Under the pieces are notes generated by a model. It saw nothing but the letters and a program-made list of their open reading frames with translations, made no database searches and was not told where the DNA came from. Below, in pieces: positions 1-64,000 of a stretch of 64,000 nucleotides of DNA (its first letter is position 1; the number at the start of each line of letters is the position of its first letter). The translations under genes were made by a program, and so were the position numbers. The DNA is taken from the NCBI RefSeq assembly GCF_001625445.1, contig NZ_LWHG01000028.1:310001-374000 (forward strand). The letters run 5' to 3'. Origin of the DNA: Haladaptatus sp. R4. GTDB lineage: Archaea; Halobacteriota; Halobacteria; Halobacteriales; Haladaptataceae.

Positions 1-1
1 C

Positions 2-826
2 GAACCGTCCGCGATGCGCGAGTTCGTCGCCGAAGCACCCGAAATCTCGTTCGAGGACGTTGGCGGACTGAACGAGGCCAAGCGAACGCTCATCGAGGCC
101 GTCGAGTGGCCGCTCTCGTACTCCAACCTGTTCGAGGCGACGAGGACGGAACCGCCGAGCGGCGTCCTGCTCTACGGCCCGCCGGGTACCGGAAAGACGC
201 TTCTCGCCCGTGCACTCGCCGGTGAGAGCGACGTGAACTTCGTCTCCGTCGCCGGGCCGGAACTGCTCGACAGGTACGTCGGCGAGAGCGAGAAATCGGT
301 TCGCGAGGTGTTCGACAGGGCGAGACAGGCCTCCCCAGCGATCGTGTTCTTCGACGAGATCGACGCGCTCGCGAGCCAGCGCGACGACTCACACGAGGTC
401 ACCGAACGCGTCGTCTCCCAACTGCTGACCGAACTGGACGGGTTGACCGAAAACCCGAACCTCGTCGTCCTCGCGGCGACGAACCGCCGCGAGGCCATCG
501 ACCCCGCGCTGTTGCGTCCCGGGCGACTCGAATCCCACATCGAGATTCCGGGGCCGGACGAGGAGGCCCGTCGCAAGATTCTGTCGGTGCACGCGGGGGA
601 CAAACCGCTCGCGGACGACGTCGACCTCGATGCGCTCGCGGCGGAGTTGGACGGGTTCACCGGTGCGGACATCGAAGCGCTCGTCCGGGGTGCCTCGATG
701 CGGGCCATCCGCGAGGCCGCGGACGAGTGGACGCCCGAAGAGGCGAACGAACGGGCGGACGAAATCGTCATCGAGGAGCGCCACTTCGACATGGCCCGCG
801 AGTTCGTCCAACCGACGCTCGGATAG
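2..826 (+). CDS. CDC48/p97-type AAA+ ATPase, C-terminal part (5' truncated by window)
   Basis: The reading frame is open from the first bases, so the gene begins outside the window. What is visible is one complete AAA module: a linker beginning EPSAMRE, Walker A GPPGTGKT, Walker B IVFFDEID, sensor AATNR and the arginine-finger segment LLRPGR, then the helical lid. The EPSAMRE linker is typical of the junction between the D1 and D2 rings of CDC48, so this is most likely the second (D2) ring. CDC48 proteins are hexameric unfoldases that extract proteins from complexes and feed degradation. A stand-alone one-ring AAA protein cannot be excluded because the N-terminus is missing. Confidence 0.88.
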   Translation, partial: EPSAMREFVAEAPEISFEDVGGLNEAKRTLIEAVEWPLSYSNLFEATRTEPPSGVLLYGPPGTGKTLLARALAGESDVNFVSVAGPELLDRYVGESEKSVREVFDRARQASPAIVFFDEIDALASQRDDSHEVTERVVSQLLTELDGLTENPNLVVLAATNRREAIDPALLRPGRLESHIEIPGPDEEARRKILSVHAGDKPLADDVDLDALAAELDGFTGADIEALVRGASMRAIREAADEWTPEEANERADEIVIEERHFDMAREFVQPTLG

Positions 827-844
827 CCACTTCGACTGGTTTTC

Positions 845-2743
845 TCAGCTGAACAGGTTGTTCGCCACGCTCTTGTGCGTGGCCGAGAGGGACGTGTTCG
901 TGCTCCCGTTGTTGTATCCTTGGTTGCTCGTCAGAACCCAGTAGTCGGACGTTCCCGTCCCGTACACCGGACGCCCCGAGAGGTCGGACAGGACGCACCC
1001 CGTCACCGTGATGTGGTCGCTATCGATACCGGTGATGCCGTTGCCATCTACGTCCCGGACGACGAGGCCCAAACTCGCGTTCGTCACCCCGTTTTCGAGG
1101 AGCACACCGTTCGTCCCGCCGCCGTCGCCGTCGATGACGCCCGAGACGATGACGTTCTCGACCGAGTCGAGCCTGATTCCTGCCTGCCCTTGGTCGTAGA
1201 CGGTCGCGTCGAGTCGAACGTCCTTCCCACCGTCGTCGATGTTGATGCCGTGGTTTCCGGGGTCGTCCACCTGTACGTCGAGCGTGGCCGTCTGGAGGGG
1301 AACGACGGAAAGCACCCCGTCGCCGCCGATGTCCGCGATTCTGACGTTCATCACGACGTTCTCGACCACCTCGTCGGGCTGTCCGTTCCCCTCGATTCGG
1401 ATACCCGCGTCGGTGAACGAGGTGACGTTCGCGCGGACGGTCAGGTCCGTGACGGAAACGAGCAGAACTCCGGCCGTTCCGACCCCCATTCCGTCGTAGC
1501 TTCCCGAAACGACTACCTCGTCGTACTCGTTGATTCGACAGCCGGTGGCCGCTTGCGCGACGGTGCCGTCGTGCGTTCCGGTGACGCAAACGCTGGCGTT
1601 CTCGCCGCCGCCGTCGAGGTTGACCATGTGGTTCGCCGAGTCCGAGACCTGTAGCTTCACATCGACGCTGTTGCACGTCGCGCCGAGGTACACGCCGTCC
1701 AACCCGACGCCCGTGACGAGTCCCTTGATGACGACTTCTTCGACGGGATTTCCGGTATTTCCGTCGTCCACGATGGTCACGCCGTGGCCGTAGGTATCGT
1801 ACACTTGGCAGTCGATCACGGCAGTCTCGATGGCCGCGATCGGATCGGCGTCATACTCGGTGTGAAGTTTGACGCCGTTCGCGTGAATCGGTGAACTGAC
1901 GGTCCCGCCCCTGATATTGACGTGTTTCGTGAGCGCGGTTCGCGCGCCGACCGCGATGGCGTCGTCGCCTGCCCTGATGTCGGGATTAACCATCAATACG
2001 GAGTGCGAATCGAAGACGTGGAAACCGTCGAGACCGCCCGCGTCGTCCGGGTCCGTGATGTCCTCTGGATGGGTTCGCTGGACGTAGTCGCTCGCCAGCA
2101 CGCCCATCCAACTCGTGGCGCGAATCGAGAAGTTCGTGTTGTCGATGACCGACAGGCTGTCGATGAAGAGGAAGTCGGTGCCGTCGTTCGTGAGGACGAC
2201 CTCGTCGTGTTTCTCCGCCGGGAAATTCTGTCCCGCCCGATTCCCGTCGATGATACCGCCCTCTATCCAAACGTTCGCGGAGGCGGTGATGTCGAGCATG
2301 GTCGCGTTCATTCCGTCGTCCCGGCGAATCGTGTACGGTCGCAAAATCAACCAGAGATCGTCGGCCACGGTCGCCTCGACGGTGTCGGTCAGCGTGATAT
2401 CGTTACAGAGGACGATGATGCCACCGGACGGAATGGCGGCTTCCAGTTCCGCCCCGGTCGAGACGTACTGAACGCAGTCGGTAGCCGTTGCATCAACCGC
2501 CGCAGCCGAAGCGTCCGCGAGCTCCCACTCCTCCCCAGTGCCGTTGTAAATCCGTCCCGTATCCGTCGCACGGAACGCCCCTCGCTCGTATGGCCGGTAC
2601 TCGAAACGGTTGGCGTCCTCGTCTCGCACCGTCAGCAGTCGGTCTATCGTTTCGACGTTCTCGTTCCACCGTTTTCGAATGTCGTCCGTCGTATTTCCGT
2701 TCGGAAATCGGTACAACTCGTGGTTTCGAGTTTCATCTCCCAT
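845..2743 (-). CDS. Right-handed parallel beta-helix protein (pectate lyase / GH28-like fold)
   Basis: A 632-residue acidic protein. From about residue 100 it consists of short repeating beta-strand turns rich in V, I, D and G, the pattern of a right-handed beta-helix. A GDDAIAVG segment near the middle resembles the catalytic-loop motif of GH28 polygalacturonases, so polysaccharide binding or cleavage is possible. No signal peptide or membrane anchor is seen. The frame stays open further upstream, but I chose the ATG at 2743 because an AT-rich TATA-like element (about 2758-2770, minus strand) lies just upstream of it. It is convergent with the CDC48-type gene. Substrate unknown. Confidence 0.75.
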   Translation of the reverse strand: MGDETRNHELYRFPNGNTTDDIRKRWNENVETIDRLLTVRDEDANRFEYRPYERGAFRATDTGRIYNGTGEEWELADASAAAVDATATDCVQYVSTGAELEAAIPSGGIIVLCNDITLTDTVEATVADDLWLILRPYTIRRDDGMNATMLDITASANVWIEGGIIDGNRAGQNFPAEKHDEVVLTNDGTDFLFIDSLSVIDNTNFSIRATSWMGVLASDYVQRTHPEDITDPDDAGGLDGFHVFDSHSVLMVNPDIRAGDDAIAVGARTALTKHVNIRGGTVSSPIHANGVKLHTEYDADPIAAIETAVIDCQVYDTYGHGVTIVDDGNTGNPVEEVVIKGLVTGVGLDGVYLGATCNSVDVKLQVSDSANHMVNLDGGGENASVCVTGTHDGTVAQAATGCRINEYDEVVVSGSYDGMGVGTAGVLLVSVTDLTVRANVTSFTDAGIRIEGNGQPDEVVENVVMNVRIADIGGDGVLSVVPLQTATLDVQVDDPGNHGINIDDGGKDVRLDATVYDQGQAGIRLDSVENVIVSGVIDGDGGGTNGVLLENGVTNASLGLVVRDVDGNGITGIDSDHITVTGCVLSDLSGRPVYGTGTSDYWVLTSNQGYNNGSTNTSLSATHKSVANNLFS

Positions 2744-2757
2744 CGCAGATTTCTTAC

Positions 2758-2770
2758 GCAATATATTGTA
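2758..2770 (-). promoter_or_regulatory. TATA-like promoter of the beta-helix gene
   Basis: An AT-rich element (minus-strand TACAATATATTG) ends about 15 nt upstream of the ATG at 2743. The spacing implies a leaderless or almost leaderless transcript, which is common in haloarchaea. Confidence 0.5.
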
Positions 2771-2919
2771 TTGAACGATTCCCGCGTAGTGAAAGTGTAG
2801 CTGTGTCGGATTTCGGTCGCTCGGTGGCTTCGGTCCGTTATACGGTACCGTGAACTCGTCCGACATCATCCATGTTAGCCATCACTCTTACCCGACACCG
2901 TGACGGAGAGCCGTGTGCC

Positions 2920-3447
2920 ATGCGCGCACTCATCATCACCGGAAACGGCGTCGAGGACAGCGAGTTCAGCTATCCGTACTACCGACTGCAGGAGGAGGGG
3001 ATGGACGTGGACGTGGCGACTCCTGACGGTGGGTCCTTCGAGAGCAAGCACGGGCAGGAGTTCGAAGCCGCGGACATCTCCATCAACGACGTCCGGTCCG
3101 ACCGGTACGACCTGCTCGTCCTCCCCGGCGGGCGCGCACCGGAGAACATCCGACTCGAATCATCGGGAGTGGGTGACATCATCCGCGGGTTCGACGACGA
3201 GAACAAACCCATCGCGTCCATCTGCCACGGTGCACAACTGCTCATCACCGCCGACGTCCTCGACGGCCGCGAAGCGACCGGTTACTGGTCGATCCGCGAC
3301 GACATCGAAAACGCGGGCGCGGCGTTCGTGGACGAGGAGGTCGTCGTGGACGGCAACCTCGTCTGCTCGCGAAACCCCGGCGACCTCCCGGCGTTCATGC
3401 GGGAAACGCTCGCGAACATCGACAAACTGACCGACGCACCCGCGTGA
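2920..3447 (+). CDS. DJ-1/PfpI family protein (protease/deglycase-like)
   Basis: A 175-residue single-domain protein of the class I glutamine amidotransferase-like fold. The nucleophile-elbow cysteine is C102 in ASICHGAQLL, with the adjacent histidine, and YDLLVLPGGRAPE carries the conserved strand and PGG loop. Members act as intracellular proteases, glyoxalases or protein/nucleotide deglycases, and the exact activity cannot be told from sequence. I chose the ATG at 2920 (MRALIITGNG) because it begins the conserved first strand; the extra upstream codons look unrelated. It is divergent from the beta-helix gene. Confidence 0.88.
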   Translation: MRALIITGNGVEDSEFSYPYYRLQEEGMDVDVATPDGGSFESKHGQEFEAADISINDVRSDRYDLLVLPGGRAPENIRLESSGVGDIIRGFDDENKPIASICHGAQLLITADVLDGREATGYWSIRDDIENAGAAFVDEEVVVDGNLVCSRNPGDLPAFMRETLANIDKLTDAPA

Positions 3448-3528
3448 AGTCGAGTCGGCACCAGCACGTCACACCAGCACGAGCATATCACGCGCCACAC
3501 GAGTTGGAAGGGTGACGGCGAACGAAAA

Positions 3529-4554
3529 TCAGGGCTGCCAGCGGATTTCGGTCGCTCGATGGCGGTCGTCGTAGGCCCTCATCCCTCTCCCAAGCAACCA
3601 ACGGAGATGGAGGTCGTCGTACAGTGTCGAGTGGGTGTAATCCACGAACGTCATCGGGATGACCAGCTTTCCGTTCCGTCGAACTACACTTGCGACGCCG
3701 GTGTAGACGTGCTTGTGGCGGTCGTCGTATACCATCGCGCCCATCACCGGTACACGCTGTTGATAGGCCGGAACGGAATGCAGTGCTTCGATGGAGCGCC
3801 ACGTGAACTCGTAACAGAACATACCTGCGTTCTCCCCGGATTCGAGCGCCTCGTACGTGATCGGTGATTTGAAATATTGCCGCAAATCGACCGTTCCGAA
3901 GAGGACGTTGTCCTCGACTGATCCGGCTACGTACCGCGGAATGTCGTAGTACGTGTGCTTGCGGAATCCGGACACGAGTCCTTCGAGTACCGATTTCGGT
4001 CGTTTCGGGGACGCTCCCGAGAACTCCTCGATTGCGGATGGGGAGACCTGTGAAAACCGATTTCCGCGGAGTGCCTCGACGGTGAACGGATGGTTCTCCC
4101 CGGTTCTGACGCGGTCGAAGAAGGGTTCGAAATCCATGAATTCGAACTCGAAACTTCCCGCCTTCACGTCTTTGAGGTCGGTAACAAGGTTCTCGACTGG
4201 GTGGCCGTCGATCTCGAGATCGGCATCCGCCTTTGTCGCCACGTCCGACGATGTTGAGAGGGGAACTGTTCGCTGGTCGTTACCGTTGCTGACACGAACG
4301 GCGTCGTCCGTCAACCGAATCCGCGTCCCTGAAATAGTCGTGTCAAATGGGGATGAATTGAGTCGTGCACGTGCGAGCTTTTCGAGGTCTTGATCGTGTA
4401 AGTTGGTGCCGACGAGGACGCCGTATCCGATAAACACGTTATCCACCGCCTTTCCGCCGCCCACAACAACGCCACCACCTCCGAGAAGAGAAAGCAATTG
4501 CCGCCGAGTCAGGTCTTTTTCGGTCGCTGATGACAACCGACTCGCCCAGTCCAT
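3529..4554 (-). CDS. Hypothetical protein with twin-arginine-like N-terminus
   Basis: A 341-residue protein. The N-terminus has a twin-arginine motif (TRRQLLSL, about residues 16-23) followed by a glycine/valine-rich hydrophobic stretch, so it looks like a Tat substrate or an N-terminally anchored surface protein. The remainder is soluble and mixed alpha/beta with many aromatic residues in the C-terminal third; I recognise no domain. A TATA-like stretch (minus-strand GACTTATCAC) lies about 30 nt before the ATG at 4554. It is convergent with the DJ-1 gene and flanked by independent transcription units, so context gives no functional clue. Confidence 0.7.
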   Translation of the reverse strand: MDWASRLSSATEKDLTRRQLLSLLGGGGVVVGGGKAVDNVFIGYGVLVGTNLHDQDLEKLARARLNSSPFDTTISGTRIRLTDDAVRVSNGNDQRTVPLSTSSDVATKADADLEIDGHPVENLVTDLKDVKAGSFEFEFMDFEPFFDRVRTGENHPFTVEALRGNRFSQVSPSAIEEFSGASPKRPKSVLEGLVSGFRKHTYYDIPRYVAGSVEDNVLFGTVDLRQYFKSPITYEALESGENAGMFCYEFTWRSIEALHSVPAYQQRVPVMGAMVYDDRHKHVYTGVASVVRRNGKLVIPMTFVDYTHSTLYDDLHLRWLLGRGMRAYDDRHRATEIRWQP

Positions 4555-4658
4555 GGCGGAGCGTTTGAGTGAGTTGTGATAAGTCTTCTATCTTTCATCC
4601 GAAGTGCTGAATTCTTTCGCAGCATCGTCACCTCTTGAAAATCGACCGTGGAGACGGC

Positions 4659-5300
4659 TCACCTCGAAAGCGTCACGTCGAAAACTCGCCGAATCGCATC
4701 GACCTGCATCGGGAGCGGCAAGCTCGGTTGCACCAATGCACCACTCGTCCCGTCCCCGTCCCGTGCGTGCGTGGCCGCCTGCTCCGGCGTGCAGGGCAGG
4801 TGGACGAATCCCATCGGCACGTCCCGACCCTCCCGCTCCAGATACGCCCGTGTCGAGTACAGCGCGTTGTTACAGAGGTGTGTTCCGGCCGTGTTCGAGA
4901 CGGCCGCCGGAATCCCGGCGTCGAGCAGGGAGTCGACGGCGGGAACGACGGGGAGCGTGGCGAAGTAGGCCGCGCGGTCGTCGCCGTCGATCCGTTCGTT
5001 TCGTGGCTCCACGCCCGCGTTGTCCGGCGTGCTCCCGCTGTCGTTGACGTTGATGCCCACGCGTTCGACCGTGATTCCCGCCCGTCCCGCCGCGAGTCCG
5101 GTGGCGACGATGGCGTCCGGGTCGTGGTCCTCGATGTGTGCCTGCATTTCCTCGGCGGCGGATCCGAACTCGACCGGGAGGATTTTCCCGACGACTTCGT
5201 GGCCCGCGATTTCCTCGCCGTCGAGTTCGCTCGCGACCATCTCGCTCGGGTTCTCGTCGTCGCCACCGAACGGTTCGTAGCCGGTCAGGAGGAGTGTCAT
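4659..5300 (-). CDS. pcp: Pyroglutamyl-peptidase I (pyrrolidone-carboxylate peptidase)
   Basis: Cysteine peptidase family C15, removing N-terminal pyroglutamate from peptides in the cytoplasm. At 213 residues it has the usual family length. The start is canonical (MTLLLTGYEPFGG). The catalytic triad residues are visible: E79 in the VERVGIN context, C143 in SNTAGTHLCNN and H167 in GFVHLPC. It is divergent from the CaCA exchanger gene, with about 130 bp between the start codons holding both promoters. Confidence 0.93.
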   Translation of the reverse strand: MTLLLTGYEPFGGDDENPSEMVASELDGEEIAGHEVVGKILPVEFGSAAEEMQAHIEDHDPDAIVATGLAAGRAGITVERVGINVNDSGSTPDNAGVEPRNERIDGDDRAAYFATLPVVPAVDSLLDAGIPAAVSNTAGTHLCNNALYSTRAYLEREGRDVPMGFVHLPCTPEQAATHARDGDGTSGALVQPSLPLPMQVDAIRRVFDVTLSR

Positions 5301-5429
5301 GAGAGGGGGTTTTCGCGGGAGCGGCTTAGTTGGTCACTTCGCGGAAACGGAGGCATCCCGTCCGTTCGTCGCTCCGACCGTCTGGCACACAGCGCTTATG
5401 CGACGCTGGGTCGACACTCATCCCGTCAA

Positions 5430-6503
5430 ATGCCGTTCGGTGAGATGACCGGGTACGCGGTCGTCGGGTTCATTGCCATCGTCTCCCTGATACTCTCGGC
5501 GCAGGTCGTCGTCCGAAAGCTAGTGCGGGTAGCGAAGTACTACCAGCTATCGGAGGTCGTCATCGGGATGACGGTCGTGTCTATCGGGACGAGCCTTCCG
5601 GAAATCGCGTCACATCTCGTCGCGTCGTATCGGATCGTCTCCGGGGTCGGGCAACCGAAACCGGTCTCCGCGGCCGTCCTCGGCGGTAACATCGGGTCGG
5701 ACGTCGTCCAACAGACGTTGGTGCTGGGACTGGTCGTCCTAACGGTCGGCGGACTTCGATTTTCGCGTACGTTCCTGCTTCGGGATTACCTCCCGATGAT
5801 CGGGACGACGCTGATCACGTTGGCGCTCGCGTGGGACGGTATGTTCACGCGAGTGGACGGCGCGCTGTTGGTCGGGTTGTTCGTCCTCTACATGTACTTC
5901 CTGTACACGACGCGGAACGAGATCATACAAGAGCAGGGTACCGGTCCGCCGTCCGAGAATCCGTACCGGGACCTGTTCGTCGCCTTCGTCGGGCTGTTGG
6001 GCCTCGTCACCTCGGCACACTTCCTGTTCCGAAGCGTCGAGTTTTTCGTCAGCCGAACCGCGCTCGCGGGGTCGCTCATCGGCGTGCTCGTGCTCGGTAT
6101 CGGTGCGGCGTCCCCCGAGATGACGACCGCGATAACGGGATTGCGAGAAGGCGCGGAGGGTATCTCGCTGGGAACGCTGATCGGAAGCAACATCACGAAC
6201 CCGTTGCTGGGTATCGGTCTCGGCGCGCTCATCTCGACGTATCAGGTTCCGAAACCGCTGATATACTGGGACCTTCCCATGGAGACGGTGACGGCGGGTA
6301 TCCTGCTCACGTATCTACTGTTGAAGGACGACCTCGGGAAACGGTTGGGAACCGTCGCCAGAAAACTCGGCATGGACCGAGCGGCAATTCCGTTCGAATC
6401 GGTCGAGGAGCGCCATCTGGGACGCGTCGGTGCCCTGCTGTTGATCCTCCTCTACTTCGTCTACCTCTACGTCAGAATCGTCCACTTCCCCCGCGATTTC
6501 TGA
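5430..6503 (+). CDS. Sodium/calcium exchanger family (CaCA) membrane protein
   Basis: A 357-residue polytopic membrane protein with about ten hydrophobic segments. The two alpha-repeats that define the cation/Ca2+ antiporter superfamily are present: IGTSLPEIASHLVASYR in the N-half and GIGAASPEMTTAITG followed by GSNITNPLLGIG in the C-half. These acidic residues bind the exchanged cation. A role in Na+-driven Ca2+ (or other divalent cation) export fits a halophile. The start at 5430 (MPFGEM) precedes the first membrane helix; 5445 (MTGYAV) is an equally possible start. Confidence 0.85.
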   Translation: MPFGEMTGYAVVGFIAIVSLILSAQVVVRKLVRVAKYYQLSEVVIGMTVVSIGTSLPEIASHLVASYRIVSGVGQPKPVSAAVLGGNIGSDVVQQTLVLGLVVLTVGGLRFSRTFLLRDYLPMIGTTLITLALAWDGMFTRVDGALLVGLFVLYMYFLYTTRNEIIQEQGTGPPSENPYRDLFVAFVGLLGLVTSAHFLFRSVEFFVSRTALAGSLIGVLVLGIGAASPEMTTAITGLREGAEGISLGTLIGSNITNPLLGIGLGALISTYQVPKPLIYWDLPMETVTAGILLTYLLLKDDLGKRLGTVARKLGMDRAAIPFESVEERHLGRVGALLLILLYFVYLYVRIVHFPRDF

Positions 6504-6520
6504 CCCCGGAAGGGGTGTCG

Positions 6521-7612
6521 TCATCCAAGGAGGATGAGCAACAGCGGAACGAGGAGCAGGGAGACGAGAAAGCCGATGAAGTACGCGACCGTTCCGACGA
6601 GTTCGTCCTGCATCGTATCGATGAACGAGGTGTAGATCGGATACGTCACGAGCGAGAGGAGCGTTACGACGAGACCGATGCTCAACAACAGCACGACGGT
6701 CATCACGCCGGTCGCGGTATGGAGGGCAAACGCGACGATGAGGGTATCGAGCAGGGTACCGATGTTCGCCCCGAGGATGTACGGGATGATCTCGTCGCGT
6801 TTGATGTGTCCGCGGTTGTAGAGCGGGACGATAACGCCGAGTGAGAAGGCGATGCTCGTCGTCAGTCCGGTGATGACGAGTCCGATTCCGAACGAGACCC
6901 ACTTGTTCCCCAAACGGGAGAGGTATCGTCTCCGGAGTCGCTGCTTGTCGAAATCCTTCAGTATCCGGTCGAACAGCCGCAAACTCAGGAGGATACAGGC
7001 GATCGCCACGAGGAAGGCGACACCCGCCCCCAGAACCTCGATGAGCCCCTCGGTTACGATCGAGAAGAGGGAGGGGTTCGATAGCTGCGTCGCGGAAACG
7101 TCTCGGCTTACCGGGGCCGCGGTGCTAACGAGCGGCATCGAGAGATAGCCGAGAACCATCACCGGGAGGTAGATGGTGTACGTGAGCAGGAAGGTGAGCA
7201 ACCCCATCCGCACGGAGTCTCGGAGCGAGTCGCTCTCCGTATTGAGGTAATCGAACGCCCCGATGAAGATGACGATGGCGGCCGCTCCGAGTCTCGATCC
7301 GATTATCATCAGGTACAGTTGCGAGGGAACGATGACGTTCGAATTGAACAGCGTGAGGGCGAGCGCGGCGACGATCGAACCGTTCGCGAGGACGTACGAG
7401 GCGAACCAACTGGCACCGAGAGCCGGCACGTCTCCGACGACGAATCGATCCAGATTTTGCCGTAGAAACGGTGCCAGCGCGTCGGTCGTCGCACCCAACA
7501 ATCGAACGGCGAATAGGAACAGTACGACCGTTGCGAGCACTTTCAACGACAATACGACTCTGGACTGTCCGGCAAGCCGGTCAGAAATGGCATCCCTGCT
7601 AATGGTCCCCAC
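6521..7612 (-). CDS. Na+/phosphate symporter family protein (NptA / Na_Pi_cotrans type)
   Basis: A 363-residue membrane protein with about nine or ten helices. The repeated family signature is seen in TGLTTSIAFSLGVIVPL and GANIGTLLDTLIVAF, the paired GxNIGT/TxxxTS-type loops of PF02690 sodium-dependent phosphate transporters. It is convergent with the CaCA exchanger, 17 bp from its stop. The substrate is assumed to be phosphate from the family and has no support from neighbouring genes. Confidence 0.75.
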   Translation of the reverse strand: MGTISRDAISDRLAGQSRVVLSLKVLATVVLFLFAVRLLGATTDALAPFLRQNLDRFVVGDVPALGASWFASYVLANGSIVAALALTLFNSNVIVPSQLYLMIIGSRLGAAAIVIFIGAFDYLNTESDSLRDSVRMGLLTFLLTYTIYLPVMVLGYLSMPLVSTAAPVSRDVSATQLSNPSLFSIVTEGLIEVLGAGVAFLVAIACILLSLRLFDRILKDFDKQRLRRRYLSRLGNKWVSFGIGLVITGLTTSIAFSLGVIVPLYNRGHIKRDEIIPYILGANIGTLLDTLIVAFALHTATGVMTVVLLLSIGLVVTLLSLVTYPIYTSFIDTMQDELVGTVAYFIGFLVSLLLVPLLLILLG

Positions 7613-7682
7613 CGCTAGAATCTACTTCCCGTATCGTCTAAACGATTTTCTCACGTTTCTGGTGGGAAAGCTGACAAAATAA

Positions 7683-7703
7683 CTCTCTCCCCTGAGGAGA
7701 GAT
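7683..7703 (-). terminator. Stem-loop followed by T-rich tract downstream of the lhr gene
   Basis: An inverted repeat CTCTCC/GGAGAG with a 5-nt loop (7685-7701) lies about 80 nt downstream of the helicase stop. On the minus strand it is followed by TTATTTTG. This looks like a hairpin-plus-U terminator, although archaeal termination usually needs only the T-tract. Confidence 0.45.
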
Positions 7704-7779
7704 TTCCACCGCGGGGAGACGATTCACGAACGAGCGTTCGGTGTCGGGGGGTTCCGGCGTGACCGGCAGAAAAGCCCGG

Positions 7780-10617
7780 TCAGTCCCAGAACGCCTGCGT
7801 CCGGGCGTACTGCCGTTCCCGGGCCAGAATATCGCGGTAGAAGTCGTCCTCGTCCTCACGCAGTTTGGCGATGATTCGCGCCGCGTTCTGCGGGCCGACG
7901 CCCCGGGCGGCCAGCGCGATGACGGCCTGCTTGCCGTGACTCTGAACCAGATTCGCCGCGTTGTACGCCCGCCGCGTCATCTTCTCCTGTTCGTCGTCCT
8001 TGTCCTCGGCTCGAACCGCCGTGACCACCTCGTCGGCCCACGGGTTGAGCGCGGCGACGCGGGTCGAACCACAGCCGACGCATTTTGGCTGGTCGTTCAC
8101 CTTCTCGACCGTCGTCTTGCGTTTCCAGTCCTGACAGTGCAGGCAGAACAGGAGGACGCGGTCGTTTCGAATCCGCTCCTTGACGGTCTTGATGACGCTC
8201 GCGTCGGCGTTCTCGGGCGCGAGCAGTTCCCGACCCGAGGAGCGCCCGCCGCTTCCGACCGGGGTTCGCCCGCCGGTCGTGACGACGTCGATGTCACCCG
8301 CGTGAATTCCGCGCAGGATTTCCTCGGTCGCATCGACGGCGAGGTCGTCGTGGAACACCTCCCGCACCGCTTCGTCGTACATCGGCGTGTCCTCCAGCGC
8401 GCCGAGGAGACGGCCCATCGACACCGGGCCTCTCCCCTCCCAACGGTTCAGCGACCCGAACTTCGCGGCGACCTGCGCGAGCGTGAACTTCAGCGTGTCC
8501 GAGTGCTTCAGAGAGAGTTCGATGAGTGGGCCGACGTGCTCGGGGTCCGTCTCGTGGAGGACTTCCACGACTTCGTGACCATCGACCGTCCCGGGCACGT
8601 CCAACTCGATCCGATACGGGTCGATCTCCATCCCGACCGAGGACCCGGTTCGCTGGCCGACCAGCGACGAGAGCATGCGTCCGAGCGTCTCGTTCACCTT
8701 GTGGCCGTAACAGGCGTTGACGACTATCTTCCCGGCGGCGAACTCCACGACGACTCGGTCGGCCGTCGGAATCGGGGATTCCGTTTCGGCCTGCCGATCG
8801 AGTTGTGACAGCGCGGATTCGGCGGTGTGCTGGTCGGTCGGATAGCGGTTCGTGAACTCGCGGGCGACCCCCTCCATCGGTGCGTCGCGTTCGAACTGCG
8901 GCCCCGCCACGGCGCGCATCTCGCCGACCTCCTGTGCAACCTCGAACGGCACCGGAATCTCCTCGCCGACCCACGACGGGACTTCACCGCCGGGGTCCTC
9001 GATGGGCGAGACGTTGACGCGACTCTCGTCGTCGTCGATTTCGGCGATGCGCCACATCTCGCCGCGCTGGATGAACACCTCGCCGGGTTCCGCGAAGTTG
9101 ACGACGAACCGCTCATCGAGGGTTCCGATTTGCGACCCGCTGGCGATGTCGTGAACGGTGTAGGTCTCCTCGTCGGGAATCATCGACAGGTTGGCGTAGA
9201 AGTACTGCCACGTCTTGCCCGACTTCTCGATTTGGTCGTCCTCCTCGTTCAGCCAGACCAACCGGTTGCGCTGGACCTCCCGCACGACGCCCTTGAACGT
9301 CTCCTCGTCCAAATTCCTGAAGGGGTAGGCCCGCGTGACGATATCGTACGCTCTCCGGGCGTCGATTTCCCCGAAGTCCATGACGAGGCCGACGATTTGG
9401 TTGGCCACGGTGTCCAGACTCGCGTGATGGATATGGGCCGGTTCCACGTCGCCGTCGGTCGCCCGCCGTGCGATTGCCATCGCCTCCAGCGCGTCGTCTG
9501 AATTCGACGTGACGATGGTTCCGTTCGACACCTCGTCCATGCGGTGGCCCGCGCGGCCCACGCGCTGGAGCAGTCGAGCGACTTCACGCGGGCTTTGATA
9601 CTGGACGACGTGGTCGATCCGACCCACGTCGATGCCGAGTTCCATCGAGGAGGTACAAAGCAGTGCGTCGAGTTTTCCGGCCTTGAAGCGGTCCTCCACG
9701 TCGATTCTGGCCTCCTTCGAGAGGCTACCGTGGTGGACGCCGATGTTCGTCCCGAGTTCCTTGAACCGCGACCCGAGCGCCTCGGCGGTCTGGCGCGTGT
9801 TGACGAAGACGAGCGTCGAATCGTGGGTCTCCACGATGTCACGAATCGCCCGGACGTGGCTGGCGATGTCCGGATTCGTCATCAACTCGCCCGCCAGTCG
9901 CTCGTCCTCCTCGGTGATCTCGGGTTCGTGCACCCGGAACGCCACCTTGCTCCCGGCGTCCACCTCGATGATTTCACAGCCCCGATTTCCGGTGAGGAAC
10001 TTGCCGACCTCCTTCGGATCACCGACGGTCGCCGAGAGGCCGATTCGCTGAAAGTCGCCCGACAGTTCGTGTAGACGCTCCAGTCCGATGGTCAACTGCG
10101 CGCCGCGCTTCGCGCTAGCGAGTTCGTGCACCTCGTCCACGACGACGTGATGGACGTCCTCCAGTGCCGTCCGCAACTTCGACCCCGTCAGCATCGCTTG
10201 CAGGGTTTCGGGCGTCGTCACCAGCACGTCCGGCGGATCGTTCGCCTGCTTCTGGCGCTGGTAATCCGTCGTGTCGCCATGGCGCACGTCGATGTCGATG
10301 TCGAGCGCGTCCCCCCACCACTCCAGTCGCTCGCGCATGTCGCGGTTCAGCGCCCGGAGCGGCGTGATGTAGAGTACAGAAATTCCGAATCGCGGGTCGG
10401 CTTCCGCCACAGCGTCAAATACTGGCAACATCGCCGTCTCGGTCTTGCCGGTCCCGGTCGGCGCGATGACGAGTCCGTGTTTCCCCTCGGCGAGGGGCGG
10501 AATCGCGCGCTTCTGTGGTTCGGTCGGCGTGGAGAAACCTCTCTCCGAGAGCGCCGCCCGCACCTCGTCGCCGAGTCGCGCGAAGGCCGCAGAACCCGCG
10601 GCCCGCCTGTCCTGCAT
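7780..10617 (-). CDS. lhr: Lhr-family superfamily 2 ATP-dependent DNA helicase
   Basis: A 945-residue protein of the Lhr (large helicase-related) family. RecA domain 1 has Walker A APTGTGKT (residues 52-59), motif II DEVH and motif III SAT; domain 2 has the TSSMELGIDVGRID and QRVGRAGHRMDE motifs (IV-VI). Winged-helix and Lhr-core regions follow. Near the C-terminus a four-cysteine zinc ribbon (CLHCQDW and KCVGCGSTR) precedes a helix-hairpin-like RGVGPQNAARII segment. Lhr helicases translocate 3'-5' on ssDNA and unwind forked or RNA:DNA structures in repair. Transcribed alone. Confidence 0.9.
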   Translation of the reverse strand: MQDRRAAGSAAFARLGDEVRAALSERGFSTPTEPQKRAIPPLAEGKHGLVIAPTGTGKTETAMLPVFDAVAEADPRFGISVLYITPLRALNRDMRERLEWWGDALDIDIDVRHGDTTDYQRQKQANDPPDVLVTTPETLQAMLTGSKLRTALEDVHHVVVDEVHELASAKRGAQLTIGLERLHELSGDFQRIGLSATVGDPKEVGKFLTGNRGCEIIEVDAGSKVAFRVHEPEITEEDERLAGELMTNPDIASHVRAIRDIVETHDSTLVFVNTRQTAEALGSRFKELGTNIGVHHGSLSKEARIDVEDRFKAGKLDALLCTSSMELGIDVGRIDHVVQYQSPREVARLLQRVGRAGHRMDEVSNGTIVTSNSDDALEAMAIARRATDGDVEPAHIHHASLDTVANQIVGLVMDFGEIDARRAYDIVTRAYPFRNLDEETFKGVVREVQRNRLVWLNEEDDQIEKSGKTWQYFYANLSMIPDEETYTVHDIASGSQIGTLDERFVVNFAEPGEVFIQRGEMWRIAEIDDDESRVNVSPIEDPGGEVPSWVGEEIPVPFEVAQEVGEMRAVAGPQFERDAPMEGVAREFTNRYPTDQHTAESALSQLDRQAETESPIPTADRVVVEFAAGKIVVNACYGHKVNETLGRMLSSLVGQRTGSSVGMEIDPYRIELDVPGTVDGHEVVEVLHETDPEHVGPLIELSLKHSDTLKFTLAQVAAKFGSLNRWEGRGPVSMGRLLGALEDTPMYDEAVREVFHDDLAVDATEEILRGIHAGDIDVVTTGGRTPVGSGGRSSGRELLAPENADASVIKTVKERIRNDRVLLFCLHCQDWKRKTTVEKVNDQPKCVGCGSTRVAALNPWADEVVTAVRAEDKDDEQEKMTRRAYNAANLVQSHGKQAVIALAARGVGPQNAARIIAKLREDEDDFYRDILARERQYARTQAFWD

Positions 10618-10691
10618 CGTATTTCGGTTAGGGAGCGAAGCGAATTAAGCGCGTTGCCCGCCCCGTTCTATTTCCGGATTTTCGTCGATTT

Positions 10692-11648
10692 CTATACTTC
10701 GACGACCAACTTTCCGAGGAAGCTCTTTTCGAGCACGTCGCGCTGTGCCTCGTCCACCTCGGATAGCGAGTACGTCCCGGCGATTTCGGGGACGACCTCG
10801 CCGTCCGCGACGAGGCGGGCCAGTCGCTCAAGCACCGCCGAGATGTCGGGGGTGTTGAACATGCTCATCAGCGTTATCGTCAACTCCTTCGAGCGAGCGG
10901 CGGAGACGTTCTCGAATCCGGCCTCGGCGTCGGTATTGCCGATGCCGACGATGCGCGCGCCCAGCGCCGCCACGTCCGCGTCGAACTGGAGGTAGTCGTC
11001 CAGTCGGTGGTCGAGGATCACGTCCATTTGGCCTTTCTCCTCGACGGCGTCCGCAAGGTCGTCCCGGTGGTAGTCGAGGACCGTATCCGCGCCGACGGCT
11101 TCGAGGCGTTCGTGGTACTCCTCGCTCGCGGTGGTGACGACGCGCGCCCCGGTGGCGGCCGCGAGTTGTACCGCGACGTGGCCGACGCCGCCGCTCCCAC
11201 CGTGAACGAGGCAGGATTCGGCCGGTTCGAGGTTTCCGTGGTCGATGAGCGCTCGCCACGCCGTGACGCCGACGAGGGCGACCGCCGCACCCTCGTCGAA
11301 CCCGACGCCGTCGGGGAGACGGGCGACCGTGTCGGTCGGCGTCGTGACGTACTCGGCACAGGTTCCCTGTCGGCTATTTCCGAGACCGGTTCCGAAGACG
11401 CGGTCGCCGACGTCGAACGCCTCGACCTCGTCGCCGACGGCTTCGACCTCGCCCGCGAAATCCGACCCCGGAATCCACGGGAGGTCGCCGGGGCGATACG
11501 ATCCCTCGCGGAAGTACGTGTCGACGGGGTTGACCGTCGCGGCGCGAACCGCCACGAGGAGTTCGTCTTTCTCCGGTTCGGGTCGGTCGATCTCTTCCAC
11601 CTGTAGCACGTCCGGGCCGCCGTGTTCGTGATAGCGTACTGCTCGCAT
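10692..11648 (-). CDS. Zinc-type alcohol dehydrogenase/quinone oxidoreductase (MDR superfamily)
   Basis: A 318-residue medium-chain dehydrogenase/reductase. The start MRAVRYHEHGGPDVLQ is the classic N-terminus of NADPH:quinone oxidoreductases. The nucleotide-binding glycine motif is HGGSGGVGHVAVQLA, and no structural or catalytic zinc cysteine set is present, which favours the QOR branch over zinc alcohol dehydrogenases. Expected role: NAD(P)H-dependent reduction of quinones or enals in the cytoplasm. I rejected the longer upstream start because the added residues are not part of the fold. Confidence 0.87.
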   Translation of the reverse strand: MRAVRYHEHGGPDVLQVEEIDRPEPEKDELLVAVRAATVNPVDTYFREGSYRPGDLPWIPGSDFAGEVEAVGDEVEAFDVGDRVFGTGLGNSRQGTCAEYVTTPTDTVARLPDGVGFDEGAAVALVGVTAWRALIDHGNLEPAESCLVHGGSGGVGHVAVQLAAATGARVVTTASEEYHERLEAVGADTVLDYHRDDLADAVEEKGQMDVILDHRLDDYLQFDADVAALGARIVGIGNTDAEAGFENVSAARSKELTITLMSMFNTPDISAVLERLARLVADGEVVPEIAGTYSLSEVDEAQRDVLEKSFLGKLVVEV

Positions 11649-11700
11649 GTGAAGGGCAACGAAGGGAAGGAAAATAAGTCCGCAGGGACGAGTTGTTGGT

Positions 11701-12374
11701 ATGTCAACATCGGATTCACCACAGCACATCGCCCATCGTGGTTTCGCCGACGACTACCCGGAGAACACGCCCCTCGCGTTCGAGAACGCGGCGGCGCACG
11801 CGGACGCATCGAGATGGACGTCCAGCGTTGCGGATCGGGCGAACTCGTGGTTTTCCACGATTCGAGGCTCGGGCGGTTGACGGACGGTTACGGGGCGGTT
11901 CAGGACACCCCGTGGTCCGAGCTTCGGGAACTGACGATACTCGATTCCGACGAGACCGTTCCGCGACTCGAAACCGCGCTCGACGCGGTTCCGGACGGGA
12001 CGGAAATCAACTTGGAGCTGAAACACGGCGGGATGGCGGAGCGGGTGTTGGACGCCGTTGCGAGCGTGGACAACGACGTTCTCCTGTCGTCGTTCTATTC
12101 GCAGGTACTTCGGAACCTCCGAACCTTCGACTCCGAGGTCCGACTGGCGTACATCAATCAGCGCGGTCCGAACTGCATCGACACGGCCGTCGACCTGGAC
12201 TGTGCCTGTGTCCATCCAAAGTTGGACATCTGCGATTCGGAATTCGTGGACCGAGCACACGACGCCGGACTGGCGGTGAACTCGTGGACGGTGCGTGAGG
12301 AAGCGGAGGCGAACGCGCTCGCCGAGGCGGGTGTGGACGGAATCGTTTCGGATACGCGGAGCGTCTTCCGATAG
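11701..12374 (+). pseudogene. Glycerophosphodiester phosphodiesterase (GDPD), interrupted by a -1 frameshift
   Basis: Two frames together give one GDPD-family protein of about 224 residues. Frame 1 starts at 11701 and carries the catalytic IAHRGFADDYPENT motif. Near 11806 the frame must change to continue IEMDVQRCGSGELVVFHD, the metal-binding IEMDV and VFHD motifs; the rest follows to 12374. The reading becomes normal if one G is restored (GAC-GGC-ATC instead of GAC-GCATC). GDPD enzymes hydrolyse glycerophosphodiesters to glycerol-3-phosphate and an alcohol. All catalytic motifs are intact, so a sequencing error is at least as likely as a real pseudogene. Confidence 0.85.
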
Positions 12375-12399
12375 CTACCACGGGAACCGGACCCTCGAA

Positions 12400-12414
12400 T
12401 GTGACAATGTCACA
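12400..12414. promoter_or_regulatory. Perfect palindrome TGTGACAATGTCACA upstream of sucCD
   Basis: A 7-1-7 perfect inverted repeat between the GDPD stop (12374) and sucC. An additional half-site GTCACA lies at 12423-12428. It sits about 90 bp upstream of the sucC TATA box and could be an operator for sucCD. It is too far from any T-tract to look like a terminator of the GDPD gene. Confidence 0.45.
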
Positions 12415-12500
12415 TGGGGTGGGTCACATAGAATTGCCTGCAGTTCTGTATGCGATTAAAAATGTGGTTTCGGACGTAACCTTGGGTGTGAACCGTCGGG

Positions 12501-12507
12501 ATTTAAG
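12501..12507 (+). promoter_or_regulatory. TATA box of the sucCD operon
   Basis: ATTTAAG is centred about 30 nt before the sucC ATG at 12534, the spacing expected for a leaderless haloarchaeal transcript. No Shine-Dalgarno sequence is present before sucC, which agrees. Confidence 0.6.
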
Positions 12508-12533
12508 CGGCGTGGCAACTCCCTTTCGAGTGC

Positions 12534-13676
12534 ATGAGGCTACACGAGTACCAGGCGAAGGAGGTGTTCTCCGACGCGGGAATCCCGACGCCGGATTCAG
12601 CGCTTGCGGAGAGCGTTGACGAAGTCGTCGAAGCGGCGGAGGACATCGGCTACCCTGTCGCGGTAAAGGCGCAAGTACACGTCGGCGGTCGCGGAAAGGC
12701 CGGCGGCATCAAACTCGCCGAGGACCGCGAAGAGGCCGAAGAGGCCGCAGAGGACATTCTCGGAATGGACCTCAAAGGGTACACAGTTGAACAGGTGTTG
12801 GTCGAAGGGGCCGTCGATTTCGTCAACGAACTCTACGTCGGCGTGACGATGGACCGCGGCGAGGGCAAACCGGTCGCCATGGTCTCCACCAAAGGTGGCG
12901 TGGACATCGAGTCCGTCGCCGAGGAGACGCCGGAGGCCATCGCACGGGAGCACATCGACCCGGCGTTCGGGATGCATCCGTACCAGGCCCGCAAGGCAGT
13001 GTTCGACGCAGGCGTCGACAAGGAAATCGCGATGGACGTCGCGAGCGTCCTCACGACGCTGTACGACCTCTGGGCGGACAAGGACGCGAGCGACGCGGAG
13101 ATCAACCCGCTGATGGTTACCTCGGACGACGAGGTCATCGCGGCCGACGCCGTGATGAACATCGACAACGACGCGCTGTTCCGTCACCCCGACCTCTCCG
13201 AGATGGAGGAGGACGCCTACGAGGACGACCTCGAACGCAAGGCGGGCGAGTACGGCTTCGACTACGTCCGACTCGATGGCAACGTCGGTATCATCGGCAA
13301 CGGTGCCGGACTGGTCATGACCACGCTCGACCTCGTGGACTACTACGGCGGCACGCCCGCCAACTTCCTCGACATCGGTGGCGGTGCGAAGGCCGAGCGC
13401 GTGACGAACGCGCTGGACATGGTGTTCTCGGACGAGAACGTCGATTCGGTCGTCTTCAACATCTTCGGCGGCATCACGCGCGGTGACGAGGTTGCCAAAG
13501 GTATCAACGAGGCGCTCGAATCGCTCGACGAGATTCCGAAACCCGTCGTCGTTCGACTCGCCGGGACCAACGCGGAGGAAGGAATGGAAATCCTGAACAC
13601 CGACCTCGTTCAGGTCGAAGCGACGCTCGAAGACGCGGTTCAGCGTGCTGTCGAAAACGCGGAGGACAAACAATGA
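12534..13676 (+). CDS. sucC: Succinate-CoA ligase (ADP-forming) subunit beta
   Basis: A 380-residue protein of normal SucC length. It starts [12 protein letters not shown], the conserved N-terminus of the ATP-grasp domain, and contains the nucleotide-binding [14 protein letters not shown] segment and the C-terminal flavodoxin-like domain with [12 protein letters not shown] and [15 protein letters not shown]. With SucD it interconverts succinyl-CoA + ADP + Pi and succinate + ATP + CoA in the citric acid cycle. Its stop overlaps the sucD start by 4 nt (ATGA), so the two are translationally coupled. Confidence 0.97.
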
Positions 13677-14542
13677 GCATTCTCGTAGACGACGACACCC
13701 GAGTGGTCGTCCAAGGTATCACCGGCGGCGAGGGTAGTTTCCACGCCGAACAGATGATGGAGTACGGAACGAACGTCGTGGCCGGTGCGGTCCCCGGCAA
13801 AGGCGGGCAGGAAGCACACGGCGTGCCCGTTTACGACACCGTGCACGAAGCGGTCGAGGAAGAGGACGCCGACGCCTCGGTTATCTTCGTCCCACCGGCG
13901 TTCGCGGCCGACGCCATCTTCGAGGCGCTCGACACGGACCTCGACCTCGCGGTCGCCATCACGGAAGGCGTCCCCACACAGGACATGTCGAAGGTGTACA
14001 AGCGCCTCTCGGAGACCGACACGCGACTGCTCGGTCCGAACTGCCCCGGCATCATCACGCCGGGCGAATCGAAACTCGGTATCCTCCCCGGCAACATCTT
14101 CGAGTCGGGTAACGTCGGTCTCGTCTCCCGCTCGGGGACGTTGACCTACCAAGTCGTGGACAGCCTCACCCAGCGCGGCATCGGGCAGACCACCGCCATC
14201 GGCATCGGCGGCGACCCGATCATCGGCACGGACTTCATCGACGCCCTCTCGCTGTTCGAGGACGACGACGACACGGACGCCGTCGTCATGTGCGGTGAAA
14301 TCGGTGGCGAGGACGAGGAAGAGGCCGCCGCGTTCATCGCGGAGAACATGGACACGCCGGTCGCTGGCTTCATCGCAGGCCGCACGGCCCCGCCAGGAAA
14401 GCGCATGGGCCACGCCGGTGCCATCGTCTCCGGCAGCGGAACCGGTACCGCGGAGTCCAAGATCAACGCGCTCAACGACGCGGGCGTCCCCGTCGGCGAC
14501 ACTCCGGAAGAAGTCGCTGACAACATCGAAGACTTCCTGTAA
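13673..14542 (+). CDS. sucD: Succinate-CoA ligase subunit alpha
   Basis: A 289-residue protein. The N-terminal CoA-binding Rossmann domain carries [17 protein letters not shown], and the phosphorylated active-site histidine is H247 in [12 protein letters not shown]. The segment [13 protein letters not shown] is the family signature. It forms the alpha2beta2 or alpha-beta enzyme with SucC. The operon appears to end here, with a T-rich stretch (TTTTATTTTT) about 15-30 nt after the stop. The AT-rich island begins immediately downstream. Confidence 0.97.
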
Positions 14543-14636
14543 ACAGGGAGTTTTCGGGGAAGTTTTATTTTTCCATAATTAAAAATAGAGAAATCAAATA
14601 TATCTCCCAGGGAGTCAAGTGAGTTTTAGTTTCAAG

Positions 14637-15407
14637 CTATATATTAGGTAGAGATGATTCAAGTCTATGTGTACTATATATGTTTTCAGCCCAATTAAGG
14701 CTCTCTTCGCAATCTGCCTCGACAAGAACCTCTAATCGACCGATATTGTCACAAGCTGCGAGCAGAATCTTCTCGTCGAGGATAAAGAGACTATATGGAA
14801 AATCATTTTCGAATATCCGAATATCGGGATAATTCGAATTGGAGACCCATTTGGGAGTGCTTGTCGTTTTTTCCATAAGTGAAGAATATGCACGCTCTGT
14901 AAGAATGAACTCTTCATTGTCAAACGATTCTGGGGATAGGTCGAAAAATCGGTCAACTATTATTTTCGGCATGAAGGAAACAACACCACGTATGTACTCC
15001 GACGCATTGATGCTCTCTCGCAGGTGATTTGCGGGCCGATACGGAGAAGAACAGTCCGGAACGATTACATTGAAATTATTTAACCGCCGGATATTGATTT
15101 CTGATGAAGATGGAATTAACTCTATTAACGGTCTTATCTCGTGGATTTTCTCTACTACTTTGTTTGTCTTCTTCGCTTCTCGAAGTAGAAAGCTCCCAGT
15201 CGTCGTCGTCGTATACCCAGTAGGAGATTCATCAATCCAGCCTCGTTCAATAAGTAGAGATAGATTTCGTTGGAGAGTTGTCCGAGGGCTCCCTGTGATG
15301 TCCATTAAATCGCGTAAATCCAGCGGTTCAGAATCAATAACATCTAGTATCTCCAATCTGACTTCAGATTTACTCAAATATCCTATTGTATTAATTAGGC
15401 ATTCCAT
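14637..15407 (-). CDS. Winged-helix transcriptional regulator (ArsR/FilR1-like haloarchaeal type)
   Basis: A 256-residue protein. Residues about 1-75 form a winged helix: EVRLEILDVI, the recognition-helix segment GSPRTTLQRNLSLLIERGWI and a wing ending TTTTGSFLL. The C-terminal 170 residues resemble the effector domain of haloarchaeal and methanogen regulators (FilR1/DUF1724 type), with conserved late strands FILDEKILLAACD. Base composition is much more AT-rich than the surrounding chromosome. It lies divergent from the halocin-like precursor gene with a 408-bp gap, and is the obvious candidate to control it. Target and ligand unknown. Confidence 0.75.
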   Translation of the reverse strand: MECLINTIGYLSKSEVRLEILDVIDSEPLDLRDLMDITGSPRTTLQRNLSLLIERGWIDESPTGYTTTTTGSFLLREAKKTNKVVEKIHEIRPLIELIPSSSEINIRRLNNFNVIVPDCSSPYRPANHLRESINASEYIRGVVSFMPKIIVDRFFDLSPESFDNEEFILTERAYSSLMEKTTSTPKWVSNSNYPDIRIFENDFPYSLFILDEKILLAACDNIGRLEVLVEADCEESLNWAENIYSTHRLESSLPNI

Positions 15408-15815
15408 ACTACTAATATGGGTTGTAGAGATAAAAATTTAACTTTCATATCATTATATGTTGCCATTTTGATCGAGTTGACCAATTACTTAAATTCATCA
15501 ATTCGTTCAATAACGGGTATACATAAACGACACTGGCAATCGCGACGGTTCCCACTTTGTATAGGATACGAGATAGAGTAATTAGCTCTTGCATACTTGA
15601 GTAAGTCAATTCAATAAACAATTGATATTGAAGTACCTATCAACTTCCCCCCCCTCTGATTTAATTGTTAACTGTCAATATTGACCTCATCTATACAATA
15701 TGTGTATCTCAGACAATAGTCTGCCAGATGCCTGGAGAATAATCAGATGCCCACACAAAGATCAGTTGCCCACCCAATAAAGTTAAAAACAAAAAGAGCA
15801 TAGAGTAGATTGAAG
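15408..15815. promoter_or_regulatory. AT-rich divergent intergenic region between regulator and halocin-like gene
   Basis: About 400 bp without a convincing gene. It contains a homopolymer run of eight C (about 15647-15654), the 19-bp-spaced repeats described separately, and a TATA-like AGTTAAAAAC at 15781-15790, about 30 nt before the ATG at 15816. The regulator's own promoter should lie near its right-hand start, in the AT-rich DNA at 15410-15450. Confidence 0.5.
15725..15775 (+). repeat. Three direct repeats (CAGATGCC type) with 19-bp period, candidate operator
   Basis: CAGATGCC at 15725, CAGATGCC at 15744 and CAGTTGCC at 15763 are exactly 19 bp apart; the second and third also share the following CCAC. 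They end six bases before the TATA-like element of the halocin-like gene, the usual position for an activator or repressor in archaea. Confidence 0.55.
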
Positions 15816-16589
15816 ATGTTCGAAAAAAAGCCTGCAAACACATCGGACGAAGGAACGAACTCAATCAAACGACGTGGCCTTTTGAAGACAATTGGTGCTT
15901 CAAGTGGTGCTGTTGGGTTCGGTATTTTGGGAACCAGTACTGCATCTGCGGATCAAGCAGATACCGAAATCAGTTCCGCTGAGATTGAAAAAGTGAATGA
16001 AGCAAAACAGAGATACGCTACTTCAGAGGCCGCTAAAGGAGCGATTCATATGCACGGAGAGCAGCTACTAGAGGAACTAAAGAAGCGAGACATTCTTGAA
16101 TCAGAAACGGAGCTACATACGGCTGACTTCACCCCCAAGAAAGAATATTCCGAGACATCGGAAGGGATGGGGATGACGAGCTTCTTGTTCAACGATACCC
16201 CGACTGCGCATATTTACACCTCAAAAAAGCTTCGGGATCAACACCTCACAGTTGTAGTACAACCACAAGTGCAGCGGAGTTATGCGATATTGCGCCCCGA
16301 CGCTACTGATCACCGCAATGCAGTAACAATTGATACATCTACGGATAATTCCTTCTCAGTACAAGCTACGTGTCACGATTACTTCTGTCTATATGATGAC
16401 TCTACCGATGATCCAACTCCTGGGGACAATTGTTGGCTAGATAAGGAACTATACAATAGATATATGAATGCGGATGGAAGTTGTTACCTCGGAGACTTCA
16501 GTACGTGCTGTGATGTGTCTGCAAAAAGTTGTAATACAGCTATTCATTGCGGAACCTCCGATGCCTGCAATGATAATCCATGTACATAA
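15816..16589 (+). CDS. Tat-exported precursor with ten-cysteine C-terminus, halocin C8-like architecture
   Basis: A 257-residue protein. The N-terminus has a Tat motif (KRRGLLKTIG, twin Arg at 19-20), a hydrophobic core and a likely cleavage site after STASA (about residue 45). Residues 46-185 contain no cysteine and are rich in charged residues. Residues 186-256 contain ten cysteines (186, 191, 206, 223, 231, 232, 239, 245, 251, 256). The halocin C8 precursor has the same plan: Tat signal, an N-terminal immunity portion (HalI) and a mature Cys-rich microhalocin of about 76 residues with ten Cys. I see no clear sequence identity to HalC8, so the match is architectural. I chose the ATG at 15816; an upstream TTG adds only two codons. 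Confidence 0.6.
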   Translation: MFEKKPANTSDEGTNSIKRRGLLKTIGASSGAVGFGILGTSTASADQADTEISSAEIEKVNEAKQRYATSEAAKGAIHMHGEQLLEELKKRDILESETELHTADFTPKKEYSETSEGMGMTSFLFNDTPTAHIYTSKKLRDQHLTVVVQPQVQRSYAILRPDATDHRNAVTIDTSTDNSFSVQATCHDYFCLYDDSTDDPTPGDNCWLDKELYNRYMNADGSCYLGDFSTCCDVSAKSCNTAIHCGTSDACNDNPCT

Positions 16590-17155
16590 AATGATGATTC
16601 GAATTAGTTAATGGTTGACCAGTGAAGAATATTTTATTTGCGAACAGAATTTCCGTTTACAGAGCCATATATAGTAACCTGGTGCCCGGGTTACTGTCGT
16701 CCACTGATTTCATTGGATCTTGATAAAAGGATCGGTCTTACGGAAGCAGCTTACAACATCGGATACGTCCTGTATGAAGAGAGTTTCTGTTTTGACCTCA
16801 CATCATAATGGAAGTTGGAAATCAGCTCAATATCCCTAAGTAACCTTGGGACCCGAAATTAGCGAGGAAACAGAACTGAAGATAGCCAAGTTCTATTATC
16901 AAATCAGATGTAGTGTTATTACTTTATTCAAGCGCTCGGTGACGACTGCACAATCAAAAGATAGTATCTGGCTAACTCCTATGCCACAAACTCACTTCTA
17001 TCCTCAGACCATTTAACACACGCAAATCTCCCACCCCACCGAACCAATAGAATTAACTCCCCATGTAGTGACACATCAGATGAAGCAACAGGGTTTCGCT
17101 GAAAGGCCAGTGGTGATGACACTGACCCTGCTTGCTTCGGGACGTACCCAGAAGC
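16590..17155. other. AT-rich gene-poor stretch closing the island
   Basis: About 565 bp with no convincing coding region. Possible frames here lack haloarchaeal codon bias and overlap no recognisable domain. No inverted repeats or transposase remnant were recognised. GC content returns to the chromosomal level at about 17150. Confidence 0.5.
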
Positions 17156-17341
17156 ATGTCGAACAACGAACCTTCTCCGGAAAAACGTATCGCCAACGGA
17201 CGGACCGTCTTTCGCGTCAACGGAATCGACGCCGACGACGTGACGACCGAACTGCTGGTCGAGATGCACGACCTCTTCGAACGGCACGATTTGCCGCTGC
17301 GCAGTATTTCGGTCGAGTGGGAGGTGACCCCGGATACGTAG
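17156..17341 (+). CDS. Small hypothetical protein (61 aa)
   Basis: Starts MSNNEPSPEKRI and shows a beta-strand then helix pattern (TVFRVNGIDADDV, TELLVEMHDLFERHDLPL, ISVEWEV). Codon use is typical of the GC-rich chromosome, which supports it as a real gene just outside the AT-rich island. The pattern resembles the small haloarchaeal proteins usually annotated as hypothetical (HalOD1-like length), but I cannot assign a family. Confidence 0.6.
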   Translation: MSNNEPSPEKRIANGRTVFRVNGIDADDVTTELLVEMHDLFERHDLPLRSISVEWEVTPDT

Positions 17342-17531
17342 CGGTCGCTTGGATTAGGTAGAATCGCGTTCGTTACTCACCACTCATTTTCGAGAATGCG
17401 AAATCGGCAGAGGTTTGATTGGTTTTCTATCTTCGCTACTGAGAAGACGACCCAGAAAGCCTTCGCCCGGCTCACGAAGAATTCGCACGAATCTTTCGAG
17501 GCGGTTCGACCGACCGCTGGTTCACGGTTTC

Positions 17532-17621
17532 ACCGGACTCCGTCCGGTTGACCGCCAAGCAACGCTTGGCAATTTCGCCGGATTTCGTCCGGCTGACTGC
17601 CGAGCTTTGCTCGGCAATTAC
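17532..17621 (+). repeat. Two tandem 45-bp units, each with two triloop hairpins, with covarying stems
   Basis: Unit A (17532-17576) has a stem ACCGGAC/GTCCGGT, then GCCAAGC-AAC-GCTTGGC. Unit B (17577-17621) has GCCGGAT/GTCCGGC, then GCCGAGC-TTT-GCTCGGC. The spacer TGAC is identical and the period is exactly 45 bp. Differences between the units fall in loops or occur as matched pairs in stems (A-T to G-C), which points to conserved secondary structure. Confidence 0.7.
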
Positions 17622-17633
17622 ACCGTTCACCCA

Positions 17634-17652
17634 GAGGTTTCCTCGAAACCTC
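17634..17652 (+). repeat. Third triloop hairpin next to the tandem units
   Basis: GAGGTTTC-CTC-GAAACCTC is a perfect 8-bp stem with a 3-nt loop, directly downstream of the two 45-bp units. Its geometry matches the four preceding hairpins. Confidence 0.6.
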
Positions 17653-17740
17653 GCTGGTCGAACGTCGATCGAAAACTATCGCTCACCGAGAAAATCCGAA
17701 CGGAAACGACTCGCCGCGGGCGCGAGGGGTAATTCTCAAA

Positions 17741-17749
17741 TCTTAAGAG
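17741..17749 (+). promoter_or_regulatory. TATA box of the 33-aa membrane protein gene
   Basis: TCTTAAGAG is centred 27 nt before the ATG at 17772, ideal spacing for a leaderless transcript. Confidence 0.5.
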
Positions 17750-17771
17750 ACAGGGACGACAACCGGCGAGT

Positions 17772-17873
17772 ATGATTCCACTCGAAGCGGTTCCCGCAAA
17801 CTCGGCAGGCATCGTCGTTCTCGTCGTCGGACTGGCAATCACGATTGCGTGGATCGCCTACTTCTACCGTTAG
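17772..17873 (+). CDS. Small single-span membrane protein (33 aa)
   Basis: A short reading frame starting MIPLEAVPANSAG, followed by one continuous hydrophobic helix (IVVLVVGLAITIAWIAYFY) and a final Arg. The TATA box at the leaderless distance and the clean single-span profile support it. Its stop codon interleaves with the stop of the convergent CinA-like gene (17870-17873). Function unknown; small proteins of this kind may be subunits or regulators of larger membrane complexes. Confidence 0.6.
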   Translation: MIPLEAVPANSAGIVVLVVGLAITIAWIAYFYR

Positions 17874-18571
17874 GCGTCCGTCTCGTCCGGCGCTTGGACT
17901 CGCTCGCGTAACCACTCGACTGCGTTTTGGACGGTCGCTTCGTCCGTCCCCTCGATTTTGACGCGCACGTAGTCGCCCGGATAGCTCCCGACTTTCACGT
18001 CGAACCGCTCGCGGAGTTCCCCGAATCGGTCGATGAGCGCGCTCTCGGGTTCGCCCGCCGCGACGGTGCCGGTGAAGTAGGGGTCGCCGTCGAACTCGTC
18101 GGCGATTCGCTCGAACATGGCGTGCATCTCGTCCGGCACGCCGGGCAGGACGTAGACGTCCTCTATCTCCGCGCCGGGAGCGACGCCGACTTCGTTCGGG
18201 AGCATGCGCGCCCCCTTGGGAAGGTGGGCCGTTCCGGTCGTCAGATCGGCGTGTGAGTAATCCGAGTGCTCCTCGATCCACTGGACGGCTTCCTCGTGTT
18301 CCTCGACGGGGACGCCGACGGCCGCCGCGATGCCCTCCATCGTCAGGTCGTCGTGGGTCGGCCCCAGTCCACCGGTGACGATCACGGCGTCGTACTCGGC
18401 GCGGGCCTCGTTCACGACGCGGGCGATGTCGGCCACGCGGTCGGGGATGACGAACACCCGTTCGACGGTCACGCCGCGCTCGGTCAGTTGCTCACCGATC
18501 CAGGCGGCGTTCGTGTTGACAGTGTCTCCGGAGAGGATTTCATCTCCGACGGTTACCAACGCAACTCGCAT
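17870..18571 (-). CDS. CinA/MoaB-type molybdopterin-binding-domain protein
   Basis: A 233-residue protein: the N-terminal MoCF-like domain of CinA without the C-terminal amidase domain. It starts MRVALVTVGDEILSGDTVNTN, with TGGLGPTHDDLTMEGIA and LPGVPDEMHAMFE as family signatures. Archaeal members are annotated competence/damage-inducible protein A or nicotinamide mononucleotide/ADP-ribose-related hydrolase homologues; the activity here is uncertain. It is the last gene of the leftward tfe operon, 35 nt after the lipoprotein gene. I rejected a much longer upstream start because it would run into that gene and adds non-family sequence. Confidence 0.88.
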   Translation of the reverse strand: MRVALVTVGDEILSGDTVNTNAAWIGEQLTERGVTVERVFVIPDRVADIARVVNEARAEYDAVIVTGGLGPTHDDLTMEGIAAAVGVPVEEHEEAVQWIEEHSDYSHADLTTGTAHLPKGARMLPNEVGVAPGAEIEDVYVLPGVPDEMHAMFERIADEFDGDPYFTGTVAAGEPESALIDRFGELRERFDVKVGSYPGDYVRVKIEGTDEATVQNAVEWLRERVQAPDETDA

Positions 18572-18606
18572 ACCCGAATCGTAGGCGGCGGTGAAGAAAA
18601 GTGCTC

Positions 18607-19374
18607 TTACATTCCGGGCGGCGGCCCGTCGCCCATATCGTCGTCGGAGATGTCCATGTTGAGGCCCATCTCCTCGCGTTCTCGTTCGAGTTGCCGAATC
18701 TGGTAGCGGTAGTAGGCCAGACCGGCGAGTCCGACGAGCAACGCCAGCGCGACGATTCCGGCGAATATCCACTTGTCCCGGACCAGGTAGTATCGCACCG
18801 AGATGCTGTCGGATTTCACGGGTTGGGACCAGACGATATGCTCGCGTCCGTCCTGCATGCTCGTCTCGTAGCTACCGGGGCGCACGTCGCTCAGCAGGAA
18901 CGTATCGACGCGCATGCCGCGCGGGATGGTCACTTCGTACGTTCGGTCTTCGAGGTAGGTCGGGACGTAGAACGTCTTCCCCTGTCTCGATACCGTGTAC
19001 GCGAGTTTTCCGGGGCCCTTGGGCGGTCGGATGATGGTCGAGGATTTGGTCTTGTGCACCGAAATCTGATCGGCACCGACGACGGTCCCGTTCGGATACT
19101 GAAACTGCACGCCCGAAATCTCGACGGGGGCTTCCTCGCCGAAGGATTCCTCCTGATGGATTTCGAGCGTGTCCTTCTTGTCGAGGTTGTAGACCGCTTG
19201 ATACTGCCCGCTCGTGACGTTGTAGGTCACGTCCTCCGATGTTTTCCAGTCGTACGTCGCGCTCTTGTTGAGTTGCTGCTGGCTGATGTCCCCTGGGCCG
19301 AACACGGAGGAACACCCGGCGCTGGCCGCGAGGAGGGCGAGCAGGGCGAACGCGAGAACGAACCGTTTTCTCAT
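18607..19374 (-). CDS. Haloarchaeal lipoprotein with C-terminal membrane helix (DUF5803-like)
   Basis: A 255-residue protein. It has a lipoprotein signal with lipobox LAASAGC (C21), an extracellular beta-rich domain (about 30-195), and then one transmembrane helix (WIFAGIVALALLVGLAGLAYY) with a short coiled, charged cytoplasmic tail (RQLEREREEM). The gene stop/start overlaps the preceding DUF2110 gene by 4 nt, so it is part of the tfe operon. The family assignment is from recollection of this operon context in haloarchaea. Function unknown. Confidence 0.75.
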   Translation of the reverse strand: MRKRFVLAFALLALLAASAGCSSVFGPGDISQQQLNKSATYDWKTSEDVTYNVTSGQYQAVYNLDKKDTLEIHQEESFGEEAPVEISGVQFQYPNGTVVGADQISVHKTKSSTIIRPPKGPGKLAYTVSRQGKTFYVPTYLEDRTYEVTIPRGMRVDTFLLSDVRPGSYETSMQDGREHIVWSQPVKSDSISVRYYLVRDKWIFAGIVALALLVGLAGLAYYRYQIRQLEREREEMGLNMDISDDDMGDGPPPGM

Positions 19375-20042
19375 GGAATTACACAGCGGATTTCGGCCGG
19401 GATGTAGCCGCCGATGCTGGCGAGCAGTCCCGGCGGGTCGGTGTTTTCCGTACAGATAATGCTCTGTTCCAACACGCCGAGTCGTTCGACGGTGACGATG
19501 TCGTGGGCGTGGCCCGCACGGTTGACCGTCGCTCGAACTTCGCCGCGTGTCGCGCTGTTGACGTTCACCCGTCCGGTGCCACGCGACCAGTCGAACAGGC
19601 GGTCACGCTCGGCGTCTGAGAGGCGTGACGTGCCGTCCTCCGCGTAGACGAATCCCATCGGCATGTGCTGAACGAGGCCGAACCGTTCGATCACCTGCTC
19701 GGGTTTGCCGGGACCGAGTCCGAGTTCGGACGCCGGAATCCGAACGTCCTGTCCGGCGTCGAGGACGAACCCGTCGTCGTCCCACGATTCGAGCGTGCCG
19801 ACGTACGTTTCGCCGTCGCGCAGGTTGGGCGTGATTTCGCCCCACTCCTCGCCGAGGATGTTCCGGGCGACGACTTCGTCCTCGCCCTCCACGGTAACCG
19901 AGACGAAATCGTCGTGCCTGACGCCGATGTCGAACTCCACGTCGAGGTCGCCGAGTGCGTTTCCGACCAGCGATTCGAGACCGTCCAGCGCGCGGTGCTT
20001 TGCGTCGCCGGTAACGTACACTTTTGTTGCGAGAACGACCAT
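19371..20042 (-). CDS. DUF2110 family protein
   Basis: A 223-residue acidic protein starting MVVLATKVYVTGDA. Its internal segment GTLESWDDDGFVLDAG resembles an S1-like/OB strand pattern, and the C-terminal part ends in a hydrophobic EIRCVIP. DUF2110 proteins are found in archaea, regularly next to tfe. The start overlaps the tfe stop by one base (TAATG), indicating coupled translation. A role linked to transcription or RNA is suggested by context only. The longer upstream start lies inside tfe and was rejected. Confidence 0.82.
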   Translation of the reverse strand: MVVLATKVYVTGDAKHRALDGLESLVGNALGDLDVEFDIGVRHDDFVSVTVEGEDEVVARNILGEEWGEITPNLRDGETYVGTLESWDDDGFVLDAGQDVRIPASELGLGPGKPEQVIERFGLVQHMPMGFVYAEDGTSRLSDAERDRLFDWSRGTGRVNVNSATRGEVRATVNRAGHAHDIVTVERLGVLEQSIICTENTDPPGLLASIGGYIPAEIRCVIP

Positions 20043-20569
20043 TATGCACCGAGTGTTTCGACGTTGAGTACGTCTTCGAGGTTGTGGATTCGCTCCTCCA
20101 TCGAGTCGACGAGCATCGAGTTCTCCATGGATTCGAGCGGCGACCCACATTCGGGACATTCGAAACCGAAGTCCATCGCCTCGCCGAATTCGAAGCGAAG
20201 CGAGCAGATTTCACAGAGATAGAACTCGTGGGTGCGCTCGTACTCCTGGCGCTGTTTCAGCGCGTCGAGCAGGCGGTACATCTCCTCTTCGAGGTTCTCC
20301 GGGATCTTGTCGTACTCGAACGTCCAGAGGTAGGTGAGCCATCCCGAATCCTCGTCGCGGAGGCGTCGGTAGGTCGCCAAGTCGTTCTCGTAGAGGATGA
20401 ACAGCGCACGTCGAACGTCGTTGAGTTCGAGGTCGAGTTCCTCCGCGAGTTCCTCGTCGGTCACCTCACCGTCCGGCGGCGCGGCCGCGACGGGCATTCC
20501 TTTCGGTCCGACCAGTTCGTGAAGATATTTCTGAATCACCGGGTCGCTCAGTAAGTCCTCGAAAGCCAT
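20042..20569 (-). CDS. tfe: Transcription initiation factor E subunit alpha (TFE)
   Basis: A 175-residue protein. The N-terminal extended winged helix is visible (VTDEELAEELDLELNDVRRALFILYENDLATYRR) and the C-terminal zinc ribbon has four cysteines (YLCEICSLRF and FECPECGSPL). TFE stabilises open complexes of archaeal RNA polymerase with TBP/TFB. First gene of the leftward operon tfe-DUF2110-lipoprotein-cinA. A TATA box (minus-strand GTTTTAAAC, 20597-20605) lies about 30 nt before the ATG. Confidence 0.96.
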   Translation of the reverse strand: MAFEDLLSDPVIQKYLHELVGPKGMPVAAAPPDGEVTDEELAEELDLELNDVRRALFILYENDLATYRRLRDEDSGWLTYLWTFEYDKIPENLEEEMYRLLDALKQRQEYERTHEFYLCEICSLRFEFGEAMDFGFECPECGSPLESMENSMLVDSMEERIHNLEDVLNVETLGA

Positions 20570-20831
20570 TGATACGTTATACCGGGTTGTTCATCTGTTT
20601 AAAACCATCGGGAGAGGGTTGCGGGGTTGCGTTGACATCATCATCTCGACAGCCGAAATCGGGACCCGAATGTTCGTCCGCTCGAACGTAATTCACAGAT
20701 CGAAAGATATGTGTCCCTATTGTTGCGACGAATTGAAACCCGCGTACGGTATCGATTTTACATCGGTAGAGAACGTTCAACATCGACCAAAACCACAAGA
20801 AACTTAACCTATCAGTGTTCTGAGTGGGACG

Positions 20832-21152
20832 ATGCAAGTCGGGATAGACCCTCAACAACTCGGACTCCAACTGGGAAGCGGTGCCGTCATCGGCGGCGTC
20901 ATCGGGTTCGCCGCGAAGAAAGTCGCGAAGCTCGTCGCGGTCATCATCGGCCTCGAACTCGCCCTGTTCAAATTCCTCGAATCGCGCGGTATACTCTCGG
21001 TTGACTGGAACAAACTCTCCGCAGGAGTAGTGAAAACCGGTCAGGCCGCCGGAAGTAGTCAGCCTCCCTCGTGGGTGACGACCCTCCTCTCGACGCTCTC
21101 GGTTAGCGCCGGGTTCGTCGGCGGGTTCATGGTCGGGTTCCGCAAAGGGTAA
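20832..21152 (+). CDS. FUN14-domain membrane protein
   Basis: A 106-residue protein with two glycine-rich hydrophobic segments (GAVIGGVIGFAAKKVAKLVAV followed by the C-terminal VSAGFVGGFMVGFRKG) and a central charged linker, the plan of the archaeal FUN14 family (PF04930). A TATA-like CTTAACC lies about 25 nt before the ATG. Function unknown in archaea; the eukaryotic relative FUNDC1 is a mitochondrial outer-membrane protein. Confidence 0.8.
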   Translation: MQVGIDPQQLGLQLGSGAVIGGVIGFAAKKVAKLVAVIIGLELALFKFLESRGILSVDWNKLSAGVVKTGQAAGSSQPPSWVTTLLSTLSVSAGFVGGFMVGFRKG

Positions 21153-21155
21153 TCC

Positions 21156-21656
21156 CTACCACTCCTGACTGTCGCCGCGCCTGTATCGCTCCCGCAATCG
21201 ATAGCCGGTTACGTCGCCCGACTCCGACAGCGCGATAGCGTACTGTCCGAGGATGTCCTGGGTGTCCGGAACTGCGCTCCGTTCTACCATTTCGACGACG
21301 ACCTGCCAGCCGTCGTCGTCCTCGGTTATCTCGATGATGCCGTCGAGCGGATGCCCGACCAAATCGTTGGCGACGTCCTCTACCGTCTTCCGGACGGCCA
21401 TCACGTCGAACTCGCCGTCCCCGCTTTCGTCCGATTCGTCGCTCTCCGAGCTATCCTCCGCTTCCTCCTCGTCCGGGGAATTATCGCTCACGTCTTCGTC
21501 CTCGTCTCCGTTTTCGGACCCGGCTTCTTCCTCGTTTTGGCCGTCTATCGTCTCGTCGTCCGAATCGTGTTGATAACAAAAACCGTCGTCCTGTGCCGGA
21601 CGGGTGCACCGCTCGCCGTCGTCGGTGAGCGCCCGACATTGGTCTGCTTCGGACAT
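21156..21656 (-). CDS. gvpO: Gas vesicle protein GvpO with N-terminal Cys-His zinc-binding-like head (GvpO1)
   Basis: A 166-residue protein. Residues about 5-30 contain [11 protein letters not shown] and GFCYQH, a C-x9-C-x9-C-x2-H pattern like small DUF5763-type zinc motifs. Residues 32-85 are a very acidic linker. Residues about 85-166 are a clear GvpO domain ([41 protein letters not shown]). GvpO is essential for vesicle formation in Halobacterium. It lies 17 bp downstream of gvpA in the same operon. The zinc-like head is not part of the GvpO I know from Halobacterium. Confidence 0.87.
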
Positions 21657-21673
21657 CGTTCGTCACACTGTGC

Positions 21674-21937
21674 TTACGACGAACTGGCCTCGGGGGACGC
21701 GACTTCGACCTGTTCGAAGTCCACCTCGTCCTCCGAGGATGCTCGTTCTAACTTCGCCATCTCCTTTGCGTAGTGGAGGAACGTGTCGACCGATGCGACG
21801 ACGACACGCGCCTCGACGGTCAGTACTTCGATACCGACCACGGAGATACGCGCCCACACGTCGATAACGACGCCTTTGTCGAGAATGCGGTCGAGAACGT
21901 CCGCGAGACTCGAAGAGTTCGGGTTTGCTTCTACCAT
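21674..21937 (-). CDS. gvpA: Gas vesicle major structural protein GvpA
   Basis: An 87-residue protein with the near-invariant GvpA core: [40 protein letters not shown] and [16 protein letters not shown]. It polymerises into the ribbed shell that excludes water and encloses gas. The C-terminal tail is slightly longer than in Halobacterium GvpA (about 76 aa) and is acidic and Ser-rich. The promoter is on the minus strand at 21985-21994. It is divergent from the main assembly operon. Confidence 0.97.
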
Positions 21938-21984
21938 AGTTGATCACGGGAACCGAATCCCTACGGTGGAAACTCCAGGCGAAC

Positions 21985-22026
21985 GCTATTTTAGGATTCG
22001 GGCCGAGCCTGCAAGTTACTTTTAAG
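21985..22026. promoter_or_regulatory. Divergent gvp promoters: TATA of gvpA (-) and TATA of the gvpO2 operon (+)
   Basis: A minus-strand TATA-like CCTAAAATAG at 21985-21994 is about 50 nt before gvpA. A plus-strand TACTTTTAAGC-type element at 22016-22026 precedes the rightward operon. The two cores are only about 22 bp apart, like the divergent gvpA/gvpD promoters of other haloarchaea. No gvpD or gvpE regulator gene is present in the window. Confidence 0.55.
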
Positions 22027-22127
22027 CAGGTTCGTTTCTGCTACCGATTTCGGTTACGAAGCCGTACGCACTCGTTACGGGCGCATGAGTTATGCAACTC
22101 GATGACGACACGTTTGGGGAGGGAACG

Positions 22128-22571
22128 ATGACCGAACGAACGAGCGACTCCGAAAGTGGCGAGTTCGACGACGTGCTCACTCGACTGTCCGAAGCCGTCG
22201 GCAATGATGGTTCGTCGGAGCGCACCGAAGCGAACGAGTCCGACGAGATCGGAGAGATCAGTGAAATCGTCGAAAGCGACGACGAAATCGGCCTGTACGA
22301 AGCGCGGGACGTTGGTCGTGCCATCGCGAGCGACCTCATCGGGTCGCCGCTCGACGGTATCATCGAAGTGGGGGAGCGAGATGACGACGGTTGGCGAGTC
22401 GTTGCGGAGGTGGTCGAACGAAACTCGATTCCGGACACCCAAGACGTTCTCGGACGGTACGTCATCAGTCTCGGACCGAGCGGCACCGTCCAGGGGTACG
22501 GGCGGGCGGGACGGTATCGTCGCGGCGATACCGGCACGCAGACGGAAATCTTCGAAGCCGAGGAACGCTAA
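22128..22571 (+). CDS. gvpO: Second gas vesicle protein GvpO paralogue (GvpO2)
   Basis: A 147-residue protein from the ATG at 22128, chosen because a Shine-Dalgarno-like GGGGAGGG lies 5 nt upstream; an in-frame ATG at 22092 would add 12 residues. After an acidic N-terminal 60 residues the GvpO domain follows: IGSPLDGIIEVGERDDDGW, EVVERNSIPDTQDVLG and GRYRRGD. It is clearly paralogous to GvpO1, but lacks the Cys-His head and leads the opposite, assembly-gene operon, the place where gvpD stands in Halobacterium and Haloferax. Confidence 0.87.
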   Translation: MTERTSDSESGEFDDVLTRLSEAVGNDGSSERTEANESDEIGEISEIVESDDEIGLYEARDVGRAIASDLIGSPLDGIIEVGERDDDGWRVVAEVVERNSIPDTQDVLGRYVISLGPSGTVQGYGRAGRYRRGDTGTQTEIFEAEER

Positions 22572-22583
22572 CGCCGACGCCGA

Positions 22584-23252
22584 ATGGGGGACATCATGAC
22601 TGAAGAAAACACGGTACGAAAGCTAGTCGAAGGGGACATGGGGAAGGAACTGAACGCGGAACGAGTCGTGAACGCACTCACCGAGATGGAGGGCGAGGAC
22701 GGCCGAGCTATCGGTCGGGACCTCGGACGGGTCGTCGGCTGTGGGCTGGGGATGCTCGTCGGGCGAAGGGTCGGGGCGTCGCTCGGTGACCGCCTCGAAC
22801 ATCGACTGGAGGCCCCGGAGGCGTCCGAGGAGGAATCGGAAGCGGAGCCCACACGGGAACAACTCGTCCTCCAGCGAGTCCAAGAGGTTCTGGAGGTGAG
22901 CAAGGAGGAAGCCCAAGAGATACTCGCCACCGCGAGCAGCCTCGGCATGGAGAGTGCGGACGGTGAAGGCGAGTCCACGGAAGACGAGAGACAGGCGGAA
23001 ACGGCCGACGATGAGGCCGAAGCCGACGAGGCCGATAGATCCGAGGAAGACGAATCGAAGGAGAGCCAGTCGAAAGACGAATCGGGTGAGCAAGAAGTGA
23101 CGGACGACTCCGGCGACGAAAACGAAGCCGAAGACGACTCCGATGAAGAAGCTGAGCCGTCGGTCGAACTCGACCAACTCTCGAACGACGACCTTCAGAT
23201 GTTGGCGAACGACCTGATGGACGAACTCGACCGTCGGAAGGCCGCCCAGTGA
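22584..23252 (+). CDS. Unrecognised acidic protein with glycine-zipper segment in the gas vesicle cluster
   Basis: A 222-residue protein, 12 bp after gvpO2. Residues about 42-75 form a glycine-zipper-like, membrane-compatible segment with GxxxG spacing (AIGRDLGRVVGCGLGMLVG followed by RRVGASLG). A helical, Gln/Glu-rich region comes next, then about 80 residues almost entirely of D, E, S and A, and a C-terminal helix (LSNDDLQMLANDLMDELD). It matches none of the standard Gvp families. An in-frame ATG at 22596 is an alternative start. Position suggests a vesicle-related or membrane-docking role. Confidence 0.65.
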   Translation: MGDIMTEENTVRKLVEGDMGKELNAERVVNALTEMEGEDGRAIGRDLGRVVGCGLGMLVGRRVGASLGDRLEHRLEAPEASEEESEAEPTREQLVLQRVQEVLEVSKEEAQEILATASSLGMESADGEGESTEDERQAETADDEAEADEADRSEEDESKESQSKDESGEQEVTDDSGDENEAEDDSDEEAEPSVELDQLSNDDLQMLANDLMDELDRRKAAQ

Positions 23253-23347
23253 GCCATCGACGTTCGTTATCTCCAGCAGTCGGCGAGCGGGTGGAAAATG
23301 CACGAGACGCCACAATGCGGTGCGTGCTTGCATTCTCCGCCACACGA

Positions 23348-23356
23348 CTTATTAAG
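23348..23356 (+). promoter_or_regulatory. Internal TATA-like element before gvpF
   Basis: CTTATTAAG lies about 50 nt upstream of the gvpF ATG, in the only sizeable gap (152 bp) of the rightward gvp operon. It could start a separate gvpF-M transcript. Confidence 0.45.
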
Positions 23357-23404
23357 GCACGTCTCGTCGGTTTCCAGTCGTAGGAGCACCGTCTCCATGA
23401 AACG

Positions 23405-24031
23405 ATGAGTTCGAACCGATACGTCTACGGGGTCGTCGAGAAAAACGATTTCGAGTTCGACACTGACGCTGTCGCCGGTGGTGACCGAGTGTACACGGTA
23501 ACGTACCGGACGCTCTCGGCCGTCGTCTCGGACATCGACACGACCGAACCCGAACGAACCGACGAGGATAGCAAACGCCACGACGAGGTACTCCGCGAGG
23601 TACTCGAACGCGACGACGTGGACGCAGTCGTGCCGATGCAGTTCGGCATGGCGTTCAAGGATAACCGCACGCTGAAGTCCGTCCTCCGTGGTGCACGGAG
23701 AGCGTTCACGAAGGCGCTCAACGAGGTCGATGGGCACGTCGAACTCGGCGTCAAAATCGTGGTCGGGGAGGATGACGAGGTGGACCGCGAGGCGATCCGG
23801 GAGGACGTCGGCGAACGACTGTCCGACATCGCCGAGAGCGAGACCGAGGACGACCTGTTCAGCGACAGGCTCGCCCTCAACCGCTCGTATCTCGTGCCGA
23901 CCGACGACCGCGAGGCGTTCGCCGAAGAAGTCGGCGAGCTACGCGAGGAGTACGACGAGTTGACCGTCCAGTACACGGGGCCGTGGGCACCGTACAACTT
24001 CGTAGACATCCACATCGGAGCACAGGGATGA
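23405..24031 (+). CDS. gvpF: Gas vesicle protein GvpF (GvpF/GvpL family)
   Basis: A 208-residue protein. It begins RYVYGVVEKNDF, has VVPMQFGMAFKDN in the middle and ends in the family signature TGPWAPYNFVDIHI. GvpF contacts GvpA monomers and is thought to keep them soluble and deliver them to the growing vesicle. Its stop overlaps the gvpG start (ATGA). Confidence 0.95.
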   Translation: MSSNRYVYGVVEKNDFEFDTDAVAGGDRVYTVTYRTLSAVVSDIDTTEPERTDEDSKRHDEVLREVLERDDVDAVVPMQFGMAFKDNRTLKSVLRGARRAFTKALNEVDGHVELGVKIVVGEDDEVDREAIREDVGERLSDIAESETEDDLFSDRLALNRSYLVPTDDREAFAEEVGELREEYDELTVQYTGPWAPYNFVDIHIGAQG

Positions 24032-24282
24032 TCGTCGTCGACGACCTGTTGTTCAGACCGTTGGTGTCGATGGTGGACGTTCTCCACTCGCTGGCGGTCG
24101 ACGAGATGTACGACATCGCGGGCATACAGGACGAACTCAAGGAGACGCACATGCTGTACGATCTGGGCGAGTTGTCCGACGAGGAGTACGCGCAACGAAA
24201 AGCCGACCTCGAAGCGCGACTCGACGCTGCGGAAACGGCCCACGAACGGCTGCGAAACGGGAAAGTCGAGGTGAAACGATAA
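24028..24282 (+). CDS. gvpG: Gas vesicle protein GvpG
   Basis: An 84-residue protein, hydrophobic at the start (IVVDDLLFRPLVSMVDVLHSL) and then a charged amphipathic helix (LSDEEYAQRKADLEARLDAAE). This is the usual GvpG plan, and GvpG is an essential accessory protein. It overlaps gvpF by 4 nt and the gvpH start by 1 nt. Confidence 0.92.
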   Translation: MIVVDDLLFRPLVSMVDVLHSLAVDEMYDIAGIQDELKETHMLYDLGELSDEEYAQRKADLEARLDAAETAHERLRNGKVEVKR

Positions 24283-24704
24283 TGGGAATCATCGAACGGT
24301 TGGTCAGATTGGCGAACGAACTCTCGGACGACGAGAAACGAACGTACGCTGGCGAACACGGTAGCTCGGGGGGACGAATCAACTACGGGATTTCGTTCGA
24401 CTCCGTCACGTCGGGTCAGCCCCGAAAGCAGCGGAGTCAGCCCCGGACACAACCGCAGCAACGATATCTAACGAACACGCGGGAGGAGGACGGCGAACTC
24501 GTCGTCACCATGGACGTCCCCGGCGTTCCGAAGGACGACCTCGGGGTCACGTTCGACGGCGAGACGAACGTGATCGAGATCCGGGACGACGAGCAGCCGA
24601 TCAAGCGATTCGGCATCGAATGGGACGATGCGGAGATCAGGAACGCATCGTACAACAACTACATCCTCGAACTGCGGATCGGACGGGAGTCACCCGATGG
24701 CTAA
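24282..24704 (+). CDS. gvpH: Gas vesicle protein GvpH (Hsp20-like)
   Basis: A 140-residue protein. The N-terminus MGIIERLVRLANELSDDE precedes a low-complexity Gln/Arg/Pro linker and an alpha-crystallin-like domain (LVVTMDVPGVPKDDLGV, FGIEWDDAEI, YILELRIGR). GvpH is a small-heat-shock-like chaperone and is dispensable for vesicle formation in Halobacterium. It overlaps the next gene by 8 nt. Confidence 0.9.
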   Translation: MGIIERLVRLANELSDDEKRTYAGEHGSSGGRINYGISFDSVTSGQPRKQRSQPRTQPQQRYLTNTREEDGELVVTMDVPGVPKDDLGVTFDGETNVIEIRDDEQPIKRFGIEWDDAEIRNASYNNYILELRIGRESPDG

Positions 24705-25446
24705 CGACGAAATCGAACCGTTCCTCGACGAGGTGCAGTCGGGACTCGACGGACTCGTCTCGGCGCTCGGGTCGTCGGACTCGTTCGATTCGGTTGCGAC
24801 GGAAGCCGAGAACCTCTGGAACGTGTTGGACGAGGGCGAGGACGTGCTGGACGAACTCGACCTGACCGACCTTCCGGACGTACTCGAACTGTCCGAACTT
24901 CCGGACGTGATCGAGTTGGAGGACACGGACGACGCCATCGACGAAGGTGACGCCGGGGAGGTCATCGACGTTCGGAGCCTCATCAGCGCCATCAAGTTCC
25001 GGGAGCTATGGTCGTCCACGGACGTTCGAAGCCTGTGGGAGGAGAGCGACGAGTTCACCGACGCCCTCGAAGAAATCGGCGTCGGAAACGACGAGTCGGA
25101 CGACGACATGATCGAAATGGACGACGACCTCGAAGACGAGATGCAGTCCGAACTGTACGAGTCGAAACTCCAGTCGCAGCTCCAGGAGAGCGTGGACGAG
25201 TTCCGCGACGGCCTCATCGACACCCGGAACGACCTGAAGGAGGCCAAGGAGGAAAACGAGTCGAGGGGGACCACCGGACAGCCGTCGTCCGGCAATCCGT
25301 CGGCGTACTCCACGATGGCCGCATCCGGATCCACCGAGGCCAGCGTCGCGCGCTATTCGACGGTTCCGAAGAGCGGTTGGCACTCGTCCGGGTCGAAGAA
25401 CAAGCGAATCTACGGCCGTCGATTCGAGGAGGAAGAGGATGGGTGA
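24697..25446 (+). CDS. Acidic protein in the gvpI position
   Basis: A 249-residue protein in the slot between gvpH and gvpJ that GvpI fills in other haloarchaea. Residues 1-190 are strongly acidic with helical Leu-rich repeats (LPDVLELSELPDVIEL) and a coiled-coil-like stretch (about 150-200). The C-terminus is Ser/Gly-rich and turns basic (KNKRIYGRRF). Classical GvpI is short and basic, so this is either an extended GvpI with an added acidic domain or an unrelated replacement. Start MANDEIEP at 24697 overlaps gvpH by 8 nt; the stop overlaps gvpJ by 8 nt. Confidence 0.6.
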   Translation: MANDEIEPFLDEVQSGLDGLVSALGSSDSFDSVATEAENLWNVLDEGEDVLDELDLTDLPDVLELSELPDVIELEDTDDAIDEGDAGEVIDVRSLISAIKFRELWSSTDVRSLWEESDEFTDALEEIGVGNDESDDDMIEMDDDLEDEMQSELYESKLQSQLQESVDEFRDGLIDTRNDLKEAKEENESRGTTGQPSSGNPSAYSTMAASGSTEASVARYSTVPKSGWHSSGSKNKRIYGRRFEEEEDG

Positions 25447-25861
25447 GACCGGACCCACCCGGAGCCAGTCCGACCTCGCCGAGATGCTGGAACTGCTGCT
25501 CGACAAGGGCGTCGTCATCAACGCCGATATCGTGGTCACGGTCGGCGAGACGGAACTGCTCGGCGTGAAACTCCGGGCCGCCATCGCGTCGTTCGAGACG
25601 GCGGCACAGTACGGTCTCGAATTTCCGGAAGGAACCGACATGAAGCGCGTCGAGGAGGCCGCAGGCGTCGAGGAACTGCCCGAATCCGAAACCGTGACGG
25701 TCGGCGTCTCCCCCGACGGGGAAGAGGACGACGAAGCGGCGGCCAGTGACGAGGAAGGGGACGACGAAGCGGAAGCCAGTGACGAGGACGACGAAGCGGA
25801 CGGGGAGGAAGAAAAAGCGGAGGCGAAAGCCGAAGCGGAGGCGGAGCATGACGGCGATTGA
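25439..25861 (+). CDS. gvpJ: Gas vesicle protein GvpJ (GvpA-related minor component)
   Basis: A 140-residue protein. Residues about 10-60 are a GvpA-like core ([40 protein letters not shown]). The last 55 residues are an extreme acidic low-complexity tail of repeated D/E/A/S blocks, which probably explains the greater length compared with the about 114-aa Halobacterium protein. GvpJ is essential and may seed assembly at the vesicle tips. It overlaps gvpK by 14 nt. Confidence 0.93.
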
Positions 25862-26165
25862 AGTGGACGGCGACGACGCCGGGAAGGGACTCGTCGCGCT
25901 CGTCATCACGGTGGTCGAACTGCTCGTCGAGGCGATGGAGCGCGAGGCGGTTCGACGGATGGAGTACGACGACCTCACGCCCGAGGAAATCGAGCGGCTC
26001 GGGACGCAGTTGGCGGCCATCGAGGACGAGTTGGAGCGACTGAAGGAGTCCGAGGGGATCGAGGAGGGCGTCGATACCCTCCGCGACGATCTGGACGACC
26101 TGATTTCGGACGCGCTGATAGACCTCGCGGACCGCGAACCCGGCATGGAGGAGTACGGTGGCTGA
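25848..26165 (+). CDS. gvpK: Gas vesicle protein GvpK
   Basis: A 105-residue protein starting [15 protein letters not shown]. The conserved core is [25 protein letters not shown] and [20 protein letters not shown]. GvpK is an essential accessory protein. I rejected longer upstream starts because they would read the gvpJ acidic tail in another frame. Confidence 0.93.
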
Positions 26166-26961
26166 TTCCGAGTTCGAGGAGGGGCGATACCTCTACTGCG
26201 TCGTGGATGCGGGAACGGACGAAGACGCGACCGGTTTTTCGGAGGCGGGTATCGACGGCGGTTCCGTCTCGGTGATCGTTCACGACGGACTGGGTGCGGT
26301 CGTCCAGTCCTGTGATTCGCCGTTCGATTCGGACGACCTCGGGCGGGTTCGGGAGTGGTTGCTCACCCATCAGTCCGTGGTGGACGCCGCCGGTGAACGG
26401 TTCGGAACCCCGCTTCCGTTCCGCTTCGATACGATTCTCAAGGGCGACGACGACGCGGTGATGGAGTGGCTGTCCGACCAGTCCGAGACCCTCGAAACCC
26501 ATCTCGACGACTTCGCGGGACACTGGGAGTACCGCGTCGGCGTCGCGTGGGACGAGGACCGCGTGCAGGACGAACTCGAAGCCGACGACGAAAAGCTGGC
26601 CGAACTGCGTGGGAAGGTCGATGAGGCGGGCGAGGGGACCGCGTTCCTGCTCGAAAAGCAGTACGATAATCGGCTTCGTGACCTCCGACGGGCGCGGCAG
26701 AAGGAACTGACCGCGCGGCTTAGCGACGGACTCGACCCCCTCGTGCGCGAGTTCGAGGTGTTGGATTCGAACCGCGGGGTTCTCGACTCGGACGACTCGA
26801 ACACGCCGGACGAAGTCGTCCAGGTCGCGTTCGTGGCCCACGAGGACCGCGAGGAGGAAATCGGCGAGCTATTGGACGAGGTGGCGGCGGACCCGGGTAT
26901 CGAGATCAGGTTCACCGGGCCGTGGCCGCCGTACTCGTTCGCACCGGAGTTGGACGCATGA
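26158..26961 (+). CDS. gvpL: Gas vesicle protein GvpL (GvpF/GvpL family), GTG start
   Basis: A 267-residue protein with GTG start at 26158 overlapping gvpK by 8 nt. It begins [11 protein letters not shown], has [15 protein letters not shown], and ends [13 protein letters not shown], the GvpF/L signature. GvpL interacts with most accessory Gvp proteins and is thought to be the hub of the assembly complex. Confidence 0.93.
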
Positions 26962-26983
26962 AACTCCCACTGGTGGTGAACAA

Positions 26984-27232
26984 ATGAAACCGACGAAAGA
27001 CGACCACGCCGTCGTGGACTTGCTCGACGTGATCCTACGGGACGGCGTCATTCTACAAGCGGACGTGGTCATCACAGTAGCGGACATCCCGCTCGTCGGC
27101 CTGAGCCTTCGGGCGGCCCTCGCGGGCATGTCCACGATGACTGATTACGGCTATTTCGAGGAATGGGATGCCGTCCAACGGGAACTCGCACGTGCGCCGG
27201 ACGACCATCCATTGCTTCCCGACGACGGGTGA
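26984..27232 (+). CDS. gvpM: Gas vesicle protein GvpM (GvpA-related)
   Basis: An 82-residue protein with the GvpA/J/M core: VVDLLDVILRDGVILQADV, VITVADIPLVGLSLRAALAG. It is an essential minor component that starts 22 nt after gvpL and ends the operon. Its last codons are duplicated just downstream by a 29-bp-spaced direct repeat. Confidence 0.93.
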   Translation: MKPTKDDHAVVDLLDVILRDGVILQADVVITVADIPLVGLSLRAALAGMSTMTDYGYFEEWDAVQRELARAPDDHPLLPDDG

Positions 27233-27261
27233 GACATCTATTGCTTCCCGACGACGGGTGA
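27211..27261 (+). repeat. 22-bp direct repeat (29-bp period) at the 3' end of gvpM
   Basis: ATTGCTTCCCGACGACGGG plus TGA occurs at 27211-27232 and again at 27240-27261. The first copy includes the gvpM stop. This looks like a recent slippage or tandem duplication. Confidence 0.75.
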
Positions 27262-27345
27262 CGCCCCCGAAATCGTGGAAGCGGATAAGGCCCTTGAACT
27301 CGCAACCAGCGACGGTTCCCGGCGAACCGACGAGTTACGAACGCG

Positions 27346-27582
27346 ATGACAACGCAAATCACCGACGACGACGAGGGGAAGAAAGTCGTGGACAACTCCG
27401 GCGACCAAGTCGGTATCGTCTCCGACGTACAGCACGGTACCGCGCACGTGGACCCCGACCCCGGCATCACCGACAAGGTGAAGTCGAAACTCGGGTGGGG
27501 CGACCGGGACGAAGACACCTATCCGCTCCAGGAAGAGATGGTTTCGTCGGTCACCGACGACGAAATCCGACTCCAAGCGTAG
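27346..27582 (+). CDS. Small PRC-barrel-like protein (78 aa)
   Basis: An acidic protein starting MTTQITDDDEGKKVVDN. The strand pattern GKKVVDNSGDQVGIVSDVQ and YPLQEEMVSSVTDDEIRL matches the PRC-barrel-like haloarchaeal small proteins found beside many operons. It sits 113 bp after gvpM and may be co-transcribed, but is not a known Gvp. Function unknown. Confidence 0.7.
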   Translation: MTTQITDDDEGKKVVDNSGDQVGIVSDVQHGTAHVDPDPGITDKVKSKLGWGDRDEDTYPLQEEMVSSVTDDEIRLQA

Positions 27583-27607
27583 ACGAATTCCGTTCGGACA
27601 TCCTCGT

Positions 27608-28732
27608 TCATTTTCGTTCGTCTTTTTCGTCCGACCGCGCTTCGTCCGGGGGATTCGACCCGATGGAGAGCGACGAGGTCGGCGTCACGCGTCGGCCGTG
27701 GACCAAGTCACCGAAGACGATGTCGGCGAACTGCACGACGAGCACCAGCACCAGCGGCCCCAGAAAGATGCCGTACCAGCCGAACAGAACGCCGCCCAGA
27801 ATGTAGGCGAACATCACGAGTCCCGTGTGCGTCGTCCGGCCGGAGATGTACGGTCGGACGACCGTCTGTGGGAGAAGGTCGAGCAGCACCAGCGAGACGA
27901 GGAAGAACGCGAGCGGAAACCAGAGCAGTTTGGAATCGACTTCGAACGCCTCCCATCCGAAGTACAGCGTGAGCGGGACGTACACCAGTTTCCCGACGAC
28001 GATGGGGACGAACGTGGCGAGGCCGGTCAACAGGGCGAAGACGGTCGGCAGGGGAAATGCGACCCCGTCGGGGGAAATCGCGGCGAACCAGTTGTACAGA
28101 AGCGTCGCCGCGACGCCGACGAGGAGGACGGTGAGGACGTTCCCGAAGTACACGATTGCGAGGTCGCTATCGACCGCCGAAACGTACGCCACGACGGCGC
28201 TGTCCTCGCCCATCTCGCCGCGGAACCAATCCGCCAGTCGGTTCCCGTCCCGGAGCGCGAAGAAGGCGAAGGAGACGGAGAGAAACAGGGTGAGCAGGCC
28301 ACGGGAAACGATGCCGAGCGATTCGATGGCGGTCGTGAAATCGCTCCACAGGCTCCGGAAATCGGACGTGAGCAGTCGTTGTGGATGGGCGAGGAGATCG
28401 GGAACGGACGTCGCCCCGGGGAACAGGTGGGAGTAATACGTCCCGATGGCGGCCCCGGTGTACGCGCTGAGTTCGCGCACGCCGACGGCGACGGTGTAAC
28501 CGACGAGCGCCAGCGCCGGAAGCGAGAGCAAGAAGATGGTCCCCGCGGCCGCGAGCGTCTTCGATTCGACGTGTCTCGTCACCCGTCGATAGATCGGGCG
28601 TGATCCGTAGTAGATGAACAACCCGAGGACGAGCGTGCCGACGAACGCGTAGGCGACGAAGGCGAGCGCGGCCGCCAGCGCGATGGCGAGTGCCCACCAC
28701 CCGACGCGCGAACGCTCTTCGGAGAACTCCAT
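27608..28732 (-). CDS. AI-2E family transporter
   Basis: A 374-residue protein with about eight transmembrane helices in the AI-2E (PF01594) pattern: paired N-terminal helices, a long loop, then FGNVLTVLLVGVAATLLYNW and the C-terminal GLVMFAYILGGVLFGWYGIF motif. Bacterial relatives export autoinducer-2 or act as Na+/H+ antiporters; in haloarchaea the substrate is unknown. The start at 28732 (MEFSEERSR) is preferred over the ATG four codons upstream. Convergent with the PRC-barrel gene. Confidence 0.82.
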   Translation of the reverse strand: MEFSEERSRVGWWALAIALAAALAFVAYAFVGTLVLGLFIYYGSRPIYRRVTRHVESKTLAAAGTIFLLSLPALALVGYTVAVGVRELSAYTGAAIGTYYSHLFPGATSVPDLLAHPQRLLTSDFRSLWSDFTTAIESLGIVSRGLLTLFLSVSFAFFALRDGNRLADWFRGEMGEDSAVVAYVSAVDSDLAIVYFGNVLTVLLVGVAATLLYNWFAAISPDGVAFPLPTVFALLTGLATFVPIVVGKLVYVPLTLYFGWEAFEVDSKLLWFPLAFFLVSLVLLDLLPQTVVRPYISGRTTHTGLVMFAYILGGVLFGWYGIFLGPLVLVLVVQFADIVFGDLVHGRRVTPTSSLSIGSNPPDEARSDEKDERK

Positions 28733-28828
28733 CGTCACCCACACACGACGGCCGTACAGAAGGGTCTGTCTGCCGCGAGAAGGGTCTGTCTTCCGAGGGT
28801 ACCGTGTCAGAACGAGTCGTTCGGTCGA

Positions 28829-29554
28829 TTATCGCGTCTGGAGGTCGTCCTCGTCCTTGATGATTTGCGTCTCGGCCTCGCCGCTCGTGTTCTCGTTCAC
28901 GAGGTCGTAAAACTCGTTCTGCATCCCCGCGGGGAAGGTCATCACGCCGACCCACGAGCCGTCGTTCTGCCACTCCTCGCGCTCCAGTTCGCCGAACTGT
29001 CGAATTCGGGCCTGTGCGCTCCCGGCGTAGTTGGCGGGTACCTGCACCGCGATGGTCACCTCGTCGAACCGGATCGGGATGACCGGGCGCAGCGCGTCGA
29101 GTGCGTCGTCGACCTGCTGGTCAGCGGGCTCCATCGGGTCCACCGAGAATCCGGCCTGCTCCAGCGCGCTCTCGATGCGGTCCGGCGGGTGCGGTGCGTT
29201 GTCCATCTGCGGGTTGACCGCGTTGCGCGCGATTTGGGTGACCAACTGCTTGTGCTTCTGTTCCTGCATCTCCTTTCGCTGTTCGGCCGTGATCTGGATC
29301 TCCCCGCGCTCGATGACTTCGGGGATGATTTCGAGCGGGTCCGTCGTCTCGAAGACCGTCTCCAAATCCTCTTCGGCCGGTCGATCCCCTCGGCTCGCGT
29401 TCTCGAACACGTCCTCGGCGGCGATGATGTCCTCGATGTCCCCATCGAACTCGCCGCGTTTCATCGCCAGCGCCGCGTCCGGATCCACGAGGACTTCGAA
29501 GCGCGCACCGTGCGATTCGAGACGCGCCGTCACCGCCTCTTCGAGTGATATCAT
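28829..29554 (-). CDS. SBDS-family ribosome maturation factor
   Basis: A 241-residue protein with the three SBDS domains: N-terminal (MISLEEAVTARLESHGARFEVLVDPD), central helical (QITAEQRKEMQEQKHKQLV, IARNAVNPQMDNAPHPPDRI) and C-terminal ferredoxin-like. It acts in late 50S maturation with EF-2-like GTPases. Third gene of the rnp2-psmA-SBDS operon, 54 nt after psmA, the classical archaeal exosome/proteasome neighbourhood. Confidence 0.94.
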   Translation of the reverse strand: MISLEEAVTARLESHGARFEVLVDPDAALAMKRGEFDGDIEDIIAAEDVFENASRGDRPAEEDLETVFETTDPLEIIPEVIERGEIQITAEQRKEMQEQKHKQLVTQIARNAVNPQMDNAPHPPDRIESALEQAGFSVDPMEPADQQVDDALDALRPVIPIRFDEVTIAVQVPANYAGSAQARIRQFGELEREEWQNDGSWVGVMTFPAGMQNEFYDLVNENTSGEAETQIIKDEDDLQTR

Positions 29555-29608
29555 ACCCGAAGGTAAACGCGCCCACCTAAAAGATGTTTCCCGCAAAAAA
29601 CGTCGAAA

Positions 29609-30367
29609 TTACTCTTCCGGCTCTTCGTCGTCCTCGGTTTCGAGGAGGTCGAGTTCGTCGAGGTAGCCCTCGACTTCGTCGTCGTCGAGCATACGGAACT
29701 GCTCGGTCTCGACGTCGACGGTGGCGAGGCCGACACCCGTCGGCGAAAGTGCGTCGTCGTTGACGGTGCCGAGGCCGCTCAGGGCGAGGTCGATACCGCT
29801 GTCCAGATCCATTCCTTCGCTGTAGTTCGATTCGAGGTAGTCCTGAATCTCGCCGCGGTCGGAACCGACGGCGAGCGCCTTCCATTCGTACGGCGTTCCG
29901 GACGGGTCGGTCTCGTAGAGACGCGGTTCGCCGTTCTCGATGCCGCCGATGATGAGCGCGACGCCGAACGGTCGTGCGCCGCCGACCTGCGTGTACTGCT
30001 GGATGTGGTCGGTGACTTCCTTCGTCAGCGTCTCGACGCCGATTGGCTCGCCGTAGCGCAGGCGGTTGACCTGCGACTGACGGCGGGCGAAGTCGATGAG
30101 TTGTCGGGCGTCGGCGACGTGGCCCGCGCTGGCGATACCGATGTGGTCGTCGGACTTGTGGAGTTTTTCGACGCTCGTCTGCTCCATGAGCGGCGACCGG
30201 GTGTGTTTGTCTACTGCGAGGACGACGCCACCTTCGGTCCGGACACCGATGCTGGCGCTTCCTCGTTTGACGGCCTCTCGTGCGTATTCGACTTGGTAGA
30301 GACGGCCGTCCGGGGAGAAGATCGTAATCCCTCGGTCGTACGCCTGCTGTTGGGCTTGTCCCTGCAT
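29609..30367 (-). CDS. psmA: Proteasome subunit alpha
   Basis: A 252-residue protein. The N-terminal gate and H0 helix are clear (YDRGITIFSPDGRLYQVEYA, EAVKRGSASIGV), and there is no N-terminal Thr nucleophile, as expected for an alpha subunit. It forms the outer rings of the 20S proteasome and recognises AAA unfoldases such as PAN or CDC48. It starts 4 nt after the rnp2 stop. The C-terminal 25 residues are an acidic tail typical of haloarchaea. Confidence 0.96.
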   Translation of the reverse strand: MQGQAQQQAYDRGITIFSPDGRLYQVEYAREAVKRGSASIGVRTEGGVVLAVDKHTRSPLMEQTSVEKLHKSDDHIGIASAGHVADARQLIDFARRQSQVNRLRYGEPIGVETLTKEVTDHIQQYTQVGGARPFGVALIIGGIENGEPRLYETDPSGTPYEWKALAVGSDRGEIQDYLESNYSEGMDLDSGIDLALSGLGTVNDDALSPTGVGLATVDVETEQFRMLDDDEVEGYLDELDLLETEDDEEPEE

Positions 30368-30371
30368 AGTA

Positions 30372-30851
30372 TCACTCGAAATCGAGTTCCGTCGCGCCTA
30401 CGAACGAGTCGTCGACCTGAATGTCGAAGACGCCGTCCCGAACGACAGCGGGTCGTTGCTCGTCCGCGAACACGACGCTTCTCTCGCCCGAAAGTTCCCT
30501 GCGGCGACCTAAATACTTTTCTTCACAACCTCGGACCGTCCCGCTTATACCACGGACGAACACGCCGACGGAATCGCCCTGTATCTCTTCGATACAGGCC
30601 AACACCGCCCGCGCCTCGTCGGTGTGTCCGCGCCGAGCGCGCACCAGCGCTTCACCCTCGCCGTCCTCGAACTCGAAACTGTAGACGGTCAGGTCGGCGT
30701 CGGCGCTCCCGGCGTCCCCGAGGAAGTTCTGGGCGGCGAACCAGATGCTCCGCTGGAACGAACGACGGTCGATGTCCGCGTCGGGCCACCCTTCGAGGCC
30801 GACCGCGAGATAGCGCCAATGCGGCCTGATGTGCTTCGGGAGATGTTTCAT
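30372..30851 (-). CDS. rnp2: RNase P protein component 2 (Pop5/Rpp14 family)
   Basis: A 159-residue protein starting MKHLPKHIRPHWRYLAVGLE, the conserved Pop5 N-terminus, with FQRSIWFAAQNFLGDAGSA and an acidic C-terminus. It is part of the protein moiety of archaeal RNase P, which trims tRNA 5' leaders. First gene of the leftward operon with psmA and SBDS. The Rpp30 gene that often precedes it in haloarchaea is not here. Confidence 0.9.
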   Translation of the reverse strand: MKHLPKHIRPHWRYLAVGLEGWPDADIDRRSFQRSIWFAAQNFLGDAGSADADLTVYSFEFEDGEGEALVRARRGHTDEARAVLACIEEIQGDSVGVFVRGISGTVRGCEEKYLGRRRELSGERSVVFADEQRPAVVRDGVFDIQVDDSFVGATELDFE

Positions 30852-31072
30852 TCGGGCTTCTGCTGTGGGTTGGGGATGGACGAATTTGAATGATTTGAAT
30901 GGGGACGTTCTCGTGTCGAAAGTCGGTTCGTATCGCTCAGTTCTTTCAGTCGGATGGCGCAACAAGCGGCTCGGCTACTGTCGTCTCGGAAAATGGAACT
31001 TCCCTCGAAAAGTCGATCACACGGACCGGAACCTACGATCACGAAAAAACCTGACCCGCTCGAAATTTGCAG

Positions 31073-31864
31073 CTATTCCGTCAGGCCGTAGCCGCGGCGG
31101 AACAGGAACACGTCGATTGCCACCACGATGATCGTGAGCCCCGTCAGGACGCCCAGCGAGAGGTTGGGGTCGAGTTCGGACGCGCCGAGGAAGCCGTAGC
31201 GGACGCCGTCCACCATGTACACCATCGGGTTGAGCATGGTGAGCGTCCGGAGGAGTTCCGACTTGAGGCTGTCCAGCGTGTAGAACACGCCGCCGAAGAA
31301 GACGAGCGGGCGGACGATGAACTGGTTCATCATCGTCAGGTTGTCCCAGTCGTCGGCCCAGAGGCCGCCAACGACGCCGAAGCTCGAAAACAGCAGCGTG
31401 ATGACGACCGCGAAGGCGAGCAGGTAGAACGGTCTGGCGACCCCGACGGACGTGAAGAACGCGCCGAGGACGGCGATGAGCGCGCCGACGAGCAACCCGC
31501 GCGTCGCCCCGGAGACGATGTAGGAGGCGACCATCCGCGAGTAGGACATCGGCGAGGTGAGCGTCTCCTCGATGTAGCGATTCCATCTCCCGTGGAAGAT
31601 GGAGAAACAGGAGTTCTCGAAGGCGTTCGAGATGGCTCCCAGCACGACCAGTCCCGGGAGGATGAAGACGATGTACGGGACGGCGTGGCCGTCGAACTGC
31701 ATCTTCCCGACGCGGCTACCGAGAATGACCCCGAACACGGAGAAGTACAGCACGTTCGTGACGAACGGCGGGACGAACGTGTTCCGCGGCCGCCGCAGGA
31801 ACCGCAGGATTTCGCGGCGCGTCAGCGTGATGAACCCGGTCAGTCCCTCGTTCGCGTTGCTCAC
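31073..31864 (-). CDS. ABC-2 type transporter permease
   Basis: A 263-residue protein with six predicted membrane helices. The ABC-2 motif region NPMVYMVDGVRYGFLG before the last helix and the N-terminal FITLTRREILRFLRRPR are characteristic of NodJ/DrrB-like exporters. It overlaps the ATPase gene by 4 nt. The substrate is unknown; such pairs export drugs, lipids or polysaccharide. Confidence 0.9.
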   Translation of the reverse strand: MSNANEGLTGFITLTRREILRFLRRPRNTFVPPFVTNVLYFSVFGVILGSRVGKMQFDGHAVPYIVFILPGLVVLGAISNAFENSCFSIFHGRWNRYIEETLTSPMSYSRMVASYIVSGATRGLLVGALIAVLGAFFTSVGVARPFYLLAFAVVITLLFSSFGVVGGLWADDWDNLTMMNQFIVRPLVFFGGVFYTLDSLKSELLRTLTMLNPMVYMVDGVRYGFLGASELDPNLSLGVLTGLTIIVVAIDVFLFRRGYGLTE

Positions 31865-32892
31865 GCGTCGTCACCTCCGGCGATGGCGGCGAGTTCGGAA
31901 TCGTCGCGGTCGAAGTCGTCCGTCTTCCCGTCTCCATCGCCCGCCCCTCCGTTTCCATCGCTGGTGCTCTCGTTCGCCCGCGTCATCTCCACGAACACCT
32001 CTTCGAGCGAGGTGCGCGAGATGTCGAAGTGGATGATCTCGAACCCTTTCCGGTCGAGTTCGCGCACGAGTTCGGGAGCGAGCAGTCCGGCCTCCGGAGC
32101 GGTAATGACGAGTTCGTCGCCCGATAGCTCCACCTCCTCGATCTTGCCCCGACCGGCGGAGAGCTGCGGCGCGGATTCGGGCGGGTTGCGGAGCGAAATC
32201 GTGATCTTGTCCGGGCCGCGACCCATCAGTTCCTCCGGGCTCGCCACCTCGACGATACGGCCCGAGTCGAGGATGGCGACCTCGTCACAGAGGCGTTCGG
32301 CCTCCTCGATGTAGTGGGTCGTGAGCAGAATCGTGGTCCCGGCTTCGTTGAGTTCGGTGATGAGGTCCCACAGGTCGTGGCGCAACTGCACGTCCACCCC
32401 GGCCGTCGGTTCGTCGAGAATGAGAAGATCCGGTTCCGTGATGAGTGCTCGCGCGAGGACGAACCGCCGCTTCATCCCGCCCGAGAGCCAGTCGAAGCGC
32501 GTGTCGCGCTTGTCGTAAATTCCCACGCGCCGAAGCACTTCGTCGGCGCGTTCGCCCGCTTCCTTCCGCGAAATTCCGTGGTAGCCCGCCTTGTGCTCCA
32601 GTACCTCCCGGATCGGGAAGAAGCGGTCCACGTTGAACTCCTGAGGCGCGAGGCCGATTCGGTCGCGCGCCTCGCGGTAGTCGTCCTCCACGTCCGCGCC
32701 GAACACCTCCGCCGAGCCGCCCGAGTTCTTCACCAGTCCGACGAGGATGTTGATGAACGTCGTCTTTCCCGCCCCGTTCGGCCCGAGCAGGCCGAAAAAC
32801 GAGCCCTTCGGAACGTCGAGGTCGATTCCCTTGAGCGCTCGTACCTCCCCGTATTCTTTCTCCAAATCACGTATGCGTATCGCAGAATCCAT
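31861..32892 (-). CDS. ABC transporter ATP-binding protein (ABC-2/DrrA type)
   Basis: A 343-residue protein with Walker A GPNGAGKT, Q-loop LAPQEF, signature LSGGMKRR, Walker B LLILDEPTAGVD and switch His in LLTTHYIEEA. The C-terminal about 100 residues form a DrrA-like extension ending in an acidic linker. It powers the permease encoded next to it. A TATA-like element was not obvious in the 46-bp gap to the aminotransferase stop. Confidence 0.93.
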   Translation of the reverse strand: MDSAIRIRDLEKEYGEVRALKGIDLDVPKGSFFGLLGPNGAGKTTFINILVGLVKNSGGSAEVFGADVEDDYREARDRIGLAPQEFNVDRFFPIREVLEHKAGYHGISRKEAGERADEVLRRVGIYDKRDTRFDWLSGGMKRRFVLARALITEPDLLILDEPTAGVDVQLRHDLWDLITELNEAGTTILLTTHYIEEAERLCDEVAILDSGRIVEVASPEELMGRGPDKITISLRNPPESAPQLSAGRGKIEEVELSGDELVITAPEAGLLAPELVRELDRKGFEIIHFDISRTSLEEVFVEMTRANESTSDGNGGAGDGDGKTDDFDRDDSELAAIAGGDDA

Positions 32893-32938
32893 CGGACGAC
32901 CCGTAACAGTCGGGCACGGTTAAGGGTGCTGAACCCGG

Positions 32939-34255
32939 TCAAAGGTTCCCAAACACGTCGTCCGCGGCGTCGAGATATGCGGCGAGGTTCCCCTCGTCGT
33001 GGGCGAACGAGAGGTGATGGCGCTTGTACGGGTTCGGCGTGAAGAAGTGACCCCGGTTCCGCATGCCCGCGGCGAACTCGTGGAACCGCTCCTCGTCCAG
33101 TCCGAGGATGTCCTCGTAGTTTTCGGGGTCGCCCGTCACGCCGAACTGGACGCTGAAGATGCTCCGGTGACCGACGACCCTGCCGTCGATTCCGTGATCC
33201 GCCAGCAGATCGCGGAGTCCGGCCCTGTACTCGTCGCCGAGGTCCGAGACGTGGCCCTGGACGTCCTCCGCCACGATGGTGTCGATGGTCTCGCTCGCCG
33301 CGGCGAGTCCGGGGAGGTTGCCCGAGTACGTCCCGCTGATGACGACGCCGGATTTGTTGTCGCCGCCCGCCTGCGAGAGCAGGTCCTCGCGGCCGCCGAC
33401 CGCGGCGACCGGATAGCCGTTCCCGAGCGCTTTGGCCACGCACGTCAGGTCGGGCGTGACGCCGAACTCGCCCTGTGCACCGTTGGGCGAGTGACGGAAC
33501 CCGGTGATGACCTCGTCGAAGATGAGCGGCACGTCCGCATCCGCGGTGACGTCCCGGACCGTTTCGAGGAACTCCTGCCGGGGGAGGAGACACCCGACCG
33601 AGTGCGGCACGGGTTCGAGGATGACGGCCGCGAGGTCGTCGCCGTGTTCGCGGAGTATCTCCTCGACGGCCTCGCCGTCGTTGAACGGGGCGACGAGCGT
33701 GTTTTCCACGGCGGCCGGGAGCATTCCCGCTGATTCGGGGTGTCCCTCGCCGAGTCCGTCCTCCGGCGGGTAGACGCTCACGTCCACGTAGTCGTGCCAC
33801 CCGTGATAGCAGCCCTCGAATTTCAGGATCTTGTCGTTCCCCGTGTACGCCCTGGCGAGACGAATCGCGTGGTAGGTCGCCTCGCTTCCGCTGTTACAGA
33901 AGTTCACCTGCTCGACGCTCGGCAGGAGGTCGACCAGTCGCTCGGCCACTTCGACTTCGAGCGGGGCCGTTCCGGTTCCGTACAGCACGCCGTCGTCGAT
34001 GGCGTTCCGCGCCGCCTCGTCCACCGCCTCGTGGCCGTGTCCGAGAATGATGGGACCGAATCCGAGATGATAATCGGTGTACTCGTCGCCGTCGACCGTG
34101 GTGAGCGTCGCGCCTTTCGACCGTTCGAAGGCGACTTCTCCGGTGTCGTACGCTTGCGCCCGAAGTCCGGTCTGTGCGCCGCCCGGAATCACCTCGCGGG
34201 CGCGCTCGACGATTCGTTCGCTTTCAGTCGTCTCGTTCGTCGTTTCGGAGTTCAT
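32939..34255 (-). CDS. Class III PLP aminotransferase, glutamate-1-semialdehyde aminomutase-like
   Basis: A 438-residue protein. It has VIPGGAQTGLR near the start, NFCNSGSEATYHAIRLARA (cofactor phosphate site), ILEPVPHSVG, the PLP-binding aspartate in IFDEVITGFR, and the Schiff-base lysine K275 in CVAKALGNGYP. The closest well-known relative is HemL, but the active-site context differs from the LGKIIGGG motif of true haem-pathway enzymes, so it more likely acts on another amino acid or sugar. A 19-bp direct repeat lies in its upstream gap. Confidence 0.85.
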   Translation of the reverse strand: MNSETTNETTESERIVERAREVIPGGAQTGLRAQAYDTGEVAFERSKGATLTTVDGDEYTDYHLGFGPIILGHGHEAVDEAARNAIDDGVLYGTGTAPLEVEVAERLVDLLPSVEQVNFCNSGSEATYHAIRLARAYTGNDKILKFEGCYHGWHDYVDVSVYPPEDGLGEGHPESAGMLPAAVENTLVAPFNDGEAVEEILREHGDDLAAVILEPVPHSVGCLLPRQEFLETVRDVTADADVPLIFDEVITGFRHSPNGAQGEFGVTPDLTCVAKALGNGYPVAAVGGREDLLSQAGGDNKSGVVISGTYSGNLPGLAAASETIDTIVAEDVQGHVSDLGDEYRAGLRDLLADHGIDGRVVGHRSIFSVQFGVTGDPENYEDILGLDEERFHEFAAGMRNRGHFFTPNPYKRHHLSFAHDEGNLAAYLDAADDVFGNL

Positions 34256-34262
34256 AAAATAT

Positions 34263-34310
34263 GTGTCGTGTCTGTCGCGTTGGTCGAGTCAGTGTCGTGT
34301 CTGTCGCGTT
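34263..34310. repeat. 19-bp direct repeat with 29-bp period upstream of the aminotransferase
   Basis: GTGTCGTGTCTGTCGCGTT occurs at 34263-34281 and 34292-34310, filling most of the 62-bp gap between the broken symporter and the aminotransferase. It could be a duplicated protein-binding site or simple slippage. Confidence 0.7.
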
Positions 34311-34317
34311 AGTAGCG

Positions 34318-35641
34318 TCAATCGTCGGTTTTCGCCGCCGTTGGGACGTCTCCCATTCCGGCGTCACCGTCGGTCCAGACACCGGTGCTGAAGTCGATAG
34401 CGTCGTTCCACTTGGCGACGAGCGTCGTCACCGCGAGGTCGCCGGTGACGTTGTTCATCGTCCGCAGACGGTCGAGGAGCGGATCGACCCCCGCGACATC
34501 GCGATGGGTGCCAGCGGCAGACCGACCTGCTGGAACACGACGGTCATCATGATGAGACTCGCGCCCGGAACGCCAGCGGTACCGACGCTGGCGAGCAGTG
34601 CCGTCAGGAGGACGCTCAGTTGTTCCGTGAACGTCAGCGATTTCCCGACCACGTTGGCCGCGAAGATGGCGGCGATGCCGAGATACATGGCCGTTCCGTC
34701 CATGTTGATGGTCGCGCCGAGCGGCAGCGAGAAACTGTACACGTCGTCCTCGATGCCGAGGTTCTCGTCCGCGTTCGACATCGTCACCGGGAGCGTCCCA
34801 CTCGAAGAACGAATGCTGAGCGCCGTCATCATGGCGTCCCGACTCCCTTCCACGAAGTCGAACGGGGACTTCCGAACGAGTCCCATGAGGATGATGAGGA
34901 AGTACACCACAGACATCTGAACGGCGACGGCGATGGCGAGCGCGGCACAGAGCTTGAACAGCGAGGCGATGGCGTCGATACCGATTTCGCCGAAGAGGGC
35001 GGCCATCAGCGCGAACACGCCGATGACACCGTACTCCATCACGCCCCAGACGACCTTGAACATCACCTCGGTACACACCTCGACGCGTCGAAGATGTCCC
35101 CGACGCCGCTTTCCAAGGTCGAGCCCGGTTCGGCCTCGTCACGAACGACGGTCAATCCGACGCCGAAGACGAGGGCGAAGAAGATGATGCCGAGCATCTG
35201 CCCCTCGGCCATCGCGTTGATCGGGTTCTCCGGAACGATGTTGAGGAGAACGTCCATGAGCGGCGGTGCCTGTCCGGGATCGACGTGTGCGTTTTGCGGG
35301 AGATGGATGCCGACGCCGGGGTTGATGAGGTTGGCCACGCCGAGACCGACGGCGATGGCGATCATCGTCGTCAGCAGATACAGTGCGACCACCTCGCCCC
35401 CGATCTTCCCGAGGTTTGTCGGCGAGAGGTGCCGCGCCGCCATCACGAGGGTGAAGACGACGATTGGGACGATGACCATCTTCAACAGTCGGACGAAGAG
35501 GTCGCCGAGCGGTTGAAGATTCGTCGCCGGTTCCCCGACCACGAGGCCGACGATGGACCCGAGGACGAACGCCGCAGCGATACGATAGATGATGGGGACG
35601 GAGCGATAGCTTCCCCATGCCCGTTGTACAGTTCCTGCCAT
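34318..35641 (-). pseudogene. Dicarboxylate/amino acid:cation symporter (DAACS/SDF family) with two frameshifts
   Basis: Three frames join into one protein of about 441 residues. Frame 1 starts MAGTVQRAWGSYRSVP at 35641 and runs to about 35078. Frame 2 continues EVMFKVVWGVMEYGVIGVF, with the SDF signatures SSSGTLPVTMSNA and LPLGATINMDGTAMY, to about 34497. Frame 3 finishes VDPLLDRLRTMNNVTGDLA to 34318. Each junction reads correctly if one missing base is restored. These carriers import glutamate, aspartate or C4-dicarboxylates with Na+ or H+. All transport motifs (serine-rich hairpin, NMDGT) are intact, so sequencing error is likely. Confidence 0.88.
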
Positions 35642-35807
35642 ACGTCCCGGACATGACTCAAAAATACCGTAAAAAGTCTTTGGCCTCCGAAAGATATGTT
35701 CGGAAGATAGTAATATTCTAAAATGAATTGGATATGTTATGGAATTCTGCAATCAATAAAAAGTATCGTCTCGGCGCGTCCCGTCTCCGACCCCGCTCGA
35801 AGGGGAG

Positions 35808-37517
35808 TTACTCCCGTTTCACGCCGGGGTTCGTCACGGCACCGTTCGCCGCCGAACCGAACGCGGAGCCGTATTTCGCCAGCACCCCGGAGGTGTACTG
35901 CGGCTTTTTGGGTTCCCAATCGTCCAATCGCCCGTCGAGTTCGTCGTCCGAAAGGTCCACTGAGAGTTCGCGGTTGGGGATGTCGACGGTGATTTCGTCG
36001 CCGTCCTCCACGACCGCGATTGGACCGCCAGCGCGCGCCTCCGGAGCGACGTGACCGACCATCGGGCCGCGGGTCGCACCAGAAAAGCGGCCGTCCGTCA
36101 GGAGCGCCACGTCGTCCTCGTGCCCCTGTCCGACGACGGCCGCCGTCACGCCGAGCATTTCGCGCATGCCGGGACCGCCGCGCGGACCTTCGTTCCTGAT
36201 GACGATGACATCTCCCGATTCGATGCCACCTTCCTGCACGTACTCCATCGCGTCCTCCTCGTTCTCGAAGACGCGGGCCGGGCCGGTGTGGTGGAACTTG
36301 TCCTCCCCCGTCACCTTCAGCACAGAGCCGTCGGGCGAGAGATTCCCTTTGAGGATTTTGATGGCTCCCTCCTCGTGGAACGGGTCGTCCACCGGACTGA
36401 GGAAGTCGACGTCCGCCTCCCCGGAGACCCCCAGATGGTCGAGTTCCCCCTCGATGGTGCGGCCCGTCACGGTCATCGTGTCCCCGTGAATCAGGTCGGC
36501 GTCGAGCAGGCGGCGAAGGATGACGGGGATACCACCGATGTCGTGGAGGTCCTTCATCACCCGCGTGCCGCCGGGTTGGAGGTTGGCGATTTTGGGCGTC
36601 CGACGCGAAATCTCGTCGAAGTCGTCGATGTCGAGTTCGATACCGGCCTCCGCCGCGAGTGCGAGCAGGTGGAGGACAGCGTTGGTCGACCCACCCATCG
36701 CCACCTGCACCGCGATGGCGTTCTCGAAGGACTCTCGGGTGAGGATGTCGGAGGGCTTGCGGTCGTTCTTCACCGCGTCCAGCGCGATTTCCCCGGCCTG
36801 TTCGGCGACCGTGTACCGCTCCGGTGATTCGGCCGGTGGGCTGGCGGAACCGAGCGGGGCGAAGCCGAGGACCTCGCTCATGGTCGCCATCGTGTTCGCG
36901 GTGAACATCCCGCCGCAAGACCCCGCGCCGGGACAGGCGTCGTGTTCGAGTTCGACCAATTCCTCCTCGGTCATGTCGCCGTGGGAGACCGCACCGACGC
37001 CCTCGAAGACGTTCTGGACGGTGACTTCCCGCCCCTCGTGTTCGCCGGGCATGATGGAACCGCCGTACAGAAACACGCTCGGAAGGTCGGTTCGGATGGC
37101 CGCCAGCATCATGCCGGGGAGGTTCTTGTCACAACCCGCGACCGTGACGAGGGCGTCCATCCGCTCGCCGAAGGCGACGAGTTCCACGCTGTCGGCGATG
37201 ACCTCGCGCGAGATGAGGCTGGCCTTCATCCCCTCGGTCCCCATCGAAATCGCGTCCGAGACGGTGATGGTGCCGAACTCGATCGGCATGCCGCCCGCCG
37301 CGTTCACGCCGTCGATGGCCGACCCCGCGACGTCGTTCAGGTGAACGTTACAGGGCGTCACGTCGGCCGCCGGGTTCGCCACGCCGACCATCGGCGAGGA
37401 GAGGTCCTCGTCGTCGAACCCCATCGCACGAAACATCGCCCGGTGCGGGGCGCGTTCCGGCCCTTCGGTGACTTCTCGGCTTCGTAACGACTCGTCTTTC
37501 TCCGTGCTGTTTTCCAT
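35808..37517 (-). CDS. ilvD: Dihydroxy-acid dehydratase
   Basis: A 569-residue protein with all IlvD/Edd signatures: [23 protein letters not shown] and [14 protein letters not shown] (Fe-S cysteines), [12 protein letters not shown], and the C-terminal [18 protein letters not shown]. It dehydrates 2,3-dihydroxy-isovalerate and 2,3-dihydroxy-3-methylvalerate in branched-chain amino-acid synthesis. A TATA box (minus-strand CTTTAACAC, about 37542-37551) lies 30 nt before the ATG. Standing alone, it is not linked here to ilvBNC. Confidence 0.96.
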
Positions 37518-37559
37518 GGCTGTGAGTATGGGTAACGAGGTGTGTTAAAGCCTCCCGAA

Positions 37560-37596
37560 TCGACAGACCTTGCTGTCGAATCCGCGAGGGGGATTC
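37560..37596. promoter_or_regulatory. Two adjacent palindromes upstream of the ilvD TATA box
   Basis: TCGACAG-ACCTTG-CTGTCGA (37560-37579) is directly followed by, and shares GA with, GAATCC-GCGAGGG-GGATTC (37578-37596). They sit 10-45 bp upstream of the TATA element, so they should not be in the transcript and may be operator sites. Confidence 0.4.
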
Positions 37597-37752
37597 GACG
37601 GGGTTCACGACCGATGCTGAGCGCGGGAGACCGACGATCCGGTCGGTTTGAGCACGCGCCACGCGGTTGATGGACGGAACAGCGACGTCGGCGGTCGCTC
37701 CATCATCATCACACGAAGGAACCGATGACCGCCGATACTGATGACGGATCGT

Positions 37753-38055
37753 TCACCGTACTTCCGATAGCACCTCGTCCACCACCTCTCGCGCCCGTTC
37801 GACGTGTTCGTCCGCTTCCTCGCTCCCGGTTTCATCGACGTGCGAGAGCAGTAAAGCGGCTTGTGAGACGCGCTTTTCCACGACCGGTTCGGGCGCGCCT
37901 CTGGCGTCTCCGACGATCGCTTGCGCTTCCCCGAGGTACTGACTCGGGCGTGTGGCGACCGGCAGGGATGCCGTCGCTTCCAGATGATGGTACAGGTCCT
38001 CGACAAGTTCGTGACGGTCGGTGATGGTCTGTTTTCGTCGCCGCCGAAAAAGAAG
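37753..38055 (-). CDS. Small acidic helical protein downstream of the sulfurtransferase, no canonical start codon
   Basis: The frame directly after the sulfurtransferase stop is open for about 100 codons with good haloarchaeal codon bias. It reads as a helical protein (TITDRHELVEDLYHHLEA, GEAQAIVGDARGAPEPVVE, ADEHVERAREVVDEVLSEV) ending at 37753. No ATG, GTG or TTG lies near its N-terminal end. It may be a read-through or fragment, or a gene whose start was damaged by an indel of the kind seen elsewhere in this window. The family is not recognised. Confidence 0.4.
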   Translation of the reverse strand, partial: LLFRRRRKQTITDRHELVEDLYHHLEATASLPVATRPSQYLGEAQAIVGDARGAPEPVVEKRVSQAALLLSHVDETGSEEADEHVERAREVVDEVLSEVR

Positions 38056-38940
38056 CTACTCCTCGCCGGTCTCGATGGGTGCGCGTACCAAGTTCCCCCA
38101 CTCGGTCCACGACCCGTCGTAGTTGCGTACGTCGTCGAACCCGAGCAAGTCGTGGAGCGCGAACCACTCGATGGCGGATCGTTCCCCGACGCGGCAGTAG
38201 GCGATGACGGATTCCTCGCCGTCCACGTCGTGGTCGGCGTACAACTCGCGCAGTTCGTCGGCGGACTTGAACCGGCCGTCTTCCTCGAACACTTCGGCGA
38301 CCGGGATATTACTCGCACCGGGGACGTGGCCGCCCCGTTGTGCGGTTTCCTTCTGCCCTTCCGGTGCGAGGATTTCACCGGTGAACTCCTCGGGGGAACG
38401 CACGTCCACCAGCGGAAGACCGGAGTCCATCGCCTTCTCCACGTCGTCCCGGTAGGCCCGAATGCTCTCGAACGGTCCTTTGGCGGTGTAGTTCACTGAC
38501 GGATGGTTCGGCGAGTCCGTGGTCATCGGGTAGTCGTTCTCGACCCAGTAGTCCTTCCCGCCGTTCAACACGCGGGCGTCCTCGTGACCGTAATATTTGA
38601 ACTCCCAGTAGGCGTACGTGGCGAACCAGTTCGGAATCCAGCCGTCACCGTAGAACACGACGGTCGAGTCCTCGCCGATTCCGTACTCGCCGACCACCTC
38701 TTCGAAGTCCTCCTTTTTGAGGATATCCCGTTCGGTTTCGTCCGAGAGGTCCTCGTCCCAATGCATGCCGATAGCCCCGGGGATGTGCCCGTCGTCGTAC
38801 CGCGACGGGAAGTCGGTATCGGGAATCTCGGGGCTGTTCACCTCCACGAGTCGGTACTCGGGGTCGTCGCTTTCGAACGCCTCGATGTTGTCCTCCACCC
38901 AATCCGCCGAAACGAGAACGTCGGTTGCGTACTCTGACAT
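38056..38940 (-). CDS. Thiosulfate/3-mercaptopyruvate-type sulfurtransferase (two rhodanese domains)
   Basis: A 294-residue protein with tandem rhodanese domains. The first (about 1-140) has the structural signatures (RLVEVNS, GHIPGAIGMHWDEDL) but lacks the catalytic cysteine (VVFYGDG). The second (about 155-290) carries the active-site C249 in VIAYCRVGERS, with HVPGASNIP upstream. It transfers sulfane sulfur from thiosulfate or mercaptopyruvate to acceptors. I chose the start MSEYATDVLVSADWVE at 38940. Confidence 0.93.
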   Translation of the reverse strand: MSEYATDVLVSADWVEDNIEAFESDDPEYRLVEVNSPEIPDTDFPSRYDDGHIPGAIGMHWDEDLSDETERDILKKEDFEEVVGEYGIGEDSTVVFYGDGWIPNWFATYAYWEFKYYGHEDARVLNGGKDYWVENDYPMTTDSPNHPSVNYTAKGPFESIRAYRDDVEKAMDSGLPLVDVRSPEEFTGEILAPEGQKETAQRGGHVPGASNIPVAEVFEEDGRFKSADELRELYADHDVDGEESVIAYCRVGERSAIEWFALHDLLGFDDVRNYDGSWTEWGNLVRAPIETGEE

Positions 38941-39050
38941 CGAACTCTGGACGACGCCCGTCGGCAAAACTGTCCCGGCCAAGGTCGCACCGAATGGATT
39001 GCAGGACGACAGCCAGCAGTACTACTTTCGTCGACGGCGTTGGGGGAGGT

Positions 39051-39308
39051 ATGTCACTGGAGTCGATACGCGAGACGGTCTCGACGCTTCGGGAATCGCG
39101 CGAAGCGATTCACGACGGCCGAATCGCCATCGAGGAGGCCAAAGTCGACCTTCACGCCCGCTACGACCGAGCCAAGCGCCGCATCGAGCGAATCGACCGT
39201 GCTATCGACGTGCTTCGGCGGGACGGACCGGACGCCGACCTCCGGGAACTGCTCGACACGCTCGACGGTGATGTCGGGATGACGGAAATTCCGATCGGTT
39301 CCCGATGA
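39051..39308 (+). CDS. Small coiled-coil protein (85 aa)
   Basis: Starts MSLESIRETVSTLRE (ATG at 39051, preceded by GGGGGAGGT as a strong Shine-Dalgarno-like sequence). It is almost entirely helical with heptad-like spacing (AIEEAKVDLHARYDRAKRRI, ERIDRAIDVL). Function unknown. It is divergent from the sulfurtransferase. Confidence 0.65.
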   Translation: MSLESIRETVSTLRESREAIHDGRIAIEEAKVDLHARYDRAKRRIERIDRAIDVLRRDGPDADLRELLDTLDGDVGMTEIPIGSR

Positions 39309-39663
39309 TCCGAAACGGGACTCCCTGACGACCGGTACGAACGTGCAGTCGTCTCCGTCCGTTGGCCGGTACGCTCATACTCCATCTATACGTTCAGTGA
39401 TGTATCACGTGGTTCTACCACGATCACGAACCGGAAAGCGTAGAACGAAGGGAAACAAACGGGGTTTCTCACCGACACCGCGGGAGAATAAGTGTCGAAT
39501 TTTACATGTCATATTGCCTCTCGGAGTTCACCATCGGAGAAAATTATTTACTTAGATGGAAACTTGAGAGGGTAGTTATGAAAGTGAAGGAAGAGAATAG
39601 ACAACATAAGCGGCAAATTTATAAACAATACCTCTCATATCCCACGTACAGGAGAGCCAGTTA
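39309..39663. other. Intergenic region upstream of katG
   Basis: About 350 bp without a clear gene. Its right-hand half is AT-rich. A TATA-like AAATTTATAAAC lies at about 39614-39627, 40-50 nt before the small leader frame at 39664, and is preceded by AT-rich DNA that may hold redox-regulator sites. A 28-codon frame at 39578 has no support. Confidence 0.45.
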
Positions 39664-41912
<2,249 letters not shown>

Positions 41913-42075
41913 TCGCGGCGCTATCCAGAACCGACGCATCGACGGACGGTTTTTTCTTTTTCGTGGAAACGGACACTGCTTCGAGTGCCGACGATACTTT
42001 TCCAGAATTGCAATAGTAAAAACAGAAGCGGAATTCGGGAAACATTGATGTCCCGACACACCAAAGTCTACTTCG

Positions 42076-43886
42076 ATGACAGGAATTTTCTCGCTCGAAG
42101 CCCTCGCACGTCTGCCCGAGTTCAACAGTCCGGTGGCCTCGCCCGACGGCGAACACGTCGCCGTCTACTACGACGGCACCGGGAGGAACGAACTCCACCT
42201 CATAGACGTTTCGACGGGAGAAATGCGGCAGGTGAGCGACGGCGAGGTTCCCCGAAACGCCCGGCATCCGCTCGAATGGGGACCCGACAGTGACCGGATT
42301 TACTTCCACTTGGACGACGCGGGCGACGAACAGAACGACATCTGGGAGATGGACCTCGACGGCAACGCCGCACCCGTCGTCGAGGACTCCGGGCAGTGTC
42401 GTCTCACCGACGTTCACGACGGGACACTGCTCTACACGAGCAGTGTTGGCGGGCAGATGAACCTCTATCGGTACGACCGCGAGACGGGAACGAGCGAACG
42501 ACTCACGAGTACGACTTCGGGGCGTACTCCGGGTTGTCCGCCCCCGACGGCGACCGAATCGTCTATATGACGAACGAGTCGGACGATATGGCCAACGTAG
42601 ACGTGTACGTCGCCGACGCGGACGGATCGAATCCCCGTACTCTCGAAATCGGCGTCGACGGCAGCGAGAGTTACGCGGTGGACTGGTCCCCCGATGGGAA
42701 GAAGCTCCTCGTCGCCGACAATGCACCGGACAAGACGCACTGTGGCGTCTACGACCTCGAAACGGAGTCGGTCGAATGGTTCGGCGACGGCGAGTACGTC
42801 GAAGATGCCATCGCGTTCCTCCCGGACGAAAACGGCTTCCTCGCGCTTCGCAGACGACGTGCCGCCGTCGTTCCGCTGGTGTACGACTTCGACGGAACCG
42901 CGACGGAACTCGACATGCCGACGGGTGTCGCCTCGTTCACCAGTTACGGGGACGCCGCGCTCGTCGGCGACGAACGCGTCTTAGTCCACGGAACGACGCC
43001 GACGCAGCGACCCGCGCTGCTCGTCCACGACCTCGAATCGGGGGCGACGGAGACGCTCATCGAACCCGTCTACGGCGATATCGACCCCGAGACGTTCATC
43101 GGCGCCGAATACGTGACGTTCGAGTCCCACGACGGAACCGAAATCGGCGGACTGCTGTACGATTCCGGCGAACGCCCGTCCAAAGCGGTCGTGAAGGTTC
43201 ACGGCGGTCCGGCATCACAGGACGTACGGAGCTTCAAACGGCGAACGCAGTTTTTCCTCGACCGGGGCTACACGGTGCTGGAGATCAACTATCGTGGCTC
43301 CACCGGACGCGGCCGTGAGTTCAAAAACAGCCTCATCGGCGACTGGGGCGGTGCCGAACAGGACGACGTCGCCGAAGGGGCACGATGGCTCCGTAACAAG
43401 GATTGGGTCGACGAGGACGAAGTCGTCGTGTACGGAGGGTCCTACGGCGGGTACAGCGCGTACTGGCAGATGGTTCGATATCCCGAACTGTACGCGGCGG
43501 GCATCGCGTGGGTCGGCGTCACCGACCTCCACGACATGCACGAGAACACGATGCCACACTTCCAGACCGGCCTGATGGAGAAGTACATGGGCGACCCGGA
43601 GGAGAACCACGACCTCTATCGGGAGCGCAGTCCGGTCGAGTACACGGAGAACCTCAGTTCCCCGTTACTCATGGTCCACGGCGTGAACGACCGTCGCGTC
43701 CCTGTCTCGCAGGCGAGACTGTTCCGTGACGCGTTGGAGGAGGACGGCTTCGTCGAAGGCGAGGACGAAGACTTCGAATACGTCGAACTGGGCGAGGAGG
43801 GACACGGAAGCACCGACATCGAACAGAAGATCCGCTCGATGGAACTCGTGGCCGACTTCCTCGACCGGCGAGTTGCGGCGAACTGA
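42076..43886 (+). pseudogene. S9-family (acylaminoacyl/prolyl-oligopeptidase-like) serine peptidase, interrupted by a -1 frameshift
   Basis: Two frames give one S9C-type peptidase of about 603 residues. The first (MTGIFSLEALARLPEF) carries the start of the beta-propeller with repeats such as SPDGEHVAVY. Near 42507 the frame must shift, restored by one base after the AC of a Thr codon, to continue EYDFGAYSGLSAPDGDRIVY. The C-terminal alpha/beta-hydrolase domain has the catalytic Ser in YGGSYGGYSA, Asp in HGVNDRRVP and His in GEEGHGSTD. Everything needed for activity is present downstream, so sequencing error is likely. Confidence 0.88.
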
Positions 43887-43894
43887 GTATCACT

Positions 43895-44875
43895 TCACCG
43901 TTCGCCCACGACCGCCAACCCGCGTGCCGTCATCCGTTCGAATTCGGTCGGCCACTCCGCGACGATTCCTTGCCACGTCGTTCCCGCGTTCTCCGTTTTG
44001 AAGGGGCCGCGGTTGTTGACGGCGAACACTTCGCCGCCGGACGTCCCGCGCGCGAACACGGTTCGTGTCACTCCTTCGCCCGTCGGGAGGCCGTCCAGTC
44101 GCTCCCACTGCTCGCCGTCGTGCTTTCGATAGACGGCCGAATCCGCGGAATCGACGTTGTGTGCGCTTCGCGGACCGGTCGCGCTGGAGAGCAGGACGGT
44201 GCTCGGGTCGTCGGGCGCGAGTGCGACGCTCCAGCAGTACCGACGGTCGAGACCCTCCTGCGGGTACTCCCACGTATCGCCGCCGTTTTCGGATTCGGCG
44301 TAGCCGTCCCCGGCGGCCGACCAAACTCGCCCCGGTGCCTCCGGGTGCGTCGTGAGCGAGTGGTTGTCCACGCGGGCGGTCGGTACTTTGTCCTCCCACG
44401 TCTCGCCCGCGTCGTACGTCTGAACGAGCGCTCCGGCCTCGATTCCGACGTAGAGGTGGTCAGGGTCGTACGGATCCGGTTCGATCCAGCGGACGTGGTG
44501 CGTGTGGGGACGCGGCGGGAACGACCAGTTCGGTTCGGAGGGGAGGTCGGTCAACCCCTCCCGCTTCTCCCACGAATCACCGCCGTCCGTGCTTCGGTAG
44601 ACGGCGCTCGGTTCCGTACCGACCCACACGGTGTCCGGGTCCGTCGGATCGATGGCGAGCGACATCACCGACTCCCGGATCGTCCCGTCGCCGACCGAGT
44701 GGAACGACTCGCCGCCGTCCTCGCTCCGGAAGAGACCGGCGTCGAACGTGCCACAGAAGACCCGCTCTCCGGTCGCGGCGACGCACTCCAGGTCGTGGTC
44801 CGTCAACCGCACCGCCGCCGTTTCGGTCCCGTCCGTGACGAACAGTCCGTTTCGCATCGCGGCATACAGTCGCAT
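43895..44875 (-). CDS. BNR/sialidase-like beta-propeller repeat protein
   Basis: A 326-residue protein without a signal peptide. Asp-box (S-x-D-x-G-x-T-W-like) repeats recur: SEDGGESFHS, STDGGDSWEK, TYDAGETWED, SENGGDTWEY, TENAGTTWQG. These place it in the VPS10/BNR beta-propeller group, related in fold to sialidases and photosystem II assembly factor YCF48. There is no catalytic evidence for glycosidase activity. Convergent with the S9 peptidase, 8 bp apart. Confidence 0.8.
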   Translation of the reverse strand: MRLYAAMRNGLFVTDGTETAAVRLTDHDLECVAATGERVFCGTFDAGLFRSEDGGESFHSVGDGTIRESVMSLAIDPTDPDTVWVGTEPSAVYRSTDGGDSWEKREGLTDLPSEPNWSFPPRPHTHHVRWIEPDPYDPDHLYVGIEAGALVQTYDAGETWEDKVPTARVDNHSLTTHPEAPGRVWSAAGDGYAESENGGDTWEYPQEGLDRRYCWSVALAPDDPSTVLLSSATGPRSAHNVDSADSAVYRKHDGEQWERLDGLPTGEGVTRTVFARGTSGGEVFAVNNRGPFKTENAGTTWQGIVAEWPTEFERMTARGLAVVGER

Positions 44876-44991
44876 ACGTTGAACGACGGGTCCGAACCGC
44901 CTGAATCTACCCCTAAATCGTAAGTAATCCTACTTGATTGTGTTTCAGGAAACCCTTTATCCACTCCCTTTCGTACTCGAATTCGGACACG

Positions 44992-46194
44992 ATGTTGCGC
45001 GGGTCGCGGCCGTCGGCGGTTTACAAATACTACTGCTATCAGGCCACCGTTTCGTTCGGGTTCTTCTCGCCGATCTTCACCCTCTTTCTGCTCTACCGAA
45101 ACCTCGATTACACACAGATCGCCCTTCTGAGCACGCTCTATTCGTCGTTGACGATCCTCGGTGAGGTTCCGACCGGCTACGTCGGCGACCGAATCGGCTG
45201 GCGAAACAGCCTCGTCGTCAGTTCGATCTGCATGACCTGTTCCGTCCTCGGCTTCGTCGTCGCTCGGTCCTTTCTCGCGCTCGCCGGACTGTACGTCCTG
45301 TGGACGCTCGCGCTCGTCTTCCGGTCGGGAAGCGGCGATGCGTGGCTCTACGAGTTCCTCCGCGACGAACTCGGGACCGACCAGTTCGCGCGGGTTCGCG
45401 GGCGGGGCATGGCGGTCAACCGTGCCGTCACCGTCGTGACGACCCTCGCCGGTGGCGTGCTGTACGGATTCGATCCGGAACTGCCGTTTTTGGCGTCCGG
45501 AATCCTGAACGGAGCGGGCGTGCTCGTCCTCCTTTCGTTCCCGCGAAACGAGGCGTTCGTCGATGGCGACCGCGACGCGTTGGGGCCGCTCGATGCGGTT
45601 CGCGTCGTCCGTCGTCGTCTCTCGAAACCGCCGCTTCGGTCGTTCGTTGCGTACGTCGCACTGTTTTTCGCCGCGACGAACGCCGTCGAGAGCTACGTGC
45701 AACCCATCGCGACCGGAACGCTCTCCATTCCCGTCGAGTTCATGGGGCCGCTGTACGCCGGATTCACGCTCGTCTCCGTCGGACTGAGCTACTACACCGG
45801 AACGATAGCGGACCGGTTCGGCCTCCGTGCGACGGCGGTCTTCGTCCCGCTGATTCTCGGCGCCTCCCTGGTCGCACCCGTGTTCGCGCCCATCCTCGCG
45901 TTCCCCATGTTCTTCGTCCGAACAGGCTCGAACACGCTCCTTCACCCGCTGGTCAACCAATACATCAACGACAACTCCGAAACCGTCGGGCGCGCAACCG
46001 TTCTCTCCGCCGCGTCGATGGTGTACGCGCTGGTCAGGCTTCCGCTCGTTCTCGTCGGCGGCGTTCTCGCCGACGCCTATTCGCCCATCTTCACCGTCGC
46101 GGTCGTCGGTGGCGTCGTCCTCGTCGGACTCACGTCGATCTATCTCTGGGAGTCACCTGTCGAGAGCGATGCCGAAACGCCCAGTTCGTCGTAG
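44992..46194 (+). CDS. MFS transporter
   Basis: A 400-residue protein with about 12 transmembrane helices. The loop 2-3 motif is GEVPTGYVGDRIGWRNSLV, the major facilitator signature (G-x-x-x-D-R-x-G). The second half repeats the pattern with GTIADRFGLRATAVF. The substrate is unknown, and the family is typical of efflux carriers. A TATA-like CTTTATCC lies about 35 nt before the ATG at 44992. Confidence 0.85.
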   Translation: MLRGSRPSAVYKYYCYQATVSFGFFSPIFTLFLLYRNLDYTQIALLSTLYSSLTILGEVPTGYVGDRIGWRNSLVVSSICMTCSVLGFVVARSFLALAGLYVLWTLALVFRSGSGDAWLYEFLRDELGTDQFARVRGRGMAVNRAVTVVTTLAGGVLYGFDPELPFLASGILNGAGVLVLLSFPRNEAFVDGDRDALGPLDAVRVVRRRLSKPPLRSFVAYVALFFAATNAVESYVQPIATGTLSIPVEFMGPLYAGFTLVSVGLSYYTGTIADRFGLRATAVFVPLILGASLVAPVFAPILAFPMFFVRTGSNTLLHPLVNQYINDNSETVGRATVLSAASMVYALVRLPLVLVGGVLADAYSPIFTVAVVGGVVLVGLTSIYLWESPVESDAETPSSS

Positions 46195-46195
46195 G

Positions 46196-46393
46196 TCACT
46201 CGACGGTGCGTGGTGGCTCCCCATCCCGCCTCGTGATGTATCCCGCGATCTTGTTTCGAACGCTCTTCGAGTCCACGTTCGTCAGCGCCGTCACGCTCTC
46301 CTTGTTCCGGTCGAAGTCGTCGGTAAACGCTTCGGGGTATCGTTCCAAGAGGACGGTCGCTACTTTTTTGACGTAATCGGGTTGGACTGGCAT
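46196..46393 (-). CDS. rps17e: 30S ribosomal protein S17e
   Basis: A 65-residue protein: PDYVKKVATVLLERYPEAFT, DFDRNKESVTALTNVDSKSV and RNKIAGYITRR are the conserved archaeal/eukaryotic S17e sequence. Convergent with the MFS gene, with one base between the stops. Confidence 0.93.
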   Translation of the reverse strand: MPVQPDYVKKVATVLLERYPEAFTDDFDRNKESVTALTNVDSKSVRNKIAGYITRRDGEPPRTVE

Positions 46394-46491
46394 TGGGAGG
46401 TCGTCAACCTACGCCGGGAAAACCGTTGGGGAGGCGGGACGATTCGTAGCCAACCCGTCGTCTTTTGGTGGTCGGCCGAAAAGAAGACCTC

Positions 46492-46737
46492 ATGAACGCA
46501 GACGATGTCGCGGAACTCATCGAAGCAGGACTGGAAGATGCGGACGTCACGGTCACCCATCCGCGCGGTGTGCACGACGAGGATCACCTCGCTGCGACGG
46601 TCATCTCACCGGCGTTCGACGGGAAAACGCTGGTCGAACAGCACCAGATGGTGTACGACACGCTCGGGGAGCACATGACGACGGACATCCACGCGCTCGA
46701 ACTGAAGACGTACACGCCCGAAGAGTACGACGAGTAA
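46492..46737 (+). CDS. BolA-family protein
   Basis: An 81-residue protein starting MNADDVAELIEAGLEDADVT, with the class II KH-like BolA fold and the conserved segment VISPAFDGKTLVEQHQMVYD. BolA proteins work with monothiol glutaredoxins in iron-sulfur or redox regulation. Divergent from rps17e, 98 bp between starts. The start at 46492 follows the family N-terminus. Confidence 0.9.
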   Translation: MNADDVAELIEAGLEDADVTVTHPRGVHDEDHLAATVISPAFDGKTLVEQHQMVYDTLGEHMTTDIHALELKTYTPEEYDE

Positions 46738-46862
46738 ATCGGTAGCCCCGACCGGTCGCGGCGTTCGAACGACGCAACTAACGGATCGGACGAGTAGTGA
46801 CCATCCCCGCCGCTGTTAGAAGGGAACGAACCGACTGAAACAACGAGAAACGAAAAACTGGG

Positions 46863-48023
46863 TTAGCGGTTCGGAAGCGTCGCTTCCTGATCGAGGCGGC
46901 GGTTACGAAGCGCCGCTCCTGTTTCTGTGTCGAACAGGTGTATCGCGTCCTCCGGGATTCGGGCCACGACTTCCTGGCCCTCCTCGATGCTTCGCATGCC
47001 GCTCAGCGTGGCGACGAACGTCTGGCGTTCCTCCATCGTTTTCGATTCGTCGGCATCGGCAAATCGGAGGTAGACGTTGTTCTCGTTCCCCATCGGTTCC
47101 ACGACGTCCACGACCGTTTCGAAATCGTGTTCGTCGCTGCCGTTGGAGACGAGTTCCACGTCCTCCGGCCGAACGCCGAGCGTCACGCGCGTCGAATCGC
47201 CGAGTTCGTTCGCCGTCTCGGCCGACAGCGCGTATTCGAACTGCTCACCGACGAGTTTCGACCCGTCCAGATCCATCTCGAAGAAGTTCATCGACGGCTC
47301 GCCGATGAATCCCGCGACGAAGAGATTCGCCGGTTGGTGGTACGCCTCTATCGGCGTGGCGACCTGCTGGAGTTTCCCGTCGTTCAGGATGGCGATTCGG
47401 TCGCCCATCGTCATCGCTTCCGTTTGATCGTGGGTGACGTACACCGTCGTCACGCCGAGGTCCTCCTGAAGTCGCTGGAGTTCGGTCCGCATCTGCGAGC
47501 GAAGTTTGGCGTCCAGATTCGACAGCGGTTCGTCCATCAGGAACACTTCCGGGTCGCGGACGATGGCGCGGCCGAGTGCGACGCGCTGTTGTTGCCCGCC
47601 GGAGAGTTCGCCCGGTTTCCGGTCGAGCAGATCAGGCATGCCGAGCATTTCGGCCGTCTCCTCGACGAGCGAGTTCATCTCGGCTTTTCCCATGTCGGTG
47701 GACTCTTCGAGTCCGAACCGCATGTTCTCCCGCACGGTCATGTGCGGATACAGCGCGTAGGACTGGAACACCATCGCGATGTCCCGTTCGCCCGGCTTTT
47801 TCTCGTTCATTCGCTCCCCACCGAGGCGCATCTCGCCGCTGGTTATCGTCTCCAAGCCCGCAACCATGCGGAGCGTGGTCGATTTCCCACAGCCGGATGG
47901 GCCGACGAGTACGAGAAACTCGCCGTCGTCGATATCCACCGTGAAATCGGAGACCGCGACGATTTCGCCGCCACCGCCCTCACGGAACACCTTCGTCACA
48001 CCGTCCATTTCGAGGTTCGTCAT
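46863..48023 (-). CDS. Sugar ABC transporter ATP-binding protein (UgpC/MalK-type)
   Basis: A 386-residue protein. The ABC domain has Walker A GPSGCGKST, signature LSGGQQQRVALGRA, Walker B EVFLMDEPLSNLD and His-loop VYVTHDQTEAM, followed by an OB/TOBE regulatory domain (about 240-386) with TLGVRPEDVEL. This is the MalK/UgpC class that energises CUT1 sugar importers. Last gene of the leftward SBP-permease-permease-ATPase operon, after a 70-bp gap. Confidence 0.93.
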   Translation of the reverse strand: MTNLEMDGVTKVFREGGGGEIVAVSDFTVDIDDGEFLVLVGPSGCGKSTTLRMVAGLETITSGEMRLGGERMNEKKPGERDIAMVFQSYALYPHMTVRENMRFGLEESTDMGKAEMNSLVEETAEMLGMPDLLDRKPGELSGGQQQRVALGRAIVRDPEVFLMDEPLSNLDAKLRSQMRTELQRLQEDLGVTTVYVTHDQTEAMTMGDRIAILNDGKLQQVATPIEAYHQPANLFVAGFIGEPSMNFFEMDLDGSKLVGEQFEYALSAETANELGDSTRVTLGVRPEDVELVSNGSDEHDFETVVDVVEPMGNENNVYLRFADADESKTMEERQTFVATLSGMRSIEEGQEVVARIPEDAIHLFDTETGAALRNRRLDQEATLPNR

Positions 48024-48093
48024 TGTGTAATCACCCTGTTGTGCGAACTGCTATCTGTTACTCGAACGTTCAGTACTCGCTTCACAAGTACGT

Positions 48094-48972
48094 TCATGTT
48101 GCGACCCCCTCCGCGAACTGGTCGCCGAACATGATGTACACCAGCAACGTCGGGAAGGCGGCGATGAACGCACCCGCCATTCGGATACCGAACCCGACGT
48201 TCGTGAGGCTCGCGCCGAGCTGTGCCAGCGGAATCGTCACCGGAGACGCCGGTCCCGGACCCATTATCACCAGCGCGAACAGGAGGTCGTTCCAGACCTG
48301 CGTGAACTGGTAGATGAGCGTCACCGCGAACATCGGGCCGGACAGCGGCAGGATGATTCGACGATAGATGCCGAACGCGCTCGCACCGTCGAGTTCCGCC
48401 GCCTCCAACATTTCCGTCGGGATGTCCTTGTAGTACGTCCGGAACAGGAGCAGCGTGATGGGTATCCCGTAGGCGACGTGTGAGATTATCAGTTCGATCA
48501 GTTGACCGTACGTCCCGAACAGGTTGTGAATCGGGAAGTAGATCGCCCAGAACTGCGAGAGCGGAATCAACACCGCCTGATACGGGATGAAAATCCCGGC
48601 GATGAACAGCGTCAGAAACGCCGCTTTGTACCGCCACGTGAGGTTCGTCAACCCGTACGCCGTGATGCTTCCGATGAACGCCGATAACACCGTCGCGGGA
48701 ATCGCGAGGATGAAGCTGTTGATGAGACCGGAGGCGAGTTGGGAGAACGCGTCGCTCCAGTGAACGAACGTGAATCCCGACGGTCCGGGCGGGAAGTACG
48801 GGAGTGAACCGAGAGCGTCGGATTTGAGCGACGTCATGAGGCCCGTCTCTATCGGGAGGAGATACAGTAACACCAGCGCGACCACCGTCGCGTAGAGGAG
48901 GATACGGGAGTATCCCATCCTCGACAGATTGCTTACATCGAATACGGACGTGTCGCTCGAATCAGTTGCCAT
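48094..48972 (-). CDS. Sugar ABC transporter permease (CUT1, second subunit)
   Basis: A 292-residue protein with six membrane helices and the EAA loop EMLEAAELDGASAFGIYRRIILP, the contact site for the ATPase. It belongs to the MalG/UgpE-like subunit type. It starts 2 nt after the stop of the partner permease. The substrate is probably a sugar such as glucose, by analogy with the haloarchaeal Tsg systems. Confidence 0.92.
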   Translation of the reverse strand: MATDSSDTSVFDVSNLSRMGYSRILLYATVVALVLLYLLPIETGLMTSLKSDALGSLPYFPPGPSGFTFVHWSDAFSQLASGLINSFILAIPATVLSAFIGSITAYGLTNLTWRYKAAFLTLFIAGIFIPYQAVLIPLSQFWAIYFPIHNLFGTYGQLIELIISHVAYGIPITLLLFRTYYKDIPTEMLEAAELDGASAFGIYRRIILPLSGPMFAVTLIYQFTQVWNDLLFALVIMGPGPASPVTIPLAQLGASLTNVGFGIRMAGAFIAAFPTLLVYIMFGDQFAEGVAT

Positions 48973-48974
48973 GG

Positions 48975-49958
48975 TTATAGCTCACCTCGTTTGTACTGGT
49001 ACGTGAGATACGGCGCGATGACGACGAGCGCGAGCAGGAACAGCATGATGCCGATAGCCGCCGCGTACGCCGTGTTGTTCGGCGAACCGAACGCCTGTCG
49101 CACCATCATCGTCGCCAGAATGTCCGACCCCTTCGGCGGGTAGTACGACCCGGTCAGCGAGTAGAGGAAGTCGAACGCCTTCAGCCCGAACACCATCAGA
49201 ACGACCGAGGCGCTGATCGTTGCGCCTTTCAGTTGTGGGATCACGACCCGTCGATACAGCCGATACGTCGATGCACCGTCGACCCGTGCGGCCTCGAAGT
49301 GATCGTTCGGAATCGCGCGCAGTCCGGCGAGATAGACGACCATCGCGTAGCCGCTGAACTGCCAGACGAGCGCCAAAATCACCGAACCGAGAACGATACT
49401 CGGGTCGCTGATCCAGTGCGGTGGGTTCTGGATTCCGATCCCGCGTATGATGACGTTGATCGGTCCGTCGCTGTAGTTGTACATCCAGAGCCAGAACTGT
49501 GCGGTGACGACGAACGAGAGGCTCATCGGGAGCAGATAGATGGTTCGGAACGTGTTCTCGAACCGTATCTTCTGGTCGATGAGTATCGCCAGCCCGAGCC
49601 CGACGAGTAGGCAGAAGACGGTGAACACGACGAGTAACACGAACGTGTTCTTCGTAGCTGCGATGAACGTCGGGTCGCTGAACGCACGCGTGTACATCTC
49701 GAAGTCGAGATGCGAGTAAGTCGGCGGGACGAAACTGTTGTAATCGGTCAACGAGACGAGGAAATTCCAGCCGATCGCTCCGTAAACGAAAAAGCCCATC
49801 ACCAGAAACGGCGGTAGCCAAAACGGGAGCGACCTGAGGAAATCCGGACCCATGTCGAACCGACTGGACGTGCGCTCCGTCGCGGTTCCGCCGTCCGTCC
49901 GGAGGTCGTCGGTATTCCCGGTCAGTTTTCGGTATGTGTCTCTCAATTGTTCTATCAT
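48975..49958 (-). CDS. Sugar ABC transporter permease (CUT1, first subunit)
   Basis: A 327-residue protein with a cytoplasmic N-terminal tail of about 45 residues followed by six helices. The EAA loop is HFEAARVDGASTYRLYRRVVIP. It belongs to the MalF/UgpA-like subunit type and pairs with the permease encoded 2 nt downstream. Confidence 0.92.
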   Translation of the reverse strand: MIEQLRDTYRKLTGNTDDLRTDGGTATERTSSRFDMGPDFLRSLPFWLPPFLVMGFFVYGAIGWNFLVSLTDYNSFVPPTYSHLDFEMYTRAFSDPTFIAATKNTFVLLVVFTVFCLLVGLGLAILIDQKIRFENTFRTIYLLPMSLSFVVTAQFWLWMYNYSDGPINVIIRGIGIQNPPHWISDPSIVLGSVILALVWQFSGYAMVVYLAGLRAIPNDHFEAARVDGASTYRLYRRVVIPQLKGATISASVVLMVFGLKAFDFLYSLTGSYYPPKGSDILATMMVRQAFGSPNNTAYAAAIGIMLFLLALVVIAPYLTYQYKRGEL

Positions 49959-49989
49959 AATAACAACGTAAGATGTGGAAAGCTGTCGT

Positions 49990-51309
49990 TCAGTTCGACG
50001 AGGACGAAATCGCGTCCTTCCACTGCTGCGCGACTTTGTCCGCCGACGAAGCCTTGTACGACGAGAAGTTCTGCGAAACGGCGCTTTCGAGCTTCGCCTG
50101 AACGGTCGGGATGACCGCGAGGCCGTGTGCGACCGACGGCGGCTGTGCCTTCGATTTCTTGAAGGCCGCGTATTGGTCGGACTGGAACTCGGGGAACTTC
50201 TTCATCGACACGTCGGTTCGTGGCGGAATCGAGCCTTTCTTCGAGTTGAACCGGACCTGTGCGTCCTTGGTTCCGGCGTATCGGAGCCACTTCTTGGCGG
50301 CATCAGGTGCGGGCGTGTTCTTCGGGTACACCCACGAGTCCATGTTCATCGCGTAGTAGCCCTCGGTACCGGGGAATGCGACGTAGTCCCAGTCCTTCTT
50401 GTACTCGAAACTGTCGTCGGCGGCGTACATGCCAGCCACCCAGTCACCCTGCTGGATGAACGCCGCGTTTCCGTTCATCACTTTCTTGTTGCCTTCTTTG
50501 AAGCCGATGGTGCCCGCGTCGTCCGAGAAGTACTTGCTGTAGTCAGCGAGCGTCTTGAACGCGTTGGCGATGGGTTCCTTGCCGATGGAGCCGTCCATGA
50601 ACTTCTGGTAGCCGTCCCAGCCCTGCTGGCCGAGGAACACCGCTCCCCAGAGTTGAAGCGTCGTCCACGGGCTCTTGGTCGATTGCGCCATCCCGACGGC
50701 GTCCGTGTTCTTGTCGACCTTCTTCATCGCGTCGGTCAGATCTTTCGGACTCTTGAGGTCTCCCGGACTGACACCCGCCTGCTTGAGGACCTTCTTGTTG
50801 TAGAAGACGTTGTTCATCCGGTGAATGTTCGTCGGAACACAGATGTACGTCCCATCCGGCTTTCCGGCGTTACGCGGCCCTTTCGCGTAGGCCTTCTTCA
50901 TCTTGTTCTTGCTCCAGACGGAGTCACCGATGTCACCGAGGATGTTACCGTCCTTCGACTGGAACTGGAGCAGGTTCTTGCCCGGCCAGTCGGCCCAGCT
51001 TCCCGGCGGGTTCTGTTTCTTCAGCCGGTTGTTGATGACGGTGTTCAGGGTCGTGTTTCCGCCGCCGCTGATGCCCTTGAGTTTCGAATCGACATCGGGG
51101 TACTCCTTCTCGAACCCCTGGTACATGTTCTTGATAGCACTGAGTCCGTCCCCGGGACTCCAGCCGTGCATGAGCAACAACTGCTTGTTGCCGCCGCCAC
51201 CCATGAAACTCGAACAGCCGGAGAGACCAGCCAGACCGGCAGTTCCGGCCAGTCCGGTTGCTTTCATATAGCTACGCCGCGATAGGTTGTTGGATTTTTT
51301 ACCTGTCAT
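49990..51309 (-). CDS. Sugar ABC transporter substrate-binding lipoprotein (Tat)
   Basis: A 439-residue protein. A Tat motif (SRRSYMKATG) is followed by a lipobox ending LSGC, with C32 the likely lipidated residue. The mature part is a family 1 extracellular solute-binding protein (LLLMHGWSPGDGLSAIKNM, GNAAFIQQGDWVAGMYA, WVYPKNTPAPDAAKKW), close in type to haloarchaeal TsgA glucose-binding proteins. First gene of the sugar operon. A TATA element (minus-strand GATTAAGTA) and a TrmB-like box lie upstream. Confidence 0.93.
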   Translation of the reverse strand: MTGKKSNNLSRRSYMKATGLAGTAGLAGLSGCSSFMGGGGNKQLLLMHGWSPGDGLSAIKNMYQGFEKEYPDVDSKLKGISGGGNTTLNTVINNRLKKQNPPGSWADWPGKNLLQFQSKDGNILGDIGDSVWSKNKMKKAYAKGPRNAGKPDGTYICVPTNIHRMNNVFYNKKVLKQAGVSPGDLKSPKDLTDAMKKVDKNTDAVGMAQSTKSPWTTLQLWGAVFLGQQGWDGYQKFMDGSIGKEPIANAFKTLADYSKYFSDDAGTIGFKEGNKKVMNGNAAFIQQGDWVAGMYAADDSFEYKKDWDYVAFPGTEGYYAMNMDSWVYPKNTPAPDAAKKWLRYAGTKDAQVRFNSKKGSIPPRTDVSMKKFPEFQSDQYAAFKKSKAQPPSVAHGLAVIPTVQAKLESAVSQNFSSYKASSADKVAQQWKDAISSSSN

Positions 51310-51371
51310 ATCTGCGCATCATCCACGTCTACCTTTACCATTTGTCACGGGGTACTTAATCATTTTTGGAT

Positions 51372-51388
51372 TACTTCGTCACCGAGTG
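51372..51388. promoter_or_regulatory. TrmB-like box TACT-N8-GAGTG in the sugar operon/fumC divergent promoter
   Basis: TACT (51372-51375), 8 nt, GAGTG (51384-51388) matches the Halobacterium TrmB consensus TACT-N7-8-GAGTA except for the last base. It lies about 11 bp upstream of the substrate-binding-protein TATA box (51353-51361), a position from which TrmB activates in low sugar. The half-sites TTGTCAC (51342-51348) and GTGACAA (51398-51404) flank it. Confidence 0.5.
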
Positions 51389-51497
51389 AATTTTTCTGTG
51401 ACAATTCTTGTGGAATCAATGCCTCCTTATCCTTCCGAAACCAAATCAGTCCCGTTTCGGTGGGTTTTACGCCCGCCCACATCGACCCTCCAAACGC

Positions 51498-52910
51498 ATG
51501 AGCGACGAGGATTATCGAATCGAAGAGGACAGCCTCGGGGAGATGCAGGTACCGACCGACGCTTACTGGGGTGCACAGACCCAGCGTGCGGTCGAGAACT
51601 TCCCTATTTCGGGGATCACGTTCGGGCGACGGTTCATTCGCGCGCTCGGCATCGTCAAGAAGGCGGCCGCGCAGGCGAACCGCGACCTCGGAATGATCGA
51701 GGAGGACGAAGCGGACGCCATCATCGAGGCCGCGGACGAGGTCATCGCGGGCGAACTCGACGACCAGTTCCCGGTGGACGTGTTCCAGACCGGGTCCGGC
51801 ACGTCCTCGAACATGAACGCGAACGAAGTCATCGCCAACCGCGCCGCCGAGATTTACGGGGCGGAAATCGGGGACCGCGTGATCCACCCGAACGACCACG
51901 TCAACTTCGGGCAGTCGAGCAACGACGTGATTCCGACCGCGATGCACGTTTCGGCGCTCGAAGCCGTCGAGAAGGACGTGCTCCCGGCGCTCGACACCCT
52001 CCGCGAAGCCCTCGCCGAGAAGGAAGAGGAGTACGACGGGGTGGTGAAGACCGGCCGCACGCACCTACAGGACGCGACGCCCGTGCGCGTCGGACAGGAG
52101 TTCGGCGGCTACCGCTCGCAGATCGAAAAGGGACTCGCGCGCGTTGACTACGTCCGGGAGCATCTCAGCGAACTCGCGCTCGGCGGAACGGCGGTCGGGA
52201 CCGGGCTGAACACCCACCCCGAGTTCCCCGGCCTCGCCGCCGAGTACATCAGCGAGGAGACCGGCATCGAGTTCCGCGAGGCGGACAACCACTTCGAAGC
52301 CCAGGCCGCCCACGACGCGATGGCCGAAGCACACGGCGCACTCCGCACCGTCGCTGGCTCGCTCAACAAGATCGCAAACGACCTGCGACTGCTGGCGTCC
52401 GGCCCGCGCAACGGACTCGGGGAGATCGACCAGCCGGAGAACCAGCCCGGCAGTTCCATCATGCCCGGCAAGATCAACCCCGTCGTCGCCGAGGCGGTCA
52501 ATCAGGTTCACAAGCAGGTCGTCGGCAACGACACCACGGTCGAGTACGGCGCGGCGGAGGGACAGATCGACCTCAACCTCTACAAACCCGTTCTCGCCCA
52601 CAACTTCCTCGAATCGGCCGAACTCGTCTCCAATGCCAGCCAAGCGTTCGCGGACAAGTTCGTCGACAAGCTAGAGGTCGACGCCGAGCACTGCGAGGAG
52701 AAAGTCGAGCAAAGCATGGCCCTCGCCACCGCTCTCAACCCGCACATCGGCTACGACAAGGCCTCGAAAGCGGCGAAGGAAGCGCTCAAGGAAGGAAAGA
52801 CCGTCCGGCAGGTCGTCGTCGAGAAGGGCTACCTGAGCGAGGAGGAGGCGGACGAAATCATCGACCCCGAAGCGATGACTCACACCGGTATCCTCGGACG
52901 GGAAGAATAA
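51498..52910 (+). CDS. fumC: Class II fumarate hydratase
   Basis: A 470-residue protein. It has the N-terminal MQVPTDAYWGAQTQRAVENF, the active-site NAN region of FQTGSGTSSNMNANEVIANR, NDHVNFGQSSNDVIPTAMH, and the superfamily signature GSSIMPGKINPV. It interconverts fumarate and malate in the citric acid cycle. I chose the start at 51498 because the preceding in-frame codons cross the promoter region and are not family sequence. Confidence 0.96.
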   Translation: MSDEDYRIEEDSLGEMQVPTDAYWGAQTQRAVENFPISGITFGRRFIRALGIVKKAAAQANRDLGMIEEDEADAIIEAADEVIAGELDDQFPVDVFQTGSGTSSNMNANEVIANRAAEIYGAEIGDRVIHPNDHVNFGQSSNDVIPTAMHVSALEAVEKDVLPALDTLREALAEKEEEYDGVVKTGRTHLQDATPVRVGQEFGGYRSQIEKGLARVDYVREHLSELALGGTAVGTGLNTHPEFPGLAAEYISEETGIEFREADNHFEAQAAHDAMAEAHGALRTVAGSLNKIANDLRLLASGPRNGLGEIDQPENQPGSSIMPGKINPVVAEAVNQVHKQVVGNDTTVEYGAAEGQIDLNLYKPVLAHNFLESAELVSNASQAFADKFVDKLEVDAEHCEEKVEQSMALATALNPHIGYDKASKAAKEALKEGKTVRQVVVEKGYLSEEEADEIIDPEAMTHTGILGREE

Positions 52911-52967
52911 GTCGGATCTTCTTTTCGAGTAGCCAGTCGAAAGCGTGGTATCGACTCGAAACGCGGC

Positions 52968-53906
52968 CTAGAACAGACTGGTGAAGAACGACACCACCGA
53001 TTCTATCAGCGAGGCGAAGCCGCTCCAGAGCTTTCCGAAGAACCCTTTGCTTCCGCTGGACGGTGGAGTGGTCGTCGTCGTCGAGGACGTGGTCGAGCCA
53101 CCGGTGGTGGTGTTCTCCGTCGTTTTCTGGGTCGTCGTTTGAGTCGTCGTCTCGGCCTTACACGACTGCGAGCTGATGGTTACCGGCTTGTTCATGTTCA
53201 GCTTCGTACGGGTGGGGTTGTTCACGTCTCCCGACAACACCTCCCACTTCTTGATTTTCCCTTGGTACACGCCGTTCTGTTCCGACTCTCCCGCGAGAAC
53301 GGCTTTCTCGTTGAACTGTGGGTTGATGGTGATGTTGAAGTCGTTTCCGATGCCGCGATAGGCCATCCCGTCCGCGCGACCTTCCTGCCAGGTCCAACTG
53401 ACGTTCGCGCTCGCGGTTTCCTTACCGTTCCAGTCGCGATGTTTCGAGTAGTCGAACGTGTCGAGGTTCGTCTGGGCGTCGTAGGAGTCGTCCTCGACCA
53501 CGAACTTCCCGTTCACGGGAAGGTTCGTGATGCGGAACGTCACCGCGCCCCCTTTCCCGGCATCTATCTTGTCGTGAATTGCGACGAGGCTGAGTCCTTG
53601 TGGACCCTTGTAGAGGAAGAGGATGCTGGTGTCTTCTCGTTGGAGGTTCTGGGTCCCGAAGGAGGCGTACTTGTACGACGACGGGTCCGTATCGGGCGTG
53701 CGGTAGTCGTAAAATTCCTTGATCGGCAGCCCCTGCATCGAGAGGGGTGTGATAGGGATACACTTACCGTCCTGTTCGAGGGAGTACTGCGGGGTATTCC
53801 CGGACTGTTGCGCATCTGCCGACGAGATGCCACCGAGTATGGCGGTCGAGGCGACTGTCGCCTGAACGAATCGGCGGCGGTTGATAGTGGGCGAGTTCTC
53901 GGTCAT
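52968..53906 (-). CDS. Tat-exported surface protein with Thr-rich linker and amphipathic C-terminus
   Basis: A 312-residue protein. Tat signal: NRRRFVQATVASTAILGG, with cleavage near SADA. The mature domain (about 35-250) is a beta-rich unknown domain with two Cys (CIPIT and SSQSCKAE) that could form a disulfide. Residues about 255-285 are a Thr/Ser linker (TTTQTTTQKTTENTTTGG), a probable O-glycosylation region. The last 25 residues are a hydrophobic/amphipathic helix (FFGKLWSGFASLIESVVSF), not a PGF-CTERM signal. It may anchor the protein to the membrane. Function unknown. Start at 53906. Confidence 0.7.
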   Translation of the reverse strand: MTENSPTINRRRFVQATVASTAILGGISSADAQQSGNTPQYSLEQDGKCIPITPLSMQGLPIKEFYDYRTPDTDPSSYKYASFGTQNLQREDTSILFLYKGPQGLSLVAIHDKIDAGKGGAVTFRITNLPVNGKFVVEDDSYDAQTNLDTFDYSKHRDWNGKETASANVSWTWQEGRADGMAYRGIGNDFNITINPQFNEKAVLAGESEQNGVYQGKIKKWEVLSGDVNNPTRTKLNMNKPVTISSQSCKAETTTQTTTQKTTENTTTGGSTTSSTTTTTPPSSGSKGFFGKLWSGFASLIESVVSFFTSLF

Positions 53907-54143
53907 GCTGTCCACGAAGGGTACGATTTCCCGGCGTCTTTGTTCCACGCCGACTGACTGAAATCAGTGCCAACCGAACGAAACGGTAGGAAGACCATTC
54001 TTTCCCGGTAGGGGTGCTATGCCGGGACGATAGGGAAGACATTCTCTATCAGGATCGAAGGCCGGTTCTTGGAGGCGATTTTCCGCGAAATCCATGCGTA
54101 CGCCACACCTACTTATATACAGTCTCCGTTCGGTCATGTGCGT

Positions 54144-54605
54144 ATGGAGACACTCAACCCCCGTGTTCGTCTCGGTTGGCTTGCGGGCGTCCTCGTCGCT
54201 GCAGCACTCGTTGGGGGACTCCTCGTCGGGGTGCGGCGGTTCGTCGTCGCGTTCTCGCTCCCCCTCGTCGTCGCCGGGATTCTCGTCGTCGCCGTTCTCG
54301 GAATCGTCTATGTCGTACTCAACTATCGGGCGTGGCGCTTCGAGATCCGCGACGACGACCTCTATCTCGAACACGGCGTTTTCACCCGTGTTACCACCGT
54401 CGTCCCCTTCGTCAGGGTCCAACACGTCGATACGCAGCGAGGTCCCGTCGAACGCCTGCTCGGTCTGGGAAGCGTCGTCATCTACACCGCCGGTTCGCGC
54501 GGGGCCGACGTGACGATTCCCGGCCTCACCCCGGAACGGGCGAGCGAACTACAGGGACGTCTTCGGAACCTCGCGGTCGAGAGCGAGTACGAGGATGCGG
54601 TATGA
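54144..54605 (+). CDS. PH-domain (bPH2/DUF304, YdbS-like) membrane protein
   Basis: A 153-residue protein. Two transmembrane helices ([18 protein letters not shown] and [20 protein letters not shown]) are followed by one bacterial PH domain ([47 protein letters not shown]). YdbS/YdbT pairs affect membrane properties or antimicrobial resistance in Bacillus. It overlaps the next gene by 4 nt, so the two form a functional pair. Confidence 0.85.
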
Positions 54606-56095
54606 AACTTCACCCGCTCTCGCTCCCCTACCGAATCGTCACGCGCGGTGTGCAGATTCTCTCGACCGTACTGTTCGCCGGACTCGCCGCCGTCGGCGCA
54701 GTGAAGGCGCTGACACTCGGACTGTTCGCGCTCATCGTCGTCGTCGTTTTGCTCGGCATACTCGGGTGGGAGTTCGCCTATCACCGGCGATTCGAATACG
54801 AACTCACGAACGACTCGCTCGACATCGATTCGGGGGTCATCTCGCGCCGTCGCCGGGAGATTCCCCTCCGCAGGATTCAGAACGTGGACATCCACCGAAA
54901 CGTGATTCAACGGGTCGCCGGAATCGCGTCGGTCGGATTGGAGACCGCGGGTGGCGGCGATACCGAGGCGAGCCTCGAATACGTCGCCTACGAGGAAGCG
55001 AGACGGCTCCAGCGGGAGATTCAACGCCGGAAGAACGGCGATACGGAGGCGGCGTCTCCGAACGAGTCGGAGACGCGGCACCCGGAGGACGTCCTGTACG
55101 AGATCAGCGCCGAGGAACTGCTGTTGCTTTCGGCCGTCTCGATCGAACCGCGGGCCATCGGTCTCGTCTTCCTCGTCATCCCGTTCGTGATGGACACGAT
55201 GGATTCGTTCGGGAGCGTGGTGTTCCTGTTCGGCTTCGTACAGATCGTGTTCTCCGCGCTCGTCCTGTGGGTGAGTAGCGGGGCGATCACCTTCGCGCGT
55301 TACTACGACTTTCGGCTGACACGCGTCGGCGACGAACTCCGGTACGAACGCGGCTTGCTCCAGCGCTACGACGGAAGCATCCCGCTCGACAAGATCCAGA
55401 CGCTCACGATGCAGGAAAACCCGATCATGCGCCGATTGGGATACGCCACGCTGTCGGTCGAAACGGCTGGATACAGTCCCGGAAACGGGTCGTCCGGCGG
55501 TTCCGAGGCGGCGATCCCACTCGCCGTCCGTGAGCGCGTTCTCGTCCTCGCACACTCGCTCGAATCGTTCGAGGACCCGACGTTCGAGCGTCCACCGCGT
55601 CGGGTCCGGCGGCGCTACGTCCTTCGCTACGCCATCGTGGTCGTCGTGCTCACCGGCGTCACGTACGGCTTCGACCGCATCACGGGACTCCTCGGGTTCT
55701 GGTACGTGCCGCTCGTGCTTCTCGTGGTGACACCCCTCGCCGGTCACTATCGATGGAAACATCGCGGGTATCACGCCGGGGACGACCACGTCGTGACGCG
55801 CGACGGGTTCTGGCGGCGGACGACCCACGTCGTTCCCTACTACCGGGTACAGACGGTCGTTCAACGGGAGACGATCTTTCAGCGTCGATGGTCGGTCGCC
55901 ACGGTTATCATCGACACCGCCGGTTCCATCGGTTTTCGAACGAGGGATCCACACGCGACGGACATCGAGACATCCGATGCGAACGAACTCCGCGAACTCG
56001 TCGCCCGTCGTCTCGGTCGGCAGGTAAAACGAAACCGGCGGGAACGACGCCGGAAGCGAACACTGGCGGAATCGGCGTCGGGAAACGATCCGTGA
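54602..56095 (+). CDS. PH-domain (YdbT-like) membrane protein with repeated bPH2 domains
   Basis: A 497-residue protein. It repeats the unit of paired membrane helices plus a bPH2 domain about three times: [40 protein letters not shown] with [15 protein letters not shown], and a last domain with [20 protein letters not shown] and VIIDTAG. The arrangement matches the Bacillus YdbT partner of YdbS. Translationally coupled to the small PH protein (ATGA overlap). The C-terminus is basic ([11 protein letters not shown]), likely cytoplasmic and lipid-facing. Confidence 0.87.
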
Positions 56096-56099
56096 GAAA

Positions 56100-57266
56100 T
56101 CATTCGCCGTCGGATTCGGTCGTATCTTCGATGATCGAGACCATCCGTTCGACGTCACCCTCCTCGGAGTACACCGGTGCCCCGTTGACCGAGAATTGAC
56201 GCCACTCCCCGTCGGGACGTCGATACCGAATCGTAGCATCGCGAACGGTCGTTTCGTCCTCGAAGACGCTTCTCATCGGATGGTCATCCTCCGAAAGCGC
56301 GGTACCGTTCTCGTCCGTGATCTCCCACTCGCGGGAGTTGTAGTTACGGTTCATGATCGCTTCCTCCGACAAACCCAGCATCTCGACCGACCGTTCGTTG
56401 GCCCGCTGGATTTCCCCGTCCGTTCCGAGGATCACGATACCGACGGGACTCGTCTCGAACACCCGTTCGAGCAGTTCGCGCTCCCGGCGGTGTTCCTTTC
56501 GAATCCGCGTCTCGTCGGTGATGTCACGGAAGTAAACCGACAACCCCTCCGTCGAAGGGTAGGCGTGCACCTCGAACAACGTTTTCAGCGGGTCGAAGTA
56601 GGCTTCGAACGTCGTCGATTCCTGTGTTTCCATCGCCGCTCGATACTCGTCCTCGAACGCCGAATCGATCGATTCGGGAAACACGTCCCAGACGGAGTTG
56701 CCGAGCAGTGCCGATTCCGGCCGGTTCAACAACTCCTCGCCCCGCTCGTTGACGAAGGTGAACCGCCAGTCAGTGTTCAGCGCGAAGAACGCGTCTGTCA
56801 CTCGGTCGTAGACGGCGGCCATCCGTCGCTGGTACGCTCGTGCTTCCCGCTCCGCGTGATATCGATGGACCACGTTTTCGATACGGTTCGCCAACACGGC
56901 GTATCCGTCCGGACCGCCTTTCTGGAGGTATTCGGTGACGCCCGCGGAGATGGCCTCGCTGGCGATTTCCTCGCTCCCTTTGCCGGTAAAGAGGATGAAG
57001 GGAAGTTCCGGGAGGCGGATCCGGACGGCCTCCAGAAACTCCAAGCCGTCCATCGCTCCCATGTCGAAATCGCTGACGATACAATCGGCGGTGAAGTCGT
57101 CGAGTCGCTCGATAGCGTTCGACGGTTTCGTCTCCGTACGAACGACGATGTCCGGTATGTACTCCGACAGGAGGGCTTGAGAAAGGCGCAATCGCGCAGG
57201 GTCGTCGTCGACGTGGAGGACTCGTATCGGCTCCGTTGGATTCCTCGACGCGAGGAACTCGGTCAT
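56100..57266 (-). CDS. Response regulator receiver-PAS-PAS signalling protein without output domain
   Basis: A 388-residue protein. The receiver domain (1-130) has the acidic pair D20-D22, phospho-acceptor D66 in CIVSDFDMG, and K116 in EYLQKGG. Two PAS domains follow (about 145-255 and 260-385), the second ending with a PAC-like RYRRPDGEWRQFSVNGAPVY. No histidine kinase, GGDEF or HTH domain follows. It is probably a phosphorylation-dependent sensor adaptor that partners a kinase elsewhere. The TATA box is on the minus strand at 57289-57298 (TATATATC type). Confidence 0.88.
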   Translation of the reverse strand: MTEFLASRNPTEPIRVLHVDDDPARLRLSQALLSEYIPDIVVRTETKPSNAIERLDDFTADCIVSDFDMGAMDGLEFLEAVRIRLPELPFILFTGKGSEEIASEAISAGVTEYLQKGGPDGYAVLANRIENVVHRYHAEREARAYQRRMAAVYDRVTDAFFALNTDWRFTFVNERGEELLNRPESALLGNSVWDVFPESIDSAFEDEYRAAMETQESTTFEAYFDPLKTLFEVHAYPSTEGLSVYFRDITDETRIRKEHRRERELLERVFETSPVGIVILGTDGEIQRANERSVEMLGLSEEAIMNRNYNSREWEITDENGTALSEDDHPMRSVFEDETTVRDATIRYRRPDGEWRQFSVNGAPVYSEEGDVERMVSIIEDTTESDGE

Positions 57267-57585
57267 ACACGAATCACTGTGGACTTCAGATATATAGGTA
57301 TTGAATCACCAACGAGGAACAGTTATACATTCGTAAAATCGCTGCATAATATCGTCCGTATCGGAACATTCCTTCGCATTTTTATTCGTTTGTACTTTAC
57401 GTTCCGAAAAGAACGGTTCCACGTCTCTCGAAACCTCTCGGAACTGAGAACTGTCGGTTCGGCTCGATTGTATCGAAACGGCGCCGAGACACCGCTCCGA
57501 CCGACGACCACGAACGGTCGCGCTCCGTGGCGGAACTCGCCCGAACTGGTCGGTTTTTTACCCCTCCATCTCTCATGTCCGATCA
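57267..57585. other. Intergenic region between REC-PAS gene and gatE
   Basis: About 320 bp. It holds the minus-strand TATA of the REC-PAS gene at its left end and a likely gatE promoter (GTTTTTTACC at about 57551-57560, 25-35 nt before the ATG at 57586). No gene is supported in between. Confidence 0.5.
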
Positions 57586-59516
57586 ATGAGTGAGTACGAC
57601 TACGAGGACCTCGGTCTCGTGGCGGGGCTGGAGATTCACCAGCAACTCGACACCGAGGAGAAGTTGTTCTGTGGCTGTCCGACCGAACTCCGCGACCCCG
57701 AGGAGTCGTCCCGAACGTTCACCCGGTATCTCCATCCGACCCGGAGCGAACTCGGGGAAATCGACGAAGCCGCGCTCGAAGAGAGCCAAATAGACCGCGA
57801 GTTCGAGTATCTGGGCTACGACACGACCTGTCTCGTGGAAGCCGACGACGAACCGCCACACCGTCTGGACGAGGAAGCACAACAGGTCGTCCTCGAAATC
57901 GCACAACTGCTCGACATGACCGTCATCGACCAGGCCAACGTCATGCGGAAAATCGTCGTAGACGGTTCGAACACCTCGGGATTCCAGCGCTCGACGCTCG
58001 TTGCCACCAGCGGGCAAATCGAGACGAGCGACGGCCCGGTCGGCGTCGAAGACCTGATGTTGGAAGAGGAAAGCGCCCAGCGCGTCGAGGAGCGCGAGGA
58101 CGGCGTCACCTTCAGTCTCGACCGACTCGGCATTCCGCTGGTCGAAATCGGCACCAGCCCGGACATCAGTTCGCCCCAGCAGGCCCGCGAGGCGGCCGAA
58201 CGAATCGGAATGCTCCTCCGTTCGACCGGCCACGTCAAACGCGGTCTCGGCACCATCCGGCAGGACGTGAACGTCTCCATCGCGGACGGCGCACGCGTGG
58301 AGATGAAAGGCGTTCAGAGCCTGGACGACATCGACGACCTCGTCCGGTTCGAAGTCGGTCGGCAGGTCGAACTCCTCGCCATCCGCGACGAACTCCAGTC
58401 CCGCGATGCGGCGGTCGGCGAAGTTCAGGACGTGAGCGACGTGTTCGAGGGGACCGAAAGCGGCGTCATCGAGGGCGCACTCGACAGCGGCGGCAAGGTC
58501 ACCGCCGTTCCCCTCTTCGGCTTCGACGGCCTCGTCGGCCGGGAAATCCAGCCGGACCGTCGCCTCGGTACGGAGTTCTCCGACCACGCAAAACGCCACG
58601 GCGCGGGCGGCATCTTCCACACCGACGAACTGCCCGCGTACGGCGTTACCGAGGACGAAGTCGAAGCGCTTCGGGACGCCGTCGATGCGGGTGACGAGGA
58701 CGCGGTCGCCATCGTCGCGCCAGCCCGGAAGTGGCCGACGGCGCGATCGAAGCCGCCGCTGAGCGCGCCGAAGTCGCCATCGAGGAGGTTCCGGAGGAGA
58801 CCCGCGGGGCGAACGAGGACGGCACCTCGCGCTACCTCCGCCCGCTCCCCGGTGCGGCGCGGATGTACCCCGAAACCGACGTGCCGCCGGTCGATCTCGA
58901 CCCCGAGGAGGTCGAGACGCCCGAACTGCTGACCGAAAAGGTCGAGCGCTACCAGTCGGAGTTCTCGCTCGGCGCGGGACTCGCCGAACAGGTCGCCTAC
59001 GGCCGCCGAATGCCGCTGTTCGAGCGGGCGGTCGAAACCGGAGCGGACCCGACGTTCGTCGCCGGATTGGTCGAGAGCACCGTGACGGAACTTCGGCGTG
59101 ACGACGTTCCCGTCGAGAACCTCACCGACGACCACTTCCTCGCCGTGATCTCGCTCGTCACCGACGGCGAGTTGGCGAAGGAGGGGGTCAACGACGTGAT
59201 GACGCTCCTCGCGGAGAACCCCGAACTGACGGCGGAGGAAGCGGTCGAGGAAGCCGGACTCTCTGGCGTGGGCGACGAGGAAGTCCGCGAGGCGGTCGTC
59301 GAAGTGGTCGAACGGAACGACGAGCAGGTCGAAGAAGAGGGAATGGGCGCGTTCTCCGGCCTGATGGGCGAGTGCATGGGAAGCCTCCGCGGAAAGGCGG
59401 ACGGCGACCTCGTCAGCCAACTCCTGCGCGAGGAAATCCAGAAGCGAGCTGAACTACGTTCGCCCACACCACTTCGCCCACTCGGTTACGATTTCGCGTC
59501 GCCCCCGTCGATGTGA
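57586..59516 (+). pseudogene. gatE: Glutamyl-tRNA(Gln) amidotransferase subunit E (GatE), interrupted by a -1 frameshift
   Basis: Frame 1 starts [20 protein letters not shown] and includes the GatB-type kinase-like core ([44 protein letters not shown]) and the archaeal GAD insertion ([20 protein letters not shown]). At about 58731 the frame must change, restored by one G (AAG-GTG-GCC), to continue [19 protein letters not shown] with the C-terminal YqeY-like domain. The expected stop after EEIQKRA is one base out of frame (TGA at 59450-59452), so the listed end may be artificial. With GatD it makes Gln-tRNA, which is essential in archaea; sequencing error is therefore likely. Confidence 0.9.
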
Positions 59517-59641
59517 ACATCTCCCAAACGACGGTGGCAGTTGCTCACTTTTTGTTCGGTCTGTCAGCTTTTCGCCAGCCTTGGGTAGTTACCGTGCGAC
59601 GCTAGAATCACGGCGACGGTCCGACCGCGGCGCGTCCGGTC

Positions 59642-60478
59642 TTATCGTTCGGTCGTTCGCCGGACCGCCGCGAGGGCCTCCCGTGAGACGACCGACCAAC
59701 GCGGCTCGCTGAACTGCCGGGAGAGGGTGTAGGCGCAGGCGACGAGGACGAGCGCGAAGGCGGCGTCGGTCAGCCAGTGGACGCCGAGATAGAGCGTCGA
59801 GATGACGATTGCCGCCGCGAGGAGCGCGATGGTGTAGGCGTACGTGGTATCCGCCTTCCGGGCGTAGAGCGCGGCGAGTACGGACAAACCGGTGTGGAGG
59901 CTGGGGAAGGACTTCACCAGCGTGTCGGTGGAGAAGATGCCGTACTGAATCGCCGGACTGAGTTGGTACATCAGCGGTTGGACGGAGGTCAGATACAGCG
60001 ACGACACCTTCACCGGGAAGAAGACGAAGAACGGAACGGAGAGGACGACGAGGATGACGTACGCCAGCGCGTAGCGGTGTGCCTCTTCCTCGTCGTGTGC
60101 CTTCAGTTTGAAGTACGTGAACAGCACGGCGAACGGGAGGCCGACGAGATACACGCCGGTAAACGCCAGCGTGAGGGGCTTGGACGCGACAATCTGGAAC
60201 GTCGCGACGGACGCCCCTTCGATGGCGTAAACGAATCCCGTGAACGTCCGCCCGGCGTGGAAGTGCAACGCGACAGAGTTCACAACTTGGGTAACGACCC
60301 ACGCGACGCCGAGGTATTTCCAGTCCGTTTTGAGGAAATCGACGAAGAGGGTCCTAAGCCGCTCGTCGGGCAAGAACAACTGCTTACCCACGAGCATGAC
60401 CAATACACTCGGGACAGAGACGAGAAGCGTAAACTGAGTCCCCAGTGGCAGAGAATGAAATTGGAGGGGGGGAAGCAT
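59642..60478 (-). CDS. PAP2-family phosphatase/phosphotransferase (Aur1-like)
   Basis: A 278-residue protein with about six membrane helices. Motif C2 is KSFPSLHTGLS and motif C3 is STLYLGVHWLTDAAFA, with the catalytic His and Asp. The usual Arg after the Ser of C3 is Thr, as in the inositol-phosphotransferase (Aur1/PAP2_3) branch. It probably acts on lipid phosphates or phospholipid head groups. Convergent with gatE. Confidence 0.82.
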   Translation of the reverse strand: MLPPLQFHSLPLGTQFTLLVSVPSVLVMLVGKQLFLPDERLRTLFVDFLKTDWKYLGVAWVVTQVVNSVALHFHAGRTFTGFVYAIEGASVATFQIVASKPLTLAFTGVYLVGLPFAVLFTYFKLKAHDEEEAHRYALAYVILVVLSVPFFVFFPVKVSSLYLTSVQPLMYQLSPAIQYGIFSTDTLVKSFPSLHTGLSVLAALYARKADTTYAYTIALLAAAIVISTLYLGVHWLTDAAFALVLVACAYTLSRQFSEPRWSVVSREALAAVRRTTER

Positions 60479-60514
60479 GGCTACACCCTACTCTAGCGAC
60501 AGATTATAAAGAAG

Positions 60515-61264
60515 TTATGTATCGTTTCGCCTCGGTCGATGCGAGTCCGATGACGACGCTCGTTCGTTTGCTCGCCGAACGATGCCGCGCAGTGTTGCGA
60601 TTTCCCGGCCAGTCGGATGTGCTCGACCGAACAGTCTGCGGATCATTCGCATGTTTTTGTCGTGCTTTTCGGCGGGTTGGCCGACGGTGTCGAGCAGGTC
60701 GGAAAAGGCCCCGTAGAAGCCCTCTATTTCCCCTTCGTCGGCGCGCTCGCGTTCCACGTCCGGTAACTGGTACTCGTCCACGGTCAGCGTCCTGAGTTCG
60801 TAGAGGGTGACGGTCGCGGCTTGCCCGAGGTTCAACGCGGGATACGCCGCGCTGGCGGGAATCGAGCATACCTCGTCGATGCGTGCGAGTTCCTCGTTCG
60901 TCAACCCGTTCGCTTCCCGTCCGAAGATGAGGACGGTATCAGTCTCCACCGTTTCGAGGTTCTCGGCGAGTTCCCGCGGTGTCGTGAACGGGAATCGGAC
61001 GTGATGGCTCGCGTCCTCGTTCGTCGTCGCCGTCAGTCCGACGGTGTGGTAGTTTTCGACCAGTTCGTCGAACGTGACGTCGTCGTAGTTCGGAAGGACG
61101 TCCTCGCGGGCCTGTCCGGCAAAGCCGTAGGCCTCGCTGTCGCGTCCGAACTCCGGCGGGTTCACGAGTTTCAGGTCGTCCAAGCCGAAGTTTTTCATCG
61201 CGCGTGCGATGGTTCCGATGTTTCCGGGCGTCTTCGGTTCGACGATAGCGACTGCAGGTTTCAT
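60515..61264 (-). CDS. trmJ: SpoU-family RNA 2'-O-methyltransferase (TrmJ-type)
   Basis: A 249-residue protein starting MKPAVAIVEPKTPGNIGTIA. SPOUT knot motifs are GNIGTIARAMKNFGL, LIFGREANGLTNEEL and IPASAAYPALNLGQAATVTL. Family members methylate the 2'-OH of nucleotide 32 of tRNAs. The ATG at 61264 begins the first strand; the longer upstream frame is not family sequence. Confidence 0.9.
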   Translation of the reverse strand: MKPAVAIVEPKTPGNIGTIARAMKNFGLDDLKLVNPPEFGRDSEAYGFAGQAREDVLPNYDDVTFDELVENYHTVGLTATTNEDASHHVRFPFTTPRELAENLETVETDTVLIFGREANGLTNEELARIDEVCSIPASAAYPALNLGQAATVTLYELRTLTVDEYQLPDVERERADEGEIEGFYGAFSDLLDTVGQPAEKHDKNMRMIRRLFGRAHPTGREIATLRGIVRRANERASSSDSHRPRRNDT

Positions 61265-61487
61265 GTACGATACTCCCCTCTCGCGTCGAATCGCCACCCG
61301 CGAAGACCGACGTTCACGGTACTCATTACGCCCTCGTAGCAACCGGACCGACAAAAAGAGCGTGTTGTCGAGGAGCGGAGGGCCCCGATTCGTGAACCGA
61401 TGGCGAAGACGAACGGAATGGACGACTGATTTCCCCCTATTTTTATCCGAATTTTTATTATCGTACAATCAAATTACACATCCAACA

Positions 61488-62195
61488 ATGCCGTCTTCAG
61501 GGATTTCGTTCCGAGGGGGTAGTGGATCACCGGAGTTCCACGACGTGCTCGCCGATTTCAAGCAACGAGGCTGTAACATTCTCGTCACGGGGCGGGTCTC
61601 TGAAACGACGACGAACCGGACGACGATGCAACTTCTCGGGGCGTCAACCGAGGAACGAAAGCGGGTTCTCGTTCTGACCGACACGACGGCCCGGTACGCG
61701 AACTCGAAACTCCCCGGCGGGACGAACGCGGGCGACCCGGACGTGTGGGTCATCGACTGGGGTGACGACGAGCGGTCGGTATCGGGATCGGGATCGATGG
61801 CCGTACCAGAGACGCCGCGACTGACGACGTCCCCCGAGGACTCGATTCGCGAACTACGGAGCGACATCGTCACCGCCGTCAGTTTCTTCGACGAGTGGGC
61901 GGACGGGTTGACGCCGTCGGAACTCCGACTCTCGTTCGACTCGCTCATCAAACCGCTCGAACGGTGTGATCAGGAAGCGGTCGAACGGTTCCTCCGAACC
62001 GTCATGGCGCTCGTCCGCGGCGTTTCCGGAATGGCCCATTATCACCTTCCGGTTCCGACGTCCAACCCGGTCGTTCAGGAGTTGACGCCGTTGTTCGATG
62101 CGCGCGTCGAACTCCGCCAGTCGAACGGCCTCGTTCCGGAACAGCGCTGGCACATTCCTGAGTACGACCAAACGACCAACTGGGTTCAGCTATGA
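61488..62195 (+). CDS. DUF7504-like haloarchaeal protein (degenerate RecA/KaiC-like), coupled to the CHAT gene
   Basis: A 235-residue acidic protein. Its first 110 residues look like a RecA/KaiC-type fold with the P-loop lost: CNILVTGRVSETTTNRTTMQ, then RKRVLVLTDTT and PDVWVIDWGDD. The C-terminal part (about 120-235) is helical (ELRSDIVTAVSFFDEWADGL, EAVERFLRTVMALVRGVSGM). The DUF7504 name is from recollection of this haloarchaeal group. Its stop overlaps the next gene's start (ATGA). AT-rich TATA-like elements (ATTTTTATCC, TTTTTATTATC) precede it at about 61439-61462. Confidence 0.65.
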   Translation: MPSSGISFRGGSGSPEFHDVLADFKQRGCNILVTGRVSETTTNRTTMQLLGASTEERKRVLVLTDTTARYANSKLPGGTNAGDPDVWVIDWGDDERSVSGSGSMAVPETPRLTTSPEDSIRELRSDIVTAVSFFDEWADGLTPSELRLSFDSLIKPLERCDQEAVERFLRTVMALVRGVSGMAHYHLPVPTSNPVVQELTPLFDARVELRQSNGLVPEQRWHIPEYDQTTNWVQL

Positions 62196-64000
62196 GCCAC
62201 GACGAACGAACGAATCCGAACGCACCGGTGTTCGAATCGAACCCGGATGCGTCGGGGATTCGGATCTGGGACCCCATCGACAAGGGCAGTTTCGTGTTTC
62301 ATACGCCCGTTCCCGTCTCCCTCGAACGGGCCGATACCGACACGTTTCCCGTCCCGATCGATTCGGCGGTCAGGTTGCGGACGAACCGTCTCGACGTCCC
62401 CGAACGGGTCGATTTCAACGTCTGGGATTCGGATGGGTCCATTTCTGACCTCGTAAACCCGTGTGACGGTGACTGGCACTCCGAACAGGTGGCCTACCTC
62501 GAAATACCGACGTCCCCGATGAAACTGTACGTCCACGTCGACTGTCCGCTCTCCATTCGGGAACGGAACGGGGGCGTTCACATCGATCTGGGCGAAGAAC
62601 GAACGATCTTCATCGGCAGTCGATCACACAGCGATTCGCCCGTCGGGACGATCACCGTCACCGACAACGTAGAGGACGTGATGCGTGCGGTCTCGCTGCT
62701 CGGGTCCTCGCTGAAAACCCTCGACCCCGAACGCTCGTTTCCCACGCTTCGTGGCCACCCACCGCTCATCGAGCGCGGTGACGAGTTTTCGGTCCCCCCG
62801 AACATCGTTCGTCCCGAAACGGAGGTACGACTGGTACTGCCACCGGAGCGACGGTACGTCTACGCCGCGACGTCACTCGCGTACTATCTGGGCGCGAACG
62901 TGGTTCCCGGCGATTCCCCGCGACTCGAAACCCCAAATCGTCGGTATTCGCTGGATGGAACGGGAGGGTTCGACGGATTCGAAGCGGAAGTGTCCCGCGT
63001 CTTTCAACACCTCTTCTTCCTCGACTGTATCATCCGGGACGAAGGCTCGTACGACATCCCCGTGCAGGAACGCGAAGCGGTCGAACCGCTCCTGGATTTC
63101 GACTGTTCCAGCCTCTACGAACGGTCGCTGGCGGAACAGGTGGACACGTATCTCGACGTCCCGTTCGACGTTACCGAACCGCATCTTCCCAAATGGTGCC
63201 TGACGACCGACCTGGTGCCATCGGAAGCGAACGTTGGTGCGCTCCCGTTCATCGCGGACGAGCTCTCGTTAGTTCGGTGCCCCACACCCACCACTCACGT
63301 GCAACCGGCGGCGGAGGCCCCCGAAATAGCTGATTTCTGTCGAAGCATCCAGACCCCTTCCGAATCGGGGGGGAGTACGCCCGCCGTCAGTCCTCAACCG
63401 ACGACGTCGAAGGAACACGTTTGGATCGGTGACGGCGTTCCCGTCGGCGGCAACAAGGCGACGGTGGACTCCTACCGTCGCCGCGTCGATCACGATTCGT
63501 CGGAACGCTCGACGATTCGGGTCCAGATCGTCTGCAACGACACGAACATGAAGGACGAGGGAGAGGTGCGCGAACAGTACAGTTTCCGGGATACGAGTCG
63601 TCACGAGGTGGATATCGCCTACGACTTGACCGTCGAGGAACTACGAACCGTATTCGCCGCCGACGTCGATTACCTGCATTACATCGGCCACGTCAATCAC
63701 AGCGGTATCGAGTGTGCCGACGGCGTGCTCGATACCCGGACGTTGGACGCGGTGAACGTCGAGTCGTTCCTGCTCAACGCCTGTCGCTCGTACGAACAGA
63801 GCGCCACCTTGGTCGAAAAGGGGTGCCGGGTCGGTGTCGCAACCCTGTCGGACGTGTCCAACGACCCGGCCACGAAGATCGGGTGTCTGCTCGCCCGCGG
63901 ACTCGGTGCGGGCCTTTCGTTCTGGAGCGCGCTCTCCATCGCCCAGTCGGAGACGCTGTCGGGCGACCAGTACGTCGTCATCGGGGACGGGAGTCTCACC
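62192..64000 (+). CDS. CHAT-domain (caspase-like) protein, 3' truncated by window
   Basis: At least 603 residues and open at the window edge. The N-terminal about 420 residues are an unrecognised beta-rich domain. A variable Pro/Ser linker (about 390-410) precedes a CHAT-type domain with the catalytic dyad H500 in YIGHVNHSGIE and C531 in LLNACRSYEQS. CHAT proteases are relatives of caspases and separase and act in signalling or effector systems, including gasdermin- and CRISPR-linked defence in bacteria. The ATG at 62192 overlaps the stop of the DUF7504-like gene, which implies a joint function. Confidence 0.8.
   Translation, partial: MSHDERTNPNAPVFESNPDASGIRIWDPIDKGSFVFHTPVPVSLERADTDTFPVPIDSAVRLRTNRLDVPERVDFNVWDSDGSISDLVNPCDGDWHSEQVAYLEIPTSPMKLYVHVDCPLSIRERNGGVHIDLGEERTIFIGSRSHSDSPVGTITVTDNVEDVMRAVSLLGSSLKTLDPERSFPTLRGHPPLIERGDEFSVPPNIVRPETEVRLVLPPERRYVYAATSLAYYLGANVVPGDSPRLETPNRRYSLDGTGGFDGFEAEVSRVFQHLFFLDCIIRDEGSYDIPVQEREAVEPLLDFDCSSLYERSLAEQVDTYLDVPFDVTEPHLPKWCLTTDLVPSEANVGALPFIADELSLVRCPTPTTHVQPAAEAPEIADFCRSIQTPSESGGSTPAVSPQPTTSKEHVWIGDGVPVGGNKATVDSYRRRVDHDSSERSTIRVQIVCNDTNMKDEGEVREQYSFRDTSRHEVDIAYDLTVEELRTVFAADVDYLHYIGHVNHSGIECADGVLDTRTLDAVNVESFLLNACRSYEQSATLVEKGCRVGVATLSDVSNDPATKIGCLLARGLGAGLSFWSALSIAQSETLSGDQYVVIGDGSLT

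Follow-up and report, generated by a model that had tools for sequence, protein, structure and literature searches.

The gene at positions 15816..16589 (forward strand) of the window, a 64,000-nucleotide stretch of the Haladaptatus sp. R4 genome, probably encodes the secreted precursor of a disulfide-rich, halocin-like peptide that inhibits competing microbes, a reading to which we give a probability of about 0.6. As judged by profile and alignment, the gene is one of a widespread, unnamed haloarchaeal family, and this membership in a large family adds to the picture of the original prediction, which had compared the gene with the halocin C8 precursor. We propose that the Tat leader exports a pre-pro-peptide from the cell and that the cysteine-free domain serves as a pro-domain, acting as a chaperone and possibly in self-protection; the tail, closed by five disulfides, would be released by cleavage once outside the cell, and the resulting peptide of approximately 72 residues would, like halocin C8, inhibit competing microbes. 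The FilR1-type regulator encoded divergently next door would control the expression of the precursor.

The precursor has an ATG start and 257 amino acids and matches the family profile with an E-value of 4.5e-38; the opposite strand of 15816-16589 contains many stops. Its three parts follow one another on the forward strand. Residues 1-45 (15816..15950) form a Tat leader with the motif KRRGLLK, extended as KRRGLLKTIG, and a hydrophobic run that ends near residue 45. The Tat model TIGR01409 scored 14.9 bits, just under its cut-off of 16.7, and the twin arginines are conserved in more than 90% of the 80 rows of the family alignment, so that the predicted Tat signal is upheld. Residues 46-185 (15951..16370), recognized from the family alignment and an AlphaFold2 model, form a conserved domain free of cysteine. 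Residues 186-257 (16371..16586), defined by the cysteine positions and presumed to be the mature peptide, form a tail that ends in NPCT and carries all ten cysteines of the protein (186, 191, 206, 223, 231, 232, 239, 245, 251 and 256); the probability that ten of ten would fall by chance inside the last 72 residues is approximately 2e-6. The lengths predicted for the cysteine-free middle (approximately 140 residues) and the ten-cysteine end (71 residues) were thus right to within about one residue. The precursor matched no family in Pfam or PHROGs, and in NCBIfam it matched weak, sub-cut-off Tat-signal models only.

A profile of the cysteine-free domain recovered members in at least 45 of 391 haloarchaeal genomes and at least 21 of 86 genera, the genome count being a lower bound with the best ten candidates per genome scored. 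Within the taxonomic family of the host, 26 matches were found in 15 of 28 genomes, and a subset search for related loci gave four, three of them in Natrinema gari, Halorussus aquaticus and Halovivax asiaticus. The host genome holds four members (the window gene and three more); a genome may hold up to five, some in tandem. We compared 86 members, read with their flanks, and nearly all share one plan: a Tat leader, a domain of approximately 110-140 residues that contains a VQPxxxRSYAxV-like motif, and a hypervariable cysteine-rich tail of 28-86 residues (median 51). At 40% identity the tails fall into 50 clusters, that of the window gene being a singleton. In Pfam, NCBIfam and PHROGs the relatives matched only Tat-signal models, apart from scattered single matches. 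The survey by Makarova et al., published in 2019 (mBio 10:e00715-19), reportedly predicts further archaeal peptide families and may already include this one.

The number of tail cysteines is even in 83 of the 86 members (binomial 1e-21) and in 48 of the 50 tail clusters (1e-12); in these parity counts, as in the co-occurrence counts given below, kinship was allowed for by tail clustering only. Even numbers are expected if every tail cysteine pairs in disulfides, and we infer such bonds, which export would favour, although paired metal-binding cysteines could also give even counts. Among orthologues, dN in the tail is well below dS, that is, the tail is under purifying selection, and strong diversifying selection within orthologues was not seen. 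Conservation is often higher in the tail than in the middle domain (75% versus 54%, 78% versus 56% and 71% versus 41% identity between orthologues). One tandem pair is 63% identical in the middle domain and 19% identical in the tail outside the cysteines. Because orthologous tails are constrained and those of tandem copies are unrelated, the tail looks like the product and the middle domain like its carrier.

AlphaFold2 was run on five sequences. The middle domain, modelled over residues 50-179, was predicted with moderate confidence (mean pLDDT 76.6, pTM 0.71) as two helices followed by four to five strands; the confidence of the tail model was low (pLDDT approximately 30). We count the two helices at the start of the domain toward the halocin-like reading, given that immunity is reported to require a helix-loop-helix at the beginning of HalI (title of Mei 2008, listed in PMC11509114). 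Searches of the PDB by sequence and by fold gave no significant match and hence no enzyme fold was seen, including the match to an unrelated enzyme that had been named as contrary evidence when the prediction was made.

The gene lies in an island at 14543..17100, which extends from sucD to the downstream genes and was delimited by composition, the list of open reading frames and a break in synteny at 14542. The GC content of the island is 41.0%, compared with 61.1% across the window, and the next lowest 2.5-kb stretch has 57%; the island is thus the only strongly AT-rich part of the window, as had been predicted for the approximately 2.5 kb around the gene. Synteny with eight congeners ends at the sucD stop codon (14542), beyond which the sequences differ. 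The region downstream of sucD (window 14543 onward; loci L240-L247) is variable among the congeners and is a possible insertion hotspot. No tRNA, Rfam element or clear direct repeats were found at the island ends, and comparison with plasmids and phages gave no matches. According to the list of open reading frames, the only convincing genes in the island are those of the precursor and the divergent regulator, and no separate immunity or modification gene was seen. The intergenic region that the two share (15408..15815) contains a TATA-like TTAAAAA at 15783-15789, 27-33 bases 5' of the precursor ATG, which we read as a candidate promoter element; no Shine-Dalgarno sequence precedes the ATG.

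The neighbouring gene (14637..15407, reverse strand) encodes a winged-helix regulator of the FilR1/HVO_A0261 type (Pfam PF25213, 60.5 bits; PF08350, 60.1 bits). In a tree of 26 sequences, its closest kin are regulators from two loci, one in another genome, G099 (support 99/94), the second being the HalC8-type locus of the host itself (96/96), and it groups apart from the remaining host FilR1 proteins included in the tree. The G099 locus combines a FilR1 regulator, a family member, an ABC ATPase and a HalC8-type precursor within 8.3 kb; at L091 (G099:C6:97000-115000), the family member and the HalC8-type gene are approximately 5 kb apart. Of 42 HalC8-type genes, 9 have a FilR1 gene no more than 1 kb away, approximately 20 times the chance expectation (p 5e-10). 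As a mark of the whole window family, FilR1 adjacency was rejected (3 of 87, p 0.07), and one of the three cases adjoins a decayed copy.

The relation to halocin C8 is best read as one of similar working rather than of common membership, because plan and context appear similar. Like ProC8, the precursor of HalI and HalC8, the window gene would specify in a single gene a Tat-exported precursor with a cysteine-free N-terminal domain and a ten-cysteine C-terminal tail of 70-76 residues, the predicted peptide being smaller than 10 kDa; as at halocin C8-type loci, a FilR1-type regulator is encoded nearby, and, as in halocin C8, a separate immunity gene is missing from the island. Moreover, 15 genomes carry both window-family and HalC8-type genes, where approximately 5 would be expected (p 2e-5). 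Unlike halocin C8, the window tail is polar and lacks the hydrophobic HalC8 core, so its mode of action would differ from that of the hydrophobic HalC8 tails, and the tails of the window family are far more variable. The homology of the N-terminal domains is undetectable. TIGR04449 identified HalC8-type genes above its cut-off in 43 of 391 genomes, including the host, in which its only match is the HalC8-type gene on contig C21; it did not match the window precursor at E<=10 (NCBIfam). A profile comparison of the middle domain with HalC8/HalI, proposed together with the original prediction, found no homology: hhalign of the family N-domain (25 sequences) against the HalC8-type N-domains (21) returned a probability of 0.2% (E 0.26), and against a subset containing the HalC8 precursor itself 0.1%, and on this basis homology of the middle domain to HalI was rejected. 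The likeness to halocin C8 drawn in the original prediction therefore stands for the layout, with added support from even cysteine numbers, modular tails, regulator kinship and the G099 locus, whereas homology to HalC8/HalI is not supported; the same prediction had pointed out the low direct identity. Another haloarchaeal secreted precursor, HmHapP (HFX_0892) of Haloferax mediterranei, also releases an inhibitory fragment by extracellular cleavage, but there the activity resides in the N-terminal fragment and requires helices (PMC12893001). The word cysteine is absent from the main text of that article (PMC12893001).

A branch of relatives, to which the window gene does not belong, lies beside a gene for a trans-prenyltransferase-like protein of approximately 285 residues. 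Seven copies of this gene adjoin family members in six genomes (L094:5128-5997(-), L106:5558-6418(-), L112, L123, L126, L147 and L150), at 37-214 bases from the nearest member, and the enzyme is present in 11 of 391 genomes. The protein retains the FARM DDxxD, and its second motif is degenerate with an invariant Gln; its profile matches nonaprenyl diphosphate synthase (4.7e-7), as a distant relative. In all nine members beside the enzyme, a Trp is the last residue (eight members) or the last but one (one member, ending in GWL), usually after Gly. Two of the remaining 77 members end in Trp, one of them from an enzyme-bearing genome, and for Trp within the last three residues Fisher's test of enzyme-adjacent members against the rest gives p 2.5e-8. 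The best known enzyme of this kind is ComQ, which makes the ComX pheromone of Bacillus. PalQ prenylates a C-terminal Trp and prefers a preceding Gly; its activity is lost when further residues come after the Trp. The arrangement of these relatives, a trans-prenyltransferase-like gene with an intact FARM DDxxD and a degenerate second motif beside a precursor with a terminal or penultimate Trp, is common to PalQ/PalX and ComQ/ComX; unlike these systems, the relatives are archaeal, Tat-exported and disulfide-rich, and their prenylation is a prediction. The nine relatives thus suggest Trp prenylation of the PalQ/ComQ type in archaea, which, if true, would be the first sign of archaeal peptide Trp prenylation in the literature that we looked through. 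A different Tat precursor, L256:5048-5746(-) in genome G213, ends in NNSWI and lies approximately 165 bases from an enzyme copy. The GWL and SWI ends fit the PalQ model less well, given its inactivity with residues after the Trp. The window gene ends in NPCT and so offers no terminal acceptor Trp, and the host genome has no prenyltransferase-like enzyme.

Three other readings of the precursor were weighed. The tail might be part of a disulfide-rich surface or extracellular binding protein that acts uncut in adhesion, protease inhibition or metal capture, a view that we consider unlikely. Small cysteine-rich domains are often protease inhibitors or partner binders, and the middle domain may be a binding module, to judge from a weak and non-significant Foldseek likeness to the inhibitor Ivy (E 0.8); however, no cell-surface anchor was seen, no solved structure matched, and the retention of orthologous tails alongside unrelated paralogous ones fits peptides with many different targets. 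It is rather improbable that the tail is a secreted pheromone sensed by its producers, with the FilR1-type regulator in the response and no toxin involved. The regulator does adjoin the precursor, and the terminal Trp and prenyltransferase-like gene of some relatives recall the route to ComX; yet FilR1 regulators are cytoplasmic one-component proteins, the gene has no receptor-kinase pair beside it, and 70-residue peptides with five disulfides are unusual as signals. Trp prenylation is, moreover, used on antimicrobial peptides as well (PMC13290415).

We regard as very improbable the third reading, in which the precursor belongs to the halocin C8 family itself but has diverged past recognition. 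The leader, N-terminal domain, ten-cysteine tail and regulator kinship would accord with it, as would an order of helices and strands that is alike by eye, but TIGR04449 misses the precursor while finding the host's own HalC8-type gene, and both the N-domain probability of 0.2% and the absence of the hydrophobic core from the tail oppose it. Against the preferred reading, that of a halocin-like antimicrobial peptide, we count the lack of homology to HalC8/HalI, the unenriched FilR1 adjacency across the family and the low-confidence tail model. More broadly, and at somewhat less than even odds, the family may constitute a large unnamed class of antimicrobial precursors that are modular, rich in disulfides and not related to known halocins; in one branch, a C-terminal Trp would be prenylated by an archaeal PalQ/ComQ-like enzyme.

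To our knowledge, few halocins are known at the sequence level. Almost all haloarchaea are said to produce halocins (PMC11509114), and the family, which comprises at least 86 members whose tails form 50 clusters, would supply candidates for the missing halocins, each with a defined part that could be made. Several precursors of the two kinds have nearby a gene for an uncharacterized membrane protein with EYTGxNRCxPCT and a cysteine-rich tail (L091:4806-5711(-), L094:8698-9513(+), L139, L151, L158, L182 and L201); its candidacy as a dedicated partner is weakened by its presence in 358 of 391 genomes. Some family copies are decayed or frameshifted (L250:94-920(+), L141:5119-5730(+)). Finally, a subgroup (L145, L146, L149 and L152) shares a conserved EYVQ stretch, has only three or four cysteines in the tail and may differ in role.
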